A DNA stretch of 64,000 nt from Lutjanus erythropterus. Taxonomy: Eukaryota > Chordata > Actinopteri > Lutjaniformes > Lutjanidae. Below, in pieces: positions 1-64,000 of this stretch. Numbering within the stretch: position 1 is the first letter of the stretch; each line of letters opens with the position of its first letter. The DNA lies in contig CM034606.1 of NCBI GenBank assembly GCA_020091685.1, positions 37,780,728 to 37,844,727 on the forward strand. The letters run 5' to 3'. Under the pieces are notes generated by a model, which had not been told where the DNA came from, made no database searches, and worked only from the letters and a program-made list of their open reading frames with translations. The position numbers were made by a program, and so were the translations under genes.

Positions 1-1023
1 TTGTGCAGATTAGAGTCTAAAGCCAAGCTTCCTGATGTCACTGCAACAGCAAGTAATGCTCTCCCTAACCCTAAGACTGAGTTGCACTACCAAAGAATAA
101 TTTAATCTAAGATTAATTCTGATCAGAGTTAAGCAATACACAGTTTAAAATGAATGAATCTAGGTTTTAAAAATAAGTTGAGAATTTACTTGCTAATCAA
201 AATATAAATAAAAGAAATTGAATTATTATAATAATGTCAATTATCAATTAGAGTGATTTGGTAGTAGCTAGTAAAAGAGGGCAAAAATTGTGGCTGCTCT
301 GTATTCCCTATCAGTACATTAAATTGTTTGCTAGCCAGCTAAAAAGTAAGCAAAACATCAGGCTACATAAATGCTAGCTAGCTGAAAAGTTATCAAGACA
401 TTAGGCCGCACTCTTTGCTTGCTAGCTAAAAAATTGCTTAGCCTTGTCAGCTTCCTCATGTTTGCTCAGCAGAGAAGCTCTAATTTCTCCTCCTTTGAAA
501 AAAAAAAAACCTTGTCGGTGAAATTAGGCTTAGGGTGAAATCTAAACTGAGGTTGGAGGAAAGGTTTAAACTGAATGTTTCCTAATTTCAATCTAGTTTA
601 AAAGTTTGCAACATACTTGACCATGATTTAATCAGGTTTAAAATTTAATTCTTGTTGGTGCAGCCTGGCCTAACAGTTATTTTCGGTGTTACATGTTACA
701 GTAGAAAAACCCATTCTGATTAAAATATGCCAGCCAGTTGTCATTTTATCTGAATAGTCAATGCTGACCTGCTAAAAATGAATTTTGTGTTCTTTGTGAA
801 ATCAAGGACCAAATCACTAAAACTTCCAATTGTAAATCTGCCATACATGTTGTGCAAGAAGTGCAGTGACAGGTTTGCTGGAGAAACTACCGCACCATAA
901 TAATTTCTGGCAATGTTATTGTTCATATTAACAAGGAACATCCTTTTTCCATGTGTTTTCATGGTTTCTACTGTTTCCACTGTTTCCATGTTTGTTTCTA
1001 ACATACCCCTTGCATTCTCCCAG
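1..1023. other. Upstream cdh1 intron, no gene seen
   Basis: AT-rich sequence before the first visible cdh1 exon. I see no exon, RNA gene or complete transposon in it. Several GCTAGC-containing motifs recur around 330-440 without an obvious repeat unit. Confidence 0.5.
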
Positions 1024-1209
1024 TATCAGGCAACTGTGGCAGAAAACAAAGTGGATGCTCAGGTTGTTAAAATATCAGTAACTGACGGTGACGAGCCACA
1101 TTCTCCAGCCTGGAACGCCAAGTTCACGATTGTCAGTGGTGATCTTGAGGGACTTTTCTCTGTAAAAACAGGAATTAACAAACATGAAGGACTCATTTCT
1201 ACTGCCAAG
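1024..1209 (+). CDS. cdh1: cdh1 exon, end of EC3 (partial)
   Basis: Acceptor CAG at 1021-1023 and donor GT at 1210-1211. It encodes a stretch with [20 protein letters not shown] and SPAWNAKF, the equivalent of the PAWEA region of E-cadherin. Length is 186 bp, close to the 183 bp I recall for human exon 9. Confidence 0.88.
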
Positions 1210-4200
1210 GTAGGAATTCACAAACACAGTGTTATTTGTAAGATAATGTTTTATTTTTTAGTTTCTGAAATAACGATCACTCTTCTGTTATCAATTCAAG
1301 TTAAAACAAAGTTAAAAAGGAGTTTGGGGTTTAGTTTAGCAGAATGAGTTGTGCAACATTTGTCAGAATTGTGCTGCTGTGATTTTCCTTCCATCGATAC
1401 AGGGTCTTGACTTTGAGAGAAGCAGAAAGCACACTTTGTTGGTTGCAGTGGAAAATGAGATTCCTTTTGCTACTGATCTGCCCACTGCCACGGCCACTGT
1501 GGTGGTGGATGTGCAGGACGTTAATGAAGCTCCAATCTTTGATCCAGTAGAGAAGCTTGTTTCAAAGCGGGAGGACCTTGCTGTTGACAGTGATGTGGTG
1601 CAGTACACCGCTTCAGACCCAGATACTGCACGCAAACAGAAAGTCATGTAAGATCAAAGTTTTTTACTCTAGATATGTATTTAAGCACATTATTATCACT
1701 GCTGGAGAAAAGTGGAAAAAGAAAAATGTTAACCAAGGTCACCCGTTCAATTCAGGCTCAAAACGTAAACCAAAACCAGTTATTAAGTATGTAACAAAAC
1801 ACAATGTTGAGTCACTGTTAATTTACTGTTTTAATTTTATTTCAACATGCTGGTCCAGCTAATCTTAAATAGTGTAAAGTATTAGAAACTGAAGTACAGA
1901 CAAGATTTACTAAATATTAGGGGTAAAATTCATGTGGCTGTCCAATCAGTGTTGATGGTAAATGTAGTCAGTTGATGCAGTAAATCCGTCAGTTATGCTA
2001 TACTGACCAAGAAAACTGAATTCTCCTGCTCACGGTAGAGTGCTGGTAGTGTCTACAGGGACCAGGATGCATTGTATCACCACCCTAGCCTGTAACTATT
2101 ACTTGATTGGCCAGAACATATCTTAGGTGACAAAAGTAATCATCTAGCATAATGCCTGTCTGCCCAGAGGAGACTAGAAATCCAAACTGATATAGCCTGT
2201 AGTTCTTCCACCAATGACATCAGTGTGACATCACTGAATGCAGGAAGAACAACTGAGTCAATATAGCAGCACTGAGGAATTTATATTTTCAGCTGACCAC
2301 ATTTACCATCAATACTACCTGGACATCCATGTGAAAAGTGGTGAATTTTCCCTTTAGTTAAGACTTGCAAAGGTTAGTAAATCGTAAGTTTAAGTTACTT
2401 TGCTCCAACATACTAAATTGTGTTTCTATACCATTTTTTCTTTTGGACAAGAAACCATTCACCACTCACATCTCGTTTTTACCTCTCTGGCCCACAGGGT
2501 CAATCAGCATCAGCAAACATTTCTGTCACACAGCACCTTTTTCTATTCAGACCTTTCCCATCAGTAGCTATTGTTATCCACTGCATTGCATTGCTTTCTA
2601 AGTTGACCCAGAGGATTTGCATTTGGTGATAATAAAACAGTAATGAAGATTAAGTTCTGGCTGTAACCATCTCACTGTGATGATCTTGTTCATCTCCAGG
2701 TATAGAATCATTAGTGACCCAGCAGGCTGGCTCAATGTGGACAGAGAGACGGGCCTTATTAAGGTGAAAAGCCCCATGGACAGAGAGTCGTCCTTTGTCA
2801 AGGATAACAAATACACAGCACTGATTGGTGCATATGACAATGGTAGGTGGGAGGCAAGACTTACACTTGTACTTGCTAATCTGCTTTGATCCTACTGCTA
2901 CTTTACAACTTAGTATATTTCTCTCTGTCTGTGTGTGTCTGTGTGTGTCTGTGCGCCACCTCACCAGATGATGTCCCAGCCACAGGAACTGGTACTCTAA
3001 TAATCCAGCTTGAAGATGTCAATGACAATGCGCCCACCATTAAGGAACGCCAAATCACTGTGAGCCTCCTTTCTCAATCATTTCATAGTTGTCATGGTTT
3101 GATAAAATGAAATTTCAGACTGACATGCTTTGGGTGCAGAACGTATATTCTATGATGGTGTTATTTAAAATCCATTGAAACTGGTGATATGTCTAAATGA
3201 TGTAAAATCAGTTCATTAAATACTAACTCCAGAGGTAAAAGAAACCCAAAGCCACTGATGTGCAGCACTATTGAATATGACATTGTGTTTTCTCAGGTTT
3301 GTAACAAGGACACACCTCCTCAGCTGCTCTCAGTCACAGATAAAGATGGACCAGGCTTTGCTGCTCCATACAGCGTCTCCCTGCAGGGCCTGTCCAAGAC
3401 CAACTGGACTGCTAGGATGAATGACTCCAGTATGTAAAATGTTCATACAGGCCTGAAAATGAAACTTTTCATTACACATACAGTGCTCAGCATAAATGAG
3501 AACATTCCTTTTGAAAAGTAAGATTTTAATCAATATCTCACTGAACACAAGAACAATTGACAAAAATTAGTTTTATAGAACATTTAAAATGAAAGTAAGG
3601 TTAATAATGTAACTTCATTACAAAATCTTCAGTTTTACTCAAATTAGTTGATGCAAAAACTAAACACCCCGCAACAAAAACTACTACATCTAGTATTTTG
3701 TATTACCACCATGACTTTTAAAGACAGCACCAAGTCTTCTAGGCATGGAATGAACAAGTTGGCAACATATTGCGACATCTATCTTTTTCCATCCTTCAAG
3801 AACGACCCCTTTTAGAGGCTGTATGCTGGATGGAGAGTGATGCTCAACTTGTCTCTTCAGAATTCCCCATAGGTGTTCGATTGGGTTCAGATCAGGAGAC
3901 ATACTTGGCCACTGAATCACTTTCAGCCTGTTCTTCTTCAGAAATGCAACAGTGGCCTTAGATGTGTGTTTTGGATCGTGGTCATGTTGGAAAAGTGATT
4001 CTGAAAGGAAACTAAATGTTTTCTGACAAATCTGTTGGGGTCTACTCATCTATGCTGAGCACTGTAGCAAGTAACAAACTAATGCCATCCAATCAAATAG
4101 TCGGTCCCAGGAAACACTCAAAGGTCCCTCCTGGGGAAAAAACTAAAAAAATGATTTTCAGTTTTTCAGGTGCTGAAAGATTTCCTCATTTTTTTTGTCA

Positions 4201-5569
4201 CTGGTGTTTTAAAGATTTGAGTTTGTTGGAGGTGGTGCACAGCGTGGGCGGAAGGAATGTGTCATGAGAACACCTCAGTGGAACAAAAGCAAAAATATTT
4301 ACCAGGAAGCTAGTCTGTTCAGGCCAAGATGTGTATTAAAATTATTTTGTGCGATATTGTTAGAATTAGACAAACACAAAGTATAAAGTAAATGTTCCTT
4401 TATTTTCCTCTTTGTTGCAGAAACGGGCATCATTCTGAATTTAGCCACTGACCTTGCCAGCGGAGAGTACACTGTGGTCCTGAGGGTTTCAGACAATCAG
4501 GGCCTAGAGCAGGACAGTACTGTCCAGGCCAAAGTGTGCAACTGCCGAGGGGCAGAGGTGCACTGCCAAGATGTTGTGAAAAGTGTAGCCGGACTCCCTA
4601 TGATCCTGGGAATACTTGGAGGCGTCCTGTTGCTGCTCAGTGAGTCTGAATTTTGATTCATAATTCCAGGGACAGTTTGTGAATACAAGCTTGGATGCTT
4701 TGCATCATAAATATGGTAAAGCCTCTAAGATATAGTAGGACCAAATTAAAGGTCTAACACATAACTAGGGTTATTCTGAAATTGATACCAGTATCAGAAA
4801 TGCCTTTGATATAGCCAAAAATACTGGATTGGGTTTCAGTTGATACACAAGTCTGTTCACCTATCTGATATCATGTAATTTATTAGCCTGAAACAGGACC
4901 CTGCTACTTCCCAGCAGCACCCAGTATGCAAAATGTTTTTTTTAACCATGATTAGCCAGGCCATGCAAGAATGATAGTAATCACATCACATCCATACAGG
5001 GTCAGTAGTGTTAGCTGTTAAAATTAGTATGCCTTATCAGCTGATACGAGATCAGGTATCAGAAGTCAGTATCACGATGGAAAACATGGGACTGGAACAA
5101 CTCTACGTGTGTGTGTGTGTGGGCGCGTGTGTGTGGGCACGCACGCGGGTGCATGCGTGTGTATGTGTGTGCATAAATGACTGGTCCTGCAGTGACCATG
5201 GTAAACTGTGGTTGGACATGTAGTGGGTATACTGAATTAAATTCTGCTCTGTATGTTCAGTGTTGTTGCTGCTGCTGCTGCTATTTGCGAGACGAAGAAG
5301 AGGAGAGAAGAAGGAACCTCTACTGCAGGATGATGACATCAGAGACAACATCTATTACTATGATGAAGAGGGAGGTGGAGAGGACGATCAGGTACCTGAA
5401 ATCAGAGGCTGGGACATCACTTTGAGATGAGGATAAAACATTGGCTACATTTCCTCAGTTTAGTATTTTGTAGCCCTGACGCATTATTATATTAGCATTT
5501 TTTCCTTGGAGCAAAAAGGAATGTTTGGAACATAAGAGAGGATGAATTACAGCACTAAATATATATACA

Positions 5570-5634
<65 letters not shown>

Positions 5635-6763
5635 GAGCGTGGACCCTCTCTCACGCGGTAAGGACTCCATTACCGCACGCTCTCTCTCCTTTTAAAAGTC
5701 GTTGTAGCTCACCCATTATTCTGATCGCTTCGTTTCTCTCTCTCCTTACAATCAATTTAAAGAGTAATCCAGCCAGATCAAATGAAAATGCATTAAAAGG
5801 AATAAAATGACAGTTTTCTTAATGAACTGATATACTGATCTACATGATTCATAGTGAAAACATAGATAAGGAGATATCCTGTGCCATTTGAAATAAATAT
5901 AAACTTAAAGTTTAAAGTGAGATTATCAGTTGGAAACAGTGTTAACTTTGTAATTAAAAGGCCCATCCGAAGTTACCGTGGCCCACCCAAAATTAAAATC
6001 CTGGCGCCGTGCCTGCCATCCATCCATCCATCCATTCATCCATCTTCATTAATCAATTCACTCACCAAGTTCGGTCTTGTACAGCCATGCGGAGTATCTA
6101 CAGTCTGACAGCCGTGTTGGATCAAACCCAGACTGACGGTGGTGACCCGTCTGCAGCTTTTTACTGCGTGCTTCGTTTGGAGGGCTGAACAGGTGTGTTT
6201 GGATCTAGTCATGGCGACATTAACAGGAGCAGGAGATTGACGAGCGCTGTGGTTGGGGCTGGAAGAGATGCTCTCATTTTGGCTAACACTGGCCGCAGAG
6301 CTACCTGTGCTTCCCGCCTCGCCACTTACGGTTTGTTTTAAAAAAAACGCTGATATTTTTGCGAACAGTTGGAGAACCTCCGGTCGTCCATTTACAATTT
6401 TTGTTTGTTTGTCGGTGGTTTTTTTTACGTAACGGTGGGAAACTGTCTCTCCTCCGCTCTCTGAGTGTGGGTGGGTGTGTCTGTACCAGTGCATCGGTGT
6501 GTGCTGTGAGAGAGGAGCGAGGGGGGGAGACCCGCCCGTCACAGAGGAGAGGAGAAATGCATTGTAATGAATTTCATGAAACGATAGCAACGCATCTGAC
6601 TCTGAAATCGCACAAATTAGAGTTGATAAAAAGAACACGTTATAGGCCGTTTTTAAAATATAAATTAAATAATGGAATTAAAAAAAATCTACAACTTGAA
6701 TTTCTGTGTGGGCATCCTGTTGGCCCTGCCAAATACACTATAGGGGAAACACTGTATATATAC

Positions 6764-6803
<40 letters not shown>

Positions 6804-9800
6804 TATTTTTACAAAGTCTTCACTACAGACATTACATGAGTCTGGACAGACATGGATGTAAATGGTAACCTGACTGGTTGGTGGGGGGATACAGCTGTGT
6901 AGCAGTAATCTGTTTTCCATGACCGCTGACAGCTGACTTGTCACTCTTGTCACTGGCTGCCAGGGGCTGCAAGCTTCAATTTGAAATTTTGTTTGTCAGG
7001 GACAGCATATGTCAGGGTCATGTTCATGTTGGACTTTGTAAATTTAAAGGGGATTGGGGATGGTTCTTCAACTACTTTTCTGCTAAGCGCGCTCATCTAG
7101 TTCTACATGTGATTTTTGCCCTCACTATATTTGCCATATCATGATATATATACCTGTCATTCAAATATTCTTATGGCAATACCAATTTCAGCTATCCAGC
7201 CCACCCCTACCACTGATTATATATCATAGTCCTAATGTTCTAAAGTAGGCCTATTGTCTGCATGAAAAGTATGAATTACAGTTTTGACAATGTGTAAATG
7301 AGCAGCAGGAGATAAAGAGGCAGAATACAGATGGAAATTAGTGTCTCACTAAATCTGGTGCCACCATGTTTTCATTTCATGTAAATGATCAACGTAATTG
7401 CACACTGTCCTTTTATAAATAAACTAAATACAGAATGTTCCTGATAAATTGTTGCTGGAAACCTAGATCACATGTATCATGGAAGTGCAGAAGATGCAGC
7501 ATGTTTTGTGTAACCCCATCATGTGTTCTCCATCAGGATTATGATCTGAGTGTTCTCCACCGTGGTCTGGACAACCGGCCCGAGGTGTTCAGGAACGATG
7601 TTGTGCCAAACTTCATGCCAGCTCCTCAGTACCGGCCTCGCCCAGCCAACCCAGAGGAAATTGGCAACTTCATCGATGATGTGAGTCAAAGAGTTACTCA
7701 TAGAAACTAAACTCAAACATGGGAAACCAGCTCATTCATTACTGCATTTATAAATTACTGGGTTTTTGGGGGAAACAAGTTTGAATTTGCATTTACAGTG
7801 GCCATGTATGTACTATGGCTGCCTTCAACTCTGATATTCCTTAGTCAAATCAGATTTGGTCATCCTATACAAGTACTCGAAGATTTGTCCTTTTTTGCAG
7901 TGCAGTGCACCACACTAAATTCTTATTTGAGCCTACATGAGTATGTTTTACCACATAGGTTTAGGTAAACTAAATGTGTGCGTTGTCCTATAGTTAAGTT
8001 ATAAAATCAGTGGACCTGTGGAGCCTCTTCCCTGAGGCTGCAGCCGCTGTCCAGCATCACCTGTGCCGAGCACTGAGCACTCCTTTACAGCATGAATTAT
8101 GAATTTATTTAGACCAAACCAGAGTTGGTGATTGTTGGGACAGTGACATTTTTAGTCAGTTTCATTTAGTTTCTGTGAAGTTTGAATGAAGCTGACAGTG
8201 TTTCAAAAGGATTCTGGTGCGTTTGATAGCAGTTGTTTCTGGTAGGGATGTCCCGATACAACTTTTTCACTTCCGATACGATACCGATATTGAAGCCTTG
8301 AGTATTGGCCGATACCGATATCGATCCGATACAATATCAGCACGAATCATACATACTTTTATTACTTATTTTGTAGTGTGGAATGTTAGAAAAGGCTTGA
8401 TCAAGTGATGTTACTCAAACAGAGAACAATAGTCAGCAACCAGAGTCACCTATGGATAGAAGTGCTGGAGCGGAAAATGGACTGCTTATCGGAGCACTTA
8501 TATCGGAGATTTTAGATGCAGTCCGATAAAATCCGATACTCGCTTTTTGGCTGATATCGGACCGATATCCGAAATCAATATCGGATCGGGACACCCCTAG
8601 TTTCTGGTTAAACAAAATGTATCTTACTCTTTAAAAAGAAGGTCTCTCATTGCTGTGATCCTTTCTATAATGTTGTCAGACACTAACAATAACAATCTGA
8701 GCCTGTTGGTGACAAAAACAAGCACAAATGACAAACAAGCATCACCTGCTCCTGCAGGTGCGCTCTGGATGAGGGTTGGACAGCGTGTCACAGTGTACTG
8801 CGGTTATATCGCACTTCTCTTCCATCACAGTTAGTTTTAGAATACAATCGAATAAGTTGTCTTCACCTCACCAAACAGTCTCTAAATCATCACAAAACTG
8901 CTGTGTTGTTTCCTCCAATTGTAAAGTTTACAGCCTGTCATGCTGTTACATTGCTCTTTGTACAATGACGCAGATAAAAAAAACAAGAGTTTCCCCTGTA
9001 CATTTTTGTAAGTGTCTTCATCCTGTAACTGTGATGCACACTGATAAAGGGAAAAAAACAAGTGCTCAACTGGGAGAATCTCAGTCAACTACAGTGGGGT
9101 GTACTACGAAGCGAGATTAATGGGCTAGCTAGATCACCATGGTAACTTATACTAAACTCATAGCCTGGTCGGGAGCAGGTTATGTTCAGTTTCAGATTAA
9201 ATCGTCTGTAAAAAGCGCTGTTCTTTAACTAATTATTGTCCTAACAAGGTTGTTTATGAGCGATATAGCTTTTAAACTGAGGAAAGACATTAAAAATGAA
9301 AAGTTGCTGAGCTGTATATTCGTAATATCACCGAACGAATCCATATAATGTAAAAATAAAACAGCGGCACAAACTGTCTGCATCACGCTGTCATGGTAAC
9401 CTCCGTTTGGTGATGCAGGGTCATTTTTCCCGTTTGCTCCAGATCATATTAACACTTTAAATTGACATGGTATATAATCCACACAGTAAAATAATGATGA
9501 AGCAACTACAGACACTTTGAATACTTTTTACTGTTATCTGTTTTGTCTTGGTGATATTGCAGATCACTGATTAGAAAATTCATCATCATTTATCACGGAC
9601 AATCTTAAATCAGTTACAGTCATTTTACGTTGGTTTGGTCAAAAACTTCAGTGATCTCCACGTCTCTGTCATCAAAGGACAGTGTCAAACAGACTTTGTG
9701 ATTTTGTAATCTGCTTTTATACATGTTGCATAATCCTCTCACTCATCTTTCCTGACTTGCTTGTGCAGTATGTGAACAGAAGTTCTATAAAATGAGAACA

Positions 9801-10034
9801 TATCTTGTGCTCCCTTCTCAGAACCTGAAAGCAGCTGACAACGACCCAACAGCACCCCCGTACGACTCCCTGCTGGTGTTTGACTATGAAGGAGGTGGCT
9901 CTGATGCCGGGAGCCTCTCCTCTCTGAACTCATCAAGCAGCGGAGACCAGGACTACGACTGCCTCAATGAGTGGGGACCCCGCTTCAAGAAACTGGCTGA
10001 CATGTACGGAGGAGGTGAGGATGACATGCTGTAA
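1024..10034 (+). CDS. cdh1: E-cadherin (cadherin-1), 3' half, nine exons
   Basis: Classical type I cadherin: calcium-dependent homophilic adhesion at adherens junctions, linked to actin through p120, beta- and alpha-catenin. Exons at 1024-1209, 1403-1647, 2700-2842, 2968-3059, 3297-3429, 4421-4639, 5261-5391, 7537-7680 and 9822-10034 join in frame with GT/AG borders. They encode part of EC3, EC4 with calcium motifs ([19 protein letters not shown]), the cysteine-bearing EC5, a leucine-rich membrane segment, a juxtamembrane acidic [13 protein letters not shown] p120 site, and the beta-catenin site ending in [11 protein letters not shown]. Tail features ([34 protein letters not shown]) match cdh1/cdh3 rather than N-cadherin; fish cdh1 is the best fit. 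The signal peptide, propeptide and EC1-EC2 lie left of the window. Introns carry several transposons. The assignment to cdh1 is from recall of family sequences, not a search. Confidence 0.9.
1403..1647 (+). CDS. cdh1: cdh1 exon, EC3-EC4 junction
   Basis: Starts GLDFER after AG at 1401-1402 and ends KQKV plus two bases before GT at 1648. It holds the calcium-binding linker [12 protein letters not shown] and the ASDPDT loop. It is 245 bp, the same length I recall for human exon 10. Confidence 0.9.
1918..2355. mobile_element. MITE-like inverted-repeat element in a cdh1 intron
   Basis: The left arm (about 1920-1975) holds TGTTGATGGTAAATGTAGTC. The right arm (about 2300-2350) is its degenerate reverse complement, holding GACCACATTTACCATCAATA. 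Terminal sequences AGGGGTAAAATTCA and TGAATTTTCCCTTTA are also complementary. There is no coding potential. It is a non-autonomous DNA element of unassigned superfamily; exact ends are uncertain. Confidence 0.5.
2700..2842 (+). CDS. cdh1: cdh1 exon, EC4
   Basis: AG at 2698-2699 and GT at 2843-2844. It reads [25 protein letters not shown] and TALIGAYDN; the last is the conserved end of a cadherin repeat. Confidence 0.9.
2968..3059 (+). CDS. cdh1: cdh1 exon, EC4-EC5 linker
   Basis: AG at 2966-2967 and donor at 3060. It encodes [20 protein letters not shown] followed by NAP, the EC4-EC5 calcium linker. Its 92 bp plus the next exon's 133 bp total 225 bp, the length I recall for the single human exon 12, which suggests an extra intron here. 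Confidence 0.87.
3297..3429 (+). CDS. cdh1: cdh1 exon, EC5 first part
   Basis: AG at 3295-3296, GT at 3430-3431. It reads [20 protein letters not shown] and then NWTARMNDS, including a candidate N-glycosylation site (NWT). Confidence 0.87.
3481..4064 (-). mobile_element. Internally deleted Tc1/mariner element with intact ends
   Basis: Ends CAGTGCTCAGCATA and TATGCTGAGCACTG are perfect inverted repeats. Both are flanked by TA (3479-3480 and 4065-4066), the Tc1/mariner target duplication. The 584-bp body encodes on the - strand (4049-3690) only the C-terminal part of a Tc1 transposase, with [30 protein letters not shown] and a terminal KSHGGNTKY. The N-terminal DNA-binding region and first catalytic Asp are absent, so it could move only in trans. 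It sits in the cdh1 intron between 3429 and 4421. Confidence 0.85.
3690..4049 (-). pseudogene. Tc1 transposase C-terminal fragment
   Basis: Reads the last two DDE motif regions: [10 protein letters not shown] with the second Asp, and [14 protein letters not shown] with the final Glu. A full Tc1 transposase is about 340 residues; about 110 remain. It is a remnant inside the deleted element described at 3481-4064. Confidence 0.85.
4421..4639 (+). CDS. cdh1: cdh1 exon, EC5 end and start of membrane segment
   Basis: AG at 4419-4420, GT at 4640. It contains [11 protein letters not shown], the membrane-proximal cysteine cluster, followed by [12 protein letters not shown], the start of the transmembrane helix. 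Confidence 0.92.
5106..5172. repeat. Imperfect (TG)n microsatellite
   Basis: Alternating purine-pyrimidine tract of TG dinucleotides with CG/GC interruptions, about 90 bp before a cdh1 exon. It could adopt left-handed DNA; no function is implied. Confidence 0.9.
5261..5391 (+). CDS. cdh1: cdh1 exon, rest of membrane helix and p120 site
   Basis: AG at 5259-5260, GT at 5392. It encodes a seven-leucine run, a basic stop-transfer [10 protein letters not shown], the PLL motif used for endocytic sorting in E-cadherin, and the acidic [13 protein letters not shown] p120-catenin site. It is 131 bp, as I recall for human exon 14. The leucines come from a short TTG/CTG repeat. Confidence 0.93.
5559..5634. 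repeat. Compound (TG)n(TA)n microsatellite
   Basis: About 15 TG units run straight into about 14 TA units, in the cdh1 intron after 5391. Confidence 0.95.
5945..6755 (-). mobile_element. Partial hAT-like element
   Basis: Its right boundary is the reverse complement of CAGTGTTTCCCCTATAGTGT, a terminal sequence common in fish hAT-like repeats. The same sequence appears in the other orientation at 17507. The - strand holds a 200-codon open frame (6638-6036) with the Ser-rich stretch [18 protein letters not shown] and KISAFF, resembling the leader that precedes the BED-type region in some hAT transposases. No catalytic domain is present. The left part near 6015-6045 ends in CCATC repeats. Classification is inferred. 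Confidence 0.5.
6754..6804. repeat. (TA)n(CA)n microsatellite
   Basis: A short TA run followed by about 12 CA units, directly beside the hAT-like terminus at 6755. Confidence 0.9.
7537..7680 (+). CDS. cdh1: cdh1 exon, cytoplasmic domain
   Basis: AG at 7535-7536, GT at 7681. It reads [20 protein letters not shown] and [17 protein letters not shown], highly characteristic of E/P-cadherin tails. It is 144 bp, as I recall for human exon 15. Confidence 0.94.
8243..8599. mobile_element. hAT-type MITE with 8-bp target duplication
   Basis: The element starts TAGGGATGTCCCGATAC and ends GGATCGGGACACCCCTA, near-perfect inverted repeats. GTTTCTGG occurs on both sides (8235-8242 and 8600-8607), an exact 8-bp duplication as made by hAT transposases. 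The interior is rich in CGATA/TATCG motifs and has no transposase. Length is 357 bp, in the last cdh1 intron. Confidence 0.92.
9096..9696. mobile_element. Left half of a Harbinger-like element
   Basis: Begins GGGGTGTACTACGAAGCGAG, the terminal sequence of a common fish non-autonomous family that I associate with PIF/Harbinger. The last 90 bp (9605-9696) are nearly identical to 14754-14847. No right terminus follows; cdh1's last exon begins 125 bp later. See 14754-15294 for the complementary half. Confidence 0.6.
9822..10034 (+). CDS. cdh1: cdh1 last coding exon, beta-catenin-binding site
   Basis: AG at 9820-9821, stop TAA at 10032-10034. It encodes [20 protein letters not shown], a serine cluster [11 protein letters not shown] phosphorylated in other E-cadherins to tighten beta-catenin binding, and [14 protein letters not shown] followed by ML, two residues past the usual end. 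Confidence 0.94.
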
Positions 10035-10629
10035 TTGTACCAAACAACAAATCATATGGCTGTGTGAATGTTGAAGTGATGTAAACATGAACTGATGAAG
10101 AGAAACTCCTGTGAGCTAGACATCCGTTGGTCAACACGTGTTTTTCTCTGCGGTGATCGGTTCAGTCCTGGAAGCAGTCAACAGCCTCTGCTCAGAAGCC
10201 AAAGGATGAATTTATTTTTTATACATGAGTTATCAATTTTGAATGCTTCAGCTCTGCCTGCCTGTCTGTGAGAGCCCTGTTTGTCTTCTAGGCTAAAGAT
10301 AATAACAATGCTTTCTGTTTCTTTTCTCATCATTGGGTTGAAGCCACATCATCAGTCTCAGTGTTGTATGGATTTAGTGCAGATATTTTAGCCTGTGTTG
10401 TAGCTTAATGGGTGACACTGGAAATGCATACAGATGCTTGCAGTTGCACTGTGATAAGGTTTGTGTTATTTTGGCAATAGATGGTACTTTTTTCTGTTTT
10501 TGTACTACTGCTTCAGTTAAATTGCTTAGTTTGATTTTGATCTGACTTCACCTTGAATTATTTGTCATTTTCATTTCTCCAATACAAAGTCAGCCAACAT
10601 CACACTGAGGCTGTAGTCAATGAGTTATC

Positions 10630-10635
10630 AATAAA
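10630..10635 (+). terminator. cdh1: Poly(A) signal of cdh1
   Basis: A canonical AATAAA lies about 600 bp after the stop codon, followed within 10-15 bases by a T-rich stretch. The 3' untranslated region would be about 10035-10655. The cleavage site itself is inferred. Confidence 0.6.
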
Positions 10636-10834
10636 TGTTTTTTTAAAAGCTTTAATAAGTATCTGTTCAGTAAACATCTGTCTCACATATTAATGTCAGA
10701 ATTTTTGCAGTTTCCTCCAAAGGTACTTTATTACAAATGCTTTGTTAATTTTGATTTTTTTTTATAAAGTTATCTTAATACAGTGATGGATTTGTGAATG
10801 GTCTTTTATTCCACAAACAGGAACAAATCTTTCA

Positions 10835-10893
10835 CTTTGATGCAAATTCTTGAAATCTAATGTATTATTAGACTTCAAGAATTTGCATCAAAG
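10835..10893. repeat. Near-perfect 27-bp hairpin downstream of cdh1
   Basis: Arms 10835-10861 and 10867-10893 are reverse complements at 26 of 27 positions, with a 5-base spacer GTATT. The left arm begins CTTTGATGCAAATTC. No target duplication or transposon end is evident around it. Confidence 0.85.
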
Positions 10894-11465
10894 CAGCAAG
10901 GTAGTGCAGGAGAGAGTGGAATAATCTTGTGCGAATTCTCTGTTTTAATCACTACACAGGACTCTCTATTTCATCTGGATAATTAGTGTCTTCACTGCAG
11001 ATAAGATTGCTTTGTCCTGTTTGTTCACTCCACTCCACTCTCCTGCTGGTCAGCTTTCACATTACTAATGTTCTGTGCCTGAGTACACCACAGCATCACC
11101 TACACAACATTTGTTTGTGTTGTTTTTACAGTGCCATTGACAAGATCCTAATAGCAATTGGCTCCTTGTCTTGGTACAGTTAACATCCACATCTGATGTG
11201 ACCTTGAGTGCACATGAAGTGTACTTGATACTTATACTTGTTATTTTCATATATTTGTTATTTTTCTCAGGTTTTGTTTTAAAGAACACAAATAGCCACA
11301 GTGTTACATATGTGCTAACTGGGCACATAACACACACTTTAAAGAGAATAAAATACAAAATGATGTTAAAAGAAAAATGAATACTAAATATCTAAACAAT
11401 ATAAACAACAAGGGGAGGACCATCTGTTAGATAACAACATATACATCTAGATATGTACATATGTA

Positions 11466-12998
11466 CAGCTGTGCTCATAAGTTTGCATACCCTGGCAGAA
11501 TTTGTGATTTTTTGGTAATTTTTCAGAGAATATGAATGATAAGAAAATGACTTTTTTTCACTCATGGTTAGTGGTTGGGTGAAACCATTTATTATCAAAC
11601 AACTGTGTTTACTCTTTTTAAATCATAATGACAACAGAAACTACCCAAATGACCCTGATCAAAAGTTTGCATACCCCAGTTCTTAATACCATGTTTTGCC
11701 CCCTTTAACATCAATGACAGCTTGAAGTCTTTTGTGGTAGTTGCGGATGAGGCTCTTTATTTTCTCAGATGGTAAAGCTGCCCATTCTTGGCAAAAAGCC
11801 TCCAGTTCCTGTAAATTCTTGGGCTGTCTTGCATGTTTGAGATCTCCCCAGAGTGGCTCAATGATATTGAGGTCAGCAGACTGAGATGGCCACTCCAGAA
11901 CCTTCACTTTATTCTGCTGTAGCCAATGACAGGTCGACTTGGCCTTGTGTTTTGGATTGTTGTCATGTTGGAACGTCCAAGTACGTCCCATGCGCAGCTT
12001 CCGGGCTGATGAGTGCAAATTTTCTTCCAGTATTTTCTGACAACCGGCTGCATTCATCTTGCCATCAGTTTTGACCAAGTTTCCTGTGCCTTTGTACCTC
12101 ACACATCCCCAAAACATCAGCGATCCACCTCCGTGTTTCACAGTAGGAATGGTGTACCTTTCATCATGGGCCTTGTTGACTCCTCTCCAAATGTAATGTC
12201 TATGGTTGTGGCCAAAAAGTTCCATTTTGGTCTCATCACTCCTAATGACTTTGTTCCAGAAGTTTTGGGGCTTGTCTCTGTGCTGTTTGGAGTATTGTAA
12301 GTGGGATGCTTTGTGGCATTTGTGTAGTAATGGCTTTTTTCTGGCAACTTGACCATGCAGCCCCGTTTTCTTCAAGTGCCTCCTTATTGTGCATCTTGAA
12401 ACAGCCACACCACTTTTTTTCAGAGTCCTGTATTTCAGCTGAAGTTATTTGTGAGTTTTCCTTTGCATCCCAAACAATTTTCCTGGCAGTTGTGGCTGAA
12501 CATTTTGTTGGTCTACCTGACTGTGGTTTGGTTTCAACAGAATCCCTCATTTTCGACTTCTTAATTAGTTTGAACACTGCTGATTGACATTCTCAATTCT
12601 TTGGATATCTTTTTTTTATATCCCTTTCCTGTTTTATATAGTTCAATTACCTTTTCCTGCAGATCCTTTGACAATTCTTTTGCTTTCCCCATGACTCAGA
12701 ATCCAGAAACATCAGTGCAGCACTGGATGAAAGATGCAAGGGTCTGTCAGGAGCCCAGAAACTCACTGACCTTTTATACACACACACACTGATTACAAGC
12801 AAACAGATCACAGGTGAGGATGGTTACCTTTAGTAGCCATTCAAACCCGTTTGTGTCAACTTGTGTGCATGTTATTAGTCCAAAATCTCCAGGGTATGTA
12901 AACTTTTGATCAGGGTCATTTGGGTAGTTTATGTTGTCATTATGATTTAAAAAGAGTAAACACAGTTGTTTGACAATAAATGGCTTCACCCTACCACC
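11466..12998 (-). mobile_element. Tc1/mariner element with long inverted repeats, right end truncated
   Basis: The left region from 11466 (CAGCTGTGCTCATAAGTTTG) and the right region 12893-12998 share a long inverted repeat. The block around 11590-11680 (CAACTGTGTTTACTC, AAATGACCCTGATCAAAAGT) reappears in reverse complement at 12900-12990. The outermost part of the right repeat is missing, breaking near CTTCACCCTACCACC. The transposase is on the - strand in several frames. Confidence 0.85.
11683..12577 (-). pseudogene. Tc1 transposase, frameshifted
   Basis: From 12577 the N-terminal part reads ETKPQSGRPTKCSATTARKI (paired-like helix-turn-helix, GRPTK linker). A second frame from 12408 reads VSRCTIRRHLKKTGLHGQVA, WNKVIRSDETKMELFG with the first catalytic Asp, TFQHDNNPKHKAKS with the second, and LNIIEPLWGDLK with the final Glu. 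The C-terminus GGKTWY is typical of Tc1. At least one frameshift (about 12350-12420) splits it, so it is not functional as is. It would cut and paste the surrounding element. Confidence 0.88.
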
Positions 12999-13375
12999 TT
13001 CTCTTAAATGAAAAGATATGCTGTTGATAACTTTATTGCTTTTATACCAAGTCAGGCTGGATGTCATGATAAGATTATGATATTACTACACCTGATGATT
13101 GGTTGTGTTGGAGTGCTGTCATGCTAGTGATGAAGAAAAAGAGCTCTTTGTTGGTGTTGTTCATTCAGATGAAACTGAAAAAAAACACAAAAACAGATGA
13201 ATGGACAGCAAATGCGAAAATAGAGAATAAAGACAAATTTTTAAACTTGACACTGCCTGTCACAGCCTGTTAAAAAAACTGAAGACAGAAACACAGACAA
13301 GAAGAAAGACAAAAGTCAAGACTGTCAGCCTACACTGGACAGTAACTTGCAGTTAAAGGAAAATGCAAACTGCAG

Positions 13376-14041
13376 GTGAAACACAAAAAAGGTGTGCTCT
13401 CATTCACTGTGGTAAAGAGCAATGTGAAACCAATATCATGTCTGAAGGTCTGTGAAGGAATGCACATGATTAAAAGAATAAATGGAGTTGAAGCAGCAAA
13501 CAAGGATGACAACTCAGATGATTTACTCTCTGAATATAAAGATGTCTTTCGGGGTGTGCCGTACCAAAAGTACACCCTCTAAGAAAAGTGCCTGTGATGC
13601 TTCTTGGAGTTGTAAAGAAAATTGATGAGCCTACTGAGTGGGTTAATCCCATCGTCGTTGTAGAGTCTGTCTTGATCCACAAGATCTAAATTCTGTGATT
13701 GAAAGAGAACACTATCAGCTGCCAACTATGGATGAAATCACATCCAAACTAGCAAATGCTAAATACTTCTCAGTCCTTGATGCTAGTTCTGATTTCTGGC
13801 AAATCAAAGTTGATGACAACAGCTCTCACCTATGCACATTTAACACCCCATTTGGACACTATAGGTTTTTAAGGCTTCCATTTGGGATAAAACTCTGCAT
13901 CAGAGGTTTTCCACAGGACGATGAAACAAGTTTTTGAAGGACTGGATGGTGTGAAAACATTGATGACATCCTTGTGTGGGGTGACACTAAAAAACAAGAT
14001 GATAAGAGACTGAAACAAGTTTTGGAATGAGCCAGAGCCAA
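13376..14041 (+). pseudogene. Ty3/gypsy retrotransposon pol fragment
   Basis: A reverse transcriptase start is recognisable at 13695-13937: REHYQLPTMDEITSKL, FSVLDASSDFWQIKVD and TPFGHYRFLRLPFGI, the standard gypsy RT blocks. Upstream (13490-13680) in other frames lie DDLLSEYKDVFRG and a degraded proline/valine segment, the protease-RT junction. Downstream a frame-shifted DDILVWG block (about 13960) marks the catalytic region. No LTRs are visible. It is a short dead fragment. Confidence 0.8.
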
Positions 14042-14753
14042 AAACCTGAAACTAATCTAACACCCGTCCCATGTAGCTATATTATATTATGTGTCCTGAT
14101 CTGTGTAATAGTACTATGGGCGGGGCCTGGGTTGTGTTTCAAATCTAGTAGCGCTATTTCTTGTACTTGTAAGCTATTTTTTACAACTTTTGTTCTCCTA
14201 TTATGAAACTAAAAATAATGGCGGTGCCTCCAATAATATTAAAGAAATACAATAAAAGATGTCTCTAATTAAGTTCTTTTCTTGGTACATTAATTCAATT
14301 CACCCTTTGTAAATGGCTTTTACCATACAACCCAAATGCAATATATAAGATGAATTACACCAGAAGTATAGTTAAAATACAAAAATCCCAAACTTTGGGT
14401 ATTTATTAACAAAAGGTGCAAAAATAAAATGTAATAAAATGAATTTGATTCACTTATAAAAATAAAATCACCGAATATTAATAGACACAAAATACATATC
14501 AGTTCACCTTGTTACTTCAGGTATCTTTTAAATCTTTCTTTCGTTAACACTTCTTATTGGACTCTAACATCACAAATACTTATCAATTTTTAACACACAA
14601 ACAATCACCAAGTCACTGTGGGCCCACACTCACACAAACTCAAACCCAAAAATGGAAAAAAAATAAAACGTTGCAGGCCCGACGTACTGGGGAGTGCTGA
14701 GGCCTAAAAACTGTATTGGCCGCTTCACTTGTAAATACAAGCAATAAAATTAA
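14042..14753. other. AT-rich stretch without recognised gene
   Basis: No open frame above 60 codons and no transposon terminus was seen. The sequence is A-rich with scattered short homopolymers. Confidence 0.5.
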
Positions 14754-15294
14754 CTTAAATCAGTTACACTCATTTTATGTTGGTTTGGTCAAAAACTTCA
14801 GTGATCTCCACGTCTCTGTCATCAAAGGACAGTGTCAGACAGACTCCATCATGTTTAAATCTGCTGTATGGAGTTTTATTGTTTAATGTGCAGTTTTCAT
14901 GTTAGAATAAACCGCAGCATTAAGACCGCATTTAGTCGATCAGTAATTTTCTGACAGCATTCTTCTTCTCTTGCTTTATTTGCAGCAACAATGTTGCTTT
15001 TTGCCGTAATGTATTTTGTATATTTTCCACAGCTCATAATTATAACAACTTGATGATTTTGACTTAGGTGGCTTGCGATCGCTTCATTTCATGTGGAGGA
15101 AAAGTCAAATGATGCAACAAATGCCCCTTTTATGTGAGCGCGCACAAAGCCTTAAAATGAGAACCTGGATTAACAAAGCAAGTTGATAACCACCATCGTG
15201 ATACCCATTATCTCTGATTGCGGTTTTAGGCTTTGTCAATCCAGATCATGCAAAGAAAGCCTGGCTATGTTGAGCTTGCTTCGTAGTATACCCC
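14754..15294. mobile_element. Right half of a Harbinger-like element
   Basis: Ends CTTGCTTCGTAGTATACCCC, the reverse complement of GGGGTATACTACGAAGCAAG, and so complementary to the terminus at 9096. Its first 94 bp (14754-14847) duplicate 9605-9696 in the same orientation. Together with the piece at 9096-9696 it would make one element of about 1.05 kb. Neither copy has both ends. Confidence 0.6.
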
Positions 15295-16431
15295 TCAGCA
15301 GCTTCAGGGAAAAGCAGCTCTCTAACAGTGGTCCGAAAGAGTCTTCCTCTCTCTCACAGTCCAAATGTCCATCTCCTGAAACAAATAAATACGCTAAACA
15401 ACAAGTCCATCCACTATTTCATGTCGATATAGCAATAGCTTGTTTTATCCAACTGCTTCAAATGCAAAGCTAACAGTATGACCGCAAAGCTAGAAGCTAT
15501 TATGCTAAATGCTAGTGGCAAATAGCGCTAAGCAATACAATGCATTCTTACACCATTACATTTAGTCACAATACAGAAAACAATACACAAGCTCATATTT
15601 ACCTCCTGTACAGCACACAAGTCCAAAACACAGGATAACTGGTCATCAACCCCGAAGTCTTGGATCATTTAACTGTTTCAGAAGCTGATCAAAATCTTGG
15701 AAGAAGAAGGCGTGACCCGACTGCAGGCAGAAATCATGATGGCCAGTGGGAGCTTAATTTAACTTTTGTTTTATTGTTCATTGTTTTGTCTTGTTTTTTC
15801 ATTGTTTCATGTTCTGTTTCATTTGCTCATCTCCATTGTTGTTCGTACTTTTCCCCTGTTTTTTATTTTATTTCTTTGTATGTTTGTTTTTCTATTTTGG
15901 AAAATTTGGAGATGGAACGCAATAAAACTTTTATCACAAAAAAGAGAAGTCCAAGTCAAATTCTTAATGTTGTCAGCATGATAATGTAATGTGTTTAACT
16001 GTATTCCAAAAATAAAATAGAATTAATAGAATACTGACAATCTGACACTAGGAAAATCTAATTATTGCATTCATTTAATAGTTAAACCTGGAAATGAACA
16101 CATCTCCAGACCCAGAAACTCCCTGTTCTGTTGCAGTCACACTTGTCTGGGGCCACTGTGTTGCTCATGATGCCCCTCTCTCATCCCGGAAGATCCCTAG
16201 TGGGTGAGGAAATGACCAGCAGGATTGAAATCATTTAGCTAAGCTTTTCTCCTATGCTTTTGAGCAAAGAATGTGTGGGGAGTCTGTACTGTGTTTTATG
16301 AAGGAATCTTCTGGTGGGCAGGCTGGGCCATATACAGGAAAGGTGGGGAGAGCATGTCAGCTTCCTGCAAACAAGATCCTGCATAATATCTGGGGAATAC
16401 AGTCTTTACACTGTATTACCCTTAAGGTTAC
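15295..16431. other. Stretch without recognised gene
   Basis: Contains open frames with hydrophobic, low-information translations (for example 15660-15989) but no splice-consistent exon, domain or transposon end that I can recognise. Confidence 0.4.
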
Positions 16432-16526
16432 GGGCTGTTTCCCAGAGTTGGGACAACCTTAAGGGAGACCTTAAAATACAACTTACGACGCACGTAGTGC
16501 TAAGAAGGCTCTGGGAAACGGGGCCC
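16432..16526. mobile_element. Short MITE (about 95 bp)
   Basis: The left end GGGCTGTTTCCCAGAG and right end CTCTGGGAAACGGGGCCC are inverted repeats with small differences. The interior has TTAAGG/CCTTAAG motifs. This resembles the abundant fish MITEs that begin GGGCCCTGTTTCCC. The target duplication is unclear. Confidence 0.65.
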
Positions 16527-17506
16527 TGGACTGTTCACCTGTGAGCACGCAGTAAGGTGATGCTCTGCCCCTTGCGGATCAGACCATGGCAGCCCTCATT
16601 AGAGAAGGACGATGCCCAGACAGCAGCCGTCCTAATAGTGTCTTCCATTGTTGGACTTGGATGGATATTGTGTGCATGCGTCAAGAAACGTAAGTCTGAA
16701 CCTGTGGGGGGAATGGGAATACCATGTAGGACTTTGTAGTGCGCTAAGGATGTTCATTGACGAGGACGCTATGTTGTGTGTGGATTAATTGCATGTGTTT
16801 GATATGTGCAGCAAGACTTGTGTAAAGTATTATTGTTCATAATGTACTGTGTGTACGTAATTATTAAAGTTATGTCTGTGATTCAGTCTGTAAACATGGT
16901 CTATCGGAGCCTGTTGTGCTGGTTTAATTGAGCGAGACATTTTGGTGCTGAGCGCACGCAGCTTGAGTGAAAGTAGGTCAAACTGATGTTTACCTCCGCC
17001 GATAGAGGGCAGTATCATAATAAAAATGCTTTCTCTCCTCCCAAAGGAGAGTTGTGTGTGAATATGCCTTACCTGTTTCTAGGTTAGTTGTTAGCCATGT
17101 GTCAATTAGCATTAAAGTTGATATGCTGTTGATTTCATTTATTGTAACAAGTATATGCAGCATCTATTTGATTTGTGATTATTCATATTTTCAGAACCAC
17201 ACCTACCTGTACATCAAAGATCTGTTTGGAGTTGAGCGTGTGTTGATTGTGTGGCACAAATAAAGGACACTAAGAAAGAAGTGACATTGGATTGTTCTGG
17301 TCGGACACCTTTCAGTGGACCTGGAAACCCTTAGTAACCAGCCAGTGTTAGTACTAGGGTAGCTTCAACAGTAACCCAGTTTTTACAATAATGCCTTGTA
17401 TATATGCGCACCACAAAACAAGTATATACAAAATATCCCTATATTTGGAATATTTTCATAGTTTTGTTGGGCTGTCAGGCAGCATTTTCTGTCCAGTGCA
17501 TTTAGT

Positions 17507-17556
17507 GTCCAGTGTTTCCCCTATAGTGTATTTGGCAGGGCGCCCCGTTTTGAAAT
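17507..17556 (+). mobile_element. hAT-like terminal fragment
   Basis: CAGTGTTTCCCCTATAGTGT continuing to TTGGCAGGGCG matches, in opposite orientation, the terminus at 6720-6755. Only the end is recognisable; the sequence diverges after about 50 bp. Confidence 0.6.
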
Positions 17557-17877
17557 CTGTCCAGTATTGAGGCAGGCAAATGCAGCTGGCAGCAACGAAA
17601 CAAGTTATTAACAGAGTATATGAGGGCAAATGCATCCTGTAAAATTTTGCATTTAAAGTGCTTTTTTTCTTCACAGACTGGCTCAGATCACCAGTTTAAT
17701 CTCTCTTAACAGCATGCAAAGCGTCTCTCTTACCCTTCACTTGCTCCAGGCTGTGTGTGATGAAATCTCACGGGATCTTTGCTTGTGGCTGAAAGAAAAC
17801 AGAGGAGCCATGACTTGTAAAAGTCAGTTGGTTGTCCCATAGTACAGGTGAGAGTTTACTAGGCCGATTGAAGTGTC

Positions 17878-19010
17878 ATGGCTAAATATTTACCTGATTT
17901 GGAGAATGTAGATGAGACCTTTGATTTCAGTGGCTGCCAGTATTTTTTTGAGCCCGAGTATACGGATGAGGAGTTTGAGTTCCTACAAACAAAGAGCGGA
18001 TGAGGATAGAGAGAGAGGGGCAACGGGCAGACGAGGGTGAAGCAGCTGCTGCATGTCTGTGAATCTGTGAAGACTGGTTGTGCTCCTGTGAATGCTGTGA
18101 CTCTATGCCCACAGAGGAAGAATGTCTGTGTTGTAACGAGTGGGACCTGTTGCCCAGTATTTATGGTCTTGATGTGTCCAGGGATGATACAGAAATTACC
18201 CAACGCTGTGTAACCACTGTGGTGGGAAAATTATTCACCAAACTGGTCACTGTTGTTCCTCTTAGTTATTTCTCATGTTCTGGTTACTCGTCCTTCAACA
18301 CACAGTTGTCCTCTCTTTGGAAGAACAACTTCTGATAACACAATCACATCCCAACTCTCCCGATAAGCACTTCAGGTCCATCCTGACCCAACCTCCTTCA
18401 TCTCCTAACCCTGTAAAACAGATTTACATTCTTGACTCATTATCAGTTCCTTTTACACTTTGTGTGTGACTCTGTACTGATCCTTTGCAAAGCTCGATTA
18501 AAACACCACAAAGACAATCTTGGTCATGGGGTCTGTCTTAATTTTCAGATTTTCCACCACACCACCTTACAGGATTTCCGCCCTCTGACCAGCAGGGCAG
18601 TGCTGGATACCTTCTTTCATGTGCCCAAAATAAATTGGAGGAGGCAACCAAAACCACAGGGACCAAATGGTCAACTATCCATTGAGTAAGTGTAAATAAT
18701 ATGTCTTCATGCATGTAATATCTGTACCTAGAATTGTTTGACAGATGCGCCTTTTCTGTTGCATGCATTAGTTTGCCCTCAGACATTTCTAAATCATCTT
18801 AACCCTTTCCTTTCATCCAGCCAGTACAGACTTGCAGCCTATCATGTGGTGCTGGAGTGGGCTGTCAGAGGAGAACGTCTTGTTTGTAGTAACAGAAGAG
18901 TGCTGCCAAGCTGGATCATCACTGCTATCAGAAGCAAGTACCTGTCCCCCACTGGCACTTACAGCAGGTTCAAGGAGGCACATGTTCAGAACACATCTAC
19001 CGATGAATGA
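17878..19010 (+). pseudogene. P2X7 C-terminal (ballast) domain protein, pseudogene
   Basis: Three exon-like blocks. The first (from ATG 17878) reads YFFEPEYTDEEFEFLQ, hits stops near 18000, and resumes in another frame with CSCECCDSMPTEEECLCCNE, the Cys-rich motif of the zinc-binding ballast domain of P2X7. Block two (18549-18685) reads DFRPLTSRAVLDTFFHVPK and ends at a GT donor. Block three (18821-19010) joins in phase after TTTCATCCAG and reads QYRLAAYHVVLEWAVRGERL, then RRVLPSWIITAIRSKYLSPT. There is no channel domain (two membrane helices plus cysteine-rich loop). Fish genomes hold many such stand-alone copies annotated as P2X7-like. Stops and a frame change argue for a pseudogene; a mis-sequenced live gene is less likely. 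Confidence 0.72.
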
Positions 19011-19099
19011 CTTTTCAATAATTGTACTCTTGACTGCACTGCTGAGCAGTCTACAAACTGTTCCAGTCTTTAGAGACACTAGCAGAGCCTACATAAATC

Positions 19100-19270
19100 T
19101 TGCACACTGTAAATATTTACAGTACTTGAGTATTGCACTTAAGTACATTTTTTGAGTATCTGTATTTCACTTGAGTATTTATTTTCTCAGAAACTTACGA
19201 CTTATACTCCATTTACATTTCAAAGACAAATATTGTAGTCTTGACACCACTACATTTCTAGGAAGGTTGT
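19100..19270. repeat. Interspersed repeat of the ACTTGAGTA class
   Basis: Recurrent ACTTGAGTATT / ACTTAAGTAC motifs with CACCACTACATTTCTA are typical of a widespread fish repeat. A related but longer copy lies at 53300-53760. The class is unassigned. Confidence 0.5.
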
Positions 19271-19677
19271 CATTATCCATTACTTTTAGTCTAAGCATAG
19301 CTTTGAAGTCAGCTGTTGCTGTTTCTTCTTTTCTAAAATGCGACTGGCGACATGCTGTGATCCTTACAGAAGGAAACCAATTACAGTACCCGCTCTCAAC
19401 TGGGATTGATGTAAAAGCAGAAGCACGTCATCCAGGCATGCTCTGTAACAAGCACAAGCAAGCTCTCCCTCTTTAATGTTGACGGCAAAATTAAATCTCA
19501 AGATATTATTATCATTAGAAAAAGAGAAATAATTTCAGGTAGGCTTTTAATGTTGGATTGTTTTATTGGGGTGAAAAAAACACATGAGGCCTCTGAGGCC
19601 AGAAAGAAATCAGTTATTTAACAGACTTGGAGAACTCCTTACAGTTGGTTTCAATCTAATTTTCTATACTTTTATTT

Positions 19678-20177
19678 NNNNNNNNNNNNNNNNNNNNNNN
19701 NNNNNNNNNNNNNNNNNNNNNNNNNNNNNNNNNNNNNNNNNNNNNNNNNNNNNNNNNNNNNNNNNNNNNNNNNNNNNNNNNNNNNNNNNNNNNNNNNNNN
19801 NNNNNNNNNNNNNNNNNNNNNNNNNNNNNNNNNNNNNNNNNNNNNNNNNNNNNNNNNNNNNNNNNNNNNNNNNNNNNNNNNNNNNNNNNNNNNNNNNNNN
19901 NNNNNNNNNNNNNNNNNNNNNNNNNNNNNNNNNNNNNNNNNNNNNNNNNNNNNNNNNNNNNNNNNNNNNNNNNNNNNNNNNNNNNNNNNNNNNNNNNNNN
20001 NNNNNNNNNNNNNNNNNNNNNNNNNNNNNNNNNNNNNNNNNNNNNNNNNNNNNNNNNNNNNNNNNNNNNNNNNNNNNNNNNNNNNNNNNNNNNNNNNNNN
20101 NNNNNNNNNNNNNNNNNNNNNNNNNNNNNNNNNNNNNNNNNNNNNNNNNNNNNNNNNNNNNNNNNNNNNNNNNNNNN
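19678..20177. other. Scaffold gap, 500 N
   Basis: Exactly 500 unknown bases. The right edge is inside the L1-like reverse transcriptase; the left edge is not recognisably L1, so the element's 3' end lies in the gap. Confidence 1.
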
Positions 20178-22048
20178 AAAGGTATTTCCAAAGTTCATTG
20201 CTTCAAGAGTCTCAAGTAAGAAGGTAGGTTCAATTCTGTCAAATGCTTTAAATGCATCCATTGAAATTATTAACATAGGATTTTCTTGTTTCTGAGCTGC
20301 GTCAATAATGTGAAACAATCGGCGCACGTTATCAGAGCCTTGTCTGCCCCTGACAAACCCTGTTTGGTCTGCATGGATAAGTTTTGGGATAACTTTCTCA
20401 AGTCTGGTCGCTATCAGTTTGGCTAAGATTTTATAGTCTGCATTCAATAAACTTAATGGCCTGTAAGAGTCACATTTTTGTTTATCTTTACCTGGTTTAG
20501 GGAGCAATATTATAGTTGCCATTTCAAGCGAACTTGGCAGCTGTTGATTAGTAAGTGATTTCTATGATCATGTTTGTAAGCGGGGAAGCCAATTTATTGA
20601 AGAATACTTTATAGTATTCTACAGGAAAACCATCAGGGCCTGGTGATTTATTATTTTGTAACGAGTTTACTGCTTCACAAACCTCAGCAACAGCTATATC
20701 AGCATCTAGTAATTTTTGGTTCTCAGCATTTAATTTGGGCATTTTTAGTTTGTGTAAAAATTTCTTTGCTTCCGTACTGTCAGAATTAATATCAGATTGA
20801 TACGGAGTTTCTGGGCATAGAATATTTTAAATCTCCTGTTAATATCTGTGGGGTTGTTGATAAGTTCCCCCTCCTCTGATTGAATTTCCTAGATGAATTT
20901 ATCAGTTTCTTGTTTCTTGATTTGCCATGCAAGTAATTTACTCGTCTTCTCTCCAAACTCATAGTAATGGTACCTTGTCCTTGCCATTGCTGCTTCGGCT
21001 TTGTTAGAGCAAAGATTGTTGTATACAAGACGTTTCTGGGTTAGTGTATTAAGGGTTTCTTGATTTCTAGTTCTGCAATGTAATTGTTCACTCTCTCGAA
21101 TTTCTTTCTCGAGTTTAATCAACATTTTCTTTTTTTCTTTAACTTTATGTGAACAGTAAGACAAAATATGACCTCTCATGTATGCTTTGAGAGATTCCCA
21201 GATAACTGAGTGTGATGCAGAATTCAAGTTAGTCTCTAAAAAAATATCAATGTGGCTATTCATGAAGCTAACGAATTCTGGGTCTTTCAATAAATAGGGC
21301 TGAAATCTCCACATGCGTTGGGGATTTTGTATGGTGTCAGTCTCCAAAGATAACATAATGGGGTTATGGTCTGACAATGTAGCTGCAAGGTAAGAGCAAT
21401 TTTTAACCTTGTTAGCATATTCTTGGAGACTAAGAACATGTCTATTCTAGAATATGAATTGTGTACACTAGAATAAAAAGAGAAGTCCCTGTGATTAGGA
21501 TGGAGTTTATGCCATATCTCACATAATCCCAAATCTTTTAGTGCTTGAATAATGATAGTAGCTGATTTAGTTAATGACAATGGCTTGGATGACGTACGGT
21601 CCATTGAGGGGTCCAGAACCAAGTTAAAGTCACCACCAATGATACACAGACCCTCAATAACGCCTAATTTCATCACTAGATTATTGAAAAAAGTTGGATC
21701 ATCGTAGTTTGGTCCATACACATAAATGAGAGTTATTTTATTGTTATTCAGTGTGCCATTTACTATTAAAAGCCTGCCATTTCTATCTTTATCTGTGTCG
21801 TTCAATTGAAAATTCAGATTTTTATTTATCAATAGGGCTACTCCTCTTGCTTTGGAGGTGAAAGACGAGTATAATATATTGCCAACCCAGCCTGTGCGCA
21901 GTTTTAGATGTTCTATATCAGATAGATGTGTTTCTTGAATAAAAGCAATGTCCACATTTTGCCTCTTAAGGTAGGATAGTATTTTCTTTCTCTTGATTGG
22001 GGAGTTTATGCCTTTAACATTCCATGAAATACATTTTAACTGATACAT
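20178..22048 (-). pseudogene. L1-like ORF2 (endonuclease and reverse transcriptase), broken and partial
   Basis: The endonuclease shows ISWNVKGINS, FIQETHLS, VYGPNYDD, IIGGDFNLVLDPSMDR, SRIDMF and, after a frameshift near 21400, MSDHNPIMLSLE. These are the APE catalytic blocks in order. The reverse transcriptase shows NNKSPGPDGFPVEYYK, ATIILLPKPGKDK, YRPLSLLNADYKILAKLIAT, DQTGFVRGRQGSDNVRRLF and ISMDAFKAFDR, where the usual DAEKAFDR is changed. The YADD block falls in the gap or beyond. At least three frame breaks mean it is inactive. Confidence 0.88.
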
Positions 22049-22719
22049 CGGTTAAGAGATATTTAAGAAATTTGGCCAAAGAAATGAAATACTTTGCTGT
22101 TTCTGGACTTCTTATCATAAGTGCAAAGAGAGAAAGAATCATGGGCAAAAAACAGAACCCTAAAAAAAACCCTGAACATTAACCCCTCTTTTAACATACT
22201 GTAACAAAAACACTGAGTATGTTATCATCTACCTACTCTAATGAACTCCACAGCTGCTTTCAGCTGTTGTAAACAAATTACCACAGATCTGTGTTGAACA
22301 AGAATTTAACTGAGAAATTATAAAAAATAAATAAATAAATAAAGCAGAGTAATGGATATATACATACAAATCTACCGCTTTGCGTGATGCAAAGTCTGTG
22401 TTGTGACTAGCTTGATAAAACAATGAGAAATGTAAATAGATTGACAGCCCTTACTAAAGTATGGCGTGGTATGAATATTGGTGTCCGTGACCGTATAACA
22501 TTCACAAACTAGAAGAACTAATAAAGAAAATTAAGTAGATTTGTAAAGTCCCAAATAAATAAAAGAGAAGAAAACTTAAAGAGAATGCTATCTAGAGCAT
22601 TTAGGCACCGTTAGTTATTCATTTTTAGCTTGGTATAGAGTAAACAGAAATCATTCGGTGGGTGCAGTGTCACTGTTAGTACTTTCTCACACATCAAATG
22701 TCATTACTCACTTCTCTAA

Positions 22720-23436
22720 TTCCGTAAGGAAACTTTGGACGCCGGCTGGCAAAGAGAAAAATCTAACAGATCCTTGGTGCTGGATCCTTAGTTTAGCCGG
22801 GTAAAACGGCATAGTCAATGTTTTTCTCCCGGAGTTTCTTTTTCACTGTGCTGAATTCTTCTCTTTTGTGCTGCAACTCAGCGCTGTAGTCTGGGTAAAA
22901 GGATATCTTCTTGTTGTCCAGAAGAATATCACCCTTTTCCCGTGCAAGACGGAGGACCTTTTCCTTATGGCTGAAACTTTGCAATGATGGGTCGTGGCCT
23001 GTCTGAAACTTTCCCAACGCGGTGAGCTCTTTCGACCACAACGGGGGATGGAAAGTTGTCTCCGCCAAGGAGTTTCGGTATGAGCTGCTCCAGGAACCCC
23101 GCCGCGTCCCGTCCTTCCGTCTTCTCCGGTATGTTGATAATCCTCACGTTGGACCTTCTGCTACGATTTTCGAGGTCATCGGCTTTTTCTTTCAGGGCAG
23201 CCAGTTGTTTTTCCATTTTCTCCATGCGGCTACAATATTCATTAATGTTGTCTTCGTTAGTGCCAACTCGTGTCTCCAGCTCTTGGACTTGTTCAGATAA
23301 TGTAGAGAGGGAGTTTTCAGTTTTGGTTAACGATGTTTGTATGTCCGTTATTTGTCGATGTGTTTAAGCAGGTCTTCTTTGCTATCATGGATAGCTTTCA
23401 GTAATCTGTCATGTGCTTCTTGTCCGTCCGCCATGC
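22720..23436 (-). pseudogene. L1-like ORF1 protein, frameshifted
   Basis: RNA-binding chaperone of L1 ribonucleoprotein particles. Reading starts MADGQEAHDRLLKAIHDSKE. A coiled coil follows (LSEQVQELETRVG, MEKMEKQLAALKEKADDLE), then the L1 RRM block NRSRRSNVRIINIPEKTEG, ERAHRVG and PRPIIAKF. After a frame change near 23000 come EKVLRLAREKGDILLDNKKI and FYPDYSAELQHKR, the C-terminal domain. A stop interrupts the N-terminal part near 23353. Confidence 0.85.
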
Positions 23437-23730
23437 TAGCGCTGTTAGCTTGGCGGCTGTCGGGGCTTGTATCACTGTAACTGGCTTGTTTGCGATATTT
23501 TTTACTCCTGAGGTTTGCCATGCACTGATGGGTAGAGTAGCCGGATACTATAGTAACGTTGATAGACAATAAATGGTCAGGATAAAAGCAGTTGTAAGAG
23601 TTCAACTTTGGGAGCTCACGAATGCGCGTCCATACCTGTCCGCCTTCCTCACTTTCTGACATATCCAACATAGCCTGTTTTTTCCCTGAAGTTATAGCAA
23701 CTAGCAGCTAGTTAGCAACACCTATCAGGT

Positions 23731-26700
23731 GTGCACAACTACCTTGAATAAATCATGTATTTCTCTGGGTTTGACTGTTTTAAATGTTGGAAACTTCTGG
23801 GATAATGTACATACACAAATCAAAAATATATATGCAGTCATCTTTAGACATTTTAATGTGGAGATAGCTTTAAGTAATGCTTCCATTCACATGATCAGTA
23901 TCAAATAAAGTAGACAAAAAGGTGTTAAATGAAGGGTGCTGGTATTGGTACTGGTATCATAATTTCTTAAATGATATCCAGCCCTTAATTGCAGGCTTTG
24001 GAATTCTTTGTTAACATCACCTCACAAGCTCAAGATGTTAATGACCCTTATTTGTTTCCACAGTCTACCCCAAAGCTAACCAAATCCATCTTCACTCATT
24101 TGTCTGACACTTTTTGTAGTCTTTTTTTAATCTAACTCCATATTCTCATTAAGTCAATGAGCATATTGAACCATTCCCCACAGATAAGGTGTACAGCGTG
24201 AGCATTTGGTGATCTATTTCACCATACACTGTGTTGGGTATTGCAGAGGGCCAGCTGAAGAGGTTGATGATGAGTGGGTGAAAAATGTAGACTTATGAAA
24301 AGACAGATAAAGGCTGCTGGGCCACTGCTTCCTGACCAGAAATAACAGTGTTGCTCACGTGCTCGGTTCAGCATCTCCCCACCTTTCATTAGGTTTTTAT
24401 TTGAGGAGGGAGACTGGCTTGACTCATTAGCATTGATTGCTTTGTGCTTCCCCGGTGGAGAGAGCAGAGACAGAGGAGGGACATAGCTGGTGTTCTGAGC
24501 TGCATAACAAAGCCTGGCTAACTTGAGAAACTGTCCAAATTGTCTCCATGACAGTTTTTACACACAAAATGAGATGAGTACTAACAAAGATGTGTCATGT
24601 CAGAGAAACGTCAGCTTCAACTCTCCTCCATGATTGTCTTTCCTCTGCTTAAAAATACCTTTTTAAATCAAAAAACAATGTTCAGCCAGTCTCCAGATGA
24701 TCAGATATACATTACATACCAAAAATAATATGACTTCATTAAGAAGCAAAAGAATTTGCAAACATTTTCCAGATGACCAGTGCAGCTTCACAATTATCCT
24801 TATTATGAACACAATCTCTAACCCCAAAATCGCCCTGCTGTCTCTCCTATAGAGTGGCTGTTTTTAACAGAGTTGCAAATTGTAAGCATTTTCCTCAAGA
24901 TACTCTCAAACAATAATAAATGTGTGTTCCGAGTTTGTCAAACCACAGAAACATGTTATTAACAACTCAGCCAAATCTGATGGATTAAAAAAATGCCAAG
25001 TATATAAAATTAGGTCTCAAAATCATGAAAAAAAGTTTTCTCTACTCTGAAATGTTGGGGACTCTGCTGTCTCAGTGTCAAACACCATTTTTGACCTGAA
25101 AACTACCTGAAACATGGACACTCCATCTAGCAGCTTTATTGGACATGTCCAGACATGTCTAAGCCACCAGAGCCAGAGGACGGTGACAGGATGGTATTTT
25201 TTCCGTCTGTGTTGGGTTGTTGGAACTGAAGTGAGCTGAAGTGAACTGCTGGGCTGATTTGAACAGAGAGTCACTGAAGGTTTGTTTGTAACCGACTGTT
25301 AGGGATTTGTAGGGCTTATATAGTGTTGGGGGACCATGACTCCAGCATGTTATTAAGCCATGTTTCAGGCCCACCCAAAAATTCCTGAACACAGAAATCA
25401 TGAACAGCGGTTTACCTGTCGAACTCTAGAATCAAGTACTATATCCCTTTTCATGTTTTCTGCAAGTATTTTCTAACATGTATAATGTGTTTAGAAGAAT
25501 TTAATGATTTAATCAATCATTGATAATATCAATGATCATTTAATGGATTAATCAACATTACAAAAACTTAAAGATACTACAAATACCAAACAATAACAAA
25601 TGCATTTTTTCCCTGTCAAACAAAGCTTTATTTTTAGAGCAAAACATTGGATATTCTCTAACAGCATTATATATCCTATGCAACATGTAAAAACATGAAA
25701 TACATATGAAATATATATAACTCAATATCAGATAACATGCAGAGAAATCGCTTTATTTCAGATCTTTATTTGATAGCAGGTTGATTAAACTTATGTGATC
25801 ACTCAAATTCTAAACGACTCTTAGCGATAATCGATCACTGATTAATTGTTATCATCCCTAGATTTTAATCAAGGAAGGAAGGAAATGTTTTGACCCACCC
25901 ACCTCCTATTTAATATATCAAACACACAATATGTCATTTCTGCTGCAAGGGGTCTCTTACATTAAAACTATAACAAAAGATGTAGTTTGATGACACTGTG
26001 AAGTAGCCTGGGATCATGGGAGTCATTGTTTTTTTATTGTCAAATTACCACCATTGCTGATGAAAATCTATCTGATGTGACCCAGACAGAAATCATGTTC
26101 ACTAACGAAGTCATGTATTAAAGTTTTATTCATGTTACGTTTAGTCCCGACTTCCCTCCTCAGATAGTGAATGCGCCTAAGCCATCAAGAAGAGGGTGGT
26201 GATGGAAATTAGGTAACAAACTAAATCAGCTACATCATGATTTTAGGAACTGAGAAGTCAAAAGCAAAATAAATCCTTGATTACACTGCAATAGACAATG
26301 AAATAATAGGCAACTGAACAGTTAGTGAATGAGAAGTCATAGTCAACCAAGTTTTCACTTTTACATTAGTTCTCAAACTCCAAGAGTGATCCAAACCCTG
26401 CTTAGTGTCACACCTTTGTAGACCTGGCCAGTCATGTGTTTCTTGTCTGTTTTGGAAAGTCACAAAATCATTTGGCTCGTTCGAGATGAACTGCACCTCC
26501 CCTGGAAATTAGACAAGATCAGACAGCCATAGCAGAAGGTGGAGACAAAAAGCTGCAGTCAAGTTGGACCGTTTCCAACACACTTAAAGTATACAGGAAG
26601 AGACACTAACACACCTCTAGGTTACCTGTAGTTTGCAGACCATGTTCATAGCTGAATAGATGATGTATTTGTGATTGCTGCTTGAAGTTGAAATAGAAGT

Positions 26701-28552
26701 GATAGCCCTTCTGTTACATGGAACATCTGTTCTTTTATCTGCCTTGTAAAGCACTTAAACCTTTATTATTACCAGCTACACAATATCTGCTTGTTGACAG
26801 ATTAAAACTTCATTGCACTACAGAAGACAATATATCTAGCTTTAAATACTACAATTACACAGAAAATTAGTATTTTATACAACATGTAGCCAATCGGAGC
26901 CTGCCAGTTTATCGTTCAGGTGATAGTCAGGCAGTTGCAGTCAGTGGAGAGCAACTGCGACTGCCTTGATCTTGTGAGGTTATCATTGCCCATGTGTGCA
27001 AGACATCAGAGCAAGTCGGGATCAAGTTGGACACAAATCTAAACGGCATGCATTGTGCAGCGATCACTGGTAATTGAGTCTGCGCAGGCCTGGCTCATCT
27101 CGAACGCACCTATTAGTTGACTGCTTTCCATGATCACTCACTACCTCACTGAATCAACCTCACTCCACAATCCTGACTCAATCACTGTCTCAGAGGGTCA
27201 CATGCTCACATGAAACCAGATTTCTGGACCACTTTGGCACACCTCCACGTCAGTCACATGATCCCTTCATTGTACCCTTGGCTTTCATAAACAATTGCCG
27301 TGTGACTGGTGTTGTGAAGGAGGTGTGGAGGTTTTCATCTCACTGCTGATCTAATGAAACCCAGGGGCTGCCATAATAACATGGTGAGAAGGGAGGCAGA
27401 GGATGAGGAGGAGGGAGGGCTCTGGCTTTATGAGGGGGAAAATGAAAGCCTGAGGTATGGCCACATGTTTAATGACATTTCAGCTACTCTTCAGGTCTGC
27501 CGATGAAATGGCAGCAATTATGGAAAACAAGGCAGAGGCCCTCAAATTAGTCCATAATTCATAAAGGTTCCGGCAATGAGCTGCAGTTAATAAGGCAATG
27601 GTGAATAGAATTTGAAAAAGCGCACAGGGCTGAGCAGCAATATACAACCAAGATGAACGATGAGGTATATCTCAGACAAGTACGACCATTTCTATACCGT
27701 GCTGAGCTACTTTTCAACTGAAAACTGCACATGGTCACAGTCTGGTGGTTTCTTCTTCTGCTGAATAGGTGGGCTGCTCCACACAGCCTTGATAAGCTGT
27801 TTTACACTTGCACCAATTTCATTAGTCTGGGTTTAATCCAGAGTTTTATTGTCCTACGAGAATCTTTCTGCAAACTTAGAATTTATAACCTTGATTAGAC
27901 ACAACTGATCTCCATTCAACTTTTAATTACTGTAAATTATCTAATAAAAACAGATACTAAATCCATCAATACAACCATAATGTCATTTCATGCTCACTAT
28001 TCTACTGCTCTTTTTTTAATTTGATTAATCTTGTTGATTAATTGTTTCCATTCTGTTCCACCTTACCTATTTCTTTTTGTCACAATTAAAATAGAATCAA
28101 AATGCACATAAATGCACCAGAAAGATAATTATATCATATCAATAATGAGAAGATAAAAATGCATGGATAGAGGATGGGGTCTCTGTGGATGCAGGTGCCA
28201 CCACACACTTCTGGTGGGTCATAAGTGATGACTAAAAGGGACTGTGTTTAAATGAGTCTATAAATTGTTTGTTTTGTTTGTTTTTTTAGGGTGAAGGGGT
28301 TGTTGCATATTATGCCTTCAAGCTGTCATCAACAAAATGTATAATGTGTTGAAGTACATTGAATTGTGACATAAAATAAGACCAGCGCCAAGCCTCAACT
28401 TTTAACCAGCTCACTCTGAAGCCTCAGTGCTAAGCACCTGACTGCTTTGCGGCAGGTAATTAAAACTTGGCAGGCTTATATCTGCAGCTTATATCTCGTT
28501 TATTTCCTCTGTTGATGATACTAAACCTCATTTAGCACATCTAATTGCTGGT
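23731..28552. other. Noncoding stretch, possibly ttc27 intron or intergenic
   Basis: No convincing exon on either strand. Open frames are short and without domain signatures. Sequence quality looks unique rather than repeat-like in 24300-24560 and 27300-27660; the latter is listed separately. Confidence 0.4.
27360..27650. promoter_or_regulatory. Candidate conserved noncoding element
   Basis: The stretch is non-repetitive, of balanced composition, and holds clustered homeodomain/POU-like words (TAATTCATAAAG, GTTAATAAGG, CAATTATGG, TTTAATGACA) with no open frame. This texture is typical of vertebrate conserved noncoding elements. It is judged by eye only; conservation has not been tested. Confidence 0.25.
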
Positions 28553-29746
28553 TAGGGGTGGTTAATCTGTCTGATTTCCCGATCCGATTCGATTACGATT
28601 ATTGAGGTCCCAATTCGATTATCAACTGATTTTCGATTATTAACGATTCTCGATTAGTGATTATTGATTTTCCATTTGACAACAGTAACCCAAAATACAC
28701 CACAAAGTTATTGCACCATTAAAAAAAAACAGTCAGTTGCTGAATTACTTTACTCTTTTATTGAGTAACAACTCAAAGCACTTCCTGTGCAGTGCAAAAA
28801 AGAAAAAAGTGGTGGGATTAGGGTTAAATTATTTTAAAAATGCTCTTGTCTTTGATCTTTGTCTGTCTGTAATTATCACCATAGTTATGTAATGATAATG
28901 GTAATAATATTAAAAACTTCAAACTTATACAGTGCTGTACTATGTATATACTATACATATATTAGATCATTATACACTGTACAGTATAATACACAACTAC
29001 ACTCTGTAGTCTGGCTCAATGTCCCGCCTACAGCACAGCACATCTGATTGGTTAGAAGTCATGATCAATCAATCAGCAGACATACTGTGTCACAGACGAG
29101 GTGAGACAGAGCTCCACTGGTGAGCAGAGAGGAGCTGTGTAGAAGTTAAGACAGCTGATATCACCAAAGTTTCAATAAACATCACAGTTTTATGGTCTGT
29201 TTCTTTGGTGATAGCATAGTTACATCAGTGAAAAAAGTTATGGTCTGGATTTCACTCAAGGCGATGTGACGGCTTTTAAATCAGAGATGCGCTGCACACA
29301 GCAGCATCTGTCCTGTCTTTTCACTGCAACTCTGCATGGAGATTTCTGATATTATAACTTATACAAAAGTAACAGTGACAGTAAAACTATGATGCTCACA
29401 TGTGGTCCGCGGATCACATGCATGCCGAACCATAGAGGGCGATCCATATGGGACACGGATCAACTGCGATCCGTTGCAGCCCTAGTTGGTTGCTCGTTGG
29501 TTGCTCATTGCTGGTTGATCCTCATCCATTTTACACACCTGCTCTTACGGCTCACTCGCTCTGGCCGCTGCACGCACTTGCGAATTGAAACTGGGCGCAC
29601 TCGCGTGACGTTCAACTTCAACATAACATTTTTGCAAAATAAAATAATGCAAAAAATAATCGATTTTGGAAAATGTAATAATCGATTCATACTCATCCAT
29701 AACATAATCGCGATTAATTAATAATCGTTTTTTTTCACCACCCCTA
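28553..29746. mobile_element. Non-autonomous hAT element, complete ends
   Basis: Starts TAGGGGTGGTTAATC and ends CACCACCCCTA. The 8-bp duplication TTGCTGGT is exact on both sides (28545-28552 and 29747-29754). Subterminal regions are dense in AATCGATT/CGATTA motifs at both ends, likely transposase-binding sites. At 1194 bp with no transposase frame it is a deletion derivative or large MITE. Confidence 0.92.
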
Positions 29747-29754
29747 TTGCTGGT

Positions 29755-31250
29755 ATGGACACTCTAGCTTCCTGTTGCTTGAGAGTTAGTGCCAAAAGAC
29801 GGCTCGGTCTGCTCCCTTCTGCATAATATTTATGTTTAGTTATATGGATCATATATTCTGCCCTACTTCTTAATAAATCATTTAGCTCTGCTTGTTTCTA
29901 TTTGAGTTCAGTTTCTTTTGTTGTGATGTATCCTATTTTAAGATCATTGTCCAAAGTACTACATTGTTTTTCTAGAGTAGAAATCTTTCGAATACCTTTT
30001 TTAATGTAAATGAGAGCTGAAATTTATAGCGTTATTTCAGATAAAGTCCTTGCCCTAAGGCCCAAACTATTGTCATATCTGAGACACTATTATTATTTAT
30101 ATTTATGAATTCAGTCATTCCTGTTCTCAGTTGGGTTAGGAATTCCTCATTTTTTGGAAGGATGGAGTTAAACTTACATGTAGTAGCCCTGATTTTAACA
30201 CTCCCACAATTAAAGATAGATATTAATGGGTTTATGATGGGACAGATGTTTGGGCAAAAACTGAAGCGGCAGACCAGAGGATATAAGGACATAATCTATT
30301 CAAGAGAAGGTTTTATGTCTTGTGGAGAAGAAAGTATAGTCTTTAACAGAAGGATTATGCATCCTCTGCACATCAATTAAATTTAAGTCTGTTATAAAGA
30401 GATTAAGTGCCTTGGACACAGATTCTTGAGAGCTAGATATAGTTGAAGACTTATCGAGGTCATTGTTTACAAAAGCATTCATATCTGAACCAACATAGAG
30501 ATGATAATCACTCAGCTTCAATAGTTGTGAGGTAACTGAGGGAAAGAAATCAGCTTATAGTTGGGGCATACAAACTAATAAATGCAACTTTTTGCCCTGA
30601 ATGGATGTACAGCAAAAAGCCAAACGTCCCTCCCTGTCGGAGCAAAATCTTTAAATTGATACATTTATGCCATGTCTCATCAATATCAGAACTCCCTTTG
30701 TATGTGTACCACCAGTTGATGCCTCTGAACCCTGGAAACATCATTAGGTTTAAGATGTGTCTCTTGCAAAAGTGCAATGTCTATCATCTTTCTGTGTAGG
30801 AATTCTAATATCTTTGAACGCTTATATGGAGTTTAATCTGCTGACATTAAATGATACAATATTAAGATTTTCCAATTTATGTGTGCAGCTACTGGTTCCC
30901 TGAATCTGTTGTAATAAGTTGGTGGTGGAGCCCTAAATTATTCCCTTACCTTGTAACATCTGTGAGTGTCACTCAGCAATGTCTAAAACTGAATACTAAC
31001 TGCTCATCCCGGGGCTGCAGTCGGCAAAAAACTGCAACTTGCTGCTGTCAGGGAGAGTAGGTTTGGCTTTCTGTGCACCCTCCAGGATGTCCTGTCTGTC
31101 AGTAAAGCATAGTAGCCTGAAAATCATGGTCCGTGATCTTGATATGTTGTTGCAAAACATCCAATGTGCACGGTCAATCTCCACCGGAGCACCATCGGAG
31201 CCCCTGGGTAAAGGGATGCATATAGGGAGCATCCTCTGTAGGGGTAGGGA
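29755..31250 (-). mobile_element. Degraded L1-like LINE, - strand
   Basis: Reading the - strand from the right, 31232-30996 holds an ORF1 piece: GAPVEIDRAHWMF, TMIFRLLCFTDRQDILEGA, PTLPDSSKLQFFADCSPG. Next, 30777-30550 holds ORF2 endonuclease residue HILNLMMFPGFRGINWWYTY and ISLYAP. Then 30521-30300 holds YVGSDMNAFVNNDLDKSS and VKDYTFFSTRHKTFS. It is a different subfamily from the copy at 20-23.7 kb (EIDRAH versus VERAHRVG). All frames are broken. Confidence 0.78.
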
Positions 31251-31259
31251 ACATCCTCT

Positions 31260-32240
31260 CGGGTCACCACTCTATCACACTCTATCTAGCTTTGTGCCTC
31301 ACCGGAGGTCCTATTACCTGACTTTTCTAAAGATATATCACATTTTTTTCTGCGAATTTGGATTTAACAATATCAACTCAGCTATGTAAACATACTGTAT
31401 ATTTTGTGTGAATGATAAACCACTGTAGTTTGTTATTCTGTTGATATACTGTATTGATAAAGTGTATGAGCATCAGTGTGTCTGTATACTTCATAGGTGC
31501 AGGTATGTATTCATGTCTATGAACACATGCATACACGAATGTATCTACAGTATGTATGCATATAGCTATATGCATATGTATATCTATAACTTATGATTTA
31601 ATCTATTATTTGGACTATGTAGGTTGATCATGAATGTACATGTTGGATTGTGAGAATGGAAGATGAAGTGTTGGTTTCAGCCTTCCTCATTGCTAAAATC
31701 CTATTTATTATTTATTTTATAAAATTACTGAGGGCATGCATTTCTGTTTTTTCTAGCAAAACAAATGAAAAATGTTTTCATGGCAACTGCACACTTTGAT
31801 TCTTGTGGCTGATGTTTTGGATTTTGAATGGCCTTAAAACTTTATGAGCTACAGTAAGAATGACATACTTTGGTTTAGACATTTATTTGTCTTTTTTAGA
31901 ATGTGAAAAGCTAAAGATCCAAGAATAATCAATATATAAATCTACATATTTTTGGAACTTAGTCTATTTTTAACATTTTGTAAAAAGATACTCCTTACTT
32001 TCATCAACAAAAAGCCAAAATAGGTTGCAAAGCCTAAAGGTTACCGGACATCTGATGATCAATGAACAAAATGGATAATGATGAATCAATTGTATTAAGA
32101 ATTAATAATAATTAACTAATATTCTTTATCTCCCACCTCCTGGAGAATTTCTCATGTTTCCTGGGGAGGTTGGGAACACAGGCCATTTTCCAAGCCTTTA
32201 CTGTGGAGGAGGCTGCTAGAAGTTGTGGACTAGCTGAGGT
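31260..32240. other. Stretch without recognised gene
   Basis: AT-rich, with GTATGTAT/ATGCATA alternations around 31500-31590. No exon, RNA gene or transposon end was identified. Confidence 0.4.
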
Positions 32241-32244
32241 TATG

Positions 32245-32635
32245 GGAGTCTGCTCATCCAGTCTATATGTGTTTCGTAGACTTGGATAAGGCCTACAACC
32301 ATGTCCCCCAAGGAGTCCTGTGGGGTGGCAATATTGCAGGAGTATGGAGTACTCATCATTGTAGTGAAGGCAAAGCTTTTGATTTTCCAGTCGATCTATG
32401 TTCCAGCCTTCACCTACGGTCATGAACTTTGGGTAGTGACCAAAAGAATGAGACCATGGATACTTGCAGCCAAAATGAATTTCCTCTGTAGGGTGTCTGG
32501 GCTCACCCGCAGAAATAGGGAAACATTAAGATAAGGGATAACTTCCTTAGCCTGCCACCACAACGCAGCCTTGGATAAGTGGATGGATGGATGGACAGAT
32601 GGATGGATGGACGGACAGACAGAGAGAATATTTTG
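32245..32635 (+). mobile_element. Internally deleted Rex/RTE-type LINE with GATG tail
   Basis: Around 32270-32330 (frames vary) a degraded FVDLDKAYNHVPQGVLWG block, the RT 'FVDLEKAYDRVP' motif, is followed after a large internal deletion by SIYVPAFTYGHELWVV and LCRVSGLTRRNRETLR (32388-32530), the C-terminal region. The copy ends in (GGAT)n repeats at 32578-32612, the tail type described for Rex3. Family assignment is by recall. Confidence 0.75.
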
Positions 32636-33322
32636 TCCCTTGTTTTCAAAACTAGAGGAAGATGGAGATATTAAGCGTCCAGAGGTGGGCATCTCCCTCT
32701 GCTGATAATATTGAGTATTACAAATTATCAAATCAATCTGCACATGGCCCTCAAATGGTCAATAATTATGAATTCCAGTAGCAAACAGGGCAAAGGTTCA
32801 TGAAACCAGAGTAGTAGAATTTGTGATAGAATATGTTATATTACTGTGTTTTTTCCCCACTAAACTTTATTTAGAATATACAAAGCAAGACAGGGACAAA
32901 ATATACAAAAGCTGGGGGACAAAAATCAAACATTAACTATACTAAAAACTATACTACAATAACCAAATATAAACAGAAAGTAATAGAGTAGTCATACTGA
33001 AAATCGTAAAGGATATAGAAAAGATATTCCTGTGTAATTGACTGTAACAAGTCAGATTACTGACTTTGTGACCCTTCTCTATTTGTGATACTGTTACGCT
33101 ATGTTTTAGCACTTAGTATCCCCTAACTGCTACAGTGGCTGCTGTTCAGCAAGTGCTGTTTTTACATCCACAAATGATGGACCAGTGGCAAATAGTGTAG
33201 CAGGTGAGGTGAATCTGTGGTCTAAATAAATGTGTCTAAACATATATATCAGTAAAGATGAGCTAGGGCAAAGTGATGAGCAAAAAACAGCAAGCTGCAA
33301 AGAGGACAACAGAAACTCTTAC
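32636..33322. other. Likely ttc27 intron, no other feature
   Basis: No gene or transposon signature. It lies immediately 3' (on the - strand) of the last recognised ttc27 exon. Confidence 0.4.
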
Positions 33323-33774
33323 CTTAGGCAGGCTGGCCAGAGGTGTTGGGGAGGGACTGGCCTCGTTATCTGTCTGTACAGGCTGATCCTGCTTTCTCTT
33401 GACATCAAGAATGAGCTGAGCCAAGTACTTTTGCTGGAAACGGGTCCGTTTGCCAAGAGCACCTTGATTGATCAGATACAATCAGTTGTTACCTTCAGTC
33501 CAGGTATCACCACGGCTTGATGAATATGGGCTTATAAGGATTACCAGGTATGGCAGACTACTCTTAGGCTTGTTTGCATTCTCAATAAGTCACTCAAGAT
33601 CAGTTCTTTACATACCAGTCACGTTGATATTCAGCCCTGCGAGCTCCTGGGCCCTTTTGATGTGTTCCTTGCCTGGCTGGTACTCATAGTAGGTCAGACT
33701 AGTGTAGACACACTCCAGGTGAAACTGGATAGCCAGGTTTCTCTGCTCAGACAACAGAGACTGGCACTTAAGCA
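33323..33774 (-). CDS. ttc27: Tetratricopeptide repeat protein 27, two internal exons
   Basis: Exon 33774-33616 reads [40 protein letters not shown] and [12 protein letters not shown]. It has AG before it and GT after (ACTG|GTATGT on the - strand). The 145-bp intron is followed by exon 33462-33323, which joins in phase to give [20 protein letters not shown], then [14 protein letters not shown], ending CCTAAG|GTAAGA. This matches my recall of TTC27, a TPR protein of poorly defined housekeeping function. Neither neighbouring exon could be found, so flanking introns are long, the rest lies outside, or this is a fragment. Splice sites and frame are intact, which favours a real gene. Confidence 0.78.
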
Positions 33775-35282
33775 CTGAGAAAGAGGACACAGAAGAACAG
33801 TCATTGTTTCATCACTAACCACAATCTAGTGCCCAGAAGTACATTTTTTTTCTGATAGACATGAGAAAAGAGATCAACTCATGTGGATGCTCAACAAGCT
33901 TGATGCCAGCCAGTCACATTACACCTGCTTATCAACTCTATTAATTGTCTTATGAAAACCCTTGGCAGTTCAGAAACATAGATGTAATATTTATTAGAGC
34001 TCATGATTAATCAGTTAATCAATAATTAATCTATTATTAAATTTATTGCCGACCATTCATAATCATGTAATCTGTTTTAGTAGTATTTTAAGAAAGATAT
34101 GTCAAAACTCTGATTTCAGCCTCTTAAATGTGAATATTTTTGGGTTGTGGACAAAACAAGACATTTGAGGACTTAATTTTAGACTTTGGGAAACACTAAT
34201 AAACATTTTTCACCATTTTATAGACCAAAGAACTAATCGATTGATTGAGAAAATGATTGCCAGATTAATTGACAATAAAAATAATCTTTAGTTGCACCCT
34301 TAATATTAATATAATGTAAATCTTTGAAAAATAGTTTATCTACCTTTCTTTTTTGTAAACACTAAGGAGCTTTGTACTCAAACGGTGTGTATGACGTCAC
34401 ACAGTGTGGTCCTGGTGGGGTCCTGTGCTTGGTTTCCACATAGAACAAGAGTGGAAATTGGAAAACACCTGTGTTGAACCTGTATGGACAGGTGAGACCC
34501 AGAGCTACTGAACACTGCACAAACACATTGTTCTTAGCAAGCTGATTGAAGGGATCTCTTTACTATTTTATTGTTCAGCACAGCAACAGCCCAGTGATGT
34601 TGGAAAATCCTCTCGTTCTGACAGCTGGCTCAGGCTTTTTGTGGAGGTGTCTCCTGGTGCAACAGAGGATGATATTGGACAGCATGACATCACCTACTGC
34701 AGGCTATAATATTCTCTTGTCTAATACCCACATGACCCTCTCATCCTTTGGACCGTTTCTCATATTATCTCATATTAGACATGGACCACGCCTTTTTTAA
34801 GCATCTAACTTCATGTAAGACAATTCTCTATATTTCTCTGACAGAGCGCTTCTCTGATGAGACACTGCTGATATATCCTATATCAATATTTTCTAACTGT
34901 TTAAGCCCCTCTTACACTACTGACACTGCTTAAGGAGACTTATCCTGTTTTTCAACTGCAGATTTCTGAAAGCAGACCTTTTAACCTCTGCAGGGTGAGG
35001 TTACTCTAAACCTGATACACAAATAAGCAAAACTGACAGACCCACAAATGCCAGTTTGTCTAGTTAAGATAGTTTGGTGGATCCAACTTTGAACACTGAT
35101 ACAGACAAACCTCACAGAAAAAGTAAGAGAACACAGAAATGTGTTTGGATGAAATGCAGATTGAATATACAACCAGTGTGGTCAAATACCACATCAGTGG
35201 CACATGTAACTTTTTATTTTAATTGTTATTTGTTGTGTTATGGTATCAAGTATTCCTGTATCTTAGGTCAGTTTGATATTAA
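33775..35282. other. Stretch without recognised gene
   Basis: Probably intron of ttc27 on the - strand. No exon was recognised; open frames such as 34546-34800 (+) have no domain signature. Confidence 0.4.
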
Positions 35283-35547
35283 AGGGATAGTTCACCCAAA
35301 AATGAAAATTTAGTCGTTATCTATTCATACTCATGCTGATTGAGGGTTGGGTTTATTTTGTTACTCCACAAAACACTGTTGTTTCAGTTGTTTTTTCTGA
35401 AAACGGTTGGTTTAGGAGAATCTGTAACACTGTTTTCCTGTGAAACTTTAGCAGTGTTTTGTGGACTAAAAAACTAAACCTGACCTTCAGTCAACATGAG
35501 GGTGAGTAGATGATGACTGAACTTTCATTTTTGGGTGAACTATCCCT
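35283..35547. mobile_element. TTAA-type MITE with perfect ends
   Basis: Ends AGGGATAGTTCACCCAAAAA and its reverse complement TTTTTGGGTGAACTATCCCT form an inverted repeat of about 25 bp. TTAA flanks both sides (35279-35282 and 35548-35551). This is one of the most abundant fish MITE types; TTAA insertion is used by piggyBac and Kolobok superfamilies. Length is 265 bp. Confidence 0.95.
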
Positions 35548-35551
35548 TTAA

Positions 35552-37143
35552 GCCAAACCGGACAAGCACTGCCAGATTTTTAACAACACACTCCTGTATA
35601 TGTTTCACAATAAAAGCCTTGCTAAGTAATTAAGGGTTTTTGTCCAGTGAAATGCTGGCGGGCCTTAAATTTGAAACAGATACAGGAATTGCTGTGTTTG
35701 CACTGTTAAAGTTACTGCATTACACGCTTAATACAAATAGGAGTGGATAAAAAGCTAGCAACCTCACTAAAATAGCAAACAGATGTGATTAACATGAGTG
35801 ACATCAGTGGTATCAGGGAGAGGGTTATCTAAGAGTTATACTGACGAGAGAAAATGATGGGGTGACTGGTTGACTTTACAGCAACACACTAGTTAGTTTA
35901 GTATAGTGACACACATGTTGTGCTCTTCCTTTTAGTTAAATGCAGACTTAGCTATCATCTAATTGCAGACTATTACCTTGATAAAGTAATTTAAACAGGT
36001 AAAAGAATAAACATTAAGATGTTTCCAGCTGCCATTTCATGATGTTTTCATTAAGTTGTCGTGACCATTTTCATGTTCTTTATTTATTAATTTATTTTCA
36101 AACGCAGCTGCAGTTGCATGGAACTAGTTGAGTCTGAGTACATGACAGAGATTCCTGCAGAGACGTGATCAAACCTGCAACTTTCAATGTAAACATGCAG
36201 AGGAGTTCTGAGAAGAATGGGGCTGTGTTTGAAATTCAGGAGTAATAATAGACAGACATCCAAGTTGTCCCCTAAGCACCATGCATGTGGCCCGAGTACA
36301 GCTGCGCTCTTCACAGCCCTGGCCTGAAGAACTGAGGCCATGAGGTGACACATTAAAAAGACAAACAGAGCGTGGAGGTGAGGGCGCGGGAGAATGAAAG
36401 CTTGCTCTCTCCGAGCTGCGTGGTCTTTCCATGAGATCTGATTATTAATTCAGCCTGGATGAAGGCCCTGTCACAGAGACGGAGAGATTATCCTCAGCAG
36501 GAGAAAGCAGCAGAGAGGAGGTGTAACATTCCTGATAAGAAATCACACACTTTTATTCCTATTCAACATTAATGAAGAGACACTGAGGCTGCGGGCACCC
36601 TGAGCGAGCAAGGAGAGAGAGAGCTTTACATGCAACACATCTGTGTCACCTTTAGCACAGAAATCTCATACTGCAGGAAAATGACTGTCTGCTGGTTGTG
36701 TGAAAGAAGGAAAACACACTAAAAGCCAGACTTTAGAATGATTTAATATCTTAAAATGTGAAGTTTGTCTTTTGGCTATTACCTTTTACCTATTTATCAG
36801 TTCAACAAATGTAGAGAAGCATTCTTTAGCATTTAAGAAGAATGCTTAAGAAGCATTTAAGTAGGGCTGAACCATTTGGAATATCTAATTATTAATTATT
36901 TTGATTGATACTGCAACTGCGATATGATCTGTGATGTTAGAGGTAATGATCATTCTTACATTATTATTCTTATTTTGATTGAAAAGCATGCTGAAATGAT
37001 TATGGTGCGATTTGTTTTTTGTTTTTTTTTGCAGGAATCTGTACTAAATGAAGATTTTTTTTAAGTCTGTAGAAGATGATTTTTAGGACAGGACATCCCT
37101 GCCTCATGACAATCATTAATATATATATGTATATATATATATG
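35552..37143. other. Noncoding stretch, ending in a TA repeat at a gap
   Basis: No gene recognised. The part 36430-36640 is unique-looking and noncoding with TGATTATTAATTCAGCCTGG and ACATTAATGAAGAG, another possible conserved element. The last 25 bases before the gap are TA-rich. Confidence 0.35.
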
Positions 37144-37643
37144 NNNNNNNNNNNNNNNNNNNNNNNNNNNNNNNNNNNNNNNNNNNNNNNNNNNNNNNNN
37201 NNNNNNNNNNNNNNNNNNNNNNNNNNNNNNNNNNNNNNNNNNNNNNNNNNNNNNNNNNNNNNNNNNNNNNNNNNNNNNNNNNNNNNNNNNNNNNNNNNNN
37301 NNNNNNNNNNNNNNNNNNNNNNNNNNNNNNNNNNNNNNNNNNNNNNNNNNNNNNNNNNNNNNNNNNNNNNNNNNNNNNNNNNNNNNNNNNNNNNNNNNNN
37401 NNNNNNNNNNNNNNNNNNNNNNNNNNNNNNNNNNNNNNNNNNNNNNNNNNNNNNNNNNNNNNNNNNNNNNNNNNNNNNNNNNNNNNNNNNNNNNNNNNNN
37501 NNNNNNNNNNNNNNNNNNNNNNNNNNNNNNNNNNNNNNNNNNNNNNNNNNNNNNNNNNNNNNNNNNNNNNNNNNNNNNNNNNNNNNNNNNNNNNNNNNNN
37601 NNNNNNNNNNNNNNNNNNNNNNNNNNNNNNNNNNNNNNNNNNN
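37144..37643. other. Scaffold gap, 500 N
   Basis: Exactly 500 unknown bases, beginning at a (TA)n tract that probably broke the assembly. Confidence 1.
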
Positions 37644-40040
37644 TCCAGTTCTGGAATGACCCATGAAAGCCTGGCTCAAACAGGAGCATATTACTCATGT
37701 GTGAACACTGATGATGCAGTTTGATTTGTACACATTCTGCCCCAGAACTGAGAAAGAAAACAAAAAAAGGGAGGAAAGGAGGAGGAGAGGGCTGCCTCTC
37801 AGCCCTCAGGTTCAGCAGTGAACTTGTTCTCACATAACAACATGACATTGTACAGTGACCATCGACTCTATTTAGTTATTTTAAGGGCTTTAACCGGTGC
37901 AGTCACTGTCATCGTCAGCCATGTCTACCAACAAACCGGTGTAGTTTTTTCTCTGTCTAATCCCTTTTCGGTGTCAAGTTTTTCAGGTAGTAATCCTCAG
38001 TGTAGCCGGGAACATCAGACCATAGCGGACATGCTCATAGTTTGGCAGCAGCGCCCTAACTACCACCACTTGCTGCTTACTCACCGCCTAACCACAATCA
38101 TTAACTAATCATTAATTTTTAATTAAACATTTTAGTCACATTTTAGTCAAGGAAACAATCACTCATTTTAGTGACATTTTAGTCATGCTTTGCTTGCTTT
38201 CTCTCATTCAATTAGGCTTATAATTCTCTGTATAATCAAATTTGTTTGCATTTTTTCCAGAACATGTCAGACAGTTTTAGGTTGTACTTGCCTATCTACT
38301 ATATAACCATTAAAATCACACTAGTGATTGAACAACTAGGCATTAATTATGCCTACATGCCTCAGAGCTCAGAAATCAGACACAAAAATTTTCCAAACAA
38401 ACTGCTATGTAATATATATATATATATAAAAAGTCTGACTGGGTAATGTGTGCTATGTCAGGTGTAGAGCTGTCATTACGCTTTACGAATGACGACCAGC
38501 GAGTGAAAACAAATCAATCATTATTACAAATAAATGAATAAACATGCAGACTGTGGATGTTACAGCAGCCGCAGGTGATGCTCATTCAGACACATTTCCC
38601 TCATGTTGCAATCAAACAGCAGGACGGACGAGTTCTAACATTAATCATAAAATCTGCATGTTTCTGAGGAGCTGTGAAGCTAACGACCTGACGTTAACAA
38701 CACAGTAACACAGCTAATGTTGGCCTGCAGTCAGCCTCATTCATTCATTATTTATTAACGCAAACTGAAAAGTTTTTCATGGGAGAAACTAACAGACTGA
38801 ACCAGCCTGGTTTAATACAGCAGACTGAAGAGTAACACTGACTTAACGTTAGTTCATAGATCTACTCAGATATATTAGCAGCCGACGCTATTTTGGCTGC
38901 AGGTAGTTTAGTTAGTCAGGTGAACTCACCGCTTTAATAGCAGGAGCTGCGACTCTCCTCATGTTGTCTGCATGTTCCTCACTTAATCCACAGCCACAAG
39001 TCGTCTCTCAGCCTCCATTTACTGCGTTATGTTTTCATTTTGCCTAAATATGGACTAAATAAACAGTACAGCCCGATACCAACACACAGCAGCCTGAGCA
39101 GAGCTGTGCGTATGCTAAGAGCTGCTGCGCCTCTTTGGCGTGTTCATGTTCACATATACTGCGTCTCAGCTGCGCGTCTGCAGCAGCACCGCAACTGCCA
39201 GCTCCATCTGTTTACATGGAGTTTGATTATTATTAATAAAAATGATGATTTAATTTTACTTTACATGCGCTGGAACAGGTACTGAGCTGCAGGAGGAGAG
39301 TGGGAGAGAACAGAACATCTTGACAACAGGATCTTGAGGCAGAAGCAAGAAAACTAGGATTTACCTGGTAAAAACAACTAATGGCCACAATCTGTATCCT
39401 AAAGGGTCACTTATAACAGAACGAACTGAAATCACAACAGACTCTTCTCATCACTGTAGCCTGTTTCAAAAGCACTAAAGATCTTTATGTCAGTTGACAT
39501 TTTTAATTTTCATGTGACCTGCATCCCCAAAGTTTTCAGCAGCATGCGTTGGACATGTTCATGCTCTCTAAAGTCCATTTCATCAGGGATACACTGTAGA
39601 GCTCTCTTGTACGGCTTAACTGCAGGAGTTGCCTTCCTGTTTGTTTCTGTCCAATCACCGACATTCTTCTGAAACTCACATTCCTCCTCCCACGTTTGGG
39701 GTGAACATTAGCTGTTGGACCACAAGGGTGCATGAACTCTACTCACATCTTGGTGCTCTCTGTCTACATCCATGGCTTTGCTAGCCACCAGTGGTCATCA
39801 TATACCACTGCTAGCCAGTCTCCCTCCTCAATGCTGTCAATAGATATTTTGACTATGGTGCCTTCAGGACCTTTCACTGGCTGCTCCTCTATTTCACTCC
39901 ATCATGTTTTCTCCTTCCCATCTCCTTTTCCATCTCCTCTATCAACATGACCAAAGGGCCTTCTTCTAGCCCTTGTTTCAGTCTGTCGGTCATCTGGACA
40001 GTCATTTAAAAGGAATGTTGCTGGGTAAAGCATTGGCAGT
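37644..40040. other. Stretch with transposon-like scraps, no clear gene
   Basis: Around 38110-38200 ATTTTAGTCA occurs repeatedly, as in some fish hAT-like ends. On the - strand near 38970-38930, ATGAGGAGAGTCGCAGCTCC is followed by GCG|GTGAGT, which could be a tiny first exon (MRRVAAPAIKA), but no partner exon was found. Otherwise nothing is supported. Confidence 0.3.
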
Positions 40041-42096
40041 TCATTGGCTCACTGCAAAAACATGACAGCTGTCTGTGGAGACACTATTTTGATGTGGGAT
40101 GACCTGGTGTATTTTTCTTGTGGATGGAACCTGTTTGAGTTGTTGTATGAGAAGTGTGTCATATTTTTCCATGTCTTTTCTCTCAATGTGATACAGCTGC
40201 ACGCCACTCAAACAGTTTGAGACCTTTTCAAAGAACTCTTTTCCATTTGTCATATCATTTCCATGCAGAACCAATTTGTCTGCTGTTCGTTTTACTGTTG
40301 CCAATTCCATCAGGCACCCTTGCCATGGGATGTGGAAAATAATTCCACGTGGTCCTGAGAAGCCAAGTGTGGGTGGTACCTCAGAAAGCAGAAAGAAGTT
40401 CTTTTTGTTCTTATACTGTTTACTGGGACCATCAGACCAAAAGTGCACAGTGGTAGCTGATGGATATTTTGTTTGAATAGCATTTAGGACTGGATCCGTG
40501 TGTGTCCAGATTGCTGCTGCATCTTGCCTCTTGGACTCTGAAACTGTGCAAAATGCTGCATTTTCACCTTTAGTGTAGTACATTCAGTATGCAGATTTCA
40601 ACTGTGGCAAATTTGGGCTGAAATGACAAGCTTGAATTTCAGAGGCATACTTGCACTTCCAGGATTCAAAGAAGTCAACATGCACAATGACTGTGTTCTC
40701 TTTGCAGGTCTCAGTTAAATTTCTGTGTGCTTTTGTTTGATTGTGAACAAGCACGCATGTGTTGTGGTCTCATGTCGAAGCTTCTCTTCATGTGAGTGCA
40801 GCCAGAGAGAGGCCCACTGTGGATGTTTAGTTTCATGGTGAAGTGGTTCCCAGTGGCTGTTTCTTCTTGGACTCTCTCCACTGTGTCTCCATTCAACATT
40901 AATCCACCTTGCTCTGGAGTCAGAACTGTGTGCTTGTTGAAAAACCGTGAACAGGTGTGAAGAAGGCCTCGCTGGCTGAGAGCAACAAACCAACTGAAAG
41001 CTGACTTTACAACACCTGCTGACTTGAGAACCTGAAGCATTAAGGATGCATTTCGTGATATTGACACAGACACGCCTTCCTGTCAGATGCCTTTGGTGCT
41101 GTAACATAGACAACACAAGAGGAGTAACTGAGCTTTATTTCTGGGTTGCTATTGATAAACTCAAGGTGGAGGTTTAGCCTGAGTCAGTTAGAATCATCCG
41201 TTGATGTTTTATCTTGTTTCTGTGATTGTCATTTTTATCTGTAGTGATGCAAGAGGAGTTTATGAAGAACTCTTGAACTGTCTCGTTGAAACCCTGAAGA
41301 AATGTTACCTTTTTCAGCATTCTGTTTCTTTTCACTCATAATTTTATACGCCAAACCAAACTGGTGAATTTTATGAAGCAGTCTGTATTTTTAGGATCCT
41401 TCCAGATAATTGTTGGCGTGCTGATTTTGCCTGTTTGTACAAAGTACAGACAACGTTGTGTAAAAGAAGAGTTCGCTTGATGCTGATTTCTAAGATGGCT
41501 TTCTGACAACATCCTCTCAGTTTCTGTCTGTGGAGAGTCTATTTGTGCTTTATTTCTATTTCCTTTTTCTTTATTATTTGATTTATCAGTGGTTTTAGCT
41601 CTTTTTACGCCATTTTTGCTTTCTCAATCTGTTTCTCTGTTGTTAGCTTCTTAATGTAAAGCCTTTATTTCCCCTGAATGCCTCTTCCTAGTTTTTCTTC
41701 TCTCCCTCTCACTTGCAAGAGCACGTCTGCTCATTGTTGGCTCCTCAATACTCTGGTCTAGTGGACTATCTGGGGTGTGTCTTCTTGCTGCACTGCATTC
41801 TGCATAGTCCTGCATTTTCTAGACCTTCTCTGAGCATCCCTCCAATACCTTCTCTGACACCTCTGCTCCCTCTCACCCAGCTCTCCTATTTGCCTCACTT
41901 TCTTCTCTTGAACCCTCTTCTTCCATCTCTGTCTTTCCTTCTCAAGGTTTTCCCTTCTGCTGTCTGGATCACGGTTTAATTTCTCTCTTCTCTTTCTTTG
42001 ATACTCCCTGTTTCTCTTTCTTTGCTCCTCCACTGACACTGACTGCTTCTTTCCAGCCATGCTTGCCTGCAGTACAGATAAAAGCAATAAATACAA
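40041..42096 (-). pseudogene. Decayed transposon-like gene of an unclassified animal family
   Basis: From the right, 42060-41758 reads MAGKKQSVSVEEQRKRNREY followed by a highly basic, coiled-coil-like segment (KRREKLNRD, EKERQRWKKR). 41116-40711 holds a middle part in two frames with MKRSFDMRPQHM. 40583-40041 reads TTVHFWSDGPSKQYKNKKNF then VKRTADKLVLHG. The block HFWSDGPSKQYKNKKNFF, an SHGKGAPDGIG-like stretch split over three frames (about 40290-40350) and VKRTAD occur together in a family of repeated, uncharacterised proteins of fish and invertebrates that I take to be transposon-encoded. Frameshifts show it is dead. Its superfamily is unknown to me. Confidence 0.6.
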
Positions 42097-42193
42097 GTTG
42101 GACCTTAATTGGGAGATGACCTACTGATGTTAGCTAGCTAATTAACATATGTAGCTGTTTTCCTTTACATATAATGACTTTCTATAAGCACTT

Positions 42194-42251
42194 GTCAACT
42201 CCGTCAGCTTACGTGTCACCTCCGTCAGACAGAGAACCTGACGGAGTTGAC
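42194..42251. repeat. Perfect 14-bp inverted repeat with extra half-site
   Basis: GTCAACTCCGTCAG (42194-42207) and CTGACGGAGTTGAC (42238-42251) are perfect reverse complements 30 bp apart. A further CTCCGTCAG lies between them. The position, about 130 bp upstream of the ATG of the gene ending at 40041, suggests subterminal transposase-binding sites or a promoter element of that transposon. Confidence 0.8.
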
Positions 42252-42358
42252 GTCTTACGGAATTGTCAACATGACATGTTTTCCCCTTTTTACAGTGTCT
42301 TGTACACTGGAGCCTTTTTGTTTTTTCCCCAGTTACTAAAAAGGTAACATTTATTTAA

Positions 42359-42376
42359 AGGAGAAGTGTGTGATTT
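42359..42376 (+). repeat. Left terminal inverted repeat of the Kolobok-like element
   Basis: AGGAGAAGTGTGTGATTT pairs with the right end at 49164-49183. It is preceded by the TTAA target duplication at 42355-42358. Confidence 0.85.
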
Positions 42377-42736
42377 CCAGCGGCATCTAACGTTCAAACC
42401 GTATATTGCAACTAAGAGGATTTATCCCGACACCGCCCCTCTCTCTCCAAGAGTACGGTGGCCGTCAGCGGACAAAATGGCTTCCTCAACACCCACACTA
42501 GTTTTTCAAGTGATGAGGTTTGTTTATATAGTAATTTTATAAAATGTATTTCAATAGTCTCTGTAGTATATACCTTCATATAAGATATCGAATATACCTG
42601 ATTATGCTCCACATCGTGGTCGTGTTTTAGCGAGCTGCTTAGCGCAGGATATAAGCCGACATTACAAATAATTGTAGTTATTAAGTATGATAGCGATATA
42701 GTGTTGGCTGGGTGTATATTTATTCCTCTTACAGAA

Positions 42737-43806
42737 TCAGAGTCTTGATCGGGAATGGGGTGCGAGGAAGAGGAAGAGGAAGAGGGAGAGGGAGAGGAAC
42801 AGGGTGAGGAAAGAGTAAGAGGCCGAGGTCTGCAGCCAGGCTAGACGAGGGAGAGGAGCAGGCGACTGGAGCAGAAGCTTCGCTGGAGCAGGAGGAAAGA
42901 TTTGAAACTCTCCAAAGGAGCCGTAGAAGTAACAGAGGTATGTATCCAGAAAATAATTTTGTTGTATACCTACGTGGTCTGTGTGATATTAATAATCCTA
43001 ATTCGACAAAACGTTTTATTTACAGCTCTGAGCTCTACATGTATCAAAGTTACTGTTGTCTGTAGTTTGATGAGTAATCTCAGAGTAACATGAGTCATCA
43101 TTACCTGTGAAACGTCAGGGACGTTACTGAATGAGCATAAATACAGAGGAACAGCATCATGCAGCACGTTATTGTTTTAGACATGTTGGTGAAACTCTGA
43201 GCAGCCTGTACACCATAAACTGCAGTGATATTAGTGTATTACTAACATAATATCAGACATCTCATTAACATTATGTGTATTTTTCTTGTTCTTCCTCATT
43301 TTTCAGAGACTTATTGGGGAAATGACTCTTGAGGAGCACAGGCAGCTCACCACGCAGCTCCTGGAGAGGCAGCCAGGACTACTTTTGATGCCCTGATGAT
43401 GCATCAGCTCTGGCATGGTGCCCCACCTTTACTGGAGTGCCAGGGGTACCATGGTGTGTACTGGTAACTGTAGGGACATGCCTATGGACCGGGAAAGGAT
43501 ATGCTGTGGCCAGGAACCAGTGAACTGTGTAAGCCGACTACCTTCTTCTCCCAGTACTGCCTAGAAGGCTTCTTACGTATTCACAGGCAGTACCGGGAAG
43601 AACTGACAGTATTAGGCCAAGTTAGGGGGCCTGGGGATGACAACCGGGAGTACCGTTATGCAGCTTATAGGCATTTTATTTTTTGGCAACATGGCTCTTT
43701 AGGGCAGGGAAACCGTCTTGTCATCCCCAGCTGCTGCGTTTGGAGCATCAGGGACAAGTTCCCTGACCCTACTGGACATTACACAGGATTCATACCTGGC
43801 ATCTGA
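42737..43806 (+). pseudogene. P2X7-ballast-domain protein carried by the transposon, broken
   Basis: Exon one (about 42737-42937) encodes a run of RGRGRGRG followed by EEQATGAEASLEQEERFETL, with donor GT at 42938. Exon two starts at 43307 after TTTTTCAG with RLIGEMTLEEHRQLTTQLLE, meets a stop near 43397, and resumes with CTGNCRDMPMDRERICCGQE and VNCVSRLP. It then changes frame to YCLEGFLRIHRQYREELTVL, DDNREYRYAAYRHFIFWQHG and NRLVIPSCCVWSIRDKFPDP, ending YTGFIPGI. The C-x-x-x-C, ICCGQ and LVIPSCCVW blocks are those of the zinc-binding P2X7 C-terminal domain; there is no channel part. One stop and at least one frameshift indicate loss of function in this copy. Confidence 0.75.
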
Positions 43807-44678
43807 ATGTTCTTCCAGGCCCTCTGGAGTGTCAATACAGGACCACAAGTATTCACTAACCTGTGTGAACATCATCAGGGCATCAAAACAACAGTTTTAT
43901 TTGTTCTATTTTTATACTTTATTTATTAATATTGTTTGTAATTATTAGATATCAAAGAATGTTCTAAATATTTTTTTCTGATACTATTACTTTATTCAGT
44001 CCATGACTTTGCATTTCATTATTTATTATTCTGTTATGTTTTTTGATAGCAACTGCTAATAAAATATGATAATTAAATATACCTGTTGTATTTATTGTAA
44101 GTATACACATATGAACATGGACTTACAGAAAAAGTAGTTTCCTGTACTGTTGGTAAATTTTAATTTCTAGTTCAAGCTACACTAATGTATATTATCATTA
44201 AAGGGGTCAGCTGTGTCTTTACAATTTTAACCAAAAGATGAATCTACAAAGACAACACTTATGTTGACAGATCTAATATAAATACTTTGAAATTTACAAA
44301 TAAACAGTTTTGGCCATCTCTTTCAATCTTGAAAATACAAGGAGAAATGTTGGTGTGCAATCATAAAACTTGCAGCTTGTAGTGTACAAACAGACAAAAC
44401 ATTTCAACAGCTTATTCTGTCTTCATCAGAATTATCTTTGACAAAGACAGAAGAAGCTATAAGAACACTTTTCTGTTTGAACTGAATGCTAAAAGCTCTT
44501 AGTTTATCATTCTGTGGTTCTATAGAAATATCTATAGAAAATAGCTGATCATCAGATATACATGATTTATTTATTGCAGTGATGCAGATATATAAATACA
44601 CTTGTACAACAAACAGAACTTTACTTCCAACTTTATTTTTTCTGTTTAATGAAGCAGGGTGAACTTCTGTCTGAATCA

Positions 44679-45845
44679 TTATGAATCAGCAGCTGGACTG
44701 AAAGCCGGTCCTGTTGGAGACAGTGTCATGATACATGTAGTTAGTATAATATTTTATTGAACTGATACAGTGTGGTCAAAATCATATTATTTCACTAAGA
44801 GTATGACTTAGAGGACAGGCTAATATGCCACAATAAAGGCAAATTAATGTGTGTCACTTACCCAGACCTCTCTTGACTTGCGTCCGCACCAGTTCTGATG
44901 TGGCAGGTGCAGGTATGGGGGGCACCAAGCCGAGCATTCTGGGGTCATCTGGTCGAAGGCTCCTCCTTCGAGGCATCCCCGCTCCACTCATCAGTCTCCT
45001 TTTAACAATTCGTCCTTGCAGCTCAGAGATGTATCCGTAGGTTTTTTCACATTTCAGGGCATATACACTGTATCTTCTGGCGTTTTTCTTGTACAGCCTT
45101 CTGAAACTTTAGTAACACATATTTAAACTCCTAAGTATCAGTTATTCATTTTTTACAAACAAAGAAAATAAATAAGCTCTTGTATACAAAACATAAATTA
45201 TAAAACAAATTGTCAGTATGTGCTGTAGTCAGTGGGAGTATTTCAATTATTAAACTTACATCTCTTTTCCTTCTGCCGTTTTCATTGTTGGTCGGTTCCG
45301 GTGGAAGTTGTAGTCAAGAGCAGCCAGCAGAACTCTTGCCTCATAAACCGGGGGACTGAAAGCGTAGCGTTTGCTGGCATACATCAGAATGTGATTCTGG
45401 AATGCCTCCAGGTCAGCAGTTGATCTGATTGAACAATAAATGTAAACTTAAGTCTTTTCAAAAATAATCATTGTATAGTATAGTATAAACAGTGTGCATC
45501 TGTGTGAAACATTTAGCTGCACTTTACCTGAAGCGCAGATATTTATGAACATCCCTCTGCCAACGCTTATTGAGAACAATGTCCTGTAAAGCTTTGTGGC
45601 ACTTGGAGTCTCTCTGGATCCACTCCTTTCCATGCAGTTCTTCCAGGTGTTCATGTTGGCATCTTCCCGTTTTCCAGGTGTGAATGTTACAGACATGGTG
45701 GGTGATGCCAATCCATAGTGTCTGTGTAAAAAGTGGAAAAGCTCTCTGAAATGTAGCATTAATTTACAAAAACAAACAATATATATTGTTTGTTTTATTT
45801 ATTTATTTATTCATACATTTTCTCTCTCTCTCTCTCTCTCTTTCA

Positions 45846-45899
<54 letters not shown>

Positions 45900-48850
45900 A
45901 CTTACAAGAAACTGCTCGGTTGTATCAGCCGTCTTACAACACCACCAAAATGGTTAACAATATCTTTCAGCCAGATGAGGAGAGTTGATTGCCCTTTTAC
46001 CTTTGCTGCCTTTAGGAGAGAAACATAGACATAGACATACATAGGAATTAATGTCATACATAGGTATTCAACCATATTCCATGGAGGGGTAAGAGCATAC
46101 AGATTTTAATGTCAAAGACTACACCTGATGATTGATTAGCAACCTTCATCCAGAGATGCCTATAAATTCATCACTTTATGATGAATGTATAGGCATAATA
46201 TGAGCCAGTTCTTAATATGAGCCACTTACAGCAGCAATTTTTTTAGCCAGGTTCTTGGCACCATGCCACATGTCCAGACTGTGATGAATTCCAAGCACCT
46301 TGTATTTGCCTTTGTCTGGGTCTGTATAGTAGGGAAACATGCAATATTACTACAATATTACAGTCACATTTTCAACACATGAATTCATACATTATATCAG
46401 ATGAAGACTTACTCATAAGAGCTCCAATTTGGGCATGAGCATCAGTGCAGATCTCTACAAGCTTTATCTCTGATGTCAGCTTGTCCACAGTCTGGATAAA
46501 ACCCTCCCTCTCCATGACGACAGAGTTCCAGGATGTCTGCCGCTTGTCTACAGTGGCAACATGAATGATCTCCTTGGTATCATTCTTCAAAAAGTAACAA
46601 ATATAGAAGCAAAAAATCAATAAAAGTATTAGCTGCTTACTATCACACTGTCATTGCCCATTGTCTTAAATACTTATTTAGCATGGTATAGCATAAGCTA
46701 CACACTTAGGATGACAACATCTTTTCCTTGAAGGCGCCTGAGGGCCTCACTCCTCCTCTCATCCCAGAAGTCCTTTATTGTGTCAACACAGTAACAGTCC
46801 TGAATGGAGAAGAAGGTATTCTTGTTCACCATCCCCATGTTCATAAATTTGAACAAGAGGGCAACCTTTGCGTAATTGTTGCCAGACAATAAAATGTTGG
46901 TGGACAAGAGAAAATCTCCTGCTTGTATCCCAAACTTCATTACAGGCTGGGACTTCCATCTCCACAAGCTGTGTCCATTGGGACAGACCTAAAAGTCAAA
47001 GAACAGTGAAAAAAACAAACATGCATTTGGCATGTGCAGCATTGGTCTCCACAACAAAATTGTCATTGCTAGACAATCATAAAGTTATGATACACCATGA
47101 CTGTCATGACTTACCCATTCAACACTTGCTGCTGTTCCCTTGGTAGTGATGTTTACCTCGAAGGGGGCACTGCTGTTGCACAACATACCAGTCTGCAAAA
47201 CACCTGTACATTTATCCACTGGCAGGATCAGAAATGTGGCCAGTTGTTTCAGGCAGTCTTCATAGACTATTGCAGCTCTGGCACCTATGATGTCATCCTC
47301 ACACAGGACATGCAGTGGTTCTGAGAAAGCAGGTGCCTGATCACAGGGAGGCTCATCAGGAGGGTCTTCATGTGCAGGCTGGTCATGTATGGTCTCATCA
47401 ATTCCAATAACTGGAAGTCCATCGATAGATGCTCCTTTCAGTGTGCCACCCATCCTATTGAGGCACAATATGAAGGCATGTCTGCTATGAATATTAAACA
47501 AACAAAAAACTATCATACCACACAGCAATAGCAGAATAAGGAATGACTGATAACATACCGTATACAAATTGGTGGAAAATACTCTTCATCTGAGCTGTCA
47601 TCATTCTTGCCATCACCTTCATCTGCCCAATCAATTCTGTAAAGGACATATTTTAAAAAAAATCTTCTAAAAAGAGATCACAAAATGTTTAGAATTATCA
47701 TTAGGAAGCATTACTTACACGCTATTCAAGGGATCATTGAAAATATTTTCCTCAATGTCCTCCTCCTCAACAATACTCATGTCATGTAAGCTGTAAAAAA
47801 TGAAGAATACACAAATTATGAGTATATTAAAAAGATAAAATAGCTCAAAGATGGTATGGCAAGTTAACTGTTAGCTTTGCTCAAGGCTCTGAATTTCTGT
47901 GGCTTCTGCACTGACATCCAAATGCTCCTGTCTGTAAAGAATAATCACAGCATGTTTCATATGCACAGTAACACACTTATAAAGAAAACTGATTAATCTG
48001 CTACTTTATTAGGTTTTCAAATATGTTGGGACCACAATAGTTTCATAGTGAAGACTTGCCTGTCTGTCCCACTAGAAGCACCAATTGCAGACAACGCTGG
48101 AGCTGTGATATGAAAAGGTTTTCCCTTCATAGGAGTAGATGTTGAAGGACTACTCTCATAGCTGTAAAACATCAAGAATTGAAGTGTTAGGTTACAGAGA
48201 GACACACAGCTGTAATGCCTACTGTTACATCATACAGTGCTGAGAGGAATGGCTAGCCTACACATACAACATTAAATTATACCTATATATCATAAACCAC
48301 CAGTCAACTGCAAGCGTAGCAGATAAATACAGCTACATGTCCGCTCACTAACATGCGGCTGTATTGATATGTGACATAAACAACTGATACACTTTTATAG
48401 GCGATAATTATCTGAAACTGTGGCTTTATCTTGGTAATTCCACCTGATATCTTGACCATATGTTTGGTGAATACTTGTAAACTTACAGTCATGGTAATAA
48501 ATACATATTATCGGCAGAAACACGGGGGGTTACTTGTGTGAGTAACCAGAGTTATGCCCGTGGCTATGTTATATCGCTAGCAAAAGCTATCTCACAACAA
48601 ACTACAATTATGTGTGTAGGATGAATTACCTGTCCAGCAGAAAACAGGAAACCTCGGCGTCACTGTGAAAACGCTTGTCCTCCATCAGCGATTTCCATCG
48701 TGTAAACGCTATGCCGATGTTGATTCGTGTTTTTTGCCGTTTCCTGTCACGCTTGCGTTTACTTTCTTCGCGTCTCCGCTTCTTGGATGACGGGGATTCG
48801 TTCAGGAACAGTGTATGTATGATCCATTTTTCAAAAACTGTGCCAGTCAA
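44679..48850 (-). CDS. Kolobok-like transposase, about 15 exons, probably defective
   Basis: Exons (- strand): 48850-48630, 48161 to about 48061, about 47930-47880, about 47786-47722, about 47637-47566, 47454-47115, 46988-46706, 46584-46413, 46321-46230, 46009-45906, 45721-45528, 45424-45260, 45100-44862, 44710-44679. One or two borders in the 47.5-48.1 kb part are uncertain. Landmarks: NIGIAFTRWKSLMEDKRFHS and SDAEVSCFLLDSYE; acidic SDEEYFPP; DCLKQLATFL, CTGVLQTG, FEVNITTKGTAASVEW; VCPNGHSLWRWKSQP (zinc-finger-like); STNILLSGNNYAKVALLF; VATVDKRQTSWNSVVMEREG and LVEICTDAHAQIGALM (putative second Asp region); HHSLDMWHGAKNLAKKI; THHVCNIHTWKTGRCQHEH; ALQDIVLNKRWQRDVHKY; SKRYAFSPPVYEARVLLAAL; a basic tail to stop 44679. 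Relatives have a GDGR-DSPG block before the VATVDKR exon. It is absent here and the 46706/46584 junction is out of phase, so the catalytic site is likely lost. Junction 45906/45721 also reads out of phase. Confidence 0.72.
45820..45896. repeat. (TC)n(AC)n microsatellite
   Basis: About 11 TC units followed by about 25 AC units, inside a transposase intron of the Kolobok-like element. Confidence 0.97.
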
Positions 48851-49163
48851 GGTTCACAACTCTAAATCGTCTGCCAGCAATCACCCGCGTCTATCCTCCC
48901 CCTCTACTTCCGTGTTTACGCTGCGGCGTCTACGTAAGGTCGCCATGGGCTTCCCAAGACTCACTGTTAGTGCAGTTTGTCCGCTCTGCGCTGCCGTAGA
49001 CGGCGCAAGATGGTGAAATCCGTAAGGCGACCCGGCAGTATGTAAATATAAATGGCTATTTCTAAAGTAAAAGGAACATATAGATTATGAGTTTACGTTG
49101 ATTGATAATAATAAATAACATACTTATATATAATATATCTCATTTATGTACATATATTCCTGT

Positions 49164-49183
49164 AATTATTACACACTGGTCCT
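49164..49183 (-). repeat. Right terminal inverted repeat of the Kolobok-like element
   Basis: Read on the - strand it is AGGACCAGTGTGTAATAATT, matching the left end at about 13 of the first 16 positions. TTAA follows at 49184-49187. Confidence 0.85.
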
Positions 49184-49349
49184 TTAAAAAAACTTTAATA
49201 AGAATATTATAATGAGAAGATGGATTTGAAATGTCAAAGCTGTGACTGTGATGATATCAACATTGTTTTATTAAAATATCAAAAAATGTCAAACTTACCA
49301 GACCATGTCTCCCACTGTTGCACCCACCAAAAGCAGGAAACACCAATGG

Positions 49350-51850
49350 GGTCCTAAAGGTTATAGATGACCATGACTTTTCCTGATTTGAACACTGATC
49401 ATAAAATAATAACATCAATCATAGCTAATAGATTAAAAGCCATTGTGCCTGAGATTATAGACAATGATCAGTGTGGTTTTATACCAGGTAGGTTGTTGTC
49501 AGATAATATCAGACGGACTCTAAATATAATAGATTATGCTCAGAACAATGGCATAAATCTTCTACTCTTGACGTTAGATGCTGAGAAAGCATTTGACTAA
49601 GTGCGGTGGCCATTTATGTTTGAGATTGTAAGAAGTTTTGGTTTCCATGAAAAATTTATGAAGTGACTTCAAATAATGTATAAAAATCCAACGTCAAGAG
49701 TAAAGGTCAATGGCACACTGTCTAGAAAAATTTGAATCCATAAAGGGACAAGACAAGGAGACCCTCTGTCACCAATTATATTTGCAATCTGTATTGAGGC
49801 ACTTGCTGAAAATATAAGAAAAAATAATAACATGAAAGGGGTAAGGATAAAGGAAGAACAGCACAAACTGACATTATATGCAGATGATGTGATTGTTTAC
49901 TTAACCTCTCCAGACCAATCCTTACCAAACTTAATGGAAACAATTTCAGAATACAGTAAGCATTCCGGCTATAAGCTTAATGAAGGTAAATGTGAAGCAC
50001 TAACTTGTAGGAAACAGATATCAGAAGAACTTAAAAATAGATATAAAATGGGACTTAAAGAAAATTAAATATTTGGGATTTTACCTTACTGGAGATGTAA
50101 AGAACCTCTATGTAAATAATTATCAAGTTTTGGAAGATAAATTGAGACAAGATTTAAATAGATGGAAAACTGTACCAGAACCAATACAGAGTAGAGTAGA
50201 AAGTGTGAAAATGATGATCCTTCCCCAATTCCTGTTTTTATTCCAGGTTTTACCACTACCCATTCCACAATGTAGTTTTAAAAGATGGAATCAAATGCTT
50301 TCAAACTATATCTGGAATTATAAAAGGAAAAGGAAAAAACATAGTATGCTAATACAACCTAAAGAAAAGGGTGGGCTTAACTTTCCAGATTTAATTACTT
50401 ATTTTCATGCTACACAAATAGATATAATACTGAAATGGATGAATAATAAAGTGAAAACTAAATGGAAACTAACAGAAAAACAATCAACGCAAATATCAAT
50501 TGGAACATTACCTTATTTAAGTTTAAAGGAAATGCAAAAACATGGGAATAATAGATGTGTAGAATACACATTAAAAAATTGGAGAAATATTCATAAAAGG
50601 TATGAGATTGACAAATGTATATACTTGAGAGAGATGGCGAGTGATCCAGATTTTTTGCCAAATAAAATGGATAAAATACTGGAAGAATGGGCAGCTAAGG
50701 GACTACAGATCTTTTCACAGATGATTACAAATAATGTGATAGATACATTTGAAACATAAGTAACAATATTTAATATACCCCAGAATATTTTTTTAAGTAT
50801 TTGCAAATAAGGAGCTATCTCACTAAACAGCAAAGAGAGGATCAGAGTCAGGAGATACATGGCTTACTGGATTTTATAAGCAAAAATAGAGACAGTAAAA
50901 ATAGCAAAATCTCAAAGCTGTATAAGATCTTAAGAGAAACAAAAGTTAATACAGACAGCACCAAAGACAAGTGGGAAATAGAAATGGCAATAACAATTAT
51001 AGAAGAAGATAGGGAAGACTCTTGTAAAAGAATCTTTAGGACAACACAATCAAAATACTGGGAAGAATTTGTTTGGAAAATTAACATGAGGGTTTTTGCA
51101 ACACCAAAAATTACATCAAAATACAGTATATCAGGTAGTGCTGAATGTTGGAGGGGATGTGAGGAACAAGAAGCACATCATTCACATATTTTTTATTTCT
51201 GCCCTGTGTTGAAAAGGTTTTGGGGGCCAGTCCAGAAGGAAATTTAGTAAAGAAATTTAGTAAAGTATTTTTAATTTAAAGAAACCATTACAGCCACCCA
51301 ATATTATATTAGGAATCAGAATCAGGAATCGGCAGAAATAGAAAGCGAAGGAGATAAATATTTGTATATAATAATACAGATAGCCGCATTAAAACAAATT
51401 ACACAGGACTGGATGAATATTAAGTCACCATCTATTAATGCCTGGAAATTAACAGTTGAAGATATTAAAGAAATGGAAAGAATTACTTACAGGTTGAGAA
51501 ATAGGGAGGATGAATTCATGATAAACTGGAGTAAATGGGTCAAAGAAGCTTATACAGTGGAATAAAAACACTCAAACTATATCTAAGAGAGTACAGAAGA
51601 ACCCCTCCCCTTTTTCTTCCATCGCTTTTCTCTTTTCTTCTTTCTGTTTCCTTTTTTATGTCCCCTTTCTTTCCCATTTAGTATTATTATTATTTATTGA
51701 TATATTTTAATTTCTTTAATTTTGTCTGTAAAATACAAAACCTGTATAAATGTGGCAGGATGAATGAAATAATTAATGAGTTTGAAAACTTGTAATAGTA
51801 AAACCTGCAATAAAGTAAAAAGTAAAGTAAAAAGTAAAAGTAAAAAGAAA
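49350..51850 (+). mobile_element. L1-like LINE, 5'-truncated, + strand
   Basis: Begins within the reverse transcriptase, about 160 bp right of the Kolobok-like element, and runs through the ORF2 C-terminus to a 3' end with GCAATAAAG followed by AAAGTAAAAGT repeats (51808-51846). 5' truncation and an A-rich tail are normal for LINE insertion. Confidence 0.85.
49367..51565 (+). pseudogene. L1-like ORF2 reverse transcriptase and C-terminus, broken
   Basis: Blocks in order: DLNTDHKIITSIIANRLKAI, QCGFIPGRLLSDNIRRTLNI, LLLLTLDAEKAFD (then a stop at 49598-49600), KGTRQGDPLSPIIFAICIEA, and KLTLYADDVIVYL with the catalytic YADD intact. The C-terminal region follows: PEPIQSRVESVKMMILPQFL, YIWNYKRKRKK, GGLNFPDL (50073-50759). 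A last part 50801-51247 holds CWRGCEEQEAHHSHIFYFCP, the Cys/His finger of L1 ORF2. Several frame breaks make it inactive. Confidence 0.88.
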
Positions 51851-52721
51851 CCAGAATATTTACAAAACCCCACTTACTGCTGTTTAACCCATAAATAAAC
51901 ACCCAAACATTATATAGTCAATAAATATACAAATACAGCGACTCCTGAATCCCTCTCCTCCTATCTTCCCACTTGGTTCCCTCCCAGAACGTTTAACAAG
52001 CCACCTGTAAGCGGGGGAACTCTTTTGGCCGAACACCCTGGAGCGAACACAAGGGAAGACAGGTGAGTAACAAACAACTTCAACAATATTTAAACTTATG
52101 CACTAGTGAGGTAAATTTCTGGTAAGATGGTTGAGTTCATGTGTAGAATAGGCCTACAGCTCATACAGTCTCTAACCTTCTCTAACAATTCAGCATTTCT
52201 TTGTTCTCTGTGCCCTGAGAGTCATGTATTTCCCTTTTTGGGTGTCATGAAGATACAGCTCTTTGCATCGATCCATGTTGGGAGATGTGCGAGACTTTAG
52301 CAGGCAAAATATATACAATGTACATTCTGTCTCCTTTTAAGGGTTTGAAATGTATATACTGAAGGAGGACATGGGATGAGCTCATGTCTCACATAGTCTT
52401 TACGTAGTCTTATTTGATATTAATTAAGTTTATTGGATAATAATGAGGTTGGGAACGGCCTATTGTCACAAATGCTTTAAAAACCGTAGACAGATCTCCA
52501 GGGCTTGGGAATCTCTGTGACTTCGGCAAGACTTTTTATTCAGGGGCTCCTCTTTACAGCTGTGAAGATTCCCCACTGTACTGCAGACTAAAACCAAACC
52601 AAAAGGACCAAATGGATGCACAACCGTCTGACTGTCGGAGTCTAATATCACTCCACTCTCTTTCAGGCAGAGCTGAGTATCGACCGCAGCATCTGCCAGA
52701 AGACAACACAATCACTCATGG
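51851..52721. other. Stretch before a gap, one possible exon
   Basis: Mostly unremarkable. At 52666-52721, after the pyrimidine-rich CACTCTCTTTCAG, a frame AELSIDRSICQKTTQSLM runs into the gap. It could be a + strand exon but cannot be identified. Confidence 0.25.
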
Positions 52722-53221
52722 NNNNNNNNNNNNNNNNNNNNNNNNNNNNNNNNNNNNNNNNNNNNNNNNNNNNNNNNNNNNNNNNNNNNNNNNNNNNNNN
52801 NNNNNNNNNNNNNNNNNNNNNNNNNNNNNNNNNNNNNNNNNNNNNNNNNNNNNNNNNNNNNNNNNNNNNNNNNNNNNNNNNNNNNNNNNNNNNNNNNNNN
52901 NNNNNNNNNNNNNNNNNNNNNNNNNNNNNNNNNNNNNNNNNNNNNNNNNNNNNNNNNNNNNNNNNNNNNNNNNNNNNNNNNNNNNNNNNNNNNNNNNNNN
53001 NNNNNNNNNNNNNNNNNNNNNNNNNNNNNNNNNNNNNNNNNNNNNNNNNNNNNNNNNNNNNNNNNNNNNNNNNNNNNNNNNNNNNNNNNNNNNNNNNNNN
53101 NNNNNNNNNNNNNNNNNNNNNNNNNNNNNNNNNNNNNNNNNNNNNNNNNNNNNNNNNNNNNNNNNNNNNNNNNNNNNNNNNNNNNNNNNNNNNNNNNNNN
53201 NNNNNNNNNNNNNNNNNNNNN
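52722..53221. other. Scaffold gap, 500 N
   Basis: Exactly 500 unknown bases. Confidence 1.
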
Positions 53222-53299
53222 AATATACTATTGAAAATATGAATATACTTGAAATACAATAAAGTAAAAAATTTTTTCACCAGGGAACTGATTATCTAG

Positions 53300-53760
53300 T
53301 CTGACAGTCAAGGTTTAGTTACAAAAAGGCGTGGAAACAAAGTAAAAGTATGCAAGTATTATCAGCAAAATGTACTTAAAAGTCAGTCAGTATGCAGTAA
53401 AATGTTTCCCGTCAGTGATTTACTATTATCTCCAATGTTTTTGGATTAATAACACTGATGTATTAATGCTGCATTTTACTGCTGCAGATGTTTAGGATTG
53501 AGCTCATTTTAATTATTTAATATACTGTTAGGTAGTTTAGGCTACAGCAGTGCATCATTTTTACAAGATAATATCTATATAAATTCTGAAAAACAGCCTG
53601 TTTTCAGTTTAACACTACTACAATGTAGTGGAGTAAAAAGTAAAATATTTGCCTTTGGGATGTAGTGAAGTAGAAGTATAAAGTTGGATAAAATGTTAAT
53701 ACTCAAGTTAAGTACAAGAACAGTACTTGATGTGAATGTTCTTAAATTCCAGTATTGGTA
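53300..53760. repeat. Interspersed repeat of the ACTTGAGTA class
   Basis: Contains AAGTAAAAGTATGCAAGTAT, AAAATGTACTTAAAAGTC, GTAGTGGAGTAAAAAGTA and ACTCAAGTTAAGTACAAGAA, a familiar fish repeat of unassigned class. A related fragment is at 19100-19270. Confidence 0.6.
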
Positions 53761-55510
53761 ATAACTGGACTAATGCAGGATGAAGAGTAATGGACTGACA
53801 TTGACTATTGAATTTGAATTTATAAATCAATTAATTAACTAATTACCTGGCAGTAGAGCCAGAGCTCAGTGTTACTATCTGCATTTTTTATTTTCTAAAA
53901 TTTCCTAATTATGTTAATGTTAATGTTAACTGATCTTGAGATTCTATAGCAAATATTCTATTTCTCCTCTCTATGTCCTCTGATCCTAGATTTACTTATT
54001 CTTAGACTGACAGAAGGAGCAAATTGGTTTAAAGGAATTGTGCGAGCACTGGGGTGTTAGTTGTGACTGTGTGGTGTGACTGTAACTCATATCAGCCCAG
54101 TTTTGGCCTCTCTTCACTGGTTCCAAGTAGAAATGCAATGTATCGCAGTTGATACGTGTTCTGCACAGGTCGCCCCCAGCGGGAGAGTGATCCTTGGATT
54201 AAATGTAATCATCATAGTGTGCGTCTTACTAACGCTGTTATTTAAATTAATAACTCTCTTAATCTTGATGTAGCATTGCACTGAAAAGACAAGACAGATG
54301 CATGCTGTGTTTTACTCTGAAGTGCTGTGCTGTGGGATACAGATTAACACTGCTAGTGTTAATATATGTGGATATTATCTTCAGCTTTCAGGAAGCGGTG
54401 TTTAATAAAGGAAGAAGACGACTGATCTGAAAACTGTCCCTGTCACCTCCACTGAGTAAAGTCCAACTATGATTTGGAATATTTTCAGTGGGTTTTACTG
54501 AGAAAGTGGACGTGCTTGTCACAGAAATAGATCATCAGATTGTGGTGTTTACTGTAACTTGGGTGATGTCATCTGTCACCGACAGGAGCAGCCTGCAGCC
54601 TGTCTGCTCATGATGTGCAACTAATCAGACAGTAGATTTACTGAATGACATTAGAATTATTAAATTTTATAGCGTATATAATTTGTATATCTATTGTGTA
54701 GATGCATATATATATGATAATACACAATGTCTATTATAGTATACAGTGAGACAGTGTAGTATTTGTAGTAAACTGTGAGTTTATTACAAACCGTGAGTTT
54801 TGGAATGGATTTGAAGATTTTATTGATCATCCTTAAATCACATCATAGTTGAACTCCCTGTTACAAAAATGAATTTCTGCTCCACAATGAGCACAGCATC
54901 AATGGACACAGCATCAATGGACACAGCATCAATGGACACAGCCTCAGATCCTCTGGCAGGTGAACCAGAAACTTCTTTTCAATCATGTCTCAAAACTTTA
55001 AAAAAGCCTTTTATTAACTCAAGCACACCATTTGATCATCAAAAGGTCCTTTATTGTTGTTTGTTTTATTTTTACTATTTGTCCTTGTTGTAGTTGTTTT
55101 TTTTTTTCATTTTTGTGTTATTTATCTTTTGTTTTATCTGCCTGATTTTACTTTACCCACTGGAAATATTTTGATCTGGGCTCTTCCATGTAAAGGACTG
55201 TGTTGTCAAAGCAATGTCTCAGTGATTTTATTAGTAGTAATACCATAAATGTCATCGGAAGAGAAAAAAGCAGACTGTTAAAATTTAAGAAAAGTTAGGG
55301 TTAATTTGTGTATTGCGTAAAATAAAAACAGACAGAGCACAGGAGGAAATCTGTCTCCTTCAAAATGATAGTGTGTGATACTTTACATTAGAACCCAGAT
55401 ATGAACTCATTCAGTAAATAGCACCAACTATTAAAACTGCACGGGCAGAATTGGGTGCTTATAACTGGACAGTATGACCAGACGTCAGCAGGGTAGCTTG
55501 TTAATGAATG
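53761..55510. other. Intergenic stretch, no gene seen
   Basis: No exon or transposon recognised apart from the short tandem repeat at 54892-54945. It lies just downstream of the phospholipase gene's stop codon and would contain its 3' untranslated region. Confidence 0.4.
54892..54945. repeat. 15-bp tandem repeat, about 3.5 copies
   Basis: The unit ACAGCATCAATGGAC is repeated three times exactly, then degenerates. It lies within a short + strand open frame (54869-55093) that I do not consider a gene. Confidence 0.9.
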
Positions 55511-58500
55511 CTACATGGAGTGACTTGATGCCTTCCTCTCCAGGGCTTTACGCAAGATGCCAAGGATGCTCTCCTTGTTGTTCATCACGTTATAAGTGGT
55601 GAAGTCCACCAAAGCCTCATAACCCTCTTTTGAATAGGTGAAGTTTTTGGTGGTGTATGGAGAGTTGCTGCTGCTCACATCCACCTGGCCAGCTTTTATT
55701 TCTTCCTCAGTCTCACGCTTCACACCTGTAAATTCAATGATACAGCTGGTTAAATCATGTTCCAGAAAGCACATTACAACACACAATAGAAATATATTTA
55801 TTCTTCCATATATATCCTGAAGGCACTGGCAGCAGAGAAAGCAGCCCACTGAGCCCTGTGATATCACTTCAACTGTCAGTTAAGGTTTTGCAGCTGAAGC
55901 TGTAAAACAGAAGACAATAAGGAAAAGATATGCAAGGTTTGGGTTTGGCTAGTTGGGACCAGTCAGGCTGTGCTTTTGAGGTTGTTGCTCCTTCACTTTG
56001 TAATGTTCTCTCTTTGGCTTTGGCATCTGTGAACAGTGCTGACACTGTTAAAAGGCTGCTCAAGATGCAGCTTGACTTGCTTTTGCTTAATATGTTCTAT
56101 TTTTTTGTTTTTGTTTGGTTATTTCATGGTTAATGTCTGTTGCTGTGTCTCTTATTATCTCTTTTTGATTTGTGAAGGACCTTGTGACATCTGCTCTTGA
56201 AAGGTATTATATAAATAAACTTATTATTCTATTTTAAATCTGTTTTACTAAAGTTACTGTTATAAATATTGTTATTTTATATTTTATTCTGTCCCTGTGG
56301 ATGACAGTCTGAAAAATCTTCACTGCTCCATACCTTTCAAGATAACCAGACTAGTTTGAGGAGTAAATCTTGATCAGATTTCTTTGTATTGCTATAGTGT
56401 TAAAGTGATAAAAAACACATTGTTGCAGTGAAATTCAGCCACTAAAATAGGGATACCTGGATGTTTGAAGTCCTTGAATGTGATGTTGACGAGTGGGAAA
56501 TGAACCACTATGGGGGCCTTAGGATTCTCCTTATCCTCAAAGATGTAGACCTCCCTTTGAGGCTCCTTTTCCAGACTGGCAAAGTCAGCATTGGGAAAGG
56601 GAATGTCATGGTCTTTGCAGTAAGCAGCTGTTTTCTGTAGGACCTGACAGATTAAACATGAACATGGAGAGTAAACTGACTGATAGTGAATCATTCTTTG
56701 TCTTCCTTGTCCTTCAGTTTACCTTGAAGATGTGCACTGGGTTCCATGAGTAACTCAGAGATATGATGACATCCACATCTCTCTCTGGACGCAGGATAGG
56801 CACGCAGCCAATATTGATGACATGACCAGAATCCACCAGGCGCAGGGTGGGATCACTGGGTGTCAGTTTGTTTGGGAAGGCATCTGGATGTGTTTCTGGG
56901 CAGAAAACAGAGGAGCCAGCCATTTGCAAGAATTGTTGGTAGACTAGCGAACGGAACATGAAATAATTGCCCCACACAGTGCCACGGCTACGTATATTCA
57001 CATCACACAATTTGCGTAGGGCTGGAGGCACTAAAACATCCTGATCATGGACATGGGAAGTTGTATAAAAAACTATTAATGAGCAGCTGAGCATGTGTGC
57101 AAGAGAAAGAGAGGGCTCAGAATGAGAGAGATAATGGGTGAGTGTGAACAGAAGTGTCGATGTGATATAAAAACTTTCACTGATCATGAAGCCTGATGTT
57201 TCTCTGTAATTCCATGGTGTATCAGTAAAGCGTAGCCCATTTCTGCTAATATGATGGAAAAAAAGATCTGCAAATCATTATAATGAGAAACTAATCTAAG
57301 ATTAGAGAAACTAATATAAGATTAGTTTCTCAAAATAATGTGTAAGTATCTCAAAAAATTACTTCATTATTTTGAAATTCTAACTCAATTTTTGATGAGA
57401 TCGGTGAGACCTGGGGTTATTGTAACATTTTTCAGATTTCCCATCTCGAGATGAGAATCATATATATATGCGCACTAATTAATAGCACAATTGATATATT
57501 TTCACCAATAAGGACAAGACTGTAATATTATTATTTCATTGTTGCCATTACCCCCTTGGTGGCGGCAATTTTAACAGTGAAAAAATAACTATATGTCAAC
57601 TAAAAGCACACCTCAAAGTAATAACATTACTGCTGAAGTATCTAGTAATGTTATTTAAGACTTTGCTGTAAATGGTTCAAATTCTTGTAGATCAGCCAAA
57701 GCATACATTCAAAGCAAAAGTCTGCTCTATTTTTGTACATATTGTCAGTTGTATTCTGTGCTGAACACTTCTGTACTCAGACAGGGATGATGTGAGCTGT
57801 TGAAATTCGATATCTGTGACAGACGTGGTTTTTGCAGTTGGCTCTAGCTGGCCTCAATGGCAGTTGCTCTGTGAATTCAGCATATTAAGTCAAAGCAAAC
57901 ATACCTAGTTTGATTCTGAATTAGCTGACTGTGTATTGAAGCTTGTTGTGGAAGAGAAGCTTGGGTTTTCCTTTGGTCCCAGAGTTAGCAATGTTGAGAC
58001 TACTCCTCTCAGTATAAGGGGAAACAAGTCCATGTTGACACCTGGCATTAACATGTGTCTTGGGTGATCTGATCATGGATGGACAGCTTGACGTACATTA
58101 GTTCCCACCTGGCATTACAATGTGTCTTCTCATTCATCTCGAGTTATCATTCACTCACTATCCAGCTTTATATGCAAATAAAGACTGCATCATTTCTGTT
58201 TGCAAAGACCAAATATTTGTATGTATGTGTTTGTGTTGTATATGTTTAACTGGCAGCCCGATAGTAGTGTCCAATGGACACAATGTATTTTGCACAAGGA
58301 AAGAAATTACTTACCAACAAGAAGGAAGGAAGGACAAGAATTTGCCATGGCGTGTCAGTTCTCTGTCCTGGCCCATAACATAAGAAAGATCCAAGTTCTC
58401 TACCTGCCACTACTGGGCAGCAATATACTGCACTTCCAAGAGCAATACACATTAACAACACCTGCCTTGAATATGACACACTTTCCCTACCCTGGCAGTC

Positions 58501-59492
58501 TCCTCTCCTCAAGAAGTAACAATGACAAAGAAATACACCACCATACTAGATGTTGCAATAAGGCCACTCAGGTGGGGTTCTTGAAGATCAGGACATACAA
58601 ATAAGAACCAAACTGCTTGTTCATAAGTCAGCTGTTCTTCTCACTTTATGCGTGGAGTAGGGACTTCCCAAAAAATATAATCATCAAAGCCCTGCAGTCA
58701 CAGAGATGTCTCAAGAATCAGCTGGAAAATGCACAAACTCATCAGTGTCCTCAAGGAGACAAACACTGACTGCGTTGCCACCAGCACCATAATACCAGCT
58801 CAGATGAATGAGAGAATGAGAATACCTGATTCAAGTCAATCAAAACAGGTCATCTACTCCCAACAGACCAGCAGGAGGTCAGAAAAAGAGTTAGTAATAA
58901 AACATTAGGATCAAAGTTCAGTATCACTACAAGTGGATGGACAGGAGAGACTTTCCACTAAAAGCCCTTACCACCTCCTACAGCAATAAAAGCTGAAGTT
59001 CTAGGATTGACCTCTTTAGCCATGTCATGATCAAAACATGGAGCCTCGACTGTGCCTGATGTACCAGGTACCTGCCAGGTAGCTTCAAGCGCTGGGAAAA
59101 AGTCTCCATCATATTCAGGTGGTTCTAATCAGGACGGGTCAGTAGTTGTCACTGCTCAGGAACCTGAAAACTGGGTATTCCTAAAATGTGCTAAGTCATT
59201 GAGCCTTAATGGATAGCAGCTAGAGGCTCAGCATTGTTCAAAAGCTTTCATGGGTGAAAGTGTACTGTGCAAGCAACATATCAGTAACTTTATAATAACT
59301 GGGAGCACTTACCTTTCCAGGCAACAAAGTTGCTGTGTTTATTGTAGTTCCAGTGGAGGAAGAGACCACGCATGAAATTATACATTTCAGCAATGACTGG
59401 ACGACTTTTGAGGAAATCAGTCACCATGCTGGTGATATCAGAGATTGGATTTATGAGGTATGTGTCCAGAGTTGATGGTTCAGTGTCAGCCT
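55511..59492 (-). CDS. Cytosolic phospholipase A2 (gamma-like), 3' exons
   Basis: Group IV phospholipase A2: hydrolyses membrane phospholipids, releasing fatty acids. Exons on the - strand: 59492-59313, 56895-56723, 56643-56457 and 55725-55511, all with GT/AG borders and consistent phases (G|AA, K|V, G|GT). Landmarks: SMVTDFLKSRPVIAEMYNFM and HWNYNKHSNFVAWKETHPDA; LRLVDSGHVINIGCVPILRP, the catalytic-Asp region of the patatin-like domain, here DSG where DAG/DGG is usual; ERDVDVIISLSYSW; CKDHDIPFPNADF; the C-terminal FTYSKEGYEALVDFTTYNVM; and stop at 55511-55513. The GxSGS nucleophile exon is not in view and should lie to the right. A GTAAGT on the - strand at 63997-63992 could be the donor of an upstream exon cut by the window edge. 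Fish usually carry several tandem copies of this type. Confidence 0.82.
57040..59312. other. Intron of the phospholipase gene
   Basis: No exon fitted in frame. A - strand open frame (57187-56714) extends the 56895 exon leftwards with DQDVLVPPALRKLCDVNIRS, but its frame does not join the upstream exon, so I treat it as intron read-through. A near-palindrome GAGAAACTAAT...ATTAGTTTCTC lies at about 57305-57331. Confidence 0.45.
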
Positions 59493-60277
59493 CTGTCAAA
59501 AGAACACAACATCTCAGTAATACATACAAAATATTCACATGTATTATGTATATATGTTATATACAATGAATTACTGTAATTACTTAAGATAATTCAAATA
59601 TTTGGGTAGCCATATTCTATTTTTTTAATCATCAACAATCCCATGTTGCCTACAATAAACTGATCCCATGAACACATATTGGGTATCCACAGCCTGATAT
59701 ATTATTGCTCTGTACAACATAACTCTGTGATCTATGAGCCACATCACTGCAGTGAAAGACATGTTCCTTCATTATTTTTACTCTATACTTAAAATCCGCA
59801 TTCACTCATGTATACACATTGATCTTGAGATGTTTATGACAAAAGGTCCCCCTTAGACATCAGTGTCCTTACATGCATGTGTAAGGTCAGGTCTAAGGTT
59901 CCCATAAACCTTGATTCCACATACATACTGTAGTATTCTTGTATCATCTTGCAGGTGGAAAGCTACCATAATGTGTTGATTGGATTCTTTATTTCAAGGT
60001 TAAACACAGAAAAGTTCTTGAGCAATAAGCAAAAAGGCCATGTTTGATCTACACTATTCAGAGCTGTTTGATTAACCTTTTCAAAAATCAAAAGTATGTA
60101 TTTGTGAACTCTTTTTCAAGATTTACATCTTGAGTTGGAACCAATGAGCCTGGCATTGAGTGGTGTAGATATGGTAGGGAAGTTAGAATGTATTAAGAAA
60201 CTTCATAACACATTTTTGGTTTTGGTCTATTAATAGGATGTAATTAGAGACAGGAAAAACGTATTATGTTTTAATTT

Positions 60278-60307
60278 CTCTTCTTCTTCTTCTTCTTCTT
60301 CTTCTTC
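60278..60307. repeat. (CTT)n microsatellite
   Basis: About ten CTT units in the region upstream (on the - strand) of the first visible phospholipase exon. Confidence 0.95.
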
Positions 60308-60599
60308 TAATTGAATGTTTTGGTGCAATATAAAATCTAACTGGTGCTGTTCAGCACAGAGGGAATGCATCTCTGTCACTCCCTCATCTAAAAAGTTTCT
60401 CTTTTGACTGATTTTAGTTTAGATTTAGATTTTAGTGACAGATTGTCGCGATTTGCAAAGTAGCATCATAAACTCAGCCACCGACTGCACAGAGTTCACC
60501 TCGATTATATGAGTGGTTATTCTAGAGGACATTGGCATGGCGTTTGATTTGAAACTGCAGCCAATAAAGGAGTCAATTAACTCTTCATAAGAAACTGTG

Positions 60600-61420
60600 A
60601 GGAAAACATTCTCTAAGTTGTGTGAAATTGAAGAAGCAGTCACAGACAGTGACCACCAACTGACTGAAATGGAGATGAAATATGCCATTCTACACATCTC
60701 AGAGAGAGAGAAGATCCAACAAATTGAAGACCACAGCTGCAAATTTAACATTCAGATTATTGGGATTCCCTGAGTCGAAGTAGTTAGGTAGTTAGTAGTT
60801 TTTTAGCTCAGGAAGAGGTGTTTTGTATAGGTATTTTGGGGTGGGGATTTTAAATGTATTCTAGATGTAAATAGGACAGATCTTCTCAAAGTAAATATGC
60901 AACAGCTTTGAAAAATACTACAAGAACTTTAGGAATTCATAAGGCTTGGAGAACGCTTCATCTCAAGAAGGAAACATTCTCCTTCTACTCTGCTGTTCAC
61001 AATTCTAATCCCTCAATCTTTTTTTCTTTATTCCCACCAAAACTGTGGAGGACCATCTTATTTCAATATGGGCTGATGATATTTTGAGGTATCTTCAAGA
61101 TCCTGTAAATTCAGTACCATTTATGTGATCTAGTCATTAGGGCTTCGAAGATAACTTTCCAACTGTGACTCTACTTCACTGAAAAATCAATGCAATTGAA
61201 CTGGTCCTTTAAATGTGTTAAGTATTTAGGTAGATTCATTCCTATACAATTAGTGGACACTTGTAGGTTGAATTACATTCCAAAACAAATAAATAAAACA
61301 TTGGAGGAATTAAAGAGAATTGATCAGCTTCCCATTTCTCTGACAAGCAGAGTTAACATAGTTAAAATGTCTGTTTTGCCATGGTTTTTATATATCCCAA
61401 ACTTTTCTGACTATTGAACC
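60600..61420 (+). mobile_element. Rearranged L1-like LINE scraps, + strand
   Basis: 60628-60770 reads an ORF1 coiled coil and the start of its RRM (LTEMEMKYAILHISEREKIQ, CKFNIQIIGIP). 60960-61010 reads an endonuclease piece (KETFSFYSAVHNSNPS). 61190-61417 reads an ORF2 C-terminal piece (CVKYLGRFIPIQL, LPISLTSRVNIVKMSVLPWF). The order is correct but with large internal deletions and stops. Confidence 0.75.
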
Positions 61421-61859
61421 ACAATCTTTTTTTTAAAGGGTACAGAGTTGGGTGTCTTCCCTTCTTTTGAAACAATAAATCCCCACAAGTTCAGATGCCA
61501 GTGTCAGTGCCCTGAAGCTTCCCAATTTTTATTATTTTTTGTCATTTCGGCTCACTCAGATTAAACAATCATTTACATGGAAAATGATACAACCTTGGAT
61601 ATTTGTTCATACAACTTTGAGTATTTACCATAGAATGATAGAGGTATAAGAGATTTTTTGCTCACTTGCAAAATTGGACCTTTCTCTCATTTGTATCAAA
61701 TTGATATATTAAACAATAGGGAGAAGAATATTCGTTGTATTTATTTATTTATTTATTTATGCCCTTCTCGAAAGCCAATGTTAAATACAGATTATTTAAG
61801 AGAGAAGTGGGAATAAGAAGTCACAATACACAGGCACGCAGCCTGGCAACACGGAATAG

Positions 61860-62234
61860 TACATGGGTTCATTGGCCCAGGGACTGGACAGGGGCCGGGT
61901 ACGACGGCTCGAGGGCCTCAGGCGGATCTGGAGGGCGTCCTGGAGGCTGGTGACGGCGAAGGCGAGACCCCTCAGGTGGATGAGCAGGGGGCTGGCGGCG
62001 AAGGTGAGACCCCTCGGGTGGATGAGCAGGGTGCCGGCGGGGAAGACAAAGGTGATGGGACCCCTCAGTCGGCTGGCGGTGCTGGCAAAGATGAAGGCGG
62101 TGGGACCCCTCTGGTGGCCAGTGGCGCTGGCAAAGACGAAGGCGGGTCCCTGCAGGAGACCAGCACTGGGGAGATGAAGCAGTCTTCAGGTGAACTGATA
62201 ACACCAGAGGCAGCTGACTGGAGGCAGCTGCAGT
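61860..62234 (+). repeat. GC-rich degenerate tandem repeat, block 1
   Basis: Units of about 45-60 bp such as GGTGGATGAGCAGGG...GCTGGCGGCGAAGG alternate with GAGACCCCTC. Read in frame they give VDEQGAGGEG and GGAGKDEGGGTP. Composition (about 65-70% G+C by eye) contrasts sharply with the flanks. It may be a variable minisatellite or a low-complexity part of a retroelement gene. Confidence 0.7.
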
Positions 62235-62925
62235 TCAGGATGGGCAGGAGGTGACTGTGGCCCAGTCAGGGACTGGAGGAGACTGCAGTGCCAATGGCCC
62301 AGTCAGGACAGCAATGGCAAAGACAGTCCAGTTGGAACAGAAAATGGCTGCGGTGGCGAAGACAACCCAGCCGGAGCAGGAACTGGCGGCGGCAGTTGCG
62401 GCAATGATGGCCCAGCCAGAGCAGGAACTGGAGGGGATGGCGGCTGCGGCGGCGACAGTCCAGCTGAAAAAGGAGATGGCTGCAGCCAAACCAGGACAGG
62501 AGATGGTGACGGTGACCCAGCCAGAACAGGAGATAGCTGCAGTGGCCCTCCCGGGACAGGAAGTGGTGGCGGCAGCAGCGACCAGGATAGGAAGTGGCTG
62601 CAGCCCAGCCGGAACCGGACATGGCTGTGGCCCAACTGGGACAGGAGATGGTGACGGTGACCCAGCCAGAACAGGAGACAGCTGTGGTGGCCCCATCGGG
62701 ACAGGAAGTGGTGGTGGCAGTAGCCCCACCAGGAGAGGAAGTGGGTGCGGCCCAGCTGGAACAGGACATGGCTGCAGCCCAGCCGGAACAGGAGATGGCT
62801 GCGGCCCAGCTGGAATAGGAGATGGCTGCGGCAGCCCCACTGGGACAGAAAGTGGGTGCGGCCCAGCCGGAACAGGACGTGGCTGCGGCCCAACCAGGAC
62901 AGGAGAGATGAAGGTTGGGTTGCTG
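62235..62925 (+). repeat. GC-rich minisatellite, 27-bp-based units
   Basis: The basic unit is about AGATGGCTGCGGCCCAGCCG plus GAACAGG (27 bp), with 30- and 33-bp variants. A longer period of about 144 bp is visible because GGAGATGGTGACGGTGACCC occurs at about 62498 and 62642. Units are multiples of three, so all three + frames stay open for long stretches (for example 62251-62934, EQEMAAAQPE-like or PAGTGDGCG-like). Open frames on the other strand are a by-product. I do not call a gene. Confidence 0.85.
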
Positions 62926-62934
62926 GGCAGCTGA

Positions 62935-64000
62935 GGCAGTGGAACGCTGGGCAGCTGAGAGGCATGATGTTGGTGATAGCCATGTTTGATCAGATAATGA
63001 CTTTGGGGCTGGATCAGGCTGCGAACTGGCTGGCAGAGAAGCAGGCTTTACATTAACAGGCTGGAGGCCTGTAGGTCGATGGCTAACCAATTCGGGTGCT
63101 GGGGTGGGGAGAAGGCTAGCATGCTGAGCAGGTGGCTGGTGGGTCAAAGAGTCCATGTTAAGCTCTGAATCAGGATTACTTGTTGAATCAAGATCAGCCT
63201 GTAAGTCCCTCTTTAGGTTTGCAATCACTTCCAGGTTTCAAGTTATGAGGGAAAAAACAAAATTTTGGGCCTTGACAAAAAATTTTTTTCCATCCAGGAA
63301 TAAACAAAAATCCTGTGTTAGATCAGTGCAACCTTGGATGGCTGAGTGCAACTGATCAAATTCAGCGCATGCCTTATTCAGCTCTTCTACAACCAAAAAC
63401 ATCTGTTGGGTCCATTTTGTGGTTGGTTCGTTCTGTTTAGCTCAGGGGTTTTCAGGTTTGGACCCAAATGCAGACAATGGAGACAAAGCAGACCAGTTCC
63501 GTGAAATTTAATGCAAAACAAAAAGACACAAAAGCTTACATCAATGTAAGGCAGCGAATTTGAAACAAGGCAGGGAAAAACACAAAAAAACTTACTGAGG
63601 AGGCAGGAAAAATAAAAGCAACTAAAATTCCAGGAGAAGCAAGAATCAAAGTCCATGGAAGAAAAAAAACAAACAAATCTGTGCAGGAGGAAAAAACACA
63701 TGCAACCAAAATACAACAAGGAACACTGACAAAGACGAGTACAAACCAACAAGGAGGGAAAGACACAGGATTAAATACACTAGGGAGGGGGAGGATAACA
63801 AGACACAGGGTAGTCAATGACAGGTGAAAATAATTAGTGATCAAAAAGAGCGGGAAAACAGACAAAGACAGGAAGTAAAAACAAAACACACGAGGGAGAA
63901 CCAAGACTACAAAATAAAACAGGAAGTGACCAACAAAATTTCCAAACCGTAACAATATCATGGTGATATGATTTTTTTTTTACATCATGACACTTACTTC
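62935..64000. repeat. Unclassified interspersed repeat region
   Basis: 63440-63955 resembles a common fish repeat: GACCCAAATGCAGACAATGG near the left and ACAAAATAAAACAGGAAGTG near the right. Translations on both strands are low-complexity. No gene is recognised, apart from a possible splice donor on the - strand at the last bases. Confidence 0.45.

Follow-up and report, generated by a model that had tools for sequence, protein, structure and literature searches.

The P2X7 receptor, an ATP-gated channel involved in inflammation, has a tail that binds both zinc and guanine nucleotide. A gene for a protein resembling this tail lies beside a transposase gene within a 6.8-kb block of the Lutjanus erythropterus genome (contig CM034606.1; positions refer to the whole analysed stretch of 64,000 nucleotides, hereafter the window). 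What is this block, and what does it say about the origin of the receptor tail? We consider it highly probable that it is a decayed Kol0-type Kolobok transposon, that its ancestors carried a transposase and a second gene, KolX, and that the P2X7 tail is a captured KolX. An earlier note, made from the window alone, had proposed a Kolobok with an accessory P2X7-tail gene and a possible capture of the receptor tail, in agreement with the evidence presented here and with the available text of Kojima & Bao 2022 (PMC9587614). Since that text states the link between KolX and the tail, the earlier reading was not new; the central KolX-P2X7 link is already published, and the window copy adds detail but is no discovery. 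The additions are modest: a match in gene structure, a convergent layout that recurs, and a recently spread family that keeps the gene for the tail (ballast) domain without a detectable transposase.

Boundaries of the element and copies sharing its ends

The element spans exactly 42359-49183 (6.8 kb). It is bordered by target-site duplications TTAA at 42355-42358 on the left and 49184-49187 on the right (no strand assigned), and its imperfect 15-bp inverted ends are AGGAGAAGTGTGTGA on the plus strand (42359-42373, 5'-RR) and TTACACACTGGTCCT on the minus strand (49169-49183, YY-3'). End pairs were searched in 10 kb around the element with a limit of 4 mismatches in 14 bases. One TTAA-flanked RR/YY pair encloses both genes, with 3 mismatches in 14 bases, and equally good pairs occurred 0.01 times on average in 100 shuffles. 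Matching ends with TTAA duplications had been claimed from the window, and both are confirmed at these positions.

The same ends, with TTAA, recur around short copies elsewhere in the 938-Mb genome. The right-end query, extended 13 bases beyond the stop point, gave 513 first-look candidates of which 40 were scored; 29 of these stop at query positions 288-289, i.e. at TTAA or one base further. The left end gave 463 first-look candidates and is common to 39 of the 40 scored, window included; as this query started just five bases outside TTAA, it shows a shared end and not where the similarity stops. Six short copies, L003-L008 (458-747 bp), were read, and each has the two ends flanked on either side by TTAA. 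With 99% identity over 3.1 kb, L003 and L004 probably represent one place assembled twice, which leaves five short-copy places. The earlier note had named copies with the same ends and no P2X7-like gene as evidence against its reading. Such copies do exist in these six, but none has room for either the transposase or KolX; they are non-autonomous remnants. The transposon identity of the 6.8-kb block is near certain.

The two genes and their decay

KolX lies on the plus strand. Its RG-rich upstream exon (42741-42937, start approximate) is followed by a donor, GTATGT, at 42938, and its terminal exon (43307-43806) holds the ballast domain; splice sites were placed from sequence, and the terminal exon from Pfam and PDB matches and comparison with a sister copy on C4. 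The P2X7 C-terminal-domain gene that had been announced was indeed recovered: the Pfam profile P2RX7_C matches at 43474-43803 (E=1e-15) and P2X7 chains in PDB are matched at 1.5e-9. Over 500 bases the terminal exon shares 95.4% identity with its C4 counterpart. The alignment has one gap of three bases and four gaps of 1 bp, and the frame changes caused by these four make the window KolX a pseudogene. The C4 terminal exon reads through as one exon of 168 residues, in a copy whose transposase core is deleted and whose left end is lost. A third copy of the family, on C1, retains a portion of KolX and a remnant of the transposase. In none of the three are both genes intact.

Seven cysteines (C45, C47, C50, C61, C62, C69 and C131 in the numbering of the KolX on C5) are invariant among two class-A KolX proteins, the receptor and one class-B KolX, and reproduce the CxCxxC, CC, C and PSCC cysteines of the receptor tail (PF20478; PDB 6u9v). 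The receptor's RH nucleotide-contact pair is RY in the window and in a second family described below (family B), and neither residue is found in C4 or C5. Between the C5 and C4 proteins dN is 0.52 and dS is saturated, which suggests that KolX has been constrained for long; C4 and C1, a recent pair, differ by 4 synonymous and 11 nonsynonymous changes, too few for dN/dS to prove selection. A genome search for the ballast domain returned 69 matches, 62 of them above the cut-off, and loci were fetched for part of them. Profile searches that included the receptor are partly circular, whereas the P2X7 matches obtained from KolX sequences alone are independent. No relative of the KolX/ballast alignment was found when viral contigs were scanned with it.

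The transposase gene, multi-exon and of Kolobok type, occupies 44857-48853 on the minus strand. The open blocks lie approximately at 44857-45108, 46701-46988, 47088-47585 and 48629-48853, together with blocks at about 45259-45447 (possible last catalytic E), 45527-45763 (CxxH), 46220-46330 (possible third D) and 46375-46596 (possible second D), all on the minus strand; these D, D and E are residues that we take to be the catalytic ones. The motifs follow one another as TDAH, LDMWH, CNIH and then a glutamate, an order that fits a DDD/E transposase with a C/DxxH motif. In the relative L045, GRNDSPGLCAKYCSYAAME (the GRNDSPG..CAKYCSYAAME stretch) stands immediately ahead of a shared TKEII segment, and nothing similar was found at the corresponding place in the window. 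As the segment with the first acidic motif is absent, the window transposase is probably dead. Its exons gave no Pfam or NCBIfam match above the curated cut-off, only weak unrelated ones, and those scanned for it showed no THAP domain; the transposase was called from the ends, the motif order and the partner gene. Genome searches with two of its exons returned 12 and 8 matches, the best beyond the window itself reaching 72% and 86% amino-acid identity; six of the 12 were examined for the first exon, and all but four places (C23, C24 and two on C17) for the second.

The two convergent genes of the earlier note are thus present, the KolX on the plus strand and the transposase on the minus strand tail to tail, but both look dead, and the window copy looks like a pair of pseudogenes. 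The convergent layout recurs in all seven loci that hold parts of both genes (window, L040, L041, L046, L047, L063 and L064), the transposase part in L040 and L041 being one short piece. As window/L040 and L063/L064 are within-family pairs, this amounts to about five families. No ends were detectable at the C5, C19 and C1 loci holding both genes (L041, L046 and L047). Whether the genes always travel together was a check proposed in the earlier note. Against such co-travel stand three transposase relatives, one on C21 and two on C20, with 74-88% DNA identity in aligned pieces: tblastn found no KolX downstream of them (in about 6.8, 7.7 and 2.6 kb), and no convincing end pair was found for any. 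The two C20 stretches contain 8 and 9 C2H2 zinc-finger motifs and the transposase-bearing C21 stretch none; these relatives may be old or domesticated.

A second TTAA family that keeps the ballast gene

A further family, family B, has a ballast exon of its own. Two of its copies, L060 and L061, were read whole. They are 3.88 kb long and 99.6% identical, have the ends AGAGCAGATTGCAGGTTA and TAACCTGCAATATGCTCT, and each begins and finishes at TTAA (the end pair was tested in L060). Their ballast exons are open. The two exons joined match P2RX7_C at 2.1e-15, the cysteine exon alone at 0.034 and the C-terminal exons alone at about 1e-5. On the opposite strand of L060 an unchanged frame matches THAP at 1.2e-7, in a gene that seems to change frame; a second L060 THAP frame and that of L063 gave no match when scanned alone. 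The window transposase exons found no match in L060 or L061 at E 0.1.

The left end of family B was found in 16 places, nine of them at full score over 250 bases, and the right end in 17 matches, one of merely 42 bases; those places that lie on small contigs may be assembly duplicates. Ten left-right pairs are spaced about 3.87-3.88 kb apart, and among seven loci over 3.1 kb, six compared to the seventh are 99.37-99.68% identical. Of the 16 places, 15 have a ballast exon 1.4-1.7 kb inward from the left end; the exception, L062, encloses a reverse-transcriptase frame (RVT_1, 3.6e-35). In L063 and L064, which are longer and more diverged, a transposase exon is still present, at E=9e-8 and 2.4e-8. 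Because the 3.9-kb form keeps the ballast exon, shows no detectable transposase in L060 and L061 and has longer relatives that possess one, it appears to be a derivative that has lost its transposase, spread recently and retained the ballast gene, which may have been kept either for a reason or by hitch-hiking. With near-identical copies and ballast exons that are open in L060 and L061, this family is a natural system for studying the role of KolX.

Origin of the P2X7 tail and alternative readings

According to the available text of Kojima & Bao 2022 (PMC9587614), KolX is a second protein of Kol0-lineage Kolobok elements with the P2X7 ballast fold, P2X7 arose when a P2X4-like gene fused to KolX, and nanor of zebrafish is probably a KolX that was domesticated. 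Ballast domains are described across animals by Rump et al. 2020 (PMC7016195), who propose that a P2X4-like gene captured one; the main text contains no word starting with "transpos". The ballast-only make-up of KolX is that of nanor, which, unlike KolX, is a host gene (PMC7016195). Among the matches listed in our literature searches, KolX appeared only in PMC9587614, as did P2X7, ballast domain and transposon together. Exon-phase evidence for KolX and P2X7 was not met in the available text of either paper, although the legend of Figure 3 in PMC7016195 says that exon limits are marked in the figure.

In this genome the receptor's ballast exon is on C9, preceded on its own strand by six matches to P2X channel sequence; KolX has an RG-rich N-terminus instead. 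Exon layouts were derived from splice-site-like sequence. In C4, C5 and the receptor the entire domain lies in one terminal exon after a phase-0 junction, the first WC falling at residue 50, 48 and 42, respectively, so that the receptor too has the unsplit layout. In family B the domain is interrupted immediately ahead of QYRYTAYR, and in other KolX loci just its C-terminal half stands in one frame. As phase 0 is common, the three matching junctions are mild evidence only, but a single phase-0 terminal exon in two diverged KolX families and the receptor would fit capture of a whole exon, and gene structure in this way mildly supports the published view of a domesticated tail.

The converse, that KolX is a passenger and that the transposon acquired the receptor-tail exon from the host P2X7 gene, would account for the homologous domain and the shared terminal-exon layout. 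It is nevertheless improbable. C4 KolX is 31% identical to the receptor over 113 columns and C5 35%, against 48% between C4 and C5; over all copies, KolX and receptor share 28-35% and the KolX classes share 26-49% with one another, so that the distance to the receptor is about that between KolX classes and recent derivation from the receptor is not indicated. The transposon copies are, on these sequences, not recent offshoots of the receptor. Intron layout also differs in several KolX families, and ballast proteins without a P2X part occur in sponges, cnidarians and molluscs (Rump et al., PMC7016195, available text). A tree had been proposed in the earlier note as a check: two P2X7 sequences are split from the other ten, transposon and unplaced copies, with UFboot 97, in an unrooted tree whose other nodes are weaker and whose short sequences all come from one genome, apart from a single PDB segment. 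Such a tree gives no direction of transfer and does not prove it; the direction rests on published taxon sampling.

Under the preferred reading, of a Kol0-type element whose KolX was captured, intact ancestors would have had a gene for a DDD/E transposase and, convergent with it, one for KolX, a small zinc-cysteine relative of the P2X7 tail. KolX would be an accessory protein with which the element serves its own movement. It would probably act as a zinc-stabilised adaptor, contacting nucleic acid with its RG-rich N-terminus and binding the transposase or a host partner with its ballast domain; this putative role in transposition appears likely. The vertebrate tail would be a captured KolX, most simply through a P2X4-like gene spliced into the KolX terminal exon. 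More tentatively, the tail may have been gained in one step, by splicing into the KolX acceptor, with the unsplit exon and phase-0 acceptor marking one KolX class, that of the window's family and C5, as the donor type, as opposed to the class whose domain is split by an intron; in parallel, the recently spread TTAA elements with a ballast gene and no detectable transposase would hint that KolX aids movement. This combined proposal is plausible rather than favoured. If the tail is a domesticated transposon accessory protein, its original job is to be sought in transposition.

That the element is a piggyBac relative is very improbable. PiggyBac also makes TTAA duplications, and a KolX-like C-terminal part occurs in a few piggyBac families (PMC9587614, available text), but the same text gives RR/YY termini and a C/DxxH motif as Kolobok traits. 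The window element has 5'-AG...CT-3' termini and a CxxH motif, the KolX cysteines are kept in its C4 sister, and Pfam found no transposase match in its transposase exons. It further resembles the Kol0 Kolobok with KolX (Kolobok-1_XT type, PMC9587614) in its 4-bp TTAA duplications, which the six short copies share, and in KolX with the ballast cysteines, read in the C4 sister because the window exon is frameshifted. Its transposase may likewise be of the DDD/E type: CNIH and the later acidic motifs are present, the segment of the first having been lost here and retained in L045. It differs from that type of element in appearing dead in both genes. A THAP domain, usual in Kolobok but not universal, was not found in the window transposase exons scanned; family B gave one THAP match. 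The convergent layout seen here was not found stated for Kol0 in the available text of PMC9587614.

Least probable of all is that an unrelated host gene or pseudogene was entered or flanked by a transposon, as a single broken gene might suggest by chance; this is already contradicted by other copies, since in a related subfamily the remnants of KolX are found close to this left end and TTAA at 6 of 10 loci (one with one mismatch; flanks of 1.5 kb) and family B has its own ballast exon in nearly all its places.

The main text of the T2-MITE/XKol paper on Xenopus (PMC6004289) has no word starting with P2X. In its available text these elements resemble the present one in TTAA, in AGGRR ends and in their many non-autonomous copies of short length, and the XKol A2 left end given there starts with AGGAGAAG.

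A short TTAA family with a ballast gene

The 3.88-kb TTAA family, represented by the copy at L060:4815-8694 and present at 15 more places in the genome, is one that has spread recently. No transposase was detected when the window transposase exons were compared with two copies read whole (L060 and L061). The family has a ballast gene, encoding the P2X7-tail domain, together with a THAP match.

Transposase relatives on C21 and C20

Most transposase exons were matched by the relative L043, with open frames, and this locus could be a domesticated gene. At L043 and the two other relatives, L044 and L045, tblastn over about 2.6-7.7 kb downstream detected no KolX, the second Kolobok gene, and the end search detected no element ends. 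C2H2 zinc-finger motifs were seen near the C20 pair.

A ballast-like remnant and diverged ballast exons

A second, weaker ballast-like remnant was found by Pfam (P2RX7_C) and the ballast search at window 18060-19010 (+), with the C-terminal half downstream of the cysteine stretch WLCSCECCDSMPTEEECLCC. Its joined pieces matched P2RX7_C with E=0.0012, under the curated cut-off, and the C-terminal exon alone scored 18.3 bits in the ballast search of the genome. The same search returned additional diverged exons of the ballast C-terminal half at five loci (L014, L015, L026, L017 and L027).
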